In this document: in pieces, positions 1 through 48,571 of the stretch
Layout of the letters: every line of letters starts with the position of its first letter
How positions within the stretch are numbered: the first letter of the stretch is position 1
NCBI GenBank assembly: GCA_021777355.1
Contig: JAJYDO010000010.1
Span: 1 to 48,571 of the forward strand
Reading direction: 5' to 3'
DNA length: 48,571 bases
From: Actinomycetes bacterium
Lineage (GTDB): Bacteria; Actinomycetota; Acidimicrobiia; Acidimicrobiales; JABEUL01
Position numbers and translations under genes: made by a program
The notes under the pieces: generated by a model
What the model saw: only the letters and a program-made list of their open reading frames with translations
Databases searched by the model: none
Told to the model about the DNA's origin: nothing

Positions 1-2
1 TT

Positions 3-404
3 GACGATACGGCCTTTATGGACCATGCCTCCAAAGGAGGTTTCTTGGAGTGGGCTGAGTTCCTGGGGCACCACTACGGCACTCCTTGGCCGCATCCAAG
101 AGACGGTCAAGTCGTAATTTTGGAAATCGACGTCCAAGGCGCCGAGCAGGTTCTAAAAGCTCTTCCCAATAGCGCTCGAATGGTTTTTTTGATGCCTCCT
201 TCCAAACAGGTCCAAAAAGAGCGCTTAGAGCATCGCGGCGACTCGCCTGACCACGTCGCCAAAAGGCTCCAAGAAGCCGGTCGGGAAGAGGAGATTGGAC
301 TGAGTTTGGCTCAGGCAGTCGTAGTCAACGACGATCTTGAAAAAGCGGTAGGGGAAGTAGCTGGTAAGATAAGGGAGTGGAAGTTAAAACTTGCGAGCAA
401 GTAA
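3..404 (+). CDS. gmk: Guanylate kinase, C-terminal part (5' end outside window)
   Basis: Guanylate kinase phosphorylates GMP to GDP in the cytoplasm using ATP. The frame is open from base 3, before the first ATG at 18, so the gene starts outside the window and the P-loop is not visible. What is visible is family-typical: the FLEWAEFLGHHYGTPW stretch of the GMP-binding lid, VILEIDVQGAEQV in the core strand, a RGDSPDHVAKRLQ helix corresponding to the usual RGTDSEEVIxRR, and VVNDDLEKAV near the end. The family is usually about 190-210 residues, so roughly one third is missing. It is followed after 75 bases by rpoZ, a very common gmk-rpoZ pairing. The identification is firm. The true start cannot be given. 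Confidence 0.95.
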   Translation, partial: DDTAFMDHASKGGFLEWAEFLGHHYGTPWPHPRDGQVVILEIDVQGAEQVLKALPNSARMVFLMPPSKQVQKERLEHRGDSPDHVAKRLQEAGREEEIGLSLAQAVVVNDDLEKAVGEVAGKIREWKLKLASK

Positions 405-440
405 CTCCATTTTGGCTTGAGACCAATCCCTGAAAGAACC

Positions 441-459
441 GACCTGGACTAACCAGGTC
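441..459 (+). other. Hairpin between gmk and rpoZ
   Basis: GACCTGG (441-447) and CCAGGTC (453-459) form a perfect 7-bp stem with a 5-base loop. No T-run follows, so it is not a canonical intrinsic terminator. It lies about 20 bases before the rpoZ start and could be a processing, pausing or stability element. The function is inferred only. Confidence 0.4.
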
Positions 460-479
460 CCAAAACGCAAAGAGAATTC

Positions 480-959
480 ATGTCTGACGAACGAAACACA
501 ATGATGGAACCGCCGATAGAGGATCTGTTGGAAGCAGTTGGATCTAAGTTCACCTTGGTGACTTTGTCCTCAATGCGGGGTCGCCAGATTAATTCATACT
601 TCAACCAGCTGGGAGAAGGATTAGGTGCCATTGCGCCTCCTCAGGTCACTTCTGTGGCGAGAAAACCGCTCTCTATTGCCATGGAAGAGATAGCTGCCGG
701 GAAAATTAAGGTTAAATTCTTGGACTCCTCAGAATTGACTACAGAGGGTGCAGCAGAAATTACTGCTGAAGCGTCCGCAGAAATCGCACAGGAATTGCCC
801 GTAGAAGCCGCACAGGAATTACCTGTAGAAGTCGCTGCTGAAGTAGCCCCAGAGGCCGCAGAAGAGGTTGTTGCAGAGCAAACTCCTCAAGACGCTCCTC
901 AAACCGAGATATTGGATTCCGAGGTCGCTCCGGAACCATCCGAAAACAGCGAAGGCTAG
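480..959 (+). CDS. rpoZ: RNA polymerase omega subunit with long acidic C-terminal tail
   Basis: Omega binds the beta' subunit and helps RNA polymerase assembly. The first about 80 residues match the family: MEPPIEDLLEAVGSKFTLVT, SSMRGRQINSYFNQ, then VARKPLSIAMEEIAAGKI. Most omegas are about 70-110 residues, and this one has 159. The extra about 75 residues are almost only Glu, Ala, Pro, Val and Gln with no Lys or Arg, and contain a near-tandem AQELPVE repeat also visible in the DNA (about 786-830). The tail is probably disordered. A second possible start is Met8. Neighbours are gmk upstream and coaBC 6 bases downstream, so it is probably one operon. The omega assignment is confident. The role of the tail is unknown. 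Confidence 0.9.
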   Translation: MSDERNTMMEPPIEDLLEAVGSKFTLVTLSSMRGRQINSYFNQLGEGLGAIAPPQVTSVARKPLSIAMEEIAAGKIKVKFLDSSELTTEGAAEITAEASAEIAQELPVEAAQELPVEVAAEVAPEAAEEVVAEQTPQDAPQTEILDSEVAPEPSENSEG

Positions 960-965
960 TATTTC

Positions 966-2198
966 GTGGCTCGAGACACTCTGGATGGGGCTCGAGTTGT
1001 CCTAGGGGTCACGGGAGGAATCGCGGCCTACAAGGCAGTCGAAGTTTCGAGAAAACTTGTAGACCAAGGCGCCCACGTCATCCCGATCCTTACAAAAGGT
1101 GCGACCAGGTTTGTCGGTGAGACTACGTTTTCGGCACTTGGGTCAGAGAGAGCCCATGTTTCCATCAACGAAGATTCTGAAATAATCCCGCATACTTCAA
1201 TCGGCAAAAGCGCTGATCTCATCATCGTGGCGCCAGCCACTGCCAGGTTGATCGGCGCTTACGCCGCAGGCATTTCGTCAGATTTGCTTAGTGCCACCTT
1301 GCTTGCCACAAGAGCTCCTGTAATCATCTGCCCCGCAATGCACACGGAAATGTGGGAACACCCCGCAGTAATCGAAAATATTGCGACTTTGAAGCGCCGT
1401 GGAGTTGAAATTGTTGAGCCGGTTTCAGGAAGACTGGCAGGGGGAGACTTGGGGTCAGGAAGATTGGCCGACCCTGCAACAATTGTCGCCTATGCCAAAC
1501 GCCAATTGGCTAAAAGGGCGTTTTGGGAAACTAAGAGAATCCTTGTCACAGCAGGGGGCACCAGAGAGCCCATTGACCCAGTGAGGTTTATCTCCAATCG
1601 GTCTTCAGGCAAGCAAGGACATGCTTTGGCTTTTGAAGCCTGGATAAGAGGGGCTCAAGTGACTTTAGTGACTTCGACCAAAATAGATCCTCCACCCGGC
1701 ATCGAGGTGATTTTTGTCGAAACCGCGAGGGAGATGCAGAGCGCATGTGAAAAGGTTGCACCGGAGTGCGATGTCGTGATCATGGCTGCAGCGGTAGCTG
1801 ACTTTCAACCCAGTGAAGTATCGGCTTTAAAGATAAGCAGATCCAGCCCGATTAGTGAGATCAAGTTGGAGCCGGCGCCCGACATTCTGGCAGGTTTGGT
1901 TACTATGCGTGACCGTGCAAGTACTTCAGGTGAAACCACTGGAAAAGGGCGCCAAATCCTGGTAGGGTTCGCTGCAGAAACTCACGACGTTGTCCAAAAG
2001 GCTAATGCTAAATTGGAAGCTAAGGGAGTCGACCTTCTGGTAGCAAATGATGTATCTGCTCCGGGAGTTGGTTTCGACCATGACACGAATGCGGTCTTAA
2101 TATTGGACAGAAATGGCGGCAGAAGTGAAGTGGAAATTACCGATAAGAATTCCATTGCACGTGCAGTACTTAACTGCATCGAAAAATACCAAAACTAA
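966..2198 (+). CDS. coaBC: Bifunctional phosphopantothenoylcysteine decarboxylase / phosphopantothenate-cysteine ligase
   Basis: This catalyses two consecutive steps of coenzyme A synthesis: ligation of cysteine to phosphopantothenate (CoaB) and FMN-dependent decarboxylation (CoaC). The start is GTG. The N-terminal CoaC flavoprotein domain (about residues 8-180) has GVTGGIAAYKAVE, the catalytic His76 in PHTSIGKSADL, and PAMHTEMW at 123-130. The last has His where enterobacteria have Asn (PxMNxxMW), a variant I know from mycobacterial CoaBC. The CoaB domain (about 190-400) has TAGGTREPIDPVRF, NRSSGKQG, AAAVADFQP, the lysine of SALKISR and GFAAET. It lies 6 bases after rpoZ and 12 before metK, consistent with one transcript. 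Confidence 0.95.
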   Translation: MARDTLDGARVVLGVTGGIAAYKAVEVSRKLVDQGAHVIPILTKGATRFVGETTFSALGSERAHVSINEDSEIIPHTSIGKSADLIIVAPATARLIGAYAAGISSDLLSATLLATRAPVIICPAMHTEMWEHPAVIENIATLKRRGVEIVEPVSGRLAGGDLGSGRLADPATIVAYAKRQLAKRAFWETKRILVTAGGTREPIDPVRFISNRSSGKQGHALAFEAWIRGAQVTLVTSTKIDPPPGIEVIFVETAREMQSACEKVAPECDVVIMAAAVADFQPSEVSALKISRSSPISEIKLEPAPDILAGLVTMRDRASTSGETTGKGRQILVGFAAETHDVVQKANAKLEAKGVDLLVANDVSAPGVGFDHDTNAVLILDRNGGRSEVEITDKNSIARAVLNCIEKYQN

Positions 2199-2210
2199 TA
2201 GGAGTAATTA

Positions 2211-3410
2211 ATGACTGCTCGAACTATGTTCACTTCAGAATCAGTAACGGAAGGTCACCCGGATAAAATTGCCGACCAGATTTCCGACTCGGTCTTAGAT
2301 GCGATTCTCGCCGAGGATCCTCATGCCAGAGTTGCCTGCGAAACCCTCGTGACTACCGGTCTCATCTTGGTGTCGGGCGAGGTGACCACAACTGCCAAAC
2401 CGGACATTGCAGCTATTGCCAGAGAGACTGTGCGCTCGATTGGATACGATGACTCGGCAAAAGGATTCGACGCTAATACCTGCGGTGTTTTGGTGACACT
2501 CGACAAGCAGTCACCAGATATCAGCCAAGGTGTGACAAGTGCTCTTGAAGTTAGAACGGGAACTGCAGGTGAAGACGTGCTCAATGCCCAAGGCGCCGGA
2601 GATCAGGGAATGATGTTCGGATTTGCATGTGATGATACTCCGGATCTTATGCCGCTTCCTATTTGGCTGGCACACCGTCTTTCTGAGAGGTTAAGCGAAG
2701 TGAGAAAAGGCGGGATCATTGACTACCTGCGACCAGATGGCAAAACGCAGGTATCTATTGTTTTTGAAGGGGCCAAGCCTGTTGCAATTAACACGGTTTT
2801 GATCTCCACCCAGCATGCAGATGGCATTGATTTGCAAAATGAACTTGCTCCTGCTTTAAAAGAGTTTGTGATTGACCCGTTGCTCCCGAGCGATCTTGAT
2901 ATCGGCGACTTGCGAATACTTGTCAACCCGACAGGAAAGTTTGTTCTGGGCGGACCCCACGCAGACACCGGGTTAACAGGTCGAAAAATCATTGTCGACA
3001 CCTACGGAGGAGGGGCCAGGCATGGAGGAGGCGCATTTTCAGGCAAGGATCCTTCAAAAGTAGATAGGTCTGCCGCATATGCAGCCAGATGGGTAGCCAA
3101 GCATGTGGTGAGCTCAAAGGCGGCCAGAAAGTGCGAGATCCAAGTAGCATATGCCATTGGCGTAGCTCAGCCTGTGTCGATATTTGTTGAAACTTTCGGA
3201 ACCGAAAATGTTGATCCTCAAAAGATTGAAGCTGCAATACGGGAGGTCTTTGACCTTCGCCCTGCCGCAATTATTCAAGACCTTGATTTAAGGCGTCCAA
3301 TTTACAGAAAGACTGCCGCATACGGACACTTTGGACGTCAAGAAAAAGACTTTACCTGGGAGACCACCTCGCGCTTAGAGGAGTTTTCACGCGCAGTTGG
3401 AATAAGCTAA
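2211..3410 (+). CDS. metK: S-adenosylmethionine synthetase
   Basis: MetK makes S-adenosylmethionine from ATP and methionine in the cytosol. The 399 residues match the usual family length. Visible signatures are [20 protein letters not shown] at the N-terminus (GHPDK at 15-19 binds ATP/Mg), [10 protein letters not shown] in the middle, the [16 protein letters not shown] loop, and GHFGR near the C-terminus. AGGAG six bases before the ATG is a good ribosome-binding site. It sits between coaBC and priA with 12- and 7-base gaps, an arrangement common in actinobacteria. SAM supplied here is also used by RlmN further along. Confidence 0.97.
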
Positions 3411-3417
3411 GTATTTC

Positions 3418-5265
3418 ATGGGCCAAGGCCTAGAAGATTTAGAAAAAATTGTTACAGTAATTCCCGACATAACAGGACTTGACAGAGAGTTTGACTACGC
3501 AGTCACCACCTCTCTGGCCTGGAATAAAAATGGCGTGCCAGTTGATTTTGATCACCTTGAAATTGGAATAATAGTCAACATAACCATCCACAACCGAAAG
3601 GCTCGCGGTTGGATAATCGGCAAGAAACTTAGAAGCGAGAGACAAGTGCTCCCGCTAACTTCCCTTTACTCCATTGGTCCCAATCAAGACACTGTAGAAC
3701 TTTGTCGCTGGGCTGCATTTCGCTATGGAGGACCAATTAGATCTTTCTTGGTGGCAGGATCTCCAAAAAAGAAAATGGTCCCGAATGAGGGCTCAAGCCC
3801 TAAGTTGATGGCTGAGCATCTGAGTTTGGAACTTGGCGAGGAGCAGAAACAAATTGTCAACGAGATTTACGGCCCGGATGAATCAGGTGCTCCGTCAAAA
3901 ATAGTTCTGCGACTGCCGCCAAAGGCAGGTTCTTTTTGGCTTATCCAAGCTATGGTGGAAAGATCGCCTTTAAAAACAATATTGGTAATAGTTGGGAACC
4001 AAAATCGACTGCATGAATACGAAACCAAACTGAACAATGCCGGCATTAGTTTTGCTTTTCCCGAAGCTCTTTTTTTCGGGCATGAGAAATATCAGGTAGT
4101 ACTTGGACTAAGAAACGCGGTTTTTGCCAGAATTGAAAGTGACCAGCTTGGGGGCGCCGTGGTAATTGACAGTGATTCGTATTCGCTTAAGTCTGATCGG
4201 GCACCCACTTGGGATGCTTCGGAAGTTTTGCTGAAAAGATGCGAGATGGCCAACGCGCCTTGCATTTTGGTGTCCTCCGTGCCTAAAGTTACTCAGCTGG
4301 CCTTAGGGAGGCTTCACACAATCGACAGGGCAAGAGAGCGCTCATTGTGGCCAGCCATTCACATCACCGATGCCAACAGCGAAGATCCCGTCTATGCGCC
4401 ATTTGGATCCGATTTGACTGAAATTATGCGAAGCGCAACAAGGTCTAGCCAAGTGCTGGTGATTTGGAACAAACTTGGCAAAGTGAGATCTTTGGTATGT
4501 AAAAACTGCCATATTCCACTATCTTGTCCCAATTGCAGGTCAAGCCTTGTCCCAAGCGGCGAGGGCACTGCAGTGCTTGTATGTGATCTATGCGGATATG
4601 ATCAGGCTAAATTTTGTCAAAATTGCGGAAGCACAAAGCTTGCAAACTATAACAGAGGCGTTTTAAAAGTCAGAGATGAACTTGAAAAGATACTAGGTCC
4701 AAAAAAACAAGTAAGCGTGGTCACAAAAGATGATCAGGATCTGGACGGGGAAGTAATAGTTGGAACTAACGCAGTGCTGAGCCGAGTTGAAAGCGCCTTA
4801 GCCGTCGTTTGGCCAGATATTGACCGAGAGATATTGATGCCAAATATTTTGGCTGTGGAAGAGCTCATGTCAAGTCTTGCCCAAGCTGCCAGAATCTGTC
4901 CTTCCAGAGCACAAGACGGCAGCGGGGGTATATTTGTAAGAACCCGATTTCCAGACCATCCTGTGATCAAATCACTTTTGTTAGGCGATCCTGGGATTGT
5001 TGCTGATTTTGAACTTGAGAGAAGGAAAACTTTAGACCTCCCTCCCTTTAAAGCGGTAGCGGAGATCTCTGGAGAACCTTTTAAAACCAAGGAGTTCACA
5101 GATTTGATTTCCCAAGCAGATTTAGTGGTCTTAGGCCCGTCTCCAAGCGGCTCTTACTTGCTTAAAGCAAATTCAGATGAAGAGTTATCCCAAGCAATCT
5201 GGCAAGCAAAGATGTCAATGAAGTCTTCAAAAGGCGTGCGGATAGCAGTTGGGAGCATCAGCTAG
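3418..5265 (+). CDS. priA: PriA-like primosomal protein with degenerate helicase motifs
   Basis: PriA recognises stalled forks and restarts replication. The 615-residue protein has the PriA N-terminal DNA-binding region (IPDITGLDREFDYAV) and the paired Cys motifs of the zinc domain (CKNC, CPNC, CDLC, CQNC, at about residues 360-410). Where a Walker A GxGKT should stand it has LRLPPKAGSFW, and the DEXH box position reads VVIDSDSY. ATP-dependent helicase activity is therefore unlikely. That degeneration is known for actinobacterial PriA proteins, so it is a lineage trait rather than decay. It is shorter than E. coli PriA (732 residues). It lies 7 bases after metK and 2 before the YggS gene. Confidence 0.88.
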   Translation: MGQGLEDLEKIVTVIPDITGLDREFDYAVTTSLAWNKNGVPVDFDHLEIGIIVNITIHNRKARGWIIGKKLRSERQVLPLTSLYSIGPNQDTVELCRWAAFRYGGPIRSFLVAGSPKKKMVPNEGSSPKLMAEHLSLELGEEQKQIVNEIYGPDESGAPSKIVLRLPPKAGSFWLIQAMVERSPLKTILVIVGNQNRLHEYETKLNNAGISFAFPEALFFGHEKYQVVLGLRNAVFARIESDQLGGAVVIDSDSYSLKSDRAPTWDASEVLLKRCEMANAPCILVSSVPKVTQLALGRLHTIDRARERSLWPAIHITDANSEDPVYAPFGSDLTEIMRSATRSSQVLVIWNKLGKVRSLVCKNCHIPLSCPNCRSSLVPSGEGTAVLVCDLCGYDQAKFCQNCGSTKLANYNRGVLKVRDELEKILGPKKQVSVVTKDDQDLDGEVIVGTNAVLSRVESALAVVWPDIDREILMPNILAVEELMSSLAQAARICPSRAQDGSGGIFVRTRFPDHPVIKSLLLGDPGIVADFELERRKTLDLPPFKAVAEISGEPFKTKEFTDLISQADLVVLGPSPSGSYLLKANSDEELSQAIWQAKMSMKSSKGVRIAVGSIS

Positions 5266-5267
5266 AA

Positions 5268-5915
5268 ATGCCACCAACTGCAAATGAGATCGCCCAATCC
5301 TTCATAAAAATTAAGGAAAGAATAAGACAGGCTGGGCGGGATTTGGATTCTTTAACCATTGTGGGAGTGACAAAAGGATTCGATGCCCACACTGTGCAAC
5401 TGGCTTTGCAAGCTGGCATTGAAAACTTTGGCGAAAACTATTCGAGCGAGTTTGTTAACAAAGCAAAACTTGTGACGGGTGCGGCCACGTGGCATTTTAT
5501 TGGAACAATTCAGAGAAGAAACATCCTGTCAATGGCAAAATACGTATCTCTTTGGCACTCAATTGCAAGAATTGAGGAAGCAGCAGGGATAGCAGATTTA
5601 GCACCAGGGGCTGAGGGGCTGGTGCAGCTAGATCTAGCCAAGCTTCCAAATAGAAATGGCGTCAAAATATCGGACCTTTCTAGATTTATGGATTTAATAT
5701 CTAAAATCGATATATCTATCAGGGGTTTTATGTGTATGGGAGTTCCCAATGACGTGAGTCGAACAAGGGAGATATTCATAAAAGCACATGAAATTTCACA
5801 GGATTTTGGGTTGTCCGATTTGTCGATGGGGATGAGTGACGACTTGGAAGTTGCACTTGAGTGCGGCTCGACGATAGTGAGAATTGGTAGTGCATTATTG
5901 GGCCAAAGAGCCTAA
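5268..5915 (+). CDS. YggS/PROSC-type pyridoxal-phosphate homeostasis protein
   Basis: This is a single-domain PLP-binding barrel protein that buffers free PLP and affects amino-acid metabolism. No enzymatic reaction is established for the family. The PLP lysine lies in VGVTKGFDAHTV, followed by GIENFGENYSSEF, WHFIGTIQRRN, RGFMCMG and LSMGMSDDLEVALECGST, and it ends IRIGSALLGQR-like (VRIGSALLGQRA). Its length of 215 residues fits the family (about 220-230). Genes of this family usually sit just before sepF, as here. It follows priA by 2 bases, so it probably rides on the upstream transcript. Confidence 0.92.
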   Translation: MPPTANEIAQSFIKIKERIRQAGRDLDSLTIVGVTKGFDAHTVQLALQAGIENFGENYSSEFVNKAKLVTGAATWHFIGTIQRRNILSMAKYVSLWHSIARIEEAAGIADLAPGAEGLVQLDLAKLPNRNGVKISDLSRFMDLISKIDISIRGFMCMGVPNDVSRTREIFIKAHEISQDFGLSDLSMGMSDDLEVALECGSTIVRIGSALLGQRA

Positions 5916-5950
5916 AAAAGTGTAAGATTGCAGAAAAGGAGGATTGAAAC

Positions 5951-6559
5951 ATGGCTTCATTTATGCGTCGTGCCATGGTAACCATAGGGTTAGCCGACGA
6001 AGACGAGGATGACATTGATAGGTACGATCGCTACGACGGTTACGACTATGAAGAAGATGAAATCACTAGACCTGCGACCCTTGGGCGCCGAGTAGAGCCG
6101 CCTGCCATGAGACCAGAGCCCCAGAGGCCAGCTTCCACTTTGCGTCCCGTTGCATCAAGACCCGCTCCGGCCAGAGTTATGAGACCAGCTGAAAGACCTG
6201 AAGCTTCTCAAAAACTTCAAGATGCTCAAAGAACTTCTCAACCAGTGGCGAGAGTCACTAGAGAATCACTTATTGGCGCTCAAATTAGTGCAAAGCCTTT
6301 TGTGGTTGCACCTAAGAAATACAGCGATGCCCAACAGATAGGCGATCATCTCAAGTCCGAACAGCCCGTGATAGTTAACTTGCAAGTTGTCGAGCGGGAA
6401 CTCGCACGAAGAATGATTGATTTTTGCTCGGGCCTGACTTATGCGTTAAACGGCTCGATGGAAAAAGTCGCTGACCAAGTGTTCCTCTTGACGCCTTCTA
6501 ATGTTGAAGTTTCCAAAGAAGAAAGAGAGCGGATACAGCGCCACGGACTGTTCCAGTAA
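5951..6559 (+). CDS. sepF: Cell division protein SepF
   Basis: SepF tethers FtsZ to the membrane and organises the division septum, and it is the main FtsZ anchor in actinobacteria. The short N-terminus (MASFMRRAMVTIGLA) can form the membrane-binding amphipathic helix. Residues about 15-100 are an acidic then Pro/Arg-rich linker. The C-terminal about 90 residues are the SepF core: KPFVVAPKKYSDAQQIGDHL, VIVNLQVVERELARRMIDF, GSMEKVADQVFLLTP. A strong AAGGAGG ribosome site precedes the ATG. The SepF-YggT-DivIVA order is conserved in Gram-positive bacteria. Here ftsZ itself is not in the window. Confidence 0.95.
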   Translation: MASFMRRAMVTIGLADEDEDDIDRYDRYDGYDYEEDEITRPATLGRRVEPPAMRPEPQRPASTLRPVASRPAPARVMRPAERPEASQKLQDAQRTSQPVARVTRESLIGAQISAKPFVVAPKKYSDAQQIGDHLKSEQPVIVNLQVVERELARRMIDFCSGLTYALNGSMEKVADQVFLLTPSNVEVSKEERERIQRHGLFQ

Positions 6560-6582
6560 TTCAAAATTGCTTCCACATATGA

Positions 6583-6600
6583 CTATTTGGCTTCAAATAG
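6583..6600 (+). other. Hairpin between sepF and yggT
   Basis: CTATTTG (6583-6589) and CAAATAG (6594-6600) pair perfectly around a 4-base loop in the 82-base gap. It has no T-run. It may be an intra-operon stability or attenuation element. No stronger claim is possible. Confidence 0.35.
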
Positions 6601-6641
6601 GTCCATCAAATTAGTTACGGACAAATCGGGAATTATTTGTC

Positions 6642-6896
6642 ATGCGGATATTGATTTACTACGCCATTCAAATCTTGATTGTTATTCTCATCGTCCAGGC
6701 AGTACTGTCCTGGATTCCCGTTGAGCCATCGTCTGCTTTTTATAAAATTAAAAGGGATTTAAATTCTATTACCAATGTCTTTTTAGGCCCTATCCGGAAA
6801 GTAATTCCACCCGTAGGTGGGGGAGGAGTTCAAATTGATCTTTCCATCATGGTGCTTATCGTGATTTTAGAAGTAGTGGCAAAAATAATTGGTTGA
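6642..6896 (+). CDS. YggT family membrane protein
   Basis: This is a small (84-residue) integral membrane protein of the YggT family, usually linked to cell division or osmotic tolerance in Gram-positives. It is predicted to have two transmembrane helices: residues about 3-23 (IYYAIQILIVILIVQAVLSW) and about 63-82. Between them is the family's conserved loop with LNSITNVFLGPIRKVIPP. It sits between sepF and divIVA as in many actinobacteria. The exact molecular function is not established for the family. Confidence 0.88.
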   Translation: MRILIYYAIQILIVILIVQAVLSWIPVEPSSAFYKIKRDLNSITNVFLGPIRKVIPPVGGGGVQIDLSIMVLIVILEVVAKIIG

Positions 6897-6921
6897 CCTT
6901 AACCGCCAGGTGTGAAATCTA

Positions 6922-6950
6922 TTGACATCATCAAGTTTGCCTGGTAATTT
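6922..6950 (+). promoter_or_regulatory. Promoter-like sequence P1 upstream of divIVA
   Basis: TTGACA (6922-6927) is a perfect -35, followed by a 17-base spacer ending TGG (extended -10 type) and TAATTT (6945-6950). If used, transcription would start about 225 bases before divIVA and include the inverted-repeat leader at 6990-7079. Confidence 0.45.
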
Positions 6951-6989
6951 CTAAGTTTTATTTTTAGAAGTCGGGTTTTTCTTCAAGGC

Positions 6990-7079
6990 AAGGACAAGAC
7001 AGTCTTCTACGTGAGACATGTCACCCTATGCAATAGTTTGGAAGGAAAATTCTTTCTAAGTCCAGGCAGTCTTGTCCTT
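6990..7079 (+). other. Inverted-repeat leader or small-RNA candidate between yggT and divIVA
   Basis: AAGGACAAGAC (6990-7000) is the exact reverse complement of GTCTTGTCCTT (7069-7079), an 11-bp perfect stem closing about 70 bases. The left arm also overlaps a local palindrome, AAGAC-A-GTCTT. It lies downstream of promoter-like P1 and upstream of P2, so it could be a leader structure or a separate small RNA. It matches no known RNA family that I recognise. Confidence 0.5.
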
Positions 7080-7104
7080 TAAAAGTCCTATTAGATACTA
7101 CTTT

Positions 7105-7133
7105 TTGACACCAAATTAGATAATGGGGATTAT
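7105..7133 (+). promoter_or_regulatory. Promoter-like sequence P2 upstream of divIVA
   Basis: TTGACA (7105-7110), a 17-base spacer and GATTAT (7128-7133, 4 of 6 consensus bases) place a likely start near 7140, about 40 bases before the divIVA ATG. It is the better candidate for the main divIVA promoter. Confidence 0.5.
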
Positions 7134-7180
7134 TTTGGGCCAGTTATCCTATTTGCTTTCAAAGGGGCTACGATAGGGAT

Positions 7181-8062
7181 ATGGAATTAATGAGTAAAGT
7201 CCTTCGGGAAGTAGAATTCAGAGAAGGGCTTCGGGGATACAATCGAGATGAAGTTGACGATTTTCTTGAAAGAATGGCACTCGAAGCCGACGCTATCCAG
7301 AATCGCCTAGATGGAGCGCTTGACACTATCTCGGACCTGGAGGAAAAAATCCAGGAACTCGAAGCCAACAAGGGTGCCCCAGAGATTCGCTATATTGAAA
7401 AGGAAGCCGAGCGTGCTCCACAAGTAGTCCAAGCAGGCCCCACCATAAACGTCGTTGATGAGCACTCGCTTAGCGAAGCAATGTCAAAGACCTTGATCCA
7501 CGCTCAAAGGACAGCAGATGCTGTTCTTAACGAGGCGAGAGAGCAAGCAAATTTGCTGGTCGTTCAAGCTGAAGCACAAGCCAAGCAACTTGAGACTCAG
7601 AGCAAAGAAGCTATTGAAAAACACGTAATTGCACTTGAAGCAAATAAAGCTGCACTTCAAAACGAAGTTATTAAACTGACCAAGCTTTTAGAGGTTGAAA
7701 GAGAAGAAATGGCGAGCGGGCTTTCACAGCTGGCGGAATGGGTGAGAAGCCATCTTGCAACCGACAGGCTCCAATCACTTGTTGACGGTGCAAATGTGGA
7801 TTCTCCGTCATTTGATTCAACCGGTCCTGATTCCGAGCCGACTCCGAAGGTTTACAATCTCGATTATTTTGGCGAAACTTCGGCAGATGAAACTGAGTTG
7901 GCTGACATTGACCTTCCGAGCGAACCAGGCAGCGTAGATCCCGGAGATTTTGGCACATCTGTGGTCGGCGAGGATTTAAATTCGACGAACGGTGAGTTTA
8001 AAATCTCGCCAAGTGCAAGCATCAGAATCATTGAGCCCGGTCAATCTCTTTTCCCGGAATAA
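7181..8062 (+). CDS. divIVA: DivIVA / Wag31-type polar scaffold protein
   Basis: DivIVA binds curved membrane at poles and septa through its N-terminal crossed-loop domain. In actinobacteria it directs polar wall growth. The N-terminus contains the DivIVA consensus REVEFREGLRGYNRDEVDDF and FLERMALEAD, followed by a coiled coil (about 30-65), a linker and a second long Ala/Glu/Gln-rich coiled coil (about 95-180). The last about 90 residues are acidic and probably disordered. Met4 at 7190 is an alternative start. Length (293) resembles Wag31 (260). It ends 44 bases from the convergent ileS end. No clear terminator hairpin is seen between them. Confidence 0.93.
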   Translation: MELMSKVLREVEFREGLRGYNRDEVDDFLERMALEADAIQNRLDGALDTISDLEEKIQELEANKGAPEIRYIEKEAERAPQVVQAGPTINVVDEHSLSEAMSKTLIHAQRTADAVLNEAREQANLLVVQAEAQAKQLETQSKEAIEKHVIALEANKAALQNEVIKLTKLLEVEREEMASGLSQLAEWVRSHLATDRLQSLVDGANVDSPSFDSTGPDSEPTPKVYNLDYFGETSADETELADIDLPSEPGSVDPGDFGTSVVGEDLNSTNGEFKISPSASIRIIEPGQSLFPE

Positions 8063-8106
8063 CTTATATTTTTTCTATTAAAGCACTTTATAATCTGCCC
8101 GAGGGA

Positions 8107-11100
8107 CTAGCCCTTAGCGATGGCTATCTCTACTCTGCCGCCATCTGGCAACTCTGTGTCTACTAGAAATGGATCTGCCATATTGGCTTTAAGGTCAACA
8201 TTTGGATCCTCTGTTATTGAAATTTCACTTTCGCACAAAACTGAAGCCGCAATACTTGCCAAGTGCGGTGTAACTTGATCCAAGACGGCTCGGTTGGATC
8301 TGATTGAAATTTCAATTCGGTCAGTCACAACGTAATTGGCATCTTTTCTGGCATTTTGGATAATTCGAATCAGGTCGCGTGCCGCTCCTTCTGCTTTAAG
8401 CTCAGGAGTCAGATTAAGGTCCAGCGTGATGATTCCTTCTTCGTTCTCTAGAACTCGGGCAGAAACTTGGTCTTTTGGAACAAGAATTAATGTAGCTTCC
8501 TCTTCTTCTAATTCCACGCCTAGGACCTCAACCTTGCCTTCTTTTGTCTTAGTCCAGTTTTCAGCTTTCACGGCCCGCAAGACATCCTGAGTCATTGCTC
8601 CCAGTCTCGGCCCGAGCACACCCGGGACGACATTTAATTTCAATGTCGCATACGGTCCCATGTCTTTTACCAACCTGACTTCCTTGACATTCAATTCATC
8701 TTTGATTAATTCCACAAAAGCCTCAAGATCATTGGCGCTTTTTGAAGCGATTGTAAGGGATGCAAGGGGAAGCCTCGCTCTTAAATTGTTAGCTTTTCGA
8801 ATCGAATGGCCCAATGAGCACACTTGCCTAACCAAATCCATTGATGCCACCAATTCCGGATTATCCGGGAGATTCTCAATATCAGGCCAATTGGTGAGGT
8901 GCACGCTCCTCTCACCCGTCAGTCCCTTATAAATTGACTCGGACAAAAGCGGGAGCAATGGAGCTGAAACTTTGCACATGAGATATAAAACGCTGTGCAA
9001 TGTGTCGTAAGCAGCCTGTTTGGACTCAGCCAATACAGGGTCGCCGTTTGGCGCCCAAAACCTATCTCTGGATCGCCTTATGTACCAATTTGTCAAAGCA
9101 TCTAAGAATCCGTAAATGGAAGCAGTTGCACCTGGAAGGTCTTCGTTGTCAAAGGAAATTGTGACTTTGCGAACGACATCGGCGGCCTTGGCCAAAATGT
9201 AGGCATCGAGAACATCATCTTGTTCAAAATTCAACTCTCCACGCATTGAATCCACGTTTCCATAGAGGCTCAAGAAGTGCCAAGCGTTCCAAAACGGGTG
9301 CAATACCTGGCGTATTGCTTCCACGGGACCTTTGGCATCGATGACCACATCAAGACCTTTGCATGCAGGACCAGCCAAAAGAAACCATCGCATCGCATCT
9401 GCCCCCGCAGAGGCAAAAACTTCTTCAGGGTCCGGATAATTTTTTAATCTCTTGGAGAGTTTTCGGCCGTCATCGCCGAGAATGACTCCATGGGTGAGAC
9501 AAGTATCAAATGGATGCTTGTCAAAGAGCGCGGTCCCAAGAACATGCAAGGTATAGAACCATCCTCTTACTTGGCCGATATATTCCACAATGAAATCAGC
9601 CGGGAAATGCGAATTGAACCAATCGCTATTTTCAAATGGGTAGTGCAGCTGAGCAAAGGGCATGGCCCCGGATTCGAACCAGCAGTCAAGGACGTCCGGG
9701 ATTCTCACCATTATTGATTTTCCGGTTGGGTCGTCGGGATTTGGGCGAGTTAATTCGTCAATCTCAGGTCGATGCAGGTCGCTTACCATTACCCCGAAAT
9801 CACTCTCCAGCTCTTTTATCGATCCGTAAACATCGATTCTTGGGTAGTTATTGTCACTGCTTTTCCAAACCGGAATAGGCGTTCCCCAAAACCTATTTCT
9901 TGATATTGACCAGTCTCTCGCGCCTTCCAACCACTTGCCAAATGCTCCGTCCCTGACATGTTCTGGAATCCAGCGAATCTCCTTATTCAATTCCAGCATT
10001 CGATCTTTAATATTGGTCACTGCAATGAACCAAGAGCTCACTGCTTTGTAAACAAGCGGAGTGTCGCTCCTCCAGCAGTGCGGATAGGAATGCTCATAGT
10101 CATGTTGTTCAAATAGTTGGCCGCGATCATCCAGCACTTCTATTACTTTGCTATTGGATTCAAATACCTGTAGGCCGCTAAAATCGGAAACTTCATTGGT
10201 AAAGCGAGCCCTGTCATCTATGGGACAGACCACCCCAATGCCACCTTGAGCGCATACTGCCTGGTCATCTTCTCCAAATCCCGGTGCGAGATGAACAATT
10301 CCAGTCCCGTCTTCTGTTGTGACAAATGCCGCAGCCAGGACAGTAAATGCATTCTCGCTATCTTTAAAGTAAGGAAATAACGGAGTGTAGGTATTGCCAA
10401 CCAGATCACTTCCCTTTAGCTCGCCGACCTCTTCGATAGTGCTGACATCACTTTGGTCGTCGCTAACTTCTTGGGAAAGATAGGTCCTATAAGCCTCTAC
10501 TCTTTCTTTGGCAATCACGAGGTGCGCCAAAGCATTCCTTGGATCCTTTATGACCGAATAAGTGATGTCGGGCCCAACGGCCAAAGCGAGATTGGAGGGA
10601 AGTGTCCACGGAGTAGTTGTCCAAACCAGCGCCGTTAGTGATGACTCTTGATCGAAGGGACTAGTTGAGTCCAGCTTGAATCTCACAGTGACCGACGGGT
10701 CAACCCTTTGGCGATAGGAATCATCTTGGCGTGTTTCAAAGTTGGAAAGCGGAGTTTCACACTCCCAGCAATAAGGCAGAACCTTATAACCTTCGTAAGC
10801 CAGATCCTTTTCCCAAAGTTGTTTGAATGCCCAGATTACACTCTCCATATAATCGGTGTTCATGGTCTTATAGTCATGTTCCATGTCGACCCATCTGGCC
10901 TGGCGACGGACGTATCGCTCCCATGTATCAGTTGTCCTGAGCACAAGCGATCTGCAGTGAGCATTGAACTTATCTATGCCAAATTCAGTAATTGCTATCC
11001 GACCCGATACCCCAAGCTCAGATTCGGCGGCCATCTCAGCCGGCAAACCGTGGCAGTCCCAACCAAAGCGTCTTTCAACCCGCTTTCCTCTCATGGTTTG

Positions 11101-11352
11101 GTAACGGGGAAGGGCATCTTTGATGAATCCGGTTAATATGTGGCCATAGTGAGGGAGGCCATTTGCAAATGGAGGACCGTCGTAAAAGACGTATTCATTA
11201 GGGGATCCTTCAGCCGTTTGGGCAGGTCTCATCTCAATGGAGGCGGCGAAAGTCTCATCTTTGTCCCAGAAATCAAGTATCTCCATTTCGATATCTGGGA
11301 GGTTGGGCGCTGATGGAACTGGTGGGTATGGGTTAAAATCCTGATCGGTCAT
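8107..11352 (-). CDS. ileS: Isoleucyl-tRNA synthetase (long, eukaryote-like type)
   Basis: This charges tRNA-Ile and edits misactivated valine. The 1081 residues carry the class I signatures: DGPPFANGLPHYGH (HYGH at 68-71, the HIGH box), the editing domain with TTPWTLPSNLALAVGP, the WCFES-like DVLDCWFESGAMPFAQ, and KLSKR of the KMSKS loop in DGRKLSKRLKNYPDP. Length and motif wording fit type 2 IleRS, the class in which mupirocin-insensitive enzymes occur. Resistance is inferred, not shown. No zinc-finger tail of the type 1 enzyme is seen. The upstream 110 bases contain no T-box consensus, although some actinobacterial ileS genes have one. It diverges from the DksA-like gene. Confidence 0.96.
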   Translation of the reverse strand: MTDQDFNPYPPVPSAPNLPDIEMEILDFWDKDETFAASIEMRPAQTAEGSPNEYVFYDGPPFANGLPHYGHILTGFIKDALPRYQTMRGKRVERRFGWDCHGLPAEMAAESELGVSGRIAITEFGIDKFNAHCRSLVLRTTDTWERYVRRQARWVDMEHDYKTMNTDYMESVIWAFKQLWEKDLAYEGYKVLPYCWECETPLSNFETRQDDSYRQRVDPSVTVRFKLDSTSPFDQESSLTALVWTTTPWTLPSNLALAVGPDITYSVIKDPRNALAHLVIAKERVEAYRTYLSQEVSDDQSDVSTIEEVGELKGSDLVGNTYTPLFPYFKDSENAFTVLAAAFVTTEDGTGIVHLAPGFGEDDQAVCAQGGIGVVCPIDDRARFTNEVSDFSGLQVFESNSKVIEVLDDRGQLFEQHDYEHSYPHCWRSDTPLVYKAVSSWFIAVTNIKDRMLELNKEIRWIPEHVRDGAFGKWLEGARDWSISRNRFWGTPIPVWKSSDNNYPRIDVYGSIKELESDFGVMVSDLHRPEIDELTRPNPDDPTGKSIMVRIPDVLDCWFESGAMPFAQLHYPFENSDWFNSHFPADFIVEYIGQVRGWFYTLHVLGTALFDKHPFDTCLTHGVILGDDGRKLSKRLKNYPDPEEVFASAGADAMRWFLLAGPACKGLDVVIDAKGPVEAIRQVLHPFWNAWHFLSLYGNVDSMRGELNFEQDDVLDAYILAKAADVVRKVTISFDNEDLPGATASIYGFLDALTNWYIRRSRDRFWAPNGDPVLAESKQAAYDTLHSVLYLMCKVSAPLLPLLSESIYKGLTGERSVHLTNWPDIENLPDNPELVASMDLVRQVCSLGHSIRKANNLRARLPLASLTIASKSANDLEAFVELIKDELNVKEVRLVKDMGPYATLKLNVVPGVLGPRLGAMTQDVLRAVKAENWTKTKEGKVEVLGVELEEEEATLILVPKDQVSARVLENEEGIITLDLNLTPELKAEGAARDLIRIIQNARKDANYVVTDRIEISIRSNRAVLDQVTPHLASIAASVLCESEISITEDPNVDLKANMADPFLVDTELPDGGRVEIAIAKG

Positions 11353-11434
11353 AGTCTCTTAAAATGTAGTTTTGATCTCCTATTTTGCCACATGTGCAAC
11401 ATAGGTCCGTAGAAGTGGCTATTCTATTCTTCTT

Positions 11435-11456
11435 TATAGCGGATATTTGCGCTATA
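11435..11456 (+). promoter_or_regulatory. Inverted repeat in the ileS/dksA-like divergent promoter region
   Basis: TATAGC (11435-11440) and GCTATA (11451-11456) form an inverted repeat with a 10-base centre. The right arm runs into TATAGT, which could serve as a -10 for the rightward gene 40 bases later. It is a plausible operator or promoter element. The support is weak. Confidence 0.3.
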
Positions 11457-11498
11457 GTCCCCTAATTCGAAGTGATTTCAGGGTGAAGGAGTAAAAAT

Positions 11499-12404
11499 AT
11501 GGCAAAAGCCGTCAAAAAAGTTGTTAAAAAGGCTTCAGCAGCCAAGAAAACTACAGCAACCAAGAAAGTTGTTGCCAAAACGCCTGCGAAGAAAGTCGCA
11601 GTTAAAAAGACACCACAAAAGCAGTCAATTGTCAAAACATTGAAAAAAGCTGTTGCAAGCGCTGCCAAAAAAGCTTCGCCGGCGAAAAAAGTAGCGGCCA
11701 CGAAGGCAACAAAAGCAGTGAAGACAACAACAACCAAGAAAGTTGTTGCCAAAACGCCTGCGAAGAAAGTTGTTGCCAAAACGCCTGTCAAGAAGGTAGT
11801 AGTGAAAAAAGTTGCCAAAAAGGTAACGACTCCAATAGCCAAACCCTCCAAGGAAGCCGCCAAAGCTACAAAGGCACCCGCTAAATCTCTAGAGAAGAAA
11901 AAAGCCACAGTTACCCCTATTACCTCTGCAAAATCAAAGGAAAAGCCAAAAGTCAAAGAAGCTAAAAAAGTTGAAGAAGTTGAAGCTTCGGTAATTGTAT
12001 TTAAAAAGATCTCTCCTAAGAAAATAAGCGAAGCGGACAAGAAGTTCTTTGAAGAGCAGAAAAAACTCCTTGAAGAAGAGAAGAGGATTCACCTTCAACA
12101 AGCAGCATCCCTCAAAGCCGAAGCCGATTCCTTGATTGAAGAGTTTGAGCCAGGTGATGTTCAATTCGATGACGAATCAGGTGAAGGCGGGACGCTTTCG
12201 GTCGAAAGAGAGAGGGATCAGTTCTTATCGGCCCAAGCCATGGCTACCGTGGAAGAAATTGATGCTGCTATGAAGAGAATTTCAATCGGCACCTATGGAG
12301 TTTGCGAACACTGCCACCAGCCAATTCCAAAACCAAGACTAAAGGTCATGCCCTTTGCCCGTCTTTGCGTGGCCTGCAAGAGCGGTGGTCTTTCTAGAAG
12401 ATGA
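11499..12404 (+). CDS. Histone H1-like lysine-rich protein with C-terminal TraR/DksA zinc finger
   Basis: Residues 1 to about 145 are built from KKVVAKTPAKK-type repeats, like eukaryotic H1 tails and the basic tails of mycobacterial HU. Residues about 170-215 form a charged helix (FFEEQKKLLEEEKRIH). The C-terminus is a DksA/TraR domain: MATVEEIDAAMKRISIGTYG followed by CEHC (269-272) and CVAC (290-293). DksA-type proteins enter the RNA polymerase secondary channel, and the basic tail should bind DNA or other polyanions. A 40-base segment is repeated exactly in the DNA (11557-11596 and 11731-11770). GAAGGAG precedes the ATG. The stop overlaps the lspA start (ATGA), so the two are translationally coupled. 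The fused architecture is seen directly; the combined role is inferred. Confidence 0.85.
   Translation: MAKAVKKVVKKASAAKKTTATKKVVAKTPAKKVAVKKTPQKQSIVKTLKKAVASAAKKASPAKKVAATKATKAVKTTTTKKVVAKTPAKKVVAKTPVKKVVVKKVAKKVTTPIAKPSKEAAKATKAPAKSLEKKKATVTPITSAKSKEKPKVKEAKKVEEVEASVIVFKKISPKKISEADKKFFEEQKKLLEEEKRIHLQQAASLKAEADSLIEEFEPGDVQFDDESGEGGTLSVERERDQFLSAQAMATVEEIDAAMKRISIGTYGVCEHCHQPIPKPRLKVMPFARLCVACKSGGLSRR
11557..11596 (+). repeat. 40-bp exact direct repeat, copy 1 (within lysine-rich tail)
   Basis: The segment beginning CAACCAAGAAAGTTGTTGCC is identical over 40 bases to 11731-11770. A third, shorter copy of its core follows at about 11765-11787. It encodes TKKVVAKTPAKK units, and its exactness suggests recent duplication or slippage. 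Confidence 0.85.
11731..11770 (+). repeat. 40-bp exact direct repeat, copy 2 (within lysine-rich tail)
   Basis: Identical to 11557-11596. A tail-length polymorphism between strains would be expected at this site. Confidence 0.85.
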
Positions 12405-12961
12405 CCCAAGAGTCGGGTGATAAACATATTTCGACAGAATCCAACGAGGATGATTCAATAATAGGTCCCACCCACCCGAAAAAAAAACCAAAAAAGAATT
12501 ATAAATACTTTGCCATTACAGGGGCTACCCTTTTATGCGTAGTTGCTCTAGATCAATTATCTAAATCCTGGGCAATTCATGCGCTTAGCAATCATTCAGA
12601 ACACGTACTGGGACCAATTTATTTTCAGCTCGCCTTTAACAGCGGGGCTGCATTTAGCATTGGAACCGGCTCCACTTTAATAGTGGTAGTAATTGCGGTG
12701 TTGGTAGTAGGCGTGATCGGTTCACTTGCACTTTATTCCAGCTATAAGCTGCAATCTTTTTGTTATGGGCTGATACTCGGAGGGGCTTTTGGGAATCTAG
12801 CCGACCGAGCGTTTCGCAACGAACATGGATCGGTAATAGATTTCATTTACACTAGTTTTTGGCCGACATTTAACCTGGCCGACTCGGCAGTCACCACGGG
12901 AGTAGTCATTCTTATAATAAGCTTGGTCATTAATAGAAAAGAATCCAGCGAAAGTGGATGA
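12401..12961 (+). CDS. lspA: Lipoprotein signal peptidase (signal peptidase II)
   Basis: LspA cleaves the signal peptide of diacylglyceryl-modified prolipoproteins in the cytoplasmic membrane. The 186 residues hold four predicted helices and the family motifs VVALDQLSKSW, FNSGAAFSI, GGAFGNLADRAF and VIDFIY, and NLADSAVTTG with the second catalytic Asp. An N-terminal extension of about 40 mostly polar and lysine-rich residues (HPKKKPKKNYKY) precedes helix 1 and is longer than in most LspA. Several lipoproteins that need it are encoded in this window. It overlaps the DksA-like gene by 4 bases and the rluD-type gene by 8. Confidence 0.95.
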   Translation: MTQESGDKHISTESNEDDSIIGPTHPKKKPKKNYKYFAITGATLLCVVALDQLSKSWAIHALSNHSEHVLGPIYFQLAFNSGAAFSIGTGSTLIVVVIAVLVVGVIGSLALYSSYKLQSFCYGLILGGAFGNLADRAFRNEHGSVIDFIYTSFWPTFNLADSAVTTGVVILIISLVINRKESSESG

Positions 12962-13883
12962 CGTCTTAGTCATTCAAATCCCGCCGTCTTTAGATGGCGA
13001 GAGAGTCGATAGGGCAATTACGACCCTCGTTGACATCACTCGGAGTGAAGCCAGCGAATTGGTTAGTTCCGGTCTCGTAACTATTGACGGTCAAATTGTT
13101 TTAAAGCCGAGTTTTAGGCTAAAGCACGATCAATTGCTCGAGTTTCCAGATCACAGCCAAAAAGACGAGATTCCCATCGAAGCAGATAGCAATGTTTTAT
13201 TCGACGTTGTGTTTGAAGATAAAGACTTACTGGTTGTCGACAAGCCTCCTGGATTAGTAGTTCACCCTGGATCCGGTAATCTCTTAGGCACTTTGGTGTC
13301 GGGATTAATAAGTCGCTATCCCGAGATTGGAAGTATAGGTGAAATCTCTCGGCCCGGAATAGTACATCGGCTCGACAAAGGCACATCGGGGCTCATGATT
13401 GTAGCCAGGTCGGAACCCGCCTATGAAAAATTATCTCAGGCAATCAGCAATAGATTAGTTGAAAGGCGCTACCTGGCTCTTGTGGAGGGCAAGGTCTCAG
13501 GAGAGTTAGGGCGCATTGAAGGACCAATTGGACGATCCTTAAAGGATCCCACCAAAATGGCGGTGGTTATGATGGGGAAAGACGCCGTAACCAACTACGA
13601 AGTAAAAAGTCGGTTTTCGAATCCTTTTGTAGCAACTTATTTGGATGTGAAGCTAGAAACCGGCAGAACCCATCAAATCAGAGTACATTTTTCAAGCATT
13701 GGCAACCCGGTTGTAGGAGATTTTCGGTATGGGCAGAACTTGGCCAAGTGGTCGATTGCACTCAACCGACCTTTCTTGCACGCTTACAGTCTTGCTTTAA
13801 ATCACCCAATTTCCGGTGATCGCCTAGAATTCAAAAGCAGTATCCCTAGTGATCTTCAAGAGGTGCTGGACCTCTTTTCTTGA
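12954..13883 (+). CDS. rluD: RluD-family 23S rRNA pseudouridine synthase
   Basis: This isomerises uridines in 23S rRNA to pseudouridine. GTG start inside the end of lspA. An S4 RNA-binding domain covers about residues 15-65 (ERVDRAITTLVDITRSEASELV). The RluA-type catalytic domain follows with VVDKPPGLVVHPG, and GIVHRLDKGTSGLMIVA contains the catalytic Asp141. Later LETGRTHQIRVH and NPVVGDFRYG are also typical. The lspA-rluD pairing is conserved widely. The RluD rather than RluA/RluC assignment rests on the S4 domain plus this context. Confidence 0.92.
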   Translation: MDDVLVIQIPPSLDGERVDRAITTLVDITRSEASELVSSGLVTIDGQIVLKPSFRLKHDQLLEFPDHSQKDEIPIEADSNVLFDVVFEDKDLLVVDKPPGLVVHPGSGNLLGTLVSGLISRYPEIGSIGEISRPGIVHRLDKGTSGLMIVARSEPAYEKLSQAISNRLVERRYLALVEGKVSGELGRIEGPIGRSLKDPTKMAVVMMGKDAVTNYEVKSRFSNPFVATYLDVKLETGRTHQIRVHFSSIGNPVVGDFRYGQNLAKWSIALNRPFLHAYSLALNHPISGDRLEFKSSIPSDLQEVLDLFS

Positions 13884-13901
13884 CCTGCAATTCGCTTTGA
13901 A

Positions 13902-14363
13902 TTAGACGTAGTAGCGGTAAACTACCTGAGCTACACATACCGGCTTGACTTCACCCTCGGCCACAAAAGTTAGGTCGAGAGCCACTTGCGCACCTCCAGA
14001 CACCTCTTCATATGAAGCCACCACGGCTTTCACCATTATTTTTGCTCCAACTTTAACCGGGGAAGGAAATCTAACTTTGTTGCATCCGTAGTTAAGCCCA
14101 AAAGTAACTCCTTCAACTCTTAAAAAGCTTGCTAAAAGAACCGGTGCCAGTGAAAGAGTCAGATATCCGTGGGCAATTGGGCCGCCGAAGGGGCCCTCTT
14201 TGGCTCGCTCAGGATCCACATGTATCCATTGGTGGTCTCCTGTGGCATCGGCAAAAAGGTTTACCTGCTCCTGGGTTATTAAGTGCCAATCGCTTGAACC
14301 AACTTCTTGGCCCAATCGGCTCTTCAAATCATCTAATCCTGTAATAGTTACTATCTCTGCCAT
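13902..14363 (-). CDS. MaoC-like (R)-specific enoyl-CoA hydratase / dehydratase
   Basis: This is a hotdog-fold protein of 153 residues. The hydratase motif is intact: FADATGDHQWIHVDPERA holds the catalytic Asp and His, and GGPIAHGYLTLSL is the matching downstream segment. Such proteins hydrate enoyl-CoA thioesters in fatty-acid or alkanoate metabolism. The exact substrate cannot be read from sequence. It is the last gene of a leftward set starting with rlmN, with 30 bases before the preceding membrane-protein gene. It ends 18 bases from the convergent rluD-type gene. Confidence 0.88.
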   Translation of the reverse strand: MAEIVTITGLDDLKSRLGQEVGSSDWHLITQEQVNLFADATGDHQWIHVDPERAKEGPFGGPIAHGYLTLSLAPVLLASFLRVEGVTFGLNYGCNKVRFPSPVKVGAKIMVKAVVASYEEVSGGAQVALDLTFVAEGEVKPVCVAQVVYRYYV

Positions 14364-14393
14364 GGCTCAACATTAGCGGCAAATAACTTTGGC

Positions 14394-14750
14394 TTAGTTA
14401 ACCCACCTATACCCATCCCAATATCGAAGTTGCCCTGATGAGTGTTCGCGATACCACCCAGGGGGGCTAAAGGGCATCGGAAACATTAGGTTCGCAGGCG
14501 TGGCCAGCACTTTACTGCGCATCGAAAACTGCCAAATCAGTCCTCCGATGATGTTGGCCAAGACCACAATGAGTATCCAAGTTGTCTTTTCGGTCCCACA
14601 CATTTTGAAGCGATAGTCCTCGATACGTACAACTTCCACGATTTTAATAATCGTAAAAACTGTAGCACCTACCATGACTGCCATATACATCAGCCAAAAG
14701 ATTACAAATATAACCGGAAATACTGCCGATCCTGAATTTGCAAATAACAC
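14394..14750 (-). CDS. Small membrane protein with PLDc_N-like helices and a C-terminal DUF2510-like motif
   Basis: The 118 residues contain two predicted transmembrane helices (about 10-35 and 56-75). The second, in KTTWILIVVLANIIGGLIWQF, resembles the PLDc_N membrane module. The C-terminus has PPGWYREHSSGQLRYWDGYRW, the pattern of DUF2510 (PPGWYxDPxGxxxxRWWDGxxW), a short domain common in actinobacterial membrane proteins. The function is unknown. It lies in the leftward group rlmN to MaoC, 24 bases after the 125-residue membrane protein. Confidence 0.75.
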   Translation of the reverse strand: MLFANSGSAVFPVIFVIFWLMYMAVMVGATVFTIIKIVEVVRIEDYRFKMCGTEKTTWILIVVLANIIGGLIWQFSMRSKVLATPANLMFPMPFSPPGWYREHSSGQLRYWDGYRWVN

Positions 14751-14774
14751 TTATACAAGCCTATTCATTTGACT

Positions 14775-15152
14775 TTAGTGAAACCAGATTTTGACGTATT
14801 TTCGCGTATGGTCATGCAGCAGCAAAACCACCATGGCAATATCAAAAGCAATTCCAATTATGTTGGTAGCGACTATGGAGTAGACGAAAGCGCCGTAAGC
14901 CAACAGCACAAAAATAGACGCAGCTAAACCAACGGCCACCGACCAAGCCCATTTTCTGTCATTGGCCAAATAAATTGCAACTACTCCTTGGGAAACCGGG
15001 ATGACAAAAAACAGCAATGCAAAAACCAATGGTATTCCAGTGCCGGTACTTAGAAGATTTAAGACTCCAAATACAGCATTTATATATGAGAACACTATTG
15101 CAATGGTAAGTGTCTGAGGATGGGAGTGATTTATCCAGTGCCTATTTCTCAT
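14775..15152 (-). CDS. Hypothetical membrane protein, about four helices
   Basis: Of its 125 residues, most fall in four hydrophobic segments (about 15-33, 40-62, 68-88, 90-112). It ends with a basic tail. I recognise no family. It starts 17 bases after rlmN stops and is followed 24 bases later by another small membrane protein, so co-transcription is likely. Coding is supported by position, start and hydrophobic pattern rather than homology. Confidence 0.65.
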   Translation of the reverse strand: MRNRHWINHSHPQTLTIAIVFSYINAVFGVLNLLSTGTGIPLVFALLFFVIPVSQGVVAIYLANDRKWAWSVAVGLAASIFVLLAYGAFVYSIVATNIIGIAFDIAMVVLLLHDHTRKYVKIWFH

Positions 15153-15169
15153 CTAAATGTAATTCCACT

Positions 15170-16261
15170 TCATTTCTTTGCCAGTTCTACTTTCGTCTTT
15201 CCAACTTCTAGGTTAGTGGCAGCCAACTGTCCGCATGCAGCAGCAATGTCATTGCCTCTTGTATTTCTTATAGTTGTGGCAACGCCGTTTGACTCAAGAT
15301 AGTTGGCAAAATCCTCGATTCTATCCCGACTTGACCCAACTACAAGGTATCCGGGAGTCGGGTTAAGGGGAATCAAGTTGACATGTGCTCCAAGTGAAAA
15401 CGCAATGTTAGCCAATTTTTCTGCCTGGTCTATTGAGTCGTTGATTCCACTCATCATTGCCCATTCAAATGAGATTCTCCTCTTAGTTTTCGAAATGTAG
15501 TAATGACAGGCCTCAATGAGTGAATCTAAGCCATATCGACGAGAAATAGGTACTAAGTGCGACCGGGTTTTGTCATCGGCTCCGTGCAACGAGATTGCCA
15601 GTTTCACTCCGACTTCTTCGTCCGCGAGCTTTATAATCCCAGGAACTATCCCGACTGTCGATACAGTAATATGCCTTATTCCTATGCCAACTGAGTTGTT
15701 AATCTTATCTATCGCCTTTATCAATTTGTCATAGTTGGCTAAGGGCTCACCCATCCCCATGAATACAATGTTTGAGAGTCGTCCGGTTTTTGAAGAGCTT
15801 ATTGAATCTTTGAATGTATTTTGGCACTCAATTTTTGCAGCCATCACCTGTTCAACAATTTCACCGGCACTTAGATGGCGTTTGAATCCCATCTGTCCGG
15901 TTGCGCAAAATACACATTTCATTGCACATCCTGCTTGGGAAGAAACGCAGAGGGTGCTTCTCGATTTGTAATGCATAAGAACACTTTCAATTTTCGATCC
16001 GTCTCTGGCGGCGTATAAAAATTTGATGGTCCTGCCACGATCTGTCTGGCGCCTCTCAATTTCTTCGAGTTGCGTTTTGAATTGGGGATCTTCAGACAGT
16101 TTTAATCTCAGAGCTTTTGGGAGAGTTGAAGCGCCTTCTATTCCGAGGCTTGTTGAATAAATAGAGTGCCAAATCTGGTCTTGGCGGTATTTAGGTTCTC
16201 CAGCCAATGCATTTGCAATATCTTCTCGACTTAGGTCATAGATTCCTCTACTTTTCTCCAC
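15170..16261 (-). CDS. rlmN: 23S rRNA (adenine2503-C2) / tRNA A37 methyltransferase RlmN
   Basis: This radical SAM enzyme methylates C2 of A2503 in 23S rRNA and A37 in some tRNAs. The [4Fe-4S] ligands are Cys112, Cys116 and Cys119 in CAMKCVFC, preceded by SSQAG and followed by ATGQMGF. IVFMGMGEPLANYD is the SAM-binding signature. The methyl-carrying Cys pair is completed by the one in DIAAACGQLA near the C-terminus. GTG start, 363 residues, as usual for the family. It heads the leftward gene set. The intact second Cys and motif wording favour RlmN over Cfr. Confidence 0.95.
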   Translation of the reverse strand: MEKSRGIYDLSREDIANALAGEPKYRQDQIWHSIYSTSLGIEGASTLPKALRLKLSEDPQFKTQLEEIERRQTDRGRTIKFLYAARDGSKIESVLMHYKSRSTLCVSSQAGCAMKCVFCATGQMGFKRHLSAGEIVEQVMAAKIECQNTFKDSISSSKTGRLSNIVFMGMGEPLANYDKLIKAIDKINNSVGIGIRHITVSTVGIVPGIIKLADEEVGVKLAISLHGADDKTRSHLVPISRRYGLDSLIEACHYYISKTKRRISFEWAMMSGINDSIDQAEKLANIAFSLGAHVNLIPLNPTPGYLVVGSSRDRIEDFANYLESNGVATTIRNTRGNDIAAACGQLAATNLEVGKTKVELAKK

Positions 16262-16539
16262 AGATCAAACTTACTAGTACTTTGGCCGGAGGTTTTTGAA
16301 CCTTTATGGCAAGTAAATCGCCGAGTAGGCTTTGCTGCTTGTATTTGCATATATTGGAGCCAATGGACAAGTCTTCTTGCCAGGTAAATATCAAAAAGTT
16401 AAAAGCCGACTTTTTGCCAATGGATGGCCAAAGCAGTTCCATCAAATGGAATCATCTGCATTGCCAATTTCTGTCAATATTAGGTAAATCTAAGTAAATT
16501 CTGTATTTTCCGGCAAATCTAACCATTATCCTTGTTTGT

Positions 16540-17244
16540 ATGCCGGATTTGGTTCATCACAGAGATATTCAAGGCGGGGTAGCCAGAGCAGGCGTATTTG
16601 GGGCCAGTGACGGATTGGTAACTAATGTGTCACTGATTCTAGGTGTTGCAGGAGCCAACCCGGGAGTAGGAATTGTGCGGCTTGCAGGACTTGCCGGACT
16701 GGTGGCCGGAGCTTTTTCCATGGCTGCAGGGGAGTATGTGTCCATGAAAGCCCAATCCGAGCTCTTTGAACGGGAGCTTGCCTTAGAAAGAAAAGAGTTG
16801 GAGCTTCATCCTGAAGGGGAACGTAAAGAGCTCGCTCATATATACGAAAGCCGCGGAGTTGACCCTGCCCTCGCCCATCAAATGGCCCATGCGATGATGA
16901 AAGATACCGACATGGCACTGGAAGTGCATGCAAGAGAGGAACTGGGAATAGACCCTCAGAATTTGGGATCACCCTGGAAAGCAGCTTCCTCATCATTTGT
17001 TGCATTTTCCCTTGGGGCGCTTCTTCCTTTAATCCCCTGGTTTTTCATGCACGGATCCAGTGCCGTTGTGGCTTCGGTCATTATTGGGGCGCTTGCCTCA
17101 TTTAGCATCGGTGCCGCGCTCTCCACTTTTACGGGAAAGTCGCTTATCTTTTCTGCACTTAGGCAGGTAGGGATCTCAGCAATTGCCGGTGGAATTACCT
17201 ATGGAGTAGGTGCATTAGTGGGAGTAGGGACATCTCCCACGTAA
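16540..17244 (+). CDS. VIT1/CCC1 family Fe2+/Mn2+ transporter
   Basis: This is a predicted divalent-metal transporter of the vacuolar iron transporter family, expected to move Fe2+ or Mn2+ across the cytoplasmic membrane. GVFGASDGLVTNVSLILGVAG is the typical first helix, AGAFSMAAGEYVSMKAQ the second with the metal-binding region, and the amphipathic helical domain (about 75-145) is rich in Glu, Met and His. Three more helices follow from about 150. It has 234 residues, normal for the family. No ribosome site is evident before the ATG. Its 3' end overlaps the convergent mshD by 46 bases. Confidence 0.9.
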   Translation: MPDLVHHRDIQGGVARAGVFGASDGLVTNVSLILGVAGANPGVGIVRLAGLAGLVAGAFSMAAGEYVSMKAQSELFERELALERKELELHPEGERKELAHIYESRGVDPALAHQMAHAMMKDTDMALEVHAREELGIDPQNLGSPWKAASSSFVAFSLGALLPLIPWFFMHGSSAVVASVIIGALASFSIGAALSTFTGKSLIFSALRQVGISAIAGGITYGVGALVGVGTSPT

Positions 17245-18128
17245 GCTCTATCTACGTGATCGAGGCTAAAACCAAGGTTTTCATATAGCTTAAGTGCCGG
17301 AGCATTGTCGGCATCTACATATAGCATGGCCGATTTAAGCCCATTGTGTTCCATCCAATCCAGACCCGCCAAAACCATTTTCTTGCCTAAACCCTGGGAT
17401 TGAATTTCCGGATCGACGGCAATAACATAAATTTCTCCGATTCTTGATTCGTAATCATCGTGGACCTTTGTCCAACATGAAGCAATTAGTCTTCCAGCTT
17501 CATTTTCAAGAAGCAAGAATCCACTCTCGTCATACCAAGCTTCACCCTGCCTGGCCTCTAAGGTCTCTATATCCCAGTTTCCTTGTTCGGGGTGGTTCTT
17601 AAAGGCCCTATTGTTTAAATCTAACCACTGAGCTTCGTCCCCTTTCCTAAAGTGCCTTACCTTGGGTCTAGGGGTATTGTCCACGATTGGAAGCGGCCGT
17701 CTCATTTGAAGGAGATCACGACCCTTTTTCAGCCCGCAGCCCTTTATCATTTCATCGACGCTTGCTTGAGGTTTTGAGACCCAAAGATGAACATGACCGC
17801 CACCCTGACTCTCTATTTCTTTCAATGCCTCTTTGATCAATGCTCTTGCAGTTGACATGTCTTGGTCTCGGTGAGAGGGGTGGACCACAAACTCAAGACC
17901 CCAACTGGTTGGACCTTTGGTGACTTGGGCATATCCAATAATGTGGCCCATGCCGCTTTTCCTTGCCACAAATCCGGCGAAACCATGCCTGCCTCCGAGT
18001 ACAAGATCAAGCCATGCATGTTCGCCAAGAGCGGGATGATTGTCAACCTTTTCTGCAGCATGGGCCAGACTGGCGACTTCTGCAATGTCGTCTTCACCCA
18101 TTCTTCGCTTAACTTCGATATCAGTCAC
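17199..18128 (-). CDS. mshD: Mycothiol synthase
   Basis: MshD acetylates Cys-GlcN-Ins to give mycothiol, the actinobacterial glutathione substitute. The 309 residues form two GNAT domains. The first (about 1-145) is degenerate with HLWVSKPQASVDEMIKGCGL. The second (about 155-300) contains the acetyl-CoA loop QSQGLGKKMVLAGLDWM and LYVDADNAPALKLYENLGF, strongly MshD-like. GTG start. Its presence is good evidence for an actinobacterial host. It diverges from nth and converges on the metal transporter, whose last codons lie on the opposite strand of its own 3' end. Confidence 0.93.
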   Translation of the reverse strand: MTDIEVKRRMGEDDIAEVASLAHAAEKVDNHPALGEHAWLDLVLGGRHGFAGFVARKSGMGHIIGYAQVTKGPTSWGLEFVVHPSHRDQDMSTARALIKEALKEIESQGGGHVHLWVSKPQASVDEMIKGCGLKKGRDLLQMRRPLPIVDNTPRPKVRHFRKGDEAQWLDLNNRAFKNHPEQGNWDIETLEARQGEAWYDESGFLLLENEAGRLIASCWTKVHDDYESRIGEIYVIAVDPEIQSQGLGKKMVLAGLDWMEHNGLKSAMLYVDADNAPALKLYENLGFSLDHVDRAYVGDVPTPTNAPTP

Positions 18129-18152
18129 TTCATAAAAGACTATCCTGCTTTT

Positions 18153-18803
18153 ATGGCAATTCCACGGAGCGGTGCGGCCCGGGCCAAGGCAATAAACGAA
18201 AGGTTAGGCAAATTATTTCCGGGAAGTGCAAAAACTCTTTGCGCACTTGAGCACAAAAATCCTTTCGAGTTAATCGCAGCGACGATCCTTTCGGCACAAT
18301 GCACCGATGAAAGAGTGAACTTAGTTACCAAAAACCTCTTCAAAAAGTATCCAACTCCACAAAAGCTCAGAAAAGCCAACTCAACAGAGGTCGAAAAAAT
18401 AATCCATTCAACCGGTTTTTTCCGAGCCAAAGCCAGGAATCTAATTTTGATGGCTGACAAAGTAGTCACAGATTTTGGAGGTGAAATACCCAGCACGATG
18501 GATGAACTCACGAAGCTTCCCGGAGTTGGTCGAAAGACTGCAAATGTAGTACTTTCAGTAGCTTTTGCCAAGCCGGGGCTTCCTGTGGATACTCATGTGC
18601 TACGGCTAAGCAAGCGGATGGGGCTTTCAACGAGCAGTGATCCCATCAAGGTCGAAGCTGATCTAAATAAAACTATTCCCCCTGATGAACGAGGAGCATT
18701 TTCAATTCGAATGATTCTTCATGGGAGAAAAACCTGCTCAAGCAGGTCGCCAAAGTGTGCTGAGTGCGATTTGTCAGATATTTGTCCCAAAATCGACCTT
18801 TAG
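18153..18803 (+). CDS. nth: Endonuclease III (DNA glycosylase/AP lyase)
   Basis: Endonuclease III removes oxidised pyrimidines and cuts abasic sites in base-excision repair. The longer open frame back to 17862 is antisense to mshD and not credible. The ATG at 18153 gives 216 residues, the normal size. The helix-hairpin-helix LTKLPGVGRKTANVVLSVAF carries the catalytic Lys, and PVDTHVLRLSKRMG the catalytic Asp. The C-terminal iron-sulphur ligands are Cys195, 202, 205 and 211 (C-x6-C-x2-C-x5-C). It diverges from mshD with only about 25 bases between starts, so their promoters must overlap the coding ends. Confidence 0.95.
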   Translation: MAIPRSGAARAKAINERLGKLFPGSAKTLCALEHKNPFELIAATILSAQCTDERVNLVTKNLFKKYPTPQKLRKANSTEVEKIIHSTGFFRAKARNLILMADKVVTDFGGEIPSTMDELTKLPGVGRKTANVVLSVAFAKPGLPVDTHVLRLSKRMGLSTSSDPIKVEADLNKTIPPDERGAFSIRMILHGRKTCSSRSPKCAECDLSDICPKIDL

Positions 18804-18811
18804 AGGGAATA

Positions 18812-18969
18812 GTTGCAAATCAAGAGGCGTTGATCAACTATGCGAGGTCGGTACCCGCCATCCGACCCGCAATTAGCCGTGGTTTACCACGTGCTTGCAG
18901 CGGCGTCCCTTCCCCCCGGGGGCGCCGTTTGCTTCGCCAGGAGCGATTCGGGTCAAAATAATTTGCAAC
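18812..18969. other. G+C-rich multi-hairpin element bounded by 9-bp inverted repeats
   Basis: GTTGCAAAT (18812-18820) and ATTTGCAAC (18961-18969) are exact inverted repeats. Inside lie the palindrome GTTGATCAAC (18829-18838), a 10-bp hairpin with one bulge (18841-18851 with 18862-18871), a CGTGG/CCACG hairpin with a TTTA loop (18878-18891), and a G+C-rich stem of about 10 pairs including two G-T (18901-18910 with 18918-18927). The block is clearly richer in G+C than the genes around it. It separates the convergent nth and the GxGYxYP gene. It could be a structured RNA, a bidirectional terminator or a MITE-like insertion. No coding frame is supported. Confidence 0.6.
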
Positions 18970-18975
18970 CAGCCA

Positions 18976-20652
18976 CTAAGGTCCTGCCAGTTGTGGTGCA
19001 GTGATCTCATTTAGAGACCGAGCGCCTAAGATCAGGCCCATAAATTTATCAGGAGCCACTACTTGGTATCCAGGTCCCAGTTGCTTTATTATTTCAGCTT
19101 CTTGGGCATAGCTGGAGTTCCATGTGTCAAGGCCGATGAATACAAACGCTGGCTTTCCACCGGCCTGTTGGGCGGTCGCTCTAATTGCATTTATGTCCTG
19201 ACCTGTCGCAATGCCGAAAACATCGTGGACTACTGGGGTTGATCCCGCAAAAGAAATTGCCGGCGGATTTGGCGTAGTGAGGTATCCGCCTGTGAAATTG
19301 TCATAGTCGGTGAATATTGCCTCCGGATTGACAATTTGTTTGTATGCGCTTATGGTCGCAGGCGATGGAGAAGACAGATAGCCGTTATCTAAAATCCAAA
19401 CCGATTTGAGTCCTGCTTGATCTAGCCTTTGCTTAGATAGAGACAAGTACTCATCAAGATTTGGCATCTGGGAGGGGTAAGCGTAACCTGCACCGCTTGG
19501 ACCACCAACAAATACGTCATTAGGCGTTGCCGTTTTCAAGTAATAGGCATACATGGTTGGCGCCAAGGAGGCCAAGTTGGCAGAAATGGAAACACCCATT
19601 GGATACTTTCCCCTGTCGGGAGACAACCACTGGTGAACGAGAAGAAAAGCTCCATCTTGGGCCAAGGAGTCGCCGTCTGTGAGCACAAAAGTCACGTAAA
19701 CAGTCGACTTATCTGGTGTTTGAGGCGAGGAGTTCCACTTCGGGGAAAAGTCAACGTTAGTTTTGAGCTGGTGAAGCAGAGATAAATTGTCAAATGTATC
19801 CGAAGGGATCAAGTAGTCACCAGCTCTTGAAATCTCGCTCACGCCAACAGATTCCAATACTGCTATACCGGTTTTGAGATATTGAGCATCTGCAAAAAAA
19901 ATGTATCCGTAAACAGGAGTATCCTTAGGGAACATCCCAAGAACCAAATTAATAACAGCTACATCGGTGGAAGGATTTGCCTCGAATGCGAAACCGTCGT
20001 TAGCCGTGATCCAGTCTCTTAGAGTTGACTGGCCTCCTTTGCCGTCGCCTGTATTGTCGCCAATCCAAACAGGAAATTTAATCTCGCTCATGAAAGGCTT
20101 CACATAGTTAGCAGCCCACGTATAAGCCTCAAGCCTCGATGTGAAGTGGTTGTTTCGAAGATCCATTAAAACTGGCAGGTTGTAAGGTGATTGCTCCAAA
20201 ACCTTGGCCATTGATGGCGAGACCGGAAGGGCACTTTTTATGCCAGATAGAGTAGTTGCAATATTTTCAGTGTCGACAATCATAGATGGATCCCAAATAA
20301 TGAGGCCTTTGATATCGGAGCGAAACTGAGAAATGAGATTTAGCGGCGCGACTCTCCTAAAGGGAAGATTGACTATATGATTGAGCCAAAATTCATCCGA
20401 TTCAGCAACCGGGGTGCCTGAATTGCTTGGAAAACCCTCTAGATAAATTTTCGTACCGCTTTTGTTCACAATACCTTCTAAGGCTGTGAAAGTAATTTGA
20501 TCATATGCTTTGTAGCCAGAAACATTGGCCACATCTAAGAGATCAGAAGAATTACTTGAAGCAGGAGAAGAACAAGCCGTAAAGAGAGAGAAAATAATAG
20601 CCACCACGATGAACGGAACGACATTTTTAATAGTTGAATACCTTTTGCTCAT
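18976..20652 (-). CDS. GxGYxYP domain lipoprotein (putative carbohydrate-active enzyme)
   Basis: The open frame extends to 20787, but the Met at 20652 gives a clean lipoprotein signal (LFTAC, lipid-modified Cys27) and is chosen, giving 558 residues. The name-giving motif GAGYAYP lies near residue 385, preceded by VGGPS, and matches the GxGYxYP C-terminal domain family, described as putative glycoside hydrolases. Other features are FVLTDGDSLAQDG and WILDNGYLS. It is probably anchored on the outer face of the membrane. The substrate is unknown. It stands alone on the minus strand, converging on nth. Enzymatic activity is inferred from family naming only. Confidence 0.8.
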   Translation of the reverse strand: MSKRYSTIKNVVPFIVVAIIFSLFTACSSPASSNSSDLLDVANVSGYKAYDQITFTALEGIVNKSGTKIYLEGFPSNSGTPVAESDEFWLNHIVNLPFRRVAPLNLISQFRSDIKGLIIWDPSMIVDTENIATTLSGIKSALPVSPSMAKVLEQSPYNLPVLMDLRNNHFTSRLEAYTWAANYVKPFMSEIKFPVWIGDNTGDGKGGQSTLRDWITANDGFAFEANPSTDVAVINLVLGMFPKDTPVYGYIFFADAQYLKTGIAVLESVGVSEISRAGDYLIPSDTFDNLSLLHQLKTNVDFSPKWNSSPQTPDKSTVYVTFVLTDGDSLAQDGAFLLVHQWLSPDRGKYPMGVSISANLASLAPTMYAYYLKTATPNDVFVGGPSGAGYAYPSQMPNLDEYLSLSKQRLDQAGLKSVWILDNGYLSSPSPATISAYKQIVNPEAIFTDYDNFTGGYLTTPNPPAISFAGSTPVVHDVFGIATGQDINAIRATAQQAGGKPAFVFIGLDTWNSSYAQEAEIIKQLGPGYQVVAPDKFMGLILGARSLNEITAPQLAGP

Positions 20653-20914
20653 AATGGCAAATTCTAATCCAAACCCAAAAAAAATGCGTTTAATATGAAA
20701 AAAGTTTGCTTGGAATGCAAATTCATATCTTGGATAAAAGTATTTCCTTATTTGTGCAGCTCTGAACAAACAAGGGATGCTGAACAAATTAGTCCAAATC
20801 TTTTTACCTGTGAAAATATGGTCACCAGATGGTACTCTCAGTTAAGTGGAAGTTAATTTACAGGAACCATATGGCTAGGTGAGGGTATTTTAATTAATTA
20901 TTAAGAGGTGAGAA

Positions 20915-21559
20915 ATGAGGACCGACAAACCGGGTATGGACCATCCAGGCAGAAAAAAAGAAGCTAAAAATCAAATTGGCGATGTGGATCTACGAAGACC
21001 TGGAACATCTGTCCTGTTGCTCATTGTATTGCCACTCATGCTAATTAGCTGCTCTCGTTCCCCACAAATTAATATACATACGATGAATCCCAACGCCACG
21101 GTGGGGAATAATTCCGGGAGCGGCACCAGCGGCAACTCAGGAGCAAGTGTCACTACGACAAATAGCGTCCAAATAACCTCTGGGACTAATGGCTTTAAAT
21201 TCAAGAACTTAAGTAGCAAATGGGTATGGGTTTCTTTTGCACTTTTAGACTGTGCCCGGGTGGACTCGGTATATGGCTGTGACAACAAAAACTGGGATAC
21301 GACTATAGAACTTGGCCCAAGCGGCCGCTCGTCGTCTTCGCAGTCATGCACTTTGATGGAGTCAATTAAGGCCACCATGAGCACGGATCCAATTTATGCA
21401 ACTTACAGCTACACAGTTCAGTGGGTAGCCTACATTGATTACAGCGACGGAAATGACTACACTCCGGCTATCTATCCCAAATATTCATTCGAACTTGGAG
21501 TGAAAACGCATGTCATAGAAGATGCAGGTACTGATCATGGACCCTCCGAGTGTATCTAA
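20915..21559 (+). CDS. Hypothetical lipoprotein
   Basis: The 214 residues begin with about 30 polar residues, then a hydrophobic helix and LMLISC (Cys46), a lipobox. Then comes a Ser/Gly/Asn/Thr-rich linker (about 60-90) and a domain with several Cys (CARVDSVYGCDNKNW, SQSCTLMES) and aromatic strands (YTVQWVAYIDYSDG). A good ribosome site (AAGAGGTGAG) precedes the ATG. I recognise no family. The beta-rich look and four Cys suggest a secreted, possibly disulphide-bonded domain. The N-terminal extension before the signal helix is unusual. Confidence 0.7.
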   Translation: MRTDKPGMDHPGRKKEAKNQIGDVDLRRPGTSVLLLIVLPLMLISCSRSPQINIHTMNPNATVGNNSGSGTSGNSGASVTTTNSVQITSGTNGFKFKNLSSKWVWVSFALLDCARVDSVYGCDNKNWDTTIELGPSGRSSSSQSCTLMESIKATMSTDPIYATYSYTVQWVAYIDYSDGNDYTPAIYPKYSFELGVKTHVIEDAGTDHGPSECI

Positions 21560-21618
21560 CTTCTATTAAAATAAGACAACCCCTCGGCGCCAGCAAATTT
21601 GTCTGATTGAAAACTGAA

Positions 21619-22683
21619 TTAGGGTACGTGAATGCCGAGGGCCAAAGCGGCACTGGCTACTCCAGAAGATGTGCAAACCGAGGCAGGTTGAAAATTATCA
21701 GCCGAACAAATTGCTGCAGAAAGATAGTTGGCGCTTCCAAGAATCGCTTGGGATACTGGTTGCGAAGCATATAATAATAAATTTGCAATTCCAGCGAAAG
21801 TCAAATTTGAAAGAACCTGCGGGGAGTATTCAGAATTTGATAGCCAGCTGTTGCCAATATCTATGAAAGGAATTTCTCCTTTGGGATCGTACCTATTAAA
21901 AACAGCATTTTCTTGCCTGGTCGGTGTCATAAGAGAAATATGGTCGCTATTTTGCAATACAACGGCTGAAAAAGAAATATATGGACTCGTATAGACAACT
22001 GAGCGAAAATTAAAAGAGGGGGTATTAGGGTACAAATCGCTAGAGCTTGAATACGCCGTTCTAAGTCCTTTGAAGGTGCCGAACCTGCTAAGCGCTGCCA
22101 CCAAAGCCCAACTTTCATTGGCGCAGAAAGGACACCATAAAGTCCCGATAAATAAAATCTCTGGCTTTCCATTCTTAGTTAAAGGAGTTCCAACGATTGA
22201 ACTTGGCGGCGCAACAACTTGTCCGCTTCCAGTGCCGACGGCATCGTAAATTGATGTTGGAACAGCATTTATTTTTGCCAAAATAACTGAAGCAGTGATC
22301 TCAGAGAAATTTGGCAAAGTAGTCTTGGCAACTGTGCTGTTCGGTTGCGTAGTCGAGACTCCTATAAGGAATGACCCAGATCTGTCACTCTGATATATTG
22401 CTACAGAAATACCAGCAATAATTATTAGAACTCCCAAAATTGACAGTATTAAGAAAAGAGGCTTCTTCGTAATCTGATTGGACGTTTGTCCCGGAGGAAA
22501 TGCGGTTGAAAAATTTGCAGCTTGACCCGTCTGAAAGTGCGGGTCCGAGAAAAAATAAGGGCTTTGACTCGGTGCTGAGTAAGCATCTCCGCCTGGCGGA
22601 TATGAGTTAGGGTAACTTGGTGGCCTCGGTTGGAAGGGATTTTGCGATTCTTGCGGAGTTTCATTTCCCAATCCCTCACTCAC
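21619..22683 (-). CDS. Membrane-anchored DUF929 family thioredoxin-like protein
   Basis: The 354-residue protein starts (GTG) with a Pro/Ser/Tyr-rich cytoplasmic segment (1-70), then one transmembrane helix (about 75-97), then an extracytoplasmic domain. The domain holds LFIGTLWCPFCANESW with a CPFC pair (184-187) in thioredoxin-like context, followed by TAYSSSSDLYPNTPSF, typical of DUF929. Members are thought to be thiol-disulphide proteins, but no reaction is established. A later Cys pair (AAICSADNFQPASVCTSSG) near the C-terminus may be disulphide bonded. It is convergent with the 214-residue lipoprotein gene, 59 bases apart. Confidence 0.8.
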   Translation of the reverse strand: MSEGLGNETPQESQNPFQPRPPSYPNSYPPGGDAYSAPSQSPYFFSDPHFQTGQAANFSTAFPPGQTSNQITKKPLFLILSILGVLIIIAGISVAIYQSDRSGSFLIGVSTTQPNSTVAKTTLPNFSEITASVILAKINAVPTSIYDAVGTGSGQVVAPPSSIVGTPLTKNGKPEILFIGTLWCPFCANESWALVAALSRFGTFKGLRTAYSSSSDLYPNTPSFNFRSVVYTSPYISFSAVVLQNSDHISLMTPTRQENAVFNRYDPKGEIPFIDIGNSWLSNSEYSPQVLSNLTFAGIANLLLYASQPVSQAILGSANYLSAAICSADNFQPASVCTSSGVASAALALGIHVP

Positions 22684-23153
22684 GGCAAAAGACTTCCCTT
22701 GAGTTCCATCGAAGGTTCAAATTCCATATTCTTGATCATAGGTTCTTTCAATTCAAAGGTTTGGCAACTGTGGAGCGGCTAAATGGCGTTGGTAAATTCT
22801 CCAAGTTTTCTGATCTATCTATATCACAAAGTTCTTCGGTCACTCTATTTGACATGGCGAAATCCTGGTTGATGATGCTCTAAACTTGCATTTGCCCTGC
22901 AGGTCCTGGTTGCTCCATAATACGTGGCCAGTTTCTCGACCTTTGAGTGAGTATTAAACCACTGTCATGACCTTATATAGACAAGTGAAATCAGTGGTGG
23001 GCCCCTTGAACAATCCGAAGCCTTGGCCAAATAACTTAATTTCTTGACAGGAACAAAACTGTTCTATTGGCTCTCTTAGCAGAGTTGAATAAAAAAAGCT
23101 TTATGAAACTCCCTCATTTGCTACAACTCGAAAACTGGCTCAATATCGTATTT
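22684..23153. other. Non-coding stretch before the ATPase gene
   Basis: No convincing gene is found. One open frame of 88 codons (22617-22883, plus) overlaps the start of the DUF929 gene and has no recognisable features. A TTGACA at 23044-23049 is followed by GAACA-AAAC-TGTTC (23051-23064), a short inverted repeat, so a promoter or operator may lie here. The right end leads into the 13-bp palindrome described separately. Confidence 0.4.
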
Positions 23154-23187
23154 ATAAGTGCAATAACAGGCCTATTATTGCACTTAT
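23154..23187 (+). promoter_or_regulatory. 13-bp perfect inverted repeat upstream of the ATPase gene
   Basis: ATAAGTGCAATAA (23154-23166) and TTATTGCACTTAT (23175-23187) are exact inverted repeats around an 8-base centre holding the palindrome AGGCCT. It lies 27 bases before the GTG start. The right arm reads CTATTATTGC(AC)TTAT, nearly the same as the sequence touching the ATG of the AbiEi-like gene at 24758. It is a likely repressor operator, with TATTAT possibly serving as -10. Alternatively it is a 5' mRNA hairpin. Confidence 0.55.
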
Positions 23188-23214
23188 CCTGGAGTTTGCG
23201 GCATCATTCGAGTC

Positions 23215-24372
23215 GTGGATTATGTAACCAGGAAGTTAGAACCGTACTTAATCGACATGCTTGGCAAGGGTAAAGCAATTGTTATTTACGGACCTAGACA
23301 GGCTGGAAAAACCACACTTGCCAGGCGTTTGTTAAGAGCCTATAACAGCGAAGATATTGCCCAATACCAGAGCGATGACCCATCCCAAGCGGCGATATTT
23401 AGCCCTAATACGGATATCCTTAGAAGAATCGTGGCAGGGAAGAAGGTACTGTTTACCGATGAAGCCCAATCAATCGAGAATGCCGGCCTAGTTCTTAAGT
23501 TATTGGTTGACACTTTTCCCGGCGTTCAAGTTATTGCAACTGGAAGCTCAATTTTTGAACTTTCCGACAAAATAAAAGAGTCGATGGTGGGCAGAGTGTA
23601 TCAAGTTACATTATTGCCATTAAGTGCAGATGAATTAGCTCAAGATGACCGGGGTCGCATTAGGTTCGATCTAGAGCGTTCTTTATTACTGGGAGGCTAC
23701 CCTGAAGTAATACTCAGTGAGGACCTTCATGCAAAAGATCTCTTACACACAATCACTGAAAGTTACTTATGTAAAGACATTTTGTCTCTCTCAGATATTC
23801 GTAACCCTGTGGTATTGCGCAAATTATTAGCCGCGTTGGCTTTGCAAGTTGGACAAGAAGTTTCATACAACGAACTCGCAACCATGCTTGAAGTAAGCAG
23901 AACTACAATTGAGCGATATATTGCCCTGCTGGAGCAGTGTTTCGTAATCTTTCGGCTTGATCCAATGAGCAGTAATCCCCGTAAGTTAATTGCGAGCCGC
24001 AAACGTAAAGTCTATTTCTACGATTTAGGCGTACGAAATGTATTGGCTGGCCAACTCGATATTCCACTCGCTGCTAACGTTCAATTAGGTGGAATGTTTG
24101 AGAATTTTTGCATTCTTGAGCGCAAGAAAATACTGGCAAACACTTGGGGGCACAGCAACGAATTCTATTGGAGAAGCCCCGATTCAAAGGTAGACTACAT
24201 TGAGCAGTTCAATGGCGAGACTCATGCATTTGAAATTAAGTGGAACAAGATCAAAAAAAGAGCGCCACTTAGATTTCGCACTCAATACCCGGAAGCAATC
24301 TTCAAATCTATTTCAAAAAGTACATTCTGGGATCTGCTAGATTTAGCGAATAATGATCCCCAAGTAAGTTAG
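23215..24372 (+). CDS. AAA-type ATPase with C-terminal DUF4143 domain
   Basis: The 385-residue protein has Walker A GPRQAGKT (26-33), Walker B VLFTDEAQ (78-85), the sensor-like VIATGSSIFEL, and then MVGRVYQVTLLPLSADEL, all standard for this ATPase family. A winged-helix part (about 210-250: NELATMLEVSRTTIERYIALL) follows. The C-terminal DUF4143 part has MFENFCILERKK and SKVDYIEQFNG..AFEIKW, where Asp, Glu and Lys resemble a PD-(D/E)xK nuclease-like core. GTG start. Such genes are mobile and typical of accessory regions. The function is unknown; links to toxin-antitoxin or stress systems are inferred from its neighbours. Confidence 0.88.
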   Translation: MDYVTRKLEPYLIDMLGKGKAIVIYGPRQAGKTTLARRLLRAYNSEDIAQYQSDDPSQAAIFSPNTDILRRIVAGKKVLFTDEAQSIENAGLVLKLLVDTFPGVQVIATGSSIFELSDKIKESMVGRVYQVTLLPLSADELAQDDRGRIRFDLERSLLLGGYPEVILSEDLHAKDLLHTITESYLCKDILSLSDIRNPVVLRKLLAALALQVGQEVSYNELATMLEVSRTTIERYIALLEQCFVIFRLDPMSSNPRKLIASRKRKVYFYDLGVRNVLAGQLDIPLAANVQLGGMFENFCILERKKILANTWGHSNEFYWRSPDSKVDYIEQFNGETHAFEIKWNKIKKRAPLRFRTQYPEAIFKSISKSTFWDLLDLANNDPQVS

Positions 24373-24410
24373 ACCCTCTTTGTTGTTTGCAGCCGAGTAA
24401 TAACGGCCCA

Positions 24411-24536
24411 TTTTCAGCGGTTTAAAACCGACCCTCCTATCAAGCATTTTTTCTACATCTATTTTCAGCTTCACCTCCTCCATTCATGCAGTTCAGTTTC
24501 TAAAGATTCATTTCATTTTTCGACGGACAATTTTGA
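24411..24536 (+). repeat. Imperfect direct repeat, copy A (leader of AbiE-like pair)
   Basis: This begins TTTTCAGCGGTTTAAAACCG and includes GACCCTCC, CAAGCAT and TTCTACA. The same words occur in the same order at 26980-27072, ending in both with TCATTTTTC then a GGA(C/T)AATTTT segment. Copy A has about 30 extra bases near 24481-24512. It lies between the ATPase gene and the AbiEi-like gene. Confidence 0.6.
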
Positions 24537-24723
24537 AAGTAGATGTTTGCTTGAGTTCGGCCAATTGCCAATACCATCGTAAAGGTTGATTCGTTGCCAA
24601 AAGGGCCATTTCCAGGTAGGATAATTGACCAAAAATAAGATCGGCTCTCGAAATTCAGGACAACCGTATCCAGGGGATTTCAGCGGAGAATCGGCATCTG
24701 GATATCAACAAAAGTAGAATTAT

Positions 24724-24757
24724 AGGCAAAATTGCCTGTTATGCTATTATTGCTTAT
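24724..24757 (+). promoter_or_regulatory. Promoter/operator region abutting the AbiEi-like start codon
   Basis: AGGCAA-AA-TTGCCT (24724-24737) is a perfect inverted repeat. CTATTATTGCTTAT (24744-24757) ends exactly at the ATG. TATTAT at 24745-24750 is at the right distance to be a -10 for a leaderless transcript, which fits the absence of any ribosome-binding site. Similar CTATTATTGC sequence occurs in the operator-like palindrome of the ATPase gene. Confidence 0.45.
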
Positions 24758-25897
24758 ATGGCAAATCTTATGTTTAAGGAAATAGAGCTGGTTGATACAG
24801 CTATTTCTTGGCTGCAAAGTCGATTGCCTGATGACTGGAAAGTGGGACGGCAAAATAGACATTTTGAAAGAACAAGCAGTTTAAATCCGCCTTCTGAACT
24901 AAATTCTGCCATTGAAATACAGGCAAACGACAACTACGTTAAAACAATTGCTATCGATGTGCGGTTGTCATTTACTCCTCGTGACGCGGAGAATTTGGCC
25001 TCTAGAAACAAGTGGACAATCGAACGCCTGGCTGAAGACATTTCCGTACTTGTCGTTACTCCATGGTTGAGTGAACGGACCCAAGATCTTCTTTTCAAAT
25101 ATGGAATCAATTACCTTGATATGGCGGGAAATGCGTTAATTAAATTAGACAACCCAGCACTATTTCTCCAAACACAAGGTGCCAAGCGTAACCCTAAACC
25201 AACTCCTCGAGGTTTAGCGAAAGTTAGAGGGCCCAAGGCTGGAAGATTGATCCGACTATTAGTGGACATTAGTCCTCCCTACGGAGTTGGCGAGATTGCA
25301 AATTTCACTAAAATTGGAGCGGGATACATTTCACGATTGCTCGACTCGCTAGATCGTGAAGCGCTTGTTGAACGAGGAAAAGGTGGCCGCGTTGAAAATG
25401 TTGCGATAAAAGGGCTACTCGAGAAATGGGCTGAATCTTATGAGATCTTTAGAAGCAATAATTCGTCGTATTTTGTTTCTCCAACTGGTCCAGAAGGAAC
25501 ACTCAACCTTTTATCTAGCTTACCTGCCGACAAATTAGTAGCCGTCACTGGTTCCTTCGCAGCTGTTCGTATCGCGCCTGTAGCGGCTCCGACGATACTC
25601 GCCTTATACTGCCAAGACATTTCGGCTGTAGCGCAAGCAACCGATTTGTTGCCAGCTGACCGCGGCGCAAACGTGGTGCTTTTGAATCCGTTTGATCGTG
25701 TTGTCTATGAGCGAACAGCGGTAGGGAATACTAACATTCACTATGTAGCGCCATCCCAGGCAGCTGTAGATTGTCTAACTGGCAATGGGCGAATGCCATC
25801 GGAAGGCACAGCCCTGATCGACTGGATGGTTGAAAATGAATCTGCATGGCGATTGAGTTCCTTGTCCGCAGCGAAAGGATTAGCTAGTGAAACTTGA
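24758..25897 (+). CDS. AbiEi-like antitoxin / winged-helix regulator
   Basis: This is a predicted partner and transcriptional repressor of the downstream nucleotidyltransferase. Residues about 50-140 contain IEIQANDNYVKTIAIDVRL, ISVLVVTPWLSERTQDLL and GINYLDMAGNALI. The last is a segment I associate with a family of nuclease-like/wHTH proteins paired with AbiEii-type toxins. Residues 161-214 form a winged helix (VGEIANFTKIGAGYISRLLDSL, then a basic wing GKGGRVENV). The C-terminal 150 residues are unassigned. At 379 residues it is longer than classic AbiEi (about 200-300). It overlaps the next gene by 11 bases. The antitoxin role is an inference from pairing. Confidence 0.7.
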   Translation: MANLMFKEIELVDTAISWLQSRLPDDWKVGRQNRHFERTSSLNPPSELNSAIEIQANDNYVKTIAIDVRLSFTPRDAENLASRNKWTIERLAEDISVLVVTPWLSERTQDLLFKYGINYLDMAGNALIKLDNPALFLQTQGAKRNPKPTPRGLAKVRGPKAGRLIRLLVDISPPYGVGEIANFTKIGAGYISRLLDSLDREALVERGKGGRVENVAIKGLLEKWAESYEIFRSNNSSYFVSPTGPEGTLNLLSSLPADKLVAVTGSFAAVRIAPVAAPTILALYCQDISAVAQATDLLPADRGANVVLLNPFDRVVYERTAVGNTNIHYVAPSQAAVDCLTGNGRMPSEGTALIDWMVENESAWRLSSLSAAKGLASET

Positions 25898-26720
25898 TCC
25901 ACGTTACATTGCGGCACGGAAAATTTTACTTGACGCACTTTTTGCCCTGGCTCCACATGGACATGCAATCATTCTTTGTGGAGCTCAAGCAATATATCTA
26001 CATACAGGTGAAGGAGATCTCGCTATTGCACCTTTTACCACTGACGGTGACCTTGCAATAAATCCTTCACTACTTAACGACCTGCCCCACCTGGAAGAAG
26101 CGATGAGGGCCGCAAATTTTGAATTGCAATCCGGGGATCGGTTCCAGCCTGGAATATGGATGGCACCAGCCGAAGTTGACGGAGCCCAAATAATGATTCC
26201 AGTCGATCTTATAGTTCCTGATGGAGTAGCTCAGTCCGGTGGAAGGCGTGGAGCCCGCCTTGGCGTACATGGCAATCGTGCAGCTCGAAGAACAGTCGGT
26301 CTTGAAGCAGCACTATTAGATCATTTGCCGATGAAGGTTGAGTCCCTTGATCCTTTGGACAGAAGATCAATACTTGTCGAAGTTGCAGGGATACCAGCAC
26401 TCTTAGTTGCCAAAGCACACAAGATCAAGGATCGTATCGATGGGGCTAAGGCCAGTCGCGTATTGGATAAGGATGCCGCAGACATATTTCGCATGATGCA
26501 GAGAAGTGACCCTACAGCCATTTCATCTGTATTAAGAAAATTAGCTGGAAGCCCTTCGGCTGGTGAAATAACAGTTGATGCTATCAGCATTCTTGTCGAC
26601 TTATTCGGGAGGCGAGGCGCTTTGGGAATTCTAATGGCATCTCGTGCACTCTTCCCAGCATTTGAAACTGACACTATCGAAATTATTTGCATGTCATTCA
26701 TATCGAATTTACAGAAATAA
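25887..26720 (+). CDS. AbiEii-like nucleotidyltransferase (putative toxin)
   Basis: This is a predicted nucleotidyltransferase of the AbiEii/MNT type, the toxin component of type IV-like toxin-antitoxin or phage-abortive systems. The N-terminal core has CGAQAIYLHTG (the G-[GA]-x-A position) and TTDGDLAI with Asp53 and Asp55 as metal ligands. IPVDLIVPD supplies the third acid, Asp107. AKAHKIKDRI and LDKDAADIFRMM are the following helix motifs found in this superfamily. GTG start within the end of the AbiEi-like gene suggests coupling. A mutated duplicate of bases 25922-25978 lies downstream at 27067-27123. Enzyme activity on tRNA or other targets is not deducible here. Confidence 0.72.
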   Translation: MKLDPRYIAARKILLDALFALAPHGHAIILCGAQAIYLHTGEGDLAIAPFTTDGDLAINPSLLNDLPHLEEAMRAANFELQSGDRFQPGIWMAPAEVDGAQIMIPVDLIVPDGVAQSGGRRGARLGVHGNRAARRTVGLEAALLDHLPMKVESLDPLDRRSILVEVAGIPALLVAKAHKIKDRIDGAKASRVLDKDAADIFRMMQRSDPTAISSVLRKLAGSPSAGEITVDAISILVDLFGRRGALGILMASRALFPAFETDTIEIICMSFISNLQK

Positions 26721-26979
26721 GCCGGGTACATTCATGATTTGGGAAGTTTAGGCAGCCAAGCGCAATAATAATTTGTAGCTAAAGTAATGCAGACATGCCA
26801 ACATTCTCTGCAAATCTCAAGCAAGTATTATGCCTAAGAAAGAAAGTGGTTTGATTTCCACACCCTAAATCATTGATAGTTACTCGGCGGTAAATTTATA
26901 GCAGTCGTAGTGCGACGGATCAAATCCCTTAGTTTCCAAGTGAATTAAAGCACTCGCGAATTTCGATTATCGAAACTAC
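26721..26979. other. Non-coding stretch after the AbiE-like pair
   Basis: No gene is seen. It contains GCAATAATA (26762-26770), nearly the reverse complement of the CTATTATTGC motif at both island promoters, and the palindrome TTTCGAT-T-ATCGAAA (26961-26975) just before the second leader copy. It is probably decayed intergenic material of the island. Confidence 0.4.
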
Positions 26980-27072
26980 TTTTAGCTCAGCGCATTAAAA
27001 CTGACCCTCCATCCAAGCATGTCTTCTACACCTTTTTTTGGCCTCTCCTCTCATTTTTCAATGGATAATTTT
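26980..27072 (+). repeat. Imperfect direct repeat, copy B (decayed leader)
   Basis: This matches copy A at 24411-24536: CAGCG, TTAAAAC(C/T)GACCCTCC, (T/C)CAAGCAT, TTCTACA, CTCCTC and TCATTTTTC in the same order. In copy A this leads to the AbiEi-like gene. Here it runs at AATTTTAC directly into a piece of the toxin gene, so the antitoxin gene of this copy is gone. Confidence 0.6.
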
Positions 27073-27123
27073 ACCGGACGTACTTTTTGCGCTGGCTCCA
27101 CATGGACATGCGATCATTCTCTG
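27067..27123 (+). pseudogene. Remnant of a second AbiEii-like toxin gene
   Basis: Bases 27067-27123 match 25922-25978 of the intact toxin gene at 51 of 57 positions by my hand alignment, including a 19-base identical run starting CTGGCTCCACATGGACATG. The match covers roughly codons 13-31 only and is out of any useful open frame. The junction with the leader repeat falls on AATTTT, present in both parents, which suggests a microhomology deletion between leader and toxin of a former tandem copy. It ends just before the palindrome AGTTTGCT-A-AGCAAACT (27124-27140). Confidence 0.7.
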
Positions 27124-27140
27124 AGTTTGCTAAGCAAACT
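27124..27140. other. Palindrome at the end of the toxin-gene remnant
   Basis: AGTTTGCT and AGCAAACT pair perfectly around one A. It sits exactly where similarity to the intact toxin gene ends. No T-run is present, so it is probably not a terminator. It may mark the boundary of the rearranged segment. Confidence 0.4.
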
Positions 27141-27315
27141 ACTTTGAAGATGATTAAGCTGACCGCACGCGACTGCCCATCCGATACATTTATAAAAGCC
27201 GAGAGAGTATCGATGACAAGTGAAGGTATCTATTGTCTCCAAATATCCGAAGCGGCCTGAGTGAATTTTGTGACGAGATTTCGAACTTAATCTAACTTGG
27301 AAAAACATCTTAATT

Positions 27316-27981
27316 CTAAGGGAGTAAACCAACAACAGTTTTGTAACAGTATCCATCGAGGGGCATTGAAAGTGCAATGACTATAAGCTTTGGCTTCCAT
27401 CCAAGAACTTGGTATAGATGTTTTCCACCCATTCTGGTGGCTCCGTTTGCTTTAACGGTCGATGAAATCCGCGGATCAACTACAGGCAGTTCCTCCACGG
27501 TCCGACCCATCCCAAATCTGACCCACACACTCCCGTCTTTTCTCGAGAGCATTAGAGGACCTCGATCAGGTGCAACAATAGTCACCGATGGATGGTTTCC
27601 AGATAGTGTCCAGTAGCTTGCAGCCGGCCCCCTAAAGCCAAGCAAAGGCAAACTTTTTGGAGCCAAAAGTGGTCTTATTATCCGGTGTGCTCTCCTTCGT
27701 CTTACCCTTTTGCCGGTCAGGTTTACATTTCCTTCCAAGCGGACGGCTTCTGGCCTACTGGGGTCCTTGGGTTCTGAAACCGGTCTTTTATTAGCTTCAA
27801 CAAGTTCGTATGAACCACACATAGCTTGGATTGAATCGGGAAGTACCGAGCGAATCAATACTCCTGATGCCATGTCAATTGCTATGCACTCACCCGGACC
27901 CGCCACAAGGATGCACAGCTTTTCACCAGATCTCTTGCGTTGGTGGGTTCTTGGATTTTCTACTTTTTGCAGCGTGCTCAT
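27316..27981 (-). CDS. Hypothetical protein downstream of the YyaL-like gene
   Basis: The 221-residue protein is basic, with the tract GKRVRRRRAHRIIRPLL in the middle. It has no signal peptide or clear membrane helix. Phrases such as ILVAGPGECIAIDMASG, TIVAPDRGPLMLSRKDGSVWVRFGMG and YQVLGWKPKLIVIAL suggest a beta-rich fold. I do not recognise a family. It starts 9 bases after the YyaL-like gene ends on the same strand, which supports it being real and co-transcribed. To its left is the decayed accessory island. Confidence 0.6.
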   Translation of the reverse strand: MSTLQKVENPRTHQRKRSGEKLCILVAGPGECIAIDMASGVLIRSVLPDSIQAMCGSYELVEANKRPVSEPKDPSRPEAVRLEGNVNLTGKRVRRRRAHRIIRPLLAPKSLPLLGFRGPAASYWTLSGNHPSVTIVAPDRGPLMLSRKDGSVWVRFGMGRTVEELPVVDPRISSTVKANGATRMGGKHLYQVLGWKPKLIVIALSMPLDGYCYKTVVGLLP

Positions 27982-27990
27982 CTTAACTAC

Positions 27991-30048
27991 TTAGATTTGC
28001 GCTCTCGGCACAGCTTTAAGCCTACCAAGTGCAATTAGCTGCGATAAAAAGGTCTCTTCGTCTCTGGATGGGAGATCGCATGTGCCATCATGGCAAACAT
28101 AGGCAAATCCAGGCACCCTCTCCTTTAATAATGGGGTGGATTTTGAATCTCCGCCCAATAGGATAATGGCATTTGGAATGAAAACCCCCCTGAGGACTTG
28201 TGTGAAATTGCCTTCGCCACCTGGAATTACTATTTCAATTGAGCCATTTGTGGCCATATCATTTGCAATGAGCAACTGGCAAAAAGCACTTGGGCTTTCG
28301 TTGACAATTTGTGAATAGGGCCTAATTAGCTTGACTGCCAATTCCCTGAGATCTGCTTTCCCGGTTATCTGATAAAGCCTTAAAAGCGCACTTGATGCAA
28401 TTGAATTTGCAGAAGGCGTTACATTGTCAAAGTAATCATTAACATTGCCAACAAGTAGTGTCTCAGATATTGAGGCAAGTTTGAGTGAGTTCGAAACCGG
28501 GTCATAGTAATTGAACTCTAAGTACTTAGAGGCATCAAGCGCTTCTTCTAGCCACAGATCTTCTCCAGTTGACTCGTAAAGCCTTGTCATTGCATCGATT
28601 AGCCAAGCAATGTCAGCTGATGTGGCTACTGACTGTGACAGTATTCCTCCCCTGGACGCTCTTAGCCACTTGCCACTTTTATCTCTTAGGTTATCTAATA
28701 AGAACTTCCCGGTTTTGATAGCTAAATCCGACCAGGCTTTATTTCCAAGAGAAATCGAGCATTGGCACAGTGCGCTGATCCACATGGCGTTCCACTCTAA
28801 AATTGACTTGTCATCAATCCCGGGTTGAGGTCTCTTTGAAGCCGCGGCTTTCATTTTGGCCTTTGCCAATAGGATCTCTTCGGGAATAGGAAAAAGAGGT
28901 TCCGTATTTGGCCGGCGCAACACATTCGTGTTCTCGAAGTTGCCCTTTTTCGAAATTGACCAGAACTTGCATACCGTCGAAGTTAAGTCCGGGTCATTTA
29001 GAATTGCTTTGACCTCATCTTCACGCCAGGTATAAGTAGCGCCTTCTACTCCATTAGTGTCAGCGTCAAGAGAGGCTGCAATTCCACCTGATTCTTGCAA
29101 AAGATTGTCTGAGACAAAAGAAATAGTTTCTTCAATTACGTATAAGTATTTTTCCTGGCCGGTTAAGAGATAGCCGTGCAAGTAAATTGGAAGAAGCATT
29201 GCCTGGTCGTATAACATTTTTTCAAAATGCGGGACACTCCAGGTCTCATCAACGCAGTATCTGAAAAAGCCTCCGTTAATATGGTCAAACAATCCCCCAG
29301 AACTCATTGCATCCAATGCATGCAAGCCAAAGTTTAAAACAGCGGGATCTTTTCTGGTACTTCCGATGCGCAGGCAGAGCTCGACCTGCAGGGCCATTGG
29401 GAACTTGGGTCCGTTTCCAAATCCTCCATATTTGAGATCGACCTGGGATGTTAATCTCTTGGACAACGTTTCGTAGATATCATCTTTGATTCCTGTTTCA
29501 CTTGCTATTTCTCCTAGTTCAAAGTGAAGCGAGGGCATTTCTGGGATTTGGGTTCTCCTGGCAATAGCCTTTCCCAGTGATTGTGCCTCCCGGAGAAGCT
29601 CTTCTTTTTTGTTTTCCCATGCGGAGTGAATTGCTTCTATTACCTGGAAAAAAGAGGGCATGCCGCCCCTTGGCTTATTTGGAAAGTAAGTTCCTGCGTA
29701 AAAAGGCGACCCATCCGGAAGGGCAAATATTGTGAGCGGCCACCCTCCATGTCCGTTCATGGCCAAAGCTGCTTCCATATAAAGCGCATCGACTTGGGGA
29801 TACTCTTCTCGATCGATTTTGATATTTACAAAATATTGGTTCATCAACTTGGCCGTGCCATTATCTTCAAAGGATTCATGGGCCATTACGTGGCACCAGT
29901 GGCAGGCCGAGTATCCAATTGAGATTAAAACGGGCACGTCTCTTTCTTTTGCCTCCAATAGAGCATCTTGTCCCCAAAGGCGCCACTCAACAGGGTTGTC
30001 GGCGTGCTGAAGGAGGTATGGACTGATGGCTAAGTGAAGCTGATTCAT
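27991..30048 (-). CDS. YyaL/DUF255 thioredoxin-domain protein (spermatogenesis-associated protein 20 family)
   Basis: The 685 residues match the family length. The N-terminal thioredoxin-like domain starts [18 protein letters not shown] and has the CHWC pair (49-52) in [14 protein letters not shown], then [13 protein letters not shown] and [20 protein letters not shown]. The remainder is an (alpha/alpha)6 glycosidase-like barrel with [27 protein letters not shown] and [10 protein letters not shown]. The family is conserved from bacteria to mammals, but its reaction is not established. It is probably cytoplasmic, with no signal peptide seen. It diverges from the SDR gene with 55 bases between starts. 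Confidence 0.92.
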
Positions 30049-30103
30049 AATATTGATACAAAATGCCTAGTTTGGAGAGACTTATCCTCTAGGGTAGTCC
30101 TAT

Positions 30104-30871
30104 ATGGACATACGATTAGACGGCAAAGTTGGGCTTGTGACAGGTGGATCAAGAGGAATTGGCTTAGAAATAGCCAAACTCATGGTTGAATCCGGGGCCA
30201 AGGTTATGATTGTTTCCCGGAAGCTAGACTCTCTCAAACAAGCTGCTCAAGAGATCGATCCAACAGGCGAGTCGGTGGCCACTTTTGCTGCTAATACCGG
30301 GGACCCCGAGGCAGGCAGGGCAGCGGTTGAAGCTGTTCTCGAGAGATTTTCCTCGCTTGACCTATTGGTGAACAACGCGGCTACCAACCCTTACTTCGGC
30401 CAGTTAATGGATATTGACGAATCAAGGGCATCGAAGACCGTTCAAGTAAATCAAGAAGGAGTTCTTGCTTGGACACAGGCCTGCTGGCACGGTTTTATGA
30501 GGGATAATGGGGGCGTAGTTCTCAACATGGCCTCAGTTGGCGGGCTTTCTGTCGAGTGGGGAATTGGTTATTACAACGTGACTAAAGCGGCAGTTATCCA
30601 TATGACACAGCAGATGGCAGGGGAGATGGGGCCCAAAGTTCGAGTCAATGCAATAGCTCCAGGACTAGTGCGCACCGCATTTGCCAAAGCTCTATGGGAA
30701 ACCAACGAAGAAGCGGTTGCAAAAAGACTTCCACTTAGGAGAATTGGCGAACCCTCAGATATTGCCAAGACAGCGGTATTTCTGTTAAGTGATGCCTCGG
30801 GATGGACAACCGGTGCAACTTTTGTGGTTGACGGAGGTGCGCTTGTGGTTCCTTCAGGTGGAATTACCTAG
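30104..30871 (+). CDS. Short-chain dehydrogenase/reductase (SDR)
   Basis: This is a classical SDR oxidoreductase of 255 residues using NAD(P)H. The cofactor motif TGGSRGIG is at 13-20, NNAATNP is the NNAG-type strand, LNMASVGG carries the catalytic Ser, and YNVTK gives Tyr157 and Lys161. IAPGLVRTAF and the C-terminal TGATFVVDGGALV complete the family pattern. The substrate cannot be deduced; FabG-like or secondary alcohol dehydrogenases look similar. It converges on the PHP gene with a 4-base overlap. Confidence 0.92.
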   Translation: MDIRLDGKVGLVTGGSRGIGLEIAKLMVESGAKVMIVSRKLDSLKQAAQEIDPTGESVATFAANTGDPEAGRAAVEAVLERFSSLDLLVNNAATNPYFGQLMDIDESRASKTVQVNQEGVLAWTQACWHGFMRDNGGVVLNMASVGGLSVEWGIGYYNVTKAAVIHMTQQMAGEMGPKVRVNAIAPGLVRTAFAKALWETNEEAVAKRLPLRRIGEPSDIAKTAVFLLSDASGWTTGATFVVDGGALVVPSGGIT

Positions 30872-31596
30872 TTTTTAGTTGAAGGCACGACTCTTGGGCT
30901 CCAGATTCGAGGAGGATCAAAGAAATGTCCTACAATTCTTCCTTGACTGAGATTTTCCAAGAAACTTTGTGCATTTTCGAATTTGGGCATTTCCACGTAA
31001 CTTGCTCCGAAGGCCTGGGGCACATGGGCATCGCTTCCTGATACTCGACCTAGGGAGAATTCGGAGGCAACTTTATAAGCCTTTTGTCTGGCAGAAGCCA
31101 ATGAAGATTTGGAATTTAAGACTTCGATTACATCCACTAGCTCCATAGCCACAAGCGAGTAAAGTTCACGATCACTTAAGGCATGCCTCATGGGATCAAA
31201 CGGGTGAGGAATTGAGACAAGTCCGCCCTGATTCCTTATTTCGACGGCGCAGTCCATGGGAGATAGACCAGGCGGGATACGCTCTTTGAGAAAAAGGCCA
31301 ATCACTTCTCCGGCACTTGTTTTACACTCTTGCCCGACAATTACTTTTATATCGCAACTTTCCCGAAGTTTCTCTGCTCCTTTTATTGTGCCGTGGTCGG
31401 TTATGCAGATCACATCGAGTTTGCTTGCCAGGACGTAGTTTTCAATTTCCTCGAGAGTGGTTGTTGAATCGCCTGAGTACATCGTGTGGCTATGGCAGTC
31501 AACTCTAAAGGAATTGCCAGCTTTAGGCTCGCTTAGGTGCGGGTGGAAAGCCTTGAGCTCCAATTCGAGCTGAAAAATGGAAGGAACCTCAGGCAC
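30868..31596 (-). CDS. PHP-domain phosphoesterase
   Basis: This is a predicted metal-dependent phosphoesterase of 242 residues. Metal ligands are visible in the standard order: DCHSHTMYSGDS (motif I), ICITDHGTIKGAE (motif II), IVGQECKTSAGEV (motif III Glu), SIPHPFDPMRHA and SGSDAHVPQAFG (motif IV). Similar proteins include 3',5'-nucleoside bisphosphate phosphatases, but the substrate is not certain. The GTG start overlaps the end of tldE by 8 bases, so coupling with the TldD/TldE pair is likely. Confidence 0.87.
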   Translation of the reverse strand: MPEVPSIFQLELELKAFHPHLSEPKAGNSFRVDCHSHTMYSGDSTTTLEEIENYVLASKLDVICITDHGTIKGAEKLRESCDIKVIVGQECKTSAGEVIGLFLKERIPPGLSPMDCAVEIRNQGGLVSIPHPFDPMRHALSDRELYSLVAMELVDVIEVLNSKSSLASARQKAYKVASEFSLGRVSGSDAHVPQAFGASYVEMPKFENAQSFLENLSQGRIVGHFFDPPRIWSPRVVPSTKN

Positions 31597-32998
31597 CGCT
31601 TAGCGACATCGTTCCAATGGCAAGAGTCACACCGTTAGCCGATCCGGGGAGCCAGGTTGCATCGTTTCCTACTTCAACTACATCGAGAAGCATCTTCTGC
31701 AGAGTTGAGGCAATGGTGGCTTCCCTAACCGGGGTTGACAGGGAACCATTTTCAATGAGTACGCCTTCGGCGCCAACTGAGACATCGCCGCTTATGGGAT
31801 TTACTCCTGAATGCACACCCGTAATTGACTGGACGAGAATGCCCGAATCTATGCTTTTGACAATCTCTTCATTACTTTTATCCCCTGGAGCAAGCGTCAG
31901 CGCCCTGGGTCCCACTCCAGGAGTAGTGGCATATCCTCCCCTGATAGCAGAGCCCGTAGTTTGCGAGTTACATCTTCTGGCTGATTCTGATGAATGCAAA
32001 AAGCCCTGTAAAACTCCCTTTGAGATCAATGAAACCTTTCTACAAGCTATTCCTTCTGCATCTATTCGCTGAGCGCCGTAGGTTCTGGCATCCGTAGGAT
32101 CATCAACAAGGTCGAAAATTGAGCTCGCAACTTGCTCTCCGAGCCTATTTGCAAAAAGTGACCTTCCCTTGGCCAAAGCATCGCCGCTAAGAGGACCCGA
32201 AATAATTGAAAGGAAAGTGGCGCAAACCCTTGGTTCAAAAACTACAGTCAGATCTCTTGACGTTGGTTTTTTTGCTCCAAGAAGTCGAGTCGCATGTAAA
32301 ATCGCTTCACTCACTACGATTTCTCTGTCTAGTTCTTCAACTGACCTTGCCACATGTGAACCCCCGCCTGCATGACTGTCTTCTCCTTCTCCGGCTAAAG
32401 CGTAGGCGGCTAGATAACATGAAGTCCTTCTCGAACTAAGTTGAATACCTTCTGTTGTGGCAATTGCCGAGATATAAGCGCCGTCTCCGTAGTTAGCCTG
32501 TTCCACCATGCGGATTCTCTTATCTCTGCTTTGGAGTTCTCGATCAAGGTCTATAGCCATTGCGACCTTTGTGGCCATTGGAACCTCTAGGAGCTCTTCT
32601 CGAAACAAATTTAAATCTGCCGGTTTCACGCCGTCTGGAATTGCGAGCCCTACTGCTTCATCGGGAGTGGCATATCGAGTGTTGTCACGAGCGTTTTCAA
32701 GGGTATCTCTAATTGATTTTTCATCGGTCCTGCCACTCCATGCGAATCCGAGTTTCCCATCTTTAATCACGCGTATTCCAATTCCTTCGGATTCAGCACT
32801 TTCCAAGGTTTCGATTTCACATCTAAACGATCTGACCTCGTTGTCCCTGGACCAAAGCGCATAGGCTTCGATCTGCTCGCCCGGAGTGGCGCGCTCTCTT
32901 GTTGACTTAACAATTTTCAGCAGTCGGTCCTCAATTGCATCCGGGTCTAACGTGTTTGATCCAACTTGATTTTCCAAAGAAATATCTCCAGTGCTCAC
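31589..32998 (-). CDS. pmbA: TldE/PmbA family metalloprotease partner subunit
   Basis: TldE (PmbA) forms a heterodimer with TldD that degrades unfolded peptides and matures some ribosomal peptides. The open frame reaches back to 33052 inside tldD, but the GTG at 32998 overlaps the tldD stop as GTGA and is the better start (469 residues). Typical segments are GIGIRVIKDGKLGFAWSG, VFEPRVCATFLSIISGPLSGDALAKG, GGYATTPGVGPRALTLAPG and ITGVHSGVNPISGDVSVGAEG. As in other TldE, no HExxxH is present. It is encoded directly after tldD. Confidence 0.9.
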   Translation of the reverse strand: MSTGDISLENQVGSNTLDPDAIEDRLLKIVKSTRERATPGEQIEAYALWSRDNEVRSFRCEIETLESAESEGIGIRVIKDGKLGFAWSGRTDEKSIRDTLENARDNTRYATPDEAVGLAIPDGVKPADLNLFREELLEVPMATKVAMAIDLDRELQSRDKRIRMVEQANYGDGAYISAIATTEGIQLSSRRTSCYLAAYALAGEGEDSHAGGGSHVARSVEELDREIVVSEAILHATRLLGAKKPTSRDLTVVFEPRVCATFLSIISGPLSGDALAKGRSLFANRLGEQVASSIFDLVDDPTDARTYGAQRIDAEGIACRKVSLISKGVLQGFLHSSESARRCNSQTTGSAIRGGYATTPGVGPRALTLAPGDKSNEEIVKSIDSGILVQSITGVHSGVNPISGDVSVGAEGVLIENGSLSTPVREATIASTLQKMLLDVVEVGNDATWLPGSANGVTLAIGTMSLSGA

Positions 32999-34422
32999 TG
33001 TGCAGTGCCTCCGATTGTAACACCGGTGATGCGCAGCGTTGCCTGGCCGCACCCGACCGGAACTTGCTGGCCATCTTTGCCACAGGTTCCGGGAGACATC
33101 CCGAAGTCATTGGCCACTGCATCAATTTTGCTCAATACATCGGGACCGTTTCCAATTAAATTTGTGTCCCTTAGAGGAGATGTAATCTTGCCATTTTCGA
33201 TCAGGTAGGCCTCAATTGTGCCAAAGACAAAGTCACCTGTTACGGTATTAACTTGCCCCCCTCCTAATTTTGCTACATAAATTCCGTAGGGAGTGTCGCT
33301 GATAATTTCTTCGGGTGTGGCGGTTCCGGCCAGAAGGAAAGTATTTGTCATCCTCACCATTGGGAGGCACTGGTAGCTTTGACGTCTTCCATTTCCTTGC
33401 CAAGAGGTTTTTCCGGCTTGCTTGGCTCTTTTGTGATCATACATATAGTCCACCAGTACTCCGTTGTCGATAAGAACCGTTCTTCCTGCAGGGTTTCCCT
33501 CATCATCAAAAGCATAAGTTCCCCACTCGGTTCCTACAGTGCCATCATCAACCAAGGTGACAAGCGAGCTTGCCACCTTCTGTCCAATTTTGTTTGTATA
33601 CACAGAAGCCTCTTTGTTGATGTGGTCAGCTTCAAGGCCGTGGCCACATGCTTCATGGAACAAAATGCCTCCGGATCCGCCTGCCAGCACAACAGGAACT
33701 TCACCGGAAGGCGCAGGGATAGCGTTGAGCTTAACGAGCGCCCTTGTAGCAGCGCTTTTTGCGATTTCTCCCACTTCATATTTGTCGAAGAGTTCAAAAC
33801 CCACAGTCTCGGCTACCGACTCGTAACCTGTTTGGAGTCCGGTGTCTCCTATTGCTACACATGAAACCGAGAACCTTGTTCTGGTTTGAGTGTCTGTGAC
33901 ATAGAGACCTTCACTGTTTGCAATGACAATTGATCTATAGCTGTCACCATAGGATGCCGAAACTTGGCGAATGGCATCTTTTCTCTCATTATTGCTCTCT
34001 GAATCTAAATAGCACTCCCGAGATGCACTGTCAGCAACATTTAATAACGCAACTTTGGCTGCTTTTTCAACTTCCCCGGGGTGTTTTGCGCTTTGATGCG
34101 ACTGTCTATTGACGGCATTGGTCAATACGGGAACTTCTACAATCCTTGATTTTCCCGAAGACTTTGCCACGGCTGATGCGCCTTGAGCCGCGCGAAGGAG
34201 ACTTTCTTCGCTTAAATCGGCGCAGTGAGCATACCCACTGGTAGATCCGCTGATTACCCTGATCCCGGCTCCCCGGCTTGAACCGGTAGAAAGTTCTTCC
34301 ACTCGGCCGTCGTCTAAAGATATGCCCGTGATGGTTCTATCTTCGGCGAATATCTCGGCAAAGTCACCCCCATTGCGCAAAGCGTATGAAAGTACTTTTT
34401 GTGCAATATCTGGCTCAATCAT
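32995..34422 (-). CDS. tldD: TldD family metalloprotease
   Basis: This is the catalytic subunit of the TldD/TldE protease. The zinc motif HExxxH is HEACGH at 256-261, preceded by VVLAGGSGGILF. A third ligand is expected in the GTCGKDGQ region near the C-terminus. The N-terminal half contains DGRVEELSTGSSRGAGIRV, as in the family. It has 475 residues, normal size. It lies opposite in direction to the thioesterase gene, with starts about 50 bases apart. No peptide-natural-product precursor gene is visible nearby, so a housekeeping role is more likely than bacteriocin maturation. Confidence 0.93.
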   Translation of the reverse strand: MIEPDIAQKVLSYALRNGGDFAEIFAEDRTITGISLDDGRVEELSTGSSRGAGIRVISGSTSGYAHCADLSEESLLRAAQGASAVAKSSGKSRIVEVPVLTNAVNRQSHQSAKHPGEVEKAAKVALLNVADSASRECYLDSESNNERKDAIRQVSASYGDSYRSIVIANSEGLYVTDTQTRTRFSVSCVAIGDTGLQTGYESVAETVGFELFDKYEVGEIAKSAATRALVKLNAIPAPSGEVPVVLAGGSGGILFHEACGHGLEADHINKEASVYTNKIGQKVASSLVTLVDDGTVGTEWGTYAFDDEGNPAGRTVLIDNGVLVDYMYDHKRAKQAGKTSWQGNGRRQSYQCLPMVRMTNTFLLAGTATPEEIISDTPYGIYVAKLGGGQVNTVTGDFVFGTIEAYLIENGKITSPLRDTNLIGNGPDVLSKIDAVANDFGMSPGTCGKDGQQVPVGCGQATLRITGVTIGGTAQ

Positions 34423-34471
34423 ATTAGACTCCTAATAGAAAATGTAATGTCTCTAGAACTATGGTACTAAC

Positions 34472-34855
34472 GTGGAGCTAACCCCTGGGCTAATAGGCCG
34501 AGTTTCGATAGTTGTCGATGACCTCGACACTGCCAAGGCTTTTAGAAGCTCAGATGTTCCTGTGCTTGCCACTCCCCGGGTGGTAGCACTTATGGAAGAG
34601 GCCACATGCAAAGCCATAGAGGGCAAACTTGGCGAAGGTATGACTTCGGTTGGAGTCAGAGTCCAGATAGACCACATTGCCCCGACAGTTCCTGGTCGAT
34701 CGATTGGGGCGGAGGCACTTTTGCAACAAGTCGAAGGAAGAAGATTGACATTCAGCGTAAAGACCACAGACTCCAATGGACTTTTAGCAGTAGGGGTGAT
34801 AACAAGAGTAGTTGTCGATAGAGCTCATTTTTTGGAAAAAGCCCAGCCTAAGTAG
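34472..34855 (+). CDS. Hotdog-fold thioesterase, FlK-like
   Basis: A 127-residue hotdog protein with a GTG start. The spacing of the three catalytic residues of fluoroacetyl-CoA thioesterase FlK (Thr, Glu eight residues later, His 26 further) is reproduced: Thr34 in VLATPRVVALMEEA, Glu42 and His68 in VQIDHIAP. Most relatives are general acyl-CoA thioesterases and not fluoroacetate enzymes, so the substrate is left open. It precedes dxs by 30 bases on the same strand and may share its transcript. Confidence 0.82.
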   Translation: MELTPGLIGRVSIVVDDLDTAKAFRSSDVPVLATPRVVALMEEATCKAIEGKLGEGMTSVGVRVQIDHIAPTVPGRSIGAEALLQQVEGRRLTFSVKTTDSNGLLAVGVITRVVVDRAHFLEKAQPK

Positions 34856-34885
34856 CATAATTGGGCTGTATATAGTTAATCTGTA

Positions 34886-36934
34886 ATGGCCGGCAAAATT
34901 GAATACAAAGAAGGACTATCAGAGACTAGGCTCTTTAGTGTAGCTATGACAATTCTTGAGACCATAAAGAGCCCAGCTGATATTAAGACGCTTGATTCAG
35001 ATGAACTTACTCAGTTAGCACAAGAAATTAGAGACTTTATAGTTCGGGCGGTCTCAAATACAGGGGGCCACTTAGGTTCAAATCTAGGAGTAGTGGAGCT
35101 GACAATTGCGCTCCATCGAGTATTTAACTCTCCTCACGACCCGATTCTTTGGGACACTGGGCACCAAGCATACGTGCACAAGCTTTTAACTGGTCGAGCT
35201 TCAGGATTTGGCCGGCTTCGCCAAGAAGGGGGTATGTCTGGATATCCAAATAGAGGCGAGTCGGAACATGATTGGGTAGAGAACAGTCATGCATCTACAA
35301 TTCTCAGCTACGCCCAAGGACTTTCCCTGGCATTTGATAATGCAGGTACCGGCCTTTCTTCCCTGGTGCTGCCAAAAGATCCAAGAAGAGTAATAGCCGT
35401 TATTGGAGATGGCGCGCTAACCGGCGGGATGTCCTATGAAGCGCTAAATAATCTTGGACACTCCGGTGCGCCGGTAATTATTGTTCTAAATGACAATGGC
35501 CGAAGCTATGCGCCAACTGTTTCAAAGCTTTCGCTATCCGTTAGCAACTTAAGAGTCAATTCTTCTTATGTTTTAGTGAGAGAAAGATTGCGCAAAGCCC
35601 TCCGGGATCTTCCTTTAATGGGAAATGTCGCATATTCGGGAGTACACTCTCTCACTTCTGCGTTGAGGGAACTAATTGAACCTCACGTGTTTTTTGAAGC
35701 TCTTGGGGTGAGATATATTGGACCACTCGACGGACATGATATTGCCCAAGTCGAACAGGCCTTGGAGCATGCACGATCATGGCACGGTCCAATAGTGGTT
35801 CACGTCCTAACCCACAAAGGGAAAGGGTATGCGCCAGCCGAGGAAGACGACCTTCAGAGGTTGCATGATGTCAAGGCAGTCGTTGGCCAAGGCGGTCCCG
35901 TGCCGAGTCCATTAAAAGGAATTGGGGATGCACCTGTAACTTATACCGATGCTTTTGCCGCCGCTCTTGTGGATGCAGCCGAGAAAAGACCCAACCTTGT
36001 TGCCATTACAGCGGCCATGCCGGGTCCAACAGGCCTGCTTCATTTTCAGGCCCGCTATCCGGATCGCTTTTTTGACGTAGGAATTGCCGAACAGCATGCA
36101 GTTACCATGGCGGCTGGAATGGCTATGGGTGGATTAAAGCCGGTAGTGGCTGTATATTCAACATTTTTCTCCAGAGCCTTTGACCAGGCCAATCTAGATG
36201 TTGGGCTTCACAAGCTACCCGTTGTTTTTGCCCTTGATCGTGCCGGGATCACCGGAGACGACGGAGCCAGCCACCACGGCGTTTTAGATTTAGTACTTGG
36301 ACTTTCAATTCCAGATGTAGCAATATTTGCTCCATCAAGCGCCCAAGAGATCCCAGTTATGTTTGAATCAGCACTTTCCTGGGATGGTCCTGCAATTGTT
36401 AGATATCCTAAAACGCCTGCCCCTTCTTCAGATGAAGTCGGTTCTTCGATGAACGCGAGGAAAGTAGTGGAAGGTGATGGTTCCGTTGCCATTCTCGCAG
36501 TTGGCAAGATGGTCCAAAATGCAAAAGAGGCAGTCGCAATATTAGAAAAAGAGGGATTTAAACCGACTCTGTGGGATGTGCGAGTCGTAAGGCCGCTTGA
36601 TCGCGAGATGCTGAAAGATGCAATAAATCACGACGTGATATTTACCATTGAAGACGGCTATCGAATCGGCGGCGCCGGAATGTATATTGCCGATTCAATT
36701 AGGGCCTTGTCAGAGACTGCCGAACAAGATGATGTAATTTCAAAGGAAGAAGCAGTAGAAAGTTCGGGACACAGCTACAGCGGAACTTCCAAGAACATTA
36801 CAGTTCTTGGAATCCCCACAATTTATATTCCTCAAGCTAAACCTGATGCAATTTTGGCTAGATTTGGCTTGGATGGATTCGGGATTGCCCAATCAGTTAA
36901 GACCTCTCTGCAAGTCCAATTCAAGAGCGAATAA
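34886..36934 (+). CDS. dxs: 1-deoxy-D-xylulose-5-phosphate synthase
   Basis: Dxs condenses pyruvate and glyceraldehyde-3-phosphate to start the MEP route to isoprenoids, using thiamine diphosphate. Visible motifs are GGHLGSNLGVVELT, WDTGHQAYVHKLLTGR, the ThDP signature GDGALTGGM (from 174), PLDGHD, VHVLTHKGKGYAPAE, the transketolase Glu in DVGIAEQHAVTMAAGMA, and GDDGASHHG. Its 682 residues include an unusual 20-residue N-terminus. Met21 at 34946 starts MTILETIKSPADI, where most Dxs begin, so it may be the true start. Neither site has a good Shine-Dalgarno. It ends 5 bases from the convergent MFS gene. Confidence 0.95.
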   Translation: MAGKIEYKEGLSETRLFSVAMTILETIKSPADIKTLDSDELTQLAQEIRDFIVRAVSNTGGHLGSNLGVVELTIALHRVFNSPHDPILWDTGHQAYVHKLLTGRASGFGRLRQEGGMSGYPNRGESEHDWVENSHASTILSYAQGLSLAFDNAGTGLSSLVLPKDPRRVIAVIGDGALTGGMSYEALNNLGHSGAPVIIVLNDNGRSYAPTVSKLSLSVSNLRVNSSYVLVRERLRKALRDLPLMGNVAYSGVHSLTSALRELIEPHVFFEALGVRYIGPLDGHDIAQVEQALEHARSWHGPIVVHVLTHKGKGYAPAEEDDLQRLHDVKAVVGQGGPVPSPLKGIGDAPVTYTDAFAAALVDAAEKRPNLVAITAAMPGPTGLLHFQARYPDRFFDVGIAEQHAVTMAAGMAMGGLKPVVAVYSTFFSRAFDQANLDVGLHKLPVVFALDRAGITGDDGASHHGVLDLVLGLSIPDVAIFAPSSAQEIPVMFESALSWDGPAIVRYPKTPAPSSDEVGSSMNARKVVEGDGSVAILAVGKMVQNAKEAVAILEKEGFKPTLWDVRVVRPLDREMLKDAINHDVIFTIEDGYRIGGAGMYIADSIRALSETAEQDDVISKEEAVESSGHSYSGTSKNITVLGIPTIYIPQAKPDAILARFGLDGFGIAQSVKTSLQVQFKSE

Positions 36935-36939
36935 CTATT

Positions 36940-38466
36940 TCAATCCGAGATTTCAATTTTCTTTGCGGCAATATCTTCTTTCTTTATTCTGATTACCACG
37001 AGCACAATAACCACTGCCGCCATTGCTATATAAGAAGCAACCTTGAAAGCAGCTACGTATCCGCTCGTGATTACCTCATAGGCAATCATTCTCGCTTTTA
37101 ACGGAAGCTGGCCTAGATTAGCCGGATTAAAACCAACCGAAGCAGGAATTCCCATTGAGGCGACTTTGGCCTTTGACGTAGCAATCGAGATCGTCACCAA
37201 AATTGAAAGGCCCAATGAACCGCCTATCTGTTGTGTCGTATTCAGCAATGCCGATGCCAGACCTGCTTCTTTAAGCTCCACTTTTGAAACTGCGGTAAGG
37301 GTAAGGGGAACAAATGTTAATCCCATTCCTGCTGCAACTGTCATCATTGGCCCGATTATGTCGAAATAGTTTGCATTTGCATTTATGAAGCTGATCCAAA
37401 CTAAACCAATGGATCCAACAATTGGGCCTAATGTCATAGGAATTCGCGGTCCGATCTTCCCTACCAACTGCGACGTGATTCCAGCAACAACCCCAATTGT
37501 AACGGTAACGGGCAAAAATGCGACACCTGCTTTAATCGGAGAGTATCCCATGATGTCTTGAATGAACTGGGTCAAAAAGAAAAACATTCCAAACATTGCG
37601 GCCCCGATGGTCAACATCATGGCATATGAACCGGATCTGTTTCTATTTGCAAAAATTCTAAGGGGCATCAGGGCATGCTCGCTTTTTGTCTCTATGAATA
37701 GAAACAGAGCAAGAAATGCAACTGACAAAATCAATGGGATTAAGGTGCCTTTGGATGTCCAACTGGTAGAGGCTGCATGTGAGAGACCGTAAACTAAAAG
37801 TGTCATTCCTCCTGAGACGCTTAGGGCGCCTGGAATATCCATTTTGCCCGATCTGGATTCCGATTCGCTAAGGACAAAAGGAGCAACGGCAAGCACCAGG
37901 GCACCAATTGGCACATTTACGAAAAGGACCCATCTCCATGATGCAATATCTGTCAAAATGCCGCCCATCAAAAGTCCGAAGGCACTTCCTGCTCCGGACA
38001 TTGCCGCATAGACACCCATTGCTTTGTTTCTGGACTTTCCTTCGGGAAAGTTACTTGTTATTAAGGCAAGAGCCGTTGGAGATGCAATGGCACCTCCGAT
38101 TCCTTGGAAAGCTCGAGCGATAATAAGCCAGGTCTGATCCTGGGCCAGACCCCCGGCAAACGAGGAAAGTATAAATAGAGAAATACCAACAATAAACATC
38201 CTCTTTCTGCCGAATAAGTCTCCACTCCTGCCTCCCAAAAGCAACAGACCGCCAAATGCTAGAGCATATGCATTGATTACCCAATCCAAATTTGAAGGAG
38301 AAAAGTTAAGATCCTTTTGTATTGCAGGGAGTGCAATGTTGACAATTGTGGCATCTAGGACAACCATTAGCTGCGCGGCTGAAATAACCATAAGAGCATA
38401 GCCGAGGTGTTTTTGGTTTCCACGAACTGGATGCGGGGGTGCGGCATTAATACTTATGTCAGTCAT
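36940..38466 (-). CDS. MFS transporter, DHA2 (EmrB/QacA-like) family, 14 helices
   Basis: A 508-residue integral membrane protein with about 14 hydrophobic segments. Motif D1 LDATIVNIALPAIQ in helix 1 and motif A GGRSGDLFGRKRMF between helices 2 and 3 are diagnostic of DHA2 drug:H+ antiporters. GAGSAFGLLMGG carries antiporter motif C-like sequence. It is likely to export drugs or lipophilic metabolites; the substrate is not predictable. No regulator gene is adjacent. The 583 bases upstream are non-coding. Confidence 0.9.
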   Translation of the reverse strand: MTDISINAAPPHPVRGNQKHLGYALMVISAAQLMVVLDATIVNIALPAIQKDLNFSPSNLDWVINAYALAFGGLLLLGGRSGDLFGRKRMFIVGISLFILSSFAGGLAQDQTWLIIARAFQGIGGAIASPTALALITSNFPEGKSRNKAMGVYAAMSGAGSAFGLLMGGILTDIASWRWVLFVNVPIGALVLAVAPFVLSESESRSGKMDIPGALSVSGGMTLLVYGLSHAASTSWTSKGTLIPLILSVAFLALFLFIETKSEHALMPLRIFANRNRSGSYAMMLTIGAAMFGMFFFLTQFIQDIMGYSPIKAGVAFLPVTVTIGVVAGITSQLVGKIGPRIPMTLGPIVGSIGLVWISFINANANYFDIIGPMMTVAAGMGLTFVPLTLTAVSKVELKEAGLASALLNTTQQIGGSLGLSILVTISIATSKAKVASMGIPASVGFNPANLGQLPLKARMIAYEVITSGYVAAFKVASYIAMAAVVIVLVVIRIKKEDIAAKKIEISD

Positions 38467-38966
38467 TCCTTAAAAAGATTACCTGAATTCACCAAGGTAC
38501 TCCAAATATAAAATCAAGCTGAATTATAGCTATGGCGCATCTAATTTTGGAAAAAGTGTTAAGTAATTACTTGTGCGATCTAGAAAGAGATAATGACGCT
38601 TCTAAAAGTCCTTTTTCAAAACCAATTCTCTTTAACGGGCGCCACTAGAGAAAGCGAAGTTGAGAGAAGGGCAATAAAGAGTTGACTCGGAAGTCTTATT
38701 TGAAACTATCCGCAGCCAATTGGAGCGAAGATGCTTATCTAGCCATGTGGATCTATTTGTCACAGCTATGACTTCTTGATGAAGGGAGACTATTTAAATC
38801 AAGTCATAACTTGGTTTAACCGCTTGGTAGTTTGCAGCCTTTTGGGCGAGGCAATTGTCCTGATGATGATCGCTTTTTTTAAACAAGCTTGAATCGCATT
38901 AATAAATGAGTTGCAACCTATCAAATTCTCTGAAGCCAAAACTTCTTTAATGATTTGGTTTATATA
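38467..38966. other. Non-coding stretch upstream of the MFS gene
   Basis: No open frame with protein-like composition is present on either strand. The leftward MFS promoter must lie near 38470-38560. Beyond that I see no repeat, RNA or gene remnant that I can support. Confidence 0.4.
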
Positions 38967-38984
38967 TGGAGACTTGTCTCTCCA
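38967..38984. other. Short hairpin next to the acyl-CoA dehydrogenase terminator
   Basis: TGGAGA (38967-38972) and TCTCCA (38979-38984) form a 6-bp stem. It lies just beyond the strong terminator on the minus strand and may be incidental. Confidence 0.3.
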
Positions 38985-38990
38985 GAAAAT

Positions 38991-39032
38991 AAAAGATGCC
39001 CACGCAAGTACTTGACTGCATGGGCATCTTTT
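38991..39032 (-). terminator. Intrinsic terminator of the acyl-CoA dehydrogenase gene
   Basis: AAAAGATGCCCA (38991-39002) and TGGGCATCTTTT (39021-39032) are perfect 12-base inverted repeats. Read on the minus strand, the stem is followed by a T-rich tail (TTTTATTTT), a standard rho-independent terminator, about 18 bases after the stop codon. It is nearly symmetrical and could also work in the other direction. Confidence 0.85.
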
Positions 39033-39049
39033 GTTAAATCAGAGCTAAA

Positions 39050-40264
39050 TCAAACTATGTGAAGTCCTGATATTGCTCTTGCAATAATTAGACGCTGTAT
39101 CTCGGAGGTTCCTTCAAATATGGTGTAGATCTTTGAATCTCTGTGCCATCTTTCAACAGGATGCTCACGAATGTATCCGTATCCTCCCATGATCTGGATA
39201 GCTTCTTCAGTCACCCAAACAGCAGTCTCGCCTGCGTAAAGTTTCGACATCGAACCTTCGCCTGCAGTGAACTCTTTGCCGTTAGCTCCCATCCATCCTG
39301 CACGCCAGACCAGCAGTCTTGATGCATCTACCCGAGTTTTCATATCTGCGAGTTTGAAGGCAATTCCTTGGTTTTCAATAATCTTGCGGCCAAAAGCTGA
39401 CCTTTCCTTGGCATAGTCGAGAGCGTATTCGTAAGCTGCACGTGCAATCCCGACCGCTTGGGCTCCAACTGATGGCCTTGAAGCTTCAAAGGTTCTCATC
39501 GCAGCTTGGGAAGTGGACTTCTTTCCTTCACGAGCACGGGCAATCTTTTCATCGAGTTTTTCTTTCCCGCCTAGGAGGCATCTGCCTGGGACCCTGACAT
39601 CATCAAGAACCACTTCGGCGGTGTGCGAAGCGCGAATTCCCATTTTCTTGAACTTTTGACCTTGTGAAAGGCCTTTGGTGCCCGGAGGTACAACAAAACT
39701 GGCTTGGCCGCGGCTTTTCAATTCAGGCTCGACCGATGCTACAACCACATGGATGTCGGCGATTCCACCATTTGTAATCCAAGTCTTGGTTCCATTTAGG
39801 ACCCACTCGTCAGTTGCCTCGTCATAAACTGCTCTGGTTCTCAAACTGGAGACATCGCTTCCTGCATCTGGCTCAGAGACTGCAAATGCGGCAAGTTGGA
39901 TTTTGTCGGGAGTTCCAAAACACTGCGGTCCCCACTCAAGCATTTGCTCGGGTGTTCCATTGGCGGCAATTCCTGCGAGTCCCAATGTCGTGCCAAGAAG
40001 AGAGAGAGTAATTCCGGCATCTCCCCATGCCAGTTCCTCGTTAACTATCGGCATCAGGATGCCGGCTGGATCAAAAAATGCTTGGGCCACAAAGTCAAAA
40101 GAGTAAATTCCCACTTTTGCCGCCTCTTCGATGACAGGCCATGGAGTCTCCTCCCTTTCATCCCACTCACTGGCTGCCGGGCGGATAACATTTTCGGAAA
40201 AATCGTGTACCCACTTTTGCAGCTGCTGCTGATCTTCATTTAGCTCCATCGAGAACTCTGCCAT
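39050..40264 (-). CDS. Acyl-CoA dehydrogenase
   Basis: This FAD enzyme introduces the alpha-beta double bond of acyl-CoA in fatty-acid or branched-chain acid oxidation. It has 404 residues. Motifs: AAFAVSEPDAGSDVSSL (FAD/substrate loop), LNGTKTWITNGGIADIHVV, KKMGIRASHTAEVVLDDVRVP, AKERSAFGRKI, IQIMGGYGYIREHPVERWHRDSK and IYTIFEGTSEIQ with the catalytic base Glu384. Substrate chain length is not predictable. It is monocistronic by its own strong terminator. A palindrome in its promoter region (40321-40334) suggests repressor control. Confidence 0.94.
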   Translation of the reverse strand: MAEFSMELNEDQQQLQKWVHDFSENVIRPAASEWDEREETPWPVIEEAAKVGIYSFDFVAQAFFDPAGILMPIVNEELAWGDAGITLSLLGTTLGLAGIAANGTPEQMLEWGPQCFGTPDKIQLAAFAVSEPDAGSDVSSLRTRAVYDEATDEWVLNGTKTWITNGGIADIHVVVASVEPELKSRGQASFVVPPGTKGLSQGQKFKKMGIRASHTAEVVLDDVRVPGRCLLGGKEKLDEKIARAREGKKSTSQAAMRTFEASRPSVGAQAVGIARAAYEYALDYAKERSAFGRKIIENQGIAFKLADMKTRVDASRLLVWRAGWMGANGKEFTAGEGSMSKLYAGETAVWVTEEAIQIMGGYGYIREHPVERWHRDSKIYTIFEGTSEIQRLIIARAISGLHIV

Positions 40265-40320
40265 TTTGGCACCTCACAAAACTCAGGGCCGTCAAAACTG
40301 AGGCCGGAAATATTCATTAC

Positions 40321-40334
40321 TTACCGATTGGTAA
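40321..40334. promoter_or_regulatory. Palindromic operator candidate upstream of the acyl-CoA dehydrogenase
   Basis: TTACC-GATT-GGTAA is a perfect 14-base inverted repeat 57 bases before the start codon. On the minus strand it is followed at once by AGTAATGAAT, close to the AATAATGAAT that follows the lipase operator at 46653-46672. The form resembles TetR-family operators. The regulator is not identified. Confidence 0.5.
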
Positions 40335-40505
40335 TTTAGCTCCATCGTATCCTCTTTTGGGAGTTTCTTTCAACTTTCGAGCTATATTTATTTAAACTAA
40401 CCCTTAACCATGGGATTTATAGGCACTAGGCTGGTTAAATTCGTGAAAAATCCTCCACACGCTCTCGGATTCGGGCATTTTGTCCGCTAAAGTCGGATTA
40501 TTCAG

Positions 40506-43049
40506 ATGGGTGGATTGAGATCTTGGATGGGAAAAGCCACTAAGTTGCCTAATCTAGGCGACAATTTGAAATTAATTCCGCTGGCAGTTGCGGTATTTCT
40601 CTCGTTTTTCCTCTCGGAGGTTGCTCTTTCGACGAACCACAGCGTCTCAGGGCAATACGCCGAGGTTTCCAATCTCAGTTCAAGTGGGGTTGAACTTGTT
40701 GCCCACGTCACTGTGCCCCAAGGGACGTCATCGCTGTCATACCCGCACAGCATTCCGGCATCCTTGCCCGCTTCGATAGGAGAAATTCCTGGTGTAAGGG
40801 GAAGTTTTGGCCAGACCATTGGATATGCCCAGTTTTTGGATCCATCGGGAAAATCAATCGGGTTAATCGGCTCTTCCGACATTGGATTGTCCTACGCAAT
40901 TGGCCCGGACAGAGTGCCGCTATCTCCTCTTGGCAGTGTTAAGGAGATTCTGGGGAGGCTGCCCATTGGCCCAGATGAAGTTGCACTTGATTATAAGACT
41001 TTTTCGAAATACGGCTTTTCCGTCGGGGAGAAAGTGTCAATTGGCTTAGTCAACGGGGTGATTAAGGCCACTTTGGTTGGATCTGCCAAAATCGGGGGAC
41101 TCGGTTATATTCCCGGCGGCACAGTTGCGCTTTTTTCTCAACTGGGAGCAGCCAGGGCCTACAGTTCGTATCTAAGTGAAATTGACATTAGCCTTTATAA
41201 TCCCTCGCCTCAAATGTTAGTAAGTCTTTCTGATCGACTTGGGCCTCAATACGTGCTTGAGCCGACAAATGACGTGATGAGCCAAGATGCCTCGACACTG
41301 TCAGCGCCATTTAGGCCTATAGATGATGTTCTATTAGGAGTTGGGATTCTTTCACTGCTTCTGTGTGCCTATTCAATAAAAGTCATACTAAGTTTTTATA
41401 TTGAGATCAAGAGTTGGGAGTTGGCTACTTTAAGACTGCTTGGCGCACAACTGAGAGATCTTGTTTATATTGTTGGGACACCCGTATTTGTTTCGTGGTC
41501 ATTAGGTGCGGCAGTCGGCATGGCCGGAGGAATCATTGGCACTTCAGCCATTGCGTCCATCGTCGACAGTTTTGGCATTTCGTTTCCAACGGCACAACTT
41601 TCCTTTTCTTTAAGTGCAAATGTTTTATATCCCTTGGCACTCGCACTATGCTCACTTTTCGTTGGGGGACTTATCCCTGCAAGAAGACTTTCCAAACTTT
41701 ATCCATTAGAGGCATTCAATGGGAATTTAGATGGTTTTCGTCAAGAAAGCCGATTACTTCCCCTTGTTGGAACTTTTTTAGTTGAGTTAGGAGTTTTGTT
41801 AATCGTTTTTGGCACTGAAGCCTCATCATTGCTTGGAACTGTGGTTTTTGAAGCGGCAGGTATTGCCTTGATTTTAATGGGGCTTAAGTACACTTTGGAA
41901 TTTGTTATTTCAATACTTTTACGGAGATTTCATACGAGAATAGGCGAGCTTTACTTAATAGTTGGCAATTTGAAATCGGATTTGAAGCGAGTTTCCAACC
42001 TTTTGTTTCTGACATTCATAATCTCTGCATTAATGACGGCAATAACTTGTCTGTCAGCCAGCGTTGGCGCTTCAATTGCCAGTTCATTCAACGGAGATGT
42101 CAAAGCACAGTTTTTTGTGGCGTCTTCAAATTTGAATGTTTTCAATCCTGCTTCATCCACTTACTTGCAAGCCACACCGGGAGTAAAGCAGGTAGCGATT
42201 GTTCGTTTGGACAGAATGACAGTTGGATCCTCAGCTGTTCTAAGTTACGTAGTCGACCCGACTACTTATTTCAAAGCCGTAGAAGTGCATGTGGTCTCCG
42301 GGTCAATGGCAAATTTGGACCAAGGGGGATTGGCAGTTTCTCAAAGCGTGGCGTCAGGGGAAGGCTGGCACTTGGGTTCGGTGGCAACTGTTGATTCATC
42401 GGTGGTTGGGATGGTGCAACTGAAGGTGGTGGCAATTTATCGGGACTCGCTTTTAACAGGAGGCGCGATTTATGACGGTGAGGCAGTTGACGCGGGATAT
42501 GGAGAGCCACAAGCTGCCTTTTTCCTGGTGAGTTATTCCGGGTCTCTCGACACCGGGATGAAAGTCCTTGAGGCGAGTCTTCGGAATTTTCCTTCGCTTA
42601 AAGTTTTTACACTTGATAGTTTTTCTGCCCTTATGACCTCAGTAATTGCAAATGTGAGGGACTATGCACTGGAGTTAGTGGTTATTTCCTTTATTTTGGC
42701 ACTCGTTACAGTCTTTTTTGCCTCTAAAATTGCCTTGGTTAAGAGGAGGCGTGAATTTGGGCTTATCTATGCTTTTGGCTTTGATAGAAGTAAGATCTTA
42801 AGATTGGTCTTAGGTGAGTCGATGTTTATAGCTCTAGTTGGAGCCCTAACCGGTGGAATTTGCGGTCTGGCAATAGGAATTGCGATTGCCAGGAACTTAG
42901 GCTACCTTGGATTAGGTTCAGTTTCGATACCTGTTTATTTTCCGATTCCTATTATTTTCATAGTATTGGTAGCACTTGGACCAATTGGGCTTTCATTATC
43001 CGGGCTTAGAACTTCGTCGCTCCAAAGTTACCTGCGCGGTGATCAGTGA
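40506..43049 (+). CDS. Large FtsX/MacB-type ABC transporter permease
   Basis: The 847-residue membrane protein has an N-terminal helix (about 24-42), a large extracytoplasmic domain, three helices (about 275-400), a second set of helices around 415-470 and 495-515, another external domain, and three C-terminal helices (about 720-840). The FtsX pattern is seen twice, in WELATLRLLGAQLRDLVYIVGTPV and RREFGLIYAFGFDRSKILRLVLGE. Such permeases export lipids or peptides or transmit mechanical signals and need an ATPase. None is encoded nearby. It is followed 42 bases later by a histidine kinase gene. Confidence 0.8.
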   Translation: MGGLRSWMGKATKLPNLGDNLKLIPLAVAVFLSFFLSEVALSTNHSVSGQYAEVSNLSSSGVELVAHVTVPQGTSSLSYPHSIPASLPASIGEIPGVRGSFGQTIGYAQFLDPSGKSIGLIGSSDIGLSYAIGPDRVPLSPLGSVKEILGRLPIGPDEVALDYKTFSKYGFSVGEKVSIGLVNGVIKATLVGSAKIGGLGYIPGGTVALFSQLGAARAYSSYLSEIDISLYNPSPQMLVSLSDRLGPQYVLEPTNDVMSQDASTLSAPFRPIDDVLLGVGILSLLLCAYSIKVILSFYIEIKSWELATLRLLGAQLRDLVYIVGTPVFVSWSLGAAVGMAGGIIGTSAIASIVDSFGISFPTAQLSFSLSANVLYPLALALCSLFVGGLIPARRLSKLYPLEAFNGNLDGFRQESRLLPLVGTFLVELGVLLIVFGTEASSLLGTVVFEAAGIALILMGLKYTLEFVISILLRRFHTRIGELYLIVGNLKSDLKRVSNLLFLTFIISALMTAITCLSASVGASIASSFNGDVKAQFFVASSNLNVFNPASSTYLQATPGVKQVAIVRLDRMTVGSSAVLSYVVDPTTYFKAVEVHVVSGSMANLDQGGLAVSQSVASGEGWHLGSVATVDSSVVGMVQLKVVAIYRDSLLTGGAIYDGEAVDAGYGEPQAAFFLVSYSGSLDTGMKVLEASLRNFPSLKVFTLDSFSALMTSVIANVRDYALELVVISFILALVTVFFASKIALVKRRREFGLIYAFGFDRSKILRLVLGESMFIALVGALTGGICGLAIGIAIARNLGYLGLGSVSIPVYFPIPIIFIVLVALGPIGLSLSGLRTSSLQSYLRGDQ

Positions 43050-43091
43050 AATCCAATTATCGATTCGGAGTGAATTTGAATGGTGCGCTAA

Positions 43092-44888
43092 ATGATTATT
43101 GATTTTTTTAGTCATCCCCCGGATGAGACAATGGCCTTCACGTGGGCTGTTCGCAAAAAGGCGCTGATCTACGTGGCGGCCATGATGGTCTTTTCCGTCG
43201 GCTTTTCTTTTTTCGTACATGGCAGAGCCGGGTATTGGTCAATTGCCGTATTAACTGCCGGGCTTTTTACAATTCCTGCAATCTGGGCCTCGCTTGCCGT
43301 CACAAATCGGGTTCCGGCCAAACAGCGCCACTTTTGGAGAATTTGGTTCGCAGGATTTATAAGTCTGTTTACCTTCGGTTTATTTTTAGCATTCGTGTCA
43401 GTGCCCGAATGGAATTCATTTTTCGCTCCAAGCTGGTTTCATGGCTGGGTCGTCTTTAAAACAATTTCAACGGTTGCAGGTTCTGCCATAGTTCCACTTT
43501 TGGGTTGGGCAGTTATTACCAGGCTTAGATCCGCGTCGGGCAAACGTGCGCCAGCAGTAGATTTTTTGGATGTTTTCATGGGGGTAACGGTTGTAATATC
43601 ACCGATTTTTCTTCTCATTGCGCATTCTTTGGCAACGCACGGCAGGGACATGTGGATCACTGTACCCATCCTTTGCATGTCGTTTTCCATGCCGGCCTTC
43701 GGGGGAGCACAGGCCATGTTCTATTATCGTCTGCCTAAGGGCGAGAGAGAAATTGCGAGCCTGGGGCTTTTGCTCGCGGGAGTGTCAACGTTGGATGCGT
43801 GGCTCCAAATTGCCCAGATTCTCAATAACTACAGATTCCCCTTTCCGGTATTAATTGCATTAGTCGGAGCGAACCACGCACTGTTTTTTCTGTATCCCCT
43901 TTATGAGAGAAAAGGCGGCCCCAGAGGGCTCGATCGACTATCACCAGAAGCGCAAGTTCGTAGTTGGGAGCCAGTTTCGATCGGGGTGATCTTTGGAGTC
44001 GGAGCAATTATTGGCGTAGCTATGGCTGTGCGCTCCAGGGAGAGTTGGGCCGAGCCTTATGCGCTTGCATCTCTTGCTCTCATTGTCATTTTGGCAACAT
44101 TGAGGCACACTCTCATGGTTGCAGAAACCAAGTACCTCTACAAAGAACTCGCTCTAGATGCACAAGAGAGAAAGAAGCTGCTTTCTAATTTAGTGAGGGC
44201 AGTTGAAGACGATAGACATCGCATGGCCGCAAAGTTGCATGAACTTTCCATGGAGTCTTTGGCAACAATTGGAACGGTTATGCAGGCCTCATATCGGGCA
44301 ACTCCTATGGCAAGTGGCGGCACAAATGTAGTAAGCGATGCCCTAAGTGTCGTGAGAAGTGATTTAGCCGACCGTGCCGAGCAATTTAGAAGGCTTATGC
44401 AAGCAGTCAGGCCAAGCCCAAAGGTGGAAGACGAATCACTGGCATCATCTATTGCGGCAAGTTTTGCCGAGATGGTGCCTGAAAGCGGAGGACCCGATCT
44501 CTCAATTCGCATTGACCCGGAAGTCGAACTTGATTGGACCACCAAGACTATTGTCTACCAAATTGCTCAAGAGGCTTTGAGGAATGTTACAAGGCATGCC
44601 AATGCCAAGGCTGTTCACGTAAGACTATTTTTCAAAGGCGATATATTATTCGTAGAAATTGCCGACGACGGTGTCGGAATAAAGCCCGCCGATATCAATG
44701 AAAATTCTTTTTCAACCATGAAGTTGTTTGCTTCTCTTGCAAGGGGAAGCATTGAGGTTGAAAGTTCGCCGGGCAAAGGAACATTGCTTAGAGCTTCACT
44801 AGGTGGCAGATCGGCCCAAGACGAAGAACCCGCAGAGGTCGAAGAATTTAAAGCGCCAAAATTACATATTTTGAAATTTGAAGACTGA
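43092..44888 (+). CDS. Membrane-bound sensor histidine kinase (HisKA_3-like), orphan
   Basis: The 598 residues begin with about ten hydrophobic helices (about 17-350), an unusually large membrane sensor. The dimerisation/phosphotransfer helix follows: EDDRHRMAAKLHELSMESL with the likely phospho-acceptor His383, resembling NarL-type kinases (ERxRIAxxLHD). The ATPase domain has QIAQEALRNVTRHANAKAV (N box), EIADDGVGI (G1) and SSPGKGTLLRASL (G2). No response regulator gene is adjacent; instead a TetR gene converges one base away. It probably acts with the preceding permease or an unlinked regulator. Confidence 0.85.
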   Translation: MIIDFFSHPPDETMAFTWAVRKKALIYVAAMMVFSVGFSFFVHGRAGYWSIAVLTAGLFTIPAIWASLAVTNRVPAKQRHFWRIWFAGFISLFTFGLFLAFVSVPEWNSFFAPSWFHGWVVFKTISTVAGSAIVPLLGWAVITRLRSASGKRAPAVDFLDVFMGVTVVISPIFLLIAHSLATHGRDMWITVPILCMSFSMPAFGGAQAMFYYRLPKGEREIASLGLLLAGVSTLDAWLQIAQILNNYRFPFPVLIALVGANHALFFLYPLYERKGGPRGLDRLSPEAQVRSWEPVSIGVIFGVGAIIGVAMAVRSRESWAEPYALASLALIVILATLRHTLMVAETKYLYKELALDAQERKKLLSNLVRAVEDDRHRMAAKLHELSMESLATIGTVMQASYRATPMASGGTNVVSDALSVVRSDLADRAEQFRRLMQAVRPSPKVEDESLASSIAASFAEMVPESGGPDLSIRIDPEVELDWTTKTIVYQIAQEALRNVTRHANAKAVHVRLFFKGDILFVEIADDGVGIKPADINENSFSTMKLFASLARGSIEVESSPGKGTLLRASLGGRSAQDEEPAEVEEFKAPKLHILKFED

Positions 44889-44889
44889 T

Positions 44890-45504
44890 TTAATCTTCTC
44901 TTATTACACCAAGTCCACACATCCCATGGCGGAGCAGCGTAGCGGTGGATTTAATTACTGTGGTTTTGTCGATTTGGCCTGAAAGCCAAAGCTCTGTTGT
45001 GTGCAAAAGCGTTCCCATAGCTCCAGAAGTTGCTATGAGCACGAGATCGGCCTTGGCACCCTGGTCAGTAAGTGGATGAATCAGTTCATTAGCAATTTGG
45101 ATCTGAGCTGCAATGGCTCGTATGATCAAAACCTCTTCGCCAGATCCCCATGGTTCTCTAAATAGCAGCCTAAATGCTTCACGATGATCATCAAAGTATG
45201 AGACAAACTCTTCGACCAAGCGGTCTAGTCTCGCTGACGGCTTCAAGGGGAGGGAAGAGATGTTTCTAAGGCGAGAAACCAATTTGGCCAGTACGTCGTC
45301 CATAACTGCTGCATAAAGCTGGGGGCGGCCATCGGGAAAGTAGTGATAAAGCAGAGTCTTTGAAACTGAACCTATATCAGCAATCTCGCTAAGGCCGCTC
45401 GACGCGTAACCTCGAATGGCGAATACTTCCGTAGCACTTTTTAAAAGAAGCGCTCTTCTTTCGTCTGGATCCATCCTGACTCTGGATTTTGCGACTGCTG
45501 ACAT
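44890..45504 (-). CDS. TetR family transcriptional regulator
   Basis: A 204-residue repressor-type protein. The N-terminal helix-turn-helix (about 13-60) reads LLKSATEVFAIRGYASSGLSEIADIGSVSKTLLYHYFPDGRPQLYAAV, given here only to show its limits: key parts are GYASSGLSEIA and SKTLLYHYF. The C-terminal ligand domain is helical. Two starts are possible (Met1 or Met11); Met1 has GAAAGG upstream. A palindrome, TACTGACA-CTAC-TGTCACTA, lies 45-64 bases upstream, suggesting autoregulation. A related palindrome stands in the promoter of the first lipase gene. The ligand is unknown, possibly a fatty-acid derivative by context. Confidence 0.88.
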   Translation of the reverse strand: MSAVAKSRVRMDPDERRALLLKSATEVFAIRGYASSGLSEIADIGSVSKTLLYHYFPDGRPQLYAAVMDDVLAKLVSRLRNISSLPLKPSARLDRLVEEFVSYFDDHREAFRLLFREPWGSGEEVLIIRAIAAQIQIANELIHPLTDQGAKADLVLIATSGAMGTLLHTTELWLSGQIDKTTVIKSTATLLRHGMCGLGVIRED

Positions 45505-45548
45505 AAACTTGCCTTTCGACGTATAAGGAGCAAACCTTATCTATTACA

Positions 45549-45568
45549 TACTGACACTACTGTCACTA
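45549..45568. promoter_or_regulatory. Operator candidate in the tetR promoter
   Basis: TACTGACA (45549-45556) and TGTCACTA (45561-45568) form an inverted repeat with one mismatch around CTAC. The half-site TACTGAC is also that of the lipase promoter palindrome, though the spacing differs (6 against 2 bases between the TACTGAC/GTCA parts). Probably bound by the adjacent TetR protein. Confidence 0.55.
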
Positions 45569-45624
45569 TAGCACAAATTCTATACAAAGTGCAGTTTAAA
45601 GTTTGCAAGTGGTAGCAAAAGATA

Positions 45625-45660
45625 GCACCACGGTCGAAAAGGGGAGATCGACCGTGGTGC
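45625..45660 (-). terminator. Intrinsic terminator of the first lipase gene
   Basis: GCACCACGGTCGA (45625-45637) and TCGACCGTGGTGC (45648-45660) are 13-base perfect inverted repeats with a 10-base loop. On the minus strand the stem is followed by TATCTTTTGC. It lies about 15 bases after the lipase stop codon and also shields tetR from read-through. Confidence 0.85.
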
Positions 45661-45675
45661 ACGCTTTTGATTAAA

Positions 45676-46602
45676 TTAGACTCCGGCTCCGTAGCCGCTG
45701 CAGGTCGGGGCAAACGTTGGGCTATTTGGACCTAATGCATTTAAAACATCCTGGATAGCTACGTTGTCATAAGGGAGCGCTATGTGACCGACCGTGTCGG
45801 CTGGGCACTGGTTTTGAATGGTTATGTTAGTTACACTGGGACCACTTAAGAATGCGTTGGTATATGGTGTTACAACTTCATCGTCTTTAGTCTCGATGAC
45901 TACATAGCTTGGACCCGGAACCGTGTCGCCTGATGCAAACAAATTGGTTTGGAACGTTGAGCCAACCTCTTGTTCGGTCAATGCAGGAGCATTGAGCTGG
46001 GAAAATACTGAGTTAACACCAGCAAGAATACCCAGCTGCGTGCCCAGGTTGGTTAATCCGTCAAGGGTCGTTCCATGGTTAGAAGGCGCCAGACCTACGA
46101 GCATGTGGACTTTTGATGCTCCGCCTAGGAACTTTATGTAGTAGTTGGGCATCATTCCACCTTGTGAGTGACCAACCAGATCTACCTGGGAAGCACCGGT
46201 CTGAGACAGTACAGTATTTACTTCTGTAGCAAGTTGCCCAGCCGAAGTGGCAATATCGCCAAGACCCAAAAATGTCGATGAAGCTGCAGTTTCACCATAG
46301 TTAAAGGTGTAAACGCAGTATCCGGCGTTAGCTAGGGAAGGGGCAACTGCCTGCCAGTTAAGCGCCTCATTTTCAAAAGTCCCGTGGACCAAGATAACCG
46401 GGTAAGGATGAGCAAAGCTCAATGCGCAACTCGACAGATTAGCTCCCGGGGGCGGGGTATTAGGTGTCGAGATCCCGGCAGATATTCCTTGAGTGAGAGT
46501 GCCGATTGGAAGTGCTCCGGATCCGCCCCCTGTCGAGGAACAAGCTGCTCCTAAAAGCGCGATTGCGCCCAGAGCAATGACTTTTTTAAGAGTTTTATGC
46601 AT
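45676..46602 (-). CDS. Secreted lipase lipoprotein (alpha/beta hydrolase), copy 1
   Basis: Predicted triacylglycerol or ester lipase. The signal peptide ends in a lipobox, LLGAAC (Cys21), so the protein is probably anchored outside the cell. The oxyanion motif HG is at 73-74 in VILVHGTFEN. The nucleophile is Ser146 in DLVGHSQGG, the acid is Asp240 or Asp241 in ETKDDEVVTP, and the base is His273 in DTVGHIAL. Two Cys pairs may be disulphides. Length is 308 residues, like Streptomyces-type lipases. A palindrome fills the -35/-10 spacer of its promoter. A paralogue lies immediately upstream. Confidence 0.9.
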   Translation of the reverse strand: MHKTLKKVIALGAIALLGAACSSTGGGSGALPIGTLTQGISAGISTPNTPPPGANLSSCALSFAHPYPVILVHGTFENEALNWQAVAPSLANAGYCVYTFNYGETAASSTFLGLGDIATSAGQLATEVNTVLSQTGASQVDLVGHSQGGMMPNYYIKFLGGASKVHMLVGLAPSNHGTTLDGLTNLGTQLGILAGVNSVFSQLNAPALTEQEVGSTFQTNLFASGDTVPGPSYVVIETKDDEVVTPYTNAFLSGPSVTNITIQNQCPADTVGHIALPYDNVAIQDVLNALGPNSPTFAPTCSGYGAGV

Positions 46603-46648
46603 GCATTTCTACCTTTCGTGAAATAGAAAGAATTTGATTGATGCATTC

Positions 46649-46678
46649 ATTATTTACTGACGTGTCAGTAAATGTCAA
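46649..46678 (-). promoter_or_regulatory. Lipase promoter with palindromic operator inside the spacer
   Basis: On the minus strand TTGACA (46678-46673) is a perfect -35, and AATAAT (46654-46649) is a 5 of 6 -10 at an 18-base spacing. The spacer region is occupied by the palindrome TTTACTGACGTGTCAGTAAA (46653-46672), 9-base perfect arms around GT. A protein bound there would exclude RNA polymerase. The half-site TACTGAC recurs at the tetR promoter. Confidence 0.75.
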
Positions 46679-46735
46679 CTCTTTTCAAAAACCGCTTTAG
46701 TTTTTGAACTAAAAATCCAGGCTTTTGATAATCTC

Positions 46736-47659
46736 TTATGCCGGGATGCCGTAGCCATCACAGGTTGGCTGGAAGGACGAGCTGTTTGGTCCAAGCGCAT
46801 TAAGAACATCTTGTATCACGACATTGTCGTAGGCCATTCCAATGTGTCCGACATTGTCACTTGGGCACTGATTTTGAATGGTTACGTTGGTTGCATTAGG
46901 TCCGTTTAGAAAAGCGTTTGTATATGGAGTAACCACTTCATCGTATTTGGTTTCTATTACTACGTAGTTTGGTCCGGCAACCGTGTCGCCTGAGGCAAAT
47001 AAGTTTGTCTCAAAAGTCGAACCTTGTTCTTGCTCGGCAAGAGCGGGAAGCGATAGGTCTGAAAAGACTGAGTTGATTCCATATAGAATTCCTAACTGGG
47101 TACCCAAGTTAGTTAATCCGTCAAGAGTTGTTCCATGATTTGATGGTGCAATGCCCACGAAAGTATTTACTTTAGAAGCTCCGCCTAGAAACTTTATGTA
47201 GTAATTAGGCATTAATCCGCCCTGCGAATGTCCAACCAAATCAACCTTAGAAGCTCCGGTCTGAGCTAGCACATTATTTACTTCTGTTGCAAGTTGGCCG
47301 GCAGAGGTTGCAATATCGCCAAGACCCAAGAATATATTCGAAATTGTTTGGCCATAGTTAAATGAGTAAACACAGTATCCGGCGTTTGCAAGCGTAGGTG
47401 AAATGGCTTGCCAGTTGTCAGCTTCATTGGCAAAAGTTGCGTGGACCAAAATCACAGGGTAAGGATGAGCACTAGATAGCGTGCATCCTGACACGTTTGA
47501 GCCGGGAGGAGGAGAATCCGGGGATGTGAGACCTGCCGTCACGGCTTGTGAAAGGGTGCCAATAGGAAGTTGGCTACTCGATCCACCCGATGTTGCGCAT
47601 GCTGCACTTGCAATGGCAACAATTCCCACGGCTAGCACTCTCTTAAAAACACTTCGCAT
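46736..47659 (-). CDS. Secreted lipase lipoprotein (alpha/beta hydrolase), copy 2
   Basis: This is a close paralogue of the neighbouring lipase over its whole length (307 residues). Lipobox IASAAC (Cys21). The nucleophile Ser145 in DLVGHSQGG, the acid in ETKYDEVVTP and the base in DNVGHIGM are kept. The usual HG oxyanion motif is His73-Ala74 (VILVHATFAN), which may alter activity. AGGGAG lies upstream of the ATG. The operator palindrome of copy 1 is not found before this gene, so the two copies are probably regulated differently. The gap between the copies contains the copy 1 promoter and no evident terminator. Confidence 0.88.
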   Translation of the reverse strand: MRSVFKRVLAVGIVAIASAACATSGGSSSQLPIGTLSQAVTAGLTSPDSPPPGSNVSGCTLSSAHPYPVILVHATFANEADNWQAISPTLANAGYCVYSFNYGQTISNIFLGLGDIATSAGQLATEVNNVLAQTGASKVDLVGHSQGGLMPNYYIKFLGGASKVNTFVGIAPSNHGTTLDGLTNLGTQLGILYGINSVFSDLSLPALAEQEQGSTFETNLFASGDTVAGPNYVVIETKYDEVVTPYTNAFLNGPNATNVTIQNQCPSDNVGHIGMAYDNVVIQDVLNALGPNSSSFQPTCDGYGIPA

Positions 47660-47961
47660 TATTATGTTTCTCCCTTGTACCTAAGACTTAATCTTCCCCA
47701 ACCGCTTTGTAGTTATTAAACGACGCTTAGTGAAAATCAGCAGATATCGGCAATATCAAATTGAACTTTAATACATTTTATATATAAATGCTACCAATTG
47801 CAAGCGAATCGCTACTAATGGTGGCAATGAATTCAAAGTATCACTTTAAGTGATAAATGGGAAATGGTCGCAGAACTTTCTCTTAGTAAGGGCCCCGCCG
47901 AGGGTGAAATAGCGAAGAGTTTTTCAAAAAAGTGGCTTTTACTTGGGAAAATTACTTATAA
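47660..47961. other. Non-coding stretch between lipase copy 2 and cysS
   Basis: No open frame here has protein-like features. It holds the promoter of the leftward lipase gene, the palindrome at 47839-47855 and the 3' end region of cysS, for which I see no convincing terminator hairpin. Confidence 0.4.
47839..47855. promoter_or_regulatory. Palindrome between cysS and lipase copy 2
   Basis: TATCACTTTAAGTGATA is a perfect odd palindrome with 8-base arms. It is about 180 bases before the lipase start and 107 after the cysS stop. It could be an operator for a distal promoter or a weak hairpin. Confidence 0.35.
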
Positions 47962-48571
47962 TTAAGAGCGGTGGACTCTAGTTCCCGTTGGAGCGTCTTC
48001 GACGCTCCAACCCATCGAGACCAATTCGTCTCGCAATTTGTCCGCCAATGCGTAGTCACGCTGTGATCTGGCTTGGTCACGGGCCGCAATAGTTTCCATT
48101 GTTTTTTGGTCAATTCGATCGGAAAATGATTTTCGCTCCAGACCAACTGCATCTGCCATTTCGCAAACTGCCAAATAATATGACCAAGCTTTTTCGTAGC
48201 TGTTTTGATCAAGCATCACATGGCCTCTACTAATACATTCAAATATTTGGGCTGTGGCACCCGGCGTATCTAAGTCGTTATCCATAGCCGCTTTAAAGTT
48301 TTCCAAGTGAAGCAATGCAACTTTATCGGATACATTTTCAACTTGGCTGTTTTCTTTGACCTCTCCTAAAACTCGTCTCACAAAAGCATCGAGTCTGCCT
48401 AGGGCCGCCTCGGAGTCAGTCAGCGTCTCGGGAGTTACCTCAATTGGGGAGCGGTAGTGAGAACGAAGCACAAGAAGTCTAAAAGCTCTCGGATCGTGAT
48501 GCGAAAGAAGTTCCGGAAGGGTTGTGTAGTTATCAAGAGACTTTGACATCTTCTCGCCTTCTACTGTTACC
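47962..48571 (-). CDS. cysS: Cysteinyl-tRNA synthetase, C-terminal part (5' end outside window)
   Basis: CysS charges tRNA-Cys. The frame runs off the window end (last visible codons encode VTVEGEKMSKSLDN). KMSKS is the class I ATP loop. The anticodon-binding part includes DPRAFRLLVLRSHYRSPIEVT, MDNDLDTPGA, and the end ARDQARSQRDYALADKLRDEL followed by VEDAPTGTRVHR, which matches the usual C-terminus of CysS. MshC, the mycothiol ligase, is a relative with a similar KMSKS, but its C-terminus lacks the LRDEL..VEDTPxGT ending, so CysS is preferred. About 60% of the protein lies outside. Confidence 0.9.
   Translation of the reverse strand, partial: VTVEGEKMSKSLDNYTTLPELLSHHDPRAFRLLVLRSHYRSPIEVTPETLTDSEAALGRLDAFVRRVLGEVKENSQVENVSDKVALLHLENFKAAMDNDLDTPGATAQIFECISRGHVMLDQNSYEKAWSYYLAVCEMADAVGLERKSFSDRIDQKTMETIAARDQARSQRDYALADKLRDELVSMGWSVEDAPTGTRVHRS

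Follow-up and report, generated by a model that had tools for sequence, protein, structure and literature searches.

Between two convergent genes in the window, as we call the whole 48,571-nucleotide stretch of DNA analysed here, lies a G+C-rich interval (18812-18969) whose hairpins raise the question of whether it encodes a structured RNA, constitutes a mobile repeat or terminates transcription. These three options stood side by side in the first-pass annotation, which had described a 158-bp multi-hairpin element with 9-bp inverted ends.

Extent of the conserved unit and its inverted ends

The interval is preceded on the plus strand by nth (endonuclease III, HhH-GPD), the upstream gene in most homologs, whose longest open reading frame spans 17862..18803 and whose true start probably lies well inside that frame. 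It is followed by the convergent gene of a GxGYxYP-family protein (18976-20787, minus strand). In windows of 150 bp its G+C fraction reaches up to 0.61 against about 0.39-0.54 in the surroundings, and both the composition and the placement between convergent genes are thus as described. The fold of 18812-18969 beats shuffled sequences with z = -4.5 on the plus and -3.4 on the minus strand. For a core of 18841-18935 alone the plus strand attains z = -5.6 with three hairpins, so that the several stable hairpins seen at first reading are real. This core is delimited by a match to the model R1 introduced below, by conservation and by this fold; 38 bp separate position 18841 from the stop of nth at 18803, on the same strand.

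The only same-genus genome available for comparison, G001, was also the only one that matched along the whole element in a DNA search of 59 relatives. Its core is 96.8% identical to that of the window, as against 85.1% in nth and 87.5% in the 3' part of the GxGYxYP gene, and the 34-bp tail at 18936-18969, which holds the right inverted arm, is 70.6% identical. The conserved unit therefore ends near 18935 and is shorter than the reported 158 bp. An exact search of public genomes for 40 bases from the 5' part of the window element returned no match.

The left arm GTTGCAAAT (18812-18820, plus strand) and the right arm ATTTGCAAC (18961-18969, no strand assigned) are exact inverted copies, as had been stated, but they do not amount to a meaningful feature. 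The window contains 18 perfect 9-bp inverted repeats with a total span of 100-180 bp, where first-order Markov simulations yield a mean of 19.5, and in G001 the right arm, which lies outside the conserved unit, is degraded to the point that pairing is left only for GTTGC/GCAAC. In view of this chance-level frequency we rejected the terminal inverted repeats as a feature, and the proposed closing helix has no support. The same data bear on whether the element is a mobile repeat, MITE-like or otherwise, bounded by terminal inverted repeats, a reading for which the exact 9-bp ends speak. A MITE is recognised by several copies with conserved terminal inverted repeats; the suggested copy count revealed a single copy in the host genome, and relatives usually hold one copy per genome, mostly syntenic. 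The single copy and the non-conserved, chance-level ends already refute this reading, and its likelihood is negligible. Note that the left arm, which is conserved in G001, contains TTGCAA (18813-18818), a possible -35 element; a consensus promoter scan listed nothing at the left arm, and no good -10 follows TTGCAA.

A family of structured RNAs in relatives

Because the window element follows nth, we inspected what comes after this gene in 40 relatives and found a similar element in 23 of them. Its first hairpin is of the type ACCAGGU-UCCCGCC-ACCUGGU, the second is closed by CGGG/CCCG around the loop AUCCGCCG, and a G+C-rich terminator follows, often with U after it. The C-rich loops are nearly invariant and form the best-conserved part; in two members (L074 and L089) both are identical, UCCCGCC. 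As individual peculiarities, L081 (G105:C34) carries a further GGGGATCCGCCGCCTGG hairpin after the terminator, which looks like a duplicate of hairpin 2, and in L077 (G065:C4) a direct repeat GAGACCACCTGTACTCAGTGCCAACACTTA occurs in at least two copies between nth and the small RNA.

Alignment A1 comprises 22 complete homologs aligned by sequence, with the window and G001 left out, and the model R1 built from it is thus likewise free of the window sequence; R2 is a larger model. In A1, two-sided changes occur in 17 of 29 pairs against a mean of 9.4 after shuffling, and none of 500 shuffles reached 17. When the partners were slid by 1-3 columns, paired cells fell from 84% to 36-52%. Among 94 distinct members two-sided changes extend to 26 of 29 pairs, in an alignment that, unlike A1, was fitted to the structure. 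The compensatory stem changes that the first-pass annotation had made the touchstone of an RNA are thus present, and its proposed covariance search from homologous intergenic regions succeeded. G-U cells outnumber A-C cells in the family pairs (115 to 30), which identifies the plus strand as the RNA strand. In 97 of 120 members, hexamers resembling a -10 box are concentrated 20-24 nt ahead of CCCGCC, which puts the predicted transcript start at the foot of hairpin 1.

Of 296 genomes sampled from the class, 52 yielded an R1 match at E<=0.01, one in each, under strict filters by which weak matches are lost, and with R2 19 of the 36 nearest genomes match at E<=0.001. The exact two-loop pattern matched at least 119 public contigs, and most of the titles listed name MAGs of Acidimicrobiia or Actinomycetes, with Ilumatobacter and Candidatus Microthrix among them. 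A phylum-wide search gave matches in the same order only, with 10 candidates scored per genome, so that absence elsewhere is unproven. Some loci depart from this general picture. G033 has two strong copies (C50:27427-27524 and C64:21961-22056), one of them just downstream of nth. At L153, nth and the small RNA point towards each other instead of in one direction, which hints at a local inversion. Two contigs titled Acidobacteria/Acidobacteriota (L188, L214) carry the small RNA; they are probably mislabelled MAGs, or else the result of transfer.

The close association with nth raises the possibility that the element is a conserved 3' UTR, or a terminator shaping the 3' end of the nth mRNA, with no independent role. 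Three observations would fit: nth is the immediate upstream neighbour, in the same orientation, at 66 of 80 listed public loci; the third hairpin resembles a terminator; and the window has no clear promoter of its own. Against this, genomes such as G020 and G002 have the small RNA elsewhere, so that it is more than a segment of the nth transcript. Likewise, the -10-like boxes keep a fixed distance from hairpin 1 in most members, and two upstream hairpins with conserved loops are needless for termination. We consider this explanation improbable. Of the bidirectional terminator suggested at first reading, a third hairpin in terminator position stands; a simple terminator is not supported, since the two hairpins before it have conserved loops and covarying stems.

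The window element as a probable divergent member

In the window, hairpin 1 (18841..18871, plus strand) has the stem and loop GGUCGG-UACCCGCCAU-CCGACC, with the loop at 18852-18861 in agreement with the near-invariant family loop (U/A)CCCGCCA. Hairpin 2 (18875..18895, plus strand) is present, but its loop is UUUA (18883-18886) in place of the AUCCGCCG or UCCCGCC of the rest of the family. The hairpin in terminator position (18897..18932, plus strand) exposes the C-rich loop UCCCCCC (18911-18917) and is followed by a weak U run. The window contains no clear -10 box 20-24 nt before CCCGCC. Its promoter appears weak by eye, and expression may possibly depend on read-through from nth.

Applied to the window, R1 returns the element as its best match with 23.4-23.5 bits (E 0.022). 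In the window's own genome it is the sole match at E<=10, with E 1.28 and at the very place predicted from nth. R2 scores it at 21.9 bits. Taken by itself this bit score is weak and does not decide the matter: the 23.5 bits of the window fall inside the range of chance and anti-sense matches in 0.7 Mb, where unrelated and anti-sense matches reach 24-28 bits. The element does share the position downstream of nth, the hairpin 1 loop (U/A)CCCGCCA and the closing terminator hairpin with the family, and a link is provided by G002, a genome of the same family as the window's. Its sole R1 match shows CCCACCA, UUUA and UUCCCCCC as successive loops, ordered as in the window, and its terminator hairpin, with the same UUCCCCCC loop, is followed by a UUUUAU tail. 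Relative to the window it shows 14 two-sided pair changes and one broken pair; as this alignment was made by hand, more weight attaches to the loops and the order in which they come than to the number of pairs. With all three loops, G002 is an intermediate that links the window variant to the family. The UUUA loop is common to G001 and G002, so this second hairpin is a lineage variant.

A search of 397 genomes of the order found GGTTTACC...TTCCCCC at equivalent sites in G000, G001 and G002 only. Twelve further matches to this pattern look like chance, and reversed-pattern controls also match. The window thus holds a variant particular to its lineage, whose hairpin 2 no longer has the CCGCC loop and whose terminator loop has turned C-rich. 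In G002 the RNA converges with a gene that has its homolog immediately after nth in G003; judging from gene order, G002 may have retained the right-hand part of one ancestral arrangement and the window its left-hand part. In G003 and G004 no such RNA was found between nth and that gene. The gene itself (L099 795-1499; L060 about 2000-2656) is conserved but unnamed and encodes a protein ending in LGWKP...VGL..P.NG.CYK.VLGLLP; it converges on the RNA in G002 but on nth in G003, and adjoins a second gene common to both loci.

We conclude that the window very likely holds a real structured RNA on the plus strand, the option among those first considered that proved right, and that this element very probably belongs, as a divergent member, to a small-RNA family of Acidimicrobiia found in none of the libraries searched.

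Known RNAs and the proposed function

At the gathering score, Rfam identified no family in the window and none in 12 homolog loci. At E<=10 there were sub-threshold matches only on the window element and one chance match on a family member (L069). The earlier statement that the element is not a tRNA, tmRNA or SRP RNA therefore holds, and no curated Rfam family matches it. Its position downstream of nth and convergent to the next gene made a riboswitch or leader an unlikely function. The family has apparently not been described before; a collection of papers searched for small RNAs in Acidimicrobiales contained none.

The closest parallel is 6C RNA (RF01066; B11 in mycobacteria), likewise an actinobacterial intergenic small RNA with C-rich hairpin loops whose last hairpin is a terminator with a C-rich loop that can serve as the seed. 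This likeness and a sub-threshold match of 19 bits could indicate a highly diverged 6C RNA. The gathering score of 6C is 47, however, and of its two hairpins with about six C in the loop the window has CCCCCC in the terminator loop only, hairpin 1 bearing CCCGCC. The family at large differs from 6C in its loops UCCCGCC and AUCCGCCG and its location at nth, the window variant also in its extra hairpin and its score far below the cut-off. Moreover, G001 has a separate RNA with two hairpins with CCCCCC loops, strong 6C matches in G059 and G032 (46.2 and 47.5 bits) lie apart from the members of the new family there, and the new family model scores 6C loci at only about 8-14 bits. Since both RNAs coexist in some genomes, an assignment to 6C is already disfavoured, and we regard it as highly improbable. 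The window's own genome (93.6% complete) yielded no ortholog of G001's 6C-like RNA. Two other families resemble the window element weakly. Cuckoo-type CcsR1 (RF02791, the CCUCCUCCC motif RNA) shares hairpins with C-rich loops and yields 18.6 bits against a cut-off of 65.3, nowhere near it, and differs in motif and hairpin arrangement. Scr3202 (RF02833, a Streptomyces RNA) yields 20.2 bits against a gathering score of 52 through its G+C-rich terminator hairpin; this part alone matches and the upstream hairpins do not.

Independently of the new family, 6C-like RNAs with two C-rich loop hairpins were observed in Acidimicrobiia at L054 (G001:C99, 680-752), L008 (G059), L009 (G032), L010, L013 and L015. 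Most are below the Rfam gathering score, and RF01066 may miss this class. A further possible case, with a strong promoter-like TTGACA stretch and a CCCCCC terminator loop, lies at about 1435-1590 of L056 (G003:C51), in a same-family genome that lacks the RNA downstream of nth.

By analogy with 6C/B11 we propose antisense pairing to ribosome-binding regions as the mode of action. Compensatory mutation in M. abscessus showed that either C-rich loop of that RNA represses eccB4 by pairing with its 5' UTR (PMC10470900); the seed in M. marinum is the loop of the terminator (PMC12395582). Correspondingly, the new RNA, presumed to be transcribed from the foot of hairpin 1 and to end at an intrinsic-terminator hairpin, would display a C-rich seed in two hairpin loops (UCCCGCC, AUCCGCCG). 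In the lineage of the window the hairpin 2 seed would have been lost and the C-rich loop UCCCCCC gained in the terminator. The exposed loops would reduce the translation of target mRNAs by pairing with their G-rich ribosome-binding regions, candidate target sites being of the GGCGGGA type across families and of the GGGGGGAA type in the window's lineage. We looked for complements of the loops upstream of start codons, where with crude start calls even GGAGG was barely enriched, which makes this test uninformative.

Alternatively, the structured RNA may work by binding a protein, as a sponge or scaffold with repeated loop motifs, rather than by antisense pairing. CsrB/C are RNAs whose repeated loop motifs bind CsrA, and the occurrence of one short motif in two hairpins of the same RNA, identical in L074 and L089 and nearly invariant throughout, is consistent with such a role. 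On the other hand, base-pairing is how the closest functional analogues with C-rich loops work, a partner protein is not known, and the lineage of the window has lost the hairpin 2 motif and shows a different C-rich loop. Protein binding thus seems rather unlikely to us. A new Acidimicrobiia small-RNA family acting in trans, its C-rich loops pairing with ribosome-binding regions, remains our main reading, with a probability of roughly 55%; taking membership of the family as given, a trans-acting antisense regulator is fairly probable.

Acidimicrobiia are widespread, mostly uncultured actinobacteria that include Ilumatobacter and Candidatus Microthrix, and to our knowledge almost nothing is known about regulatory RNA in this class. 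A usually single-copy RNA that is conserved over much of the order and retains near-invariant seed loops is likely a core regulator. More tentatively, this might be an ancient family, possibly confined to Acidimicrobiia, that forms a second global post-transcriptional regulator beside 6C and carries the same seed in two loops, with the seed moved from hairpin 2 to the terminator loop in the window's lineage and the targets shifted from GGCGG-type to GGGGGG-type sites. In mycobacteria, 6C/B11 controls growth and surface properties, and the new family would permit comparison with this system; the shift of the seed in the lineage of the window would constitute a natural experiment on how the targets of such RNAs change.
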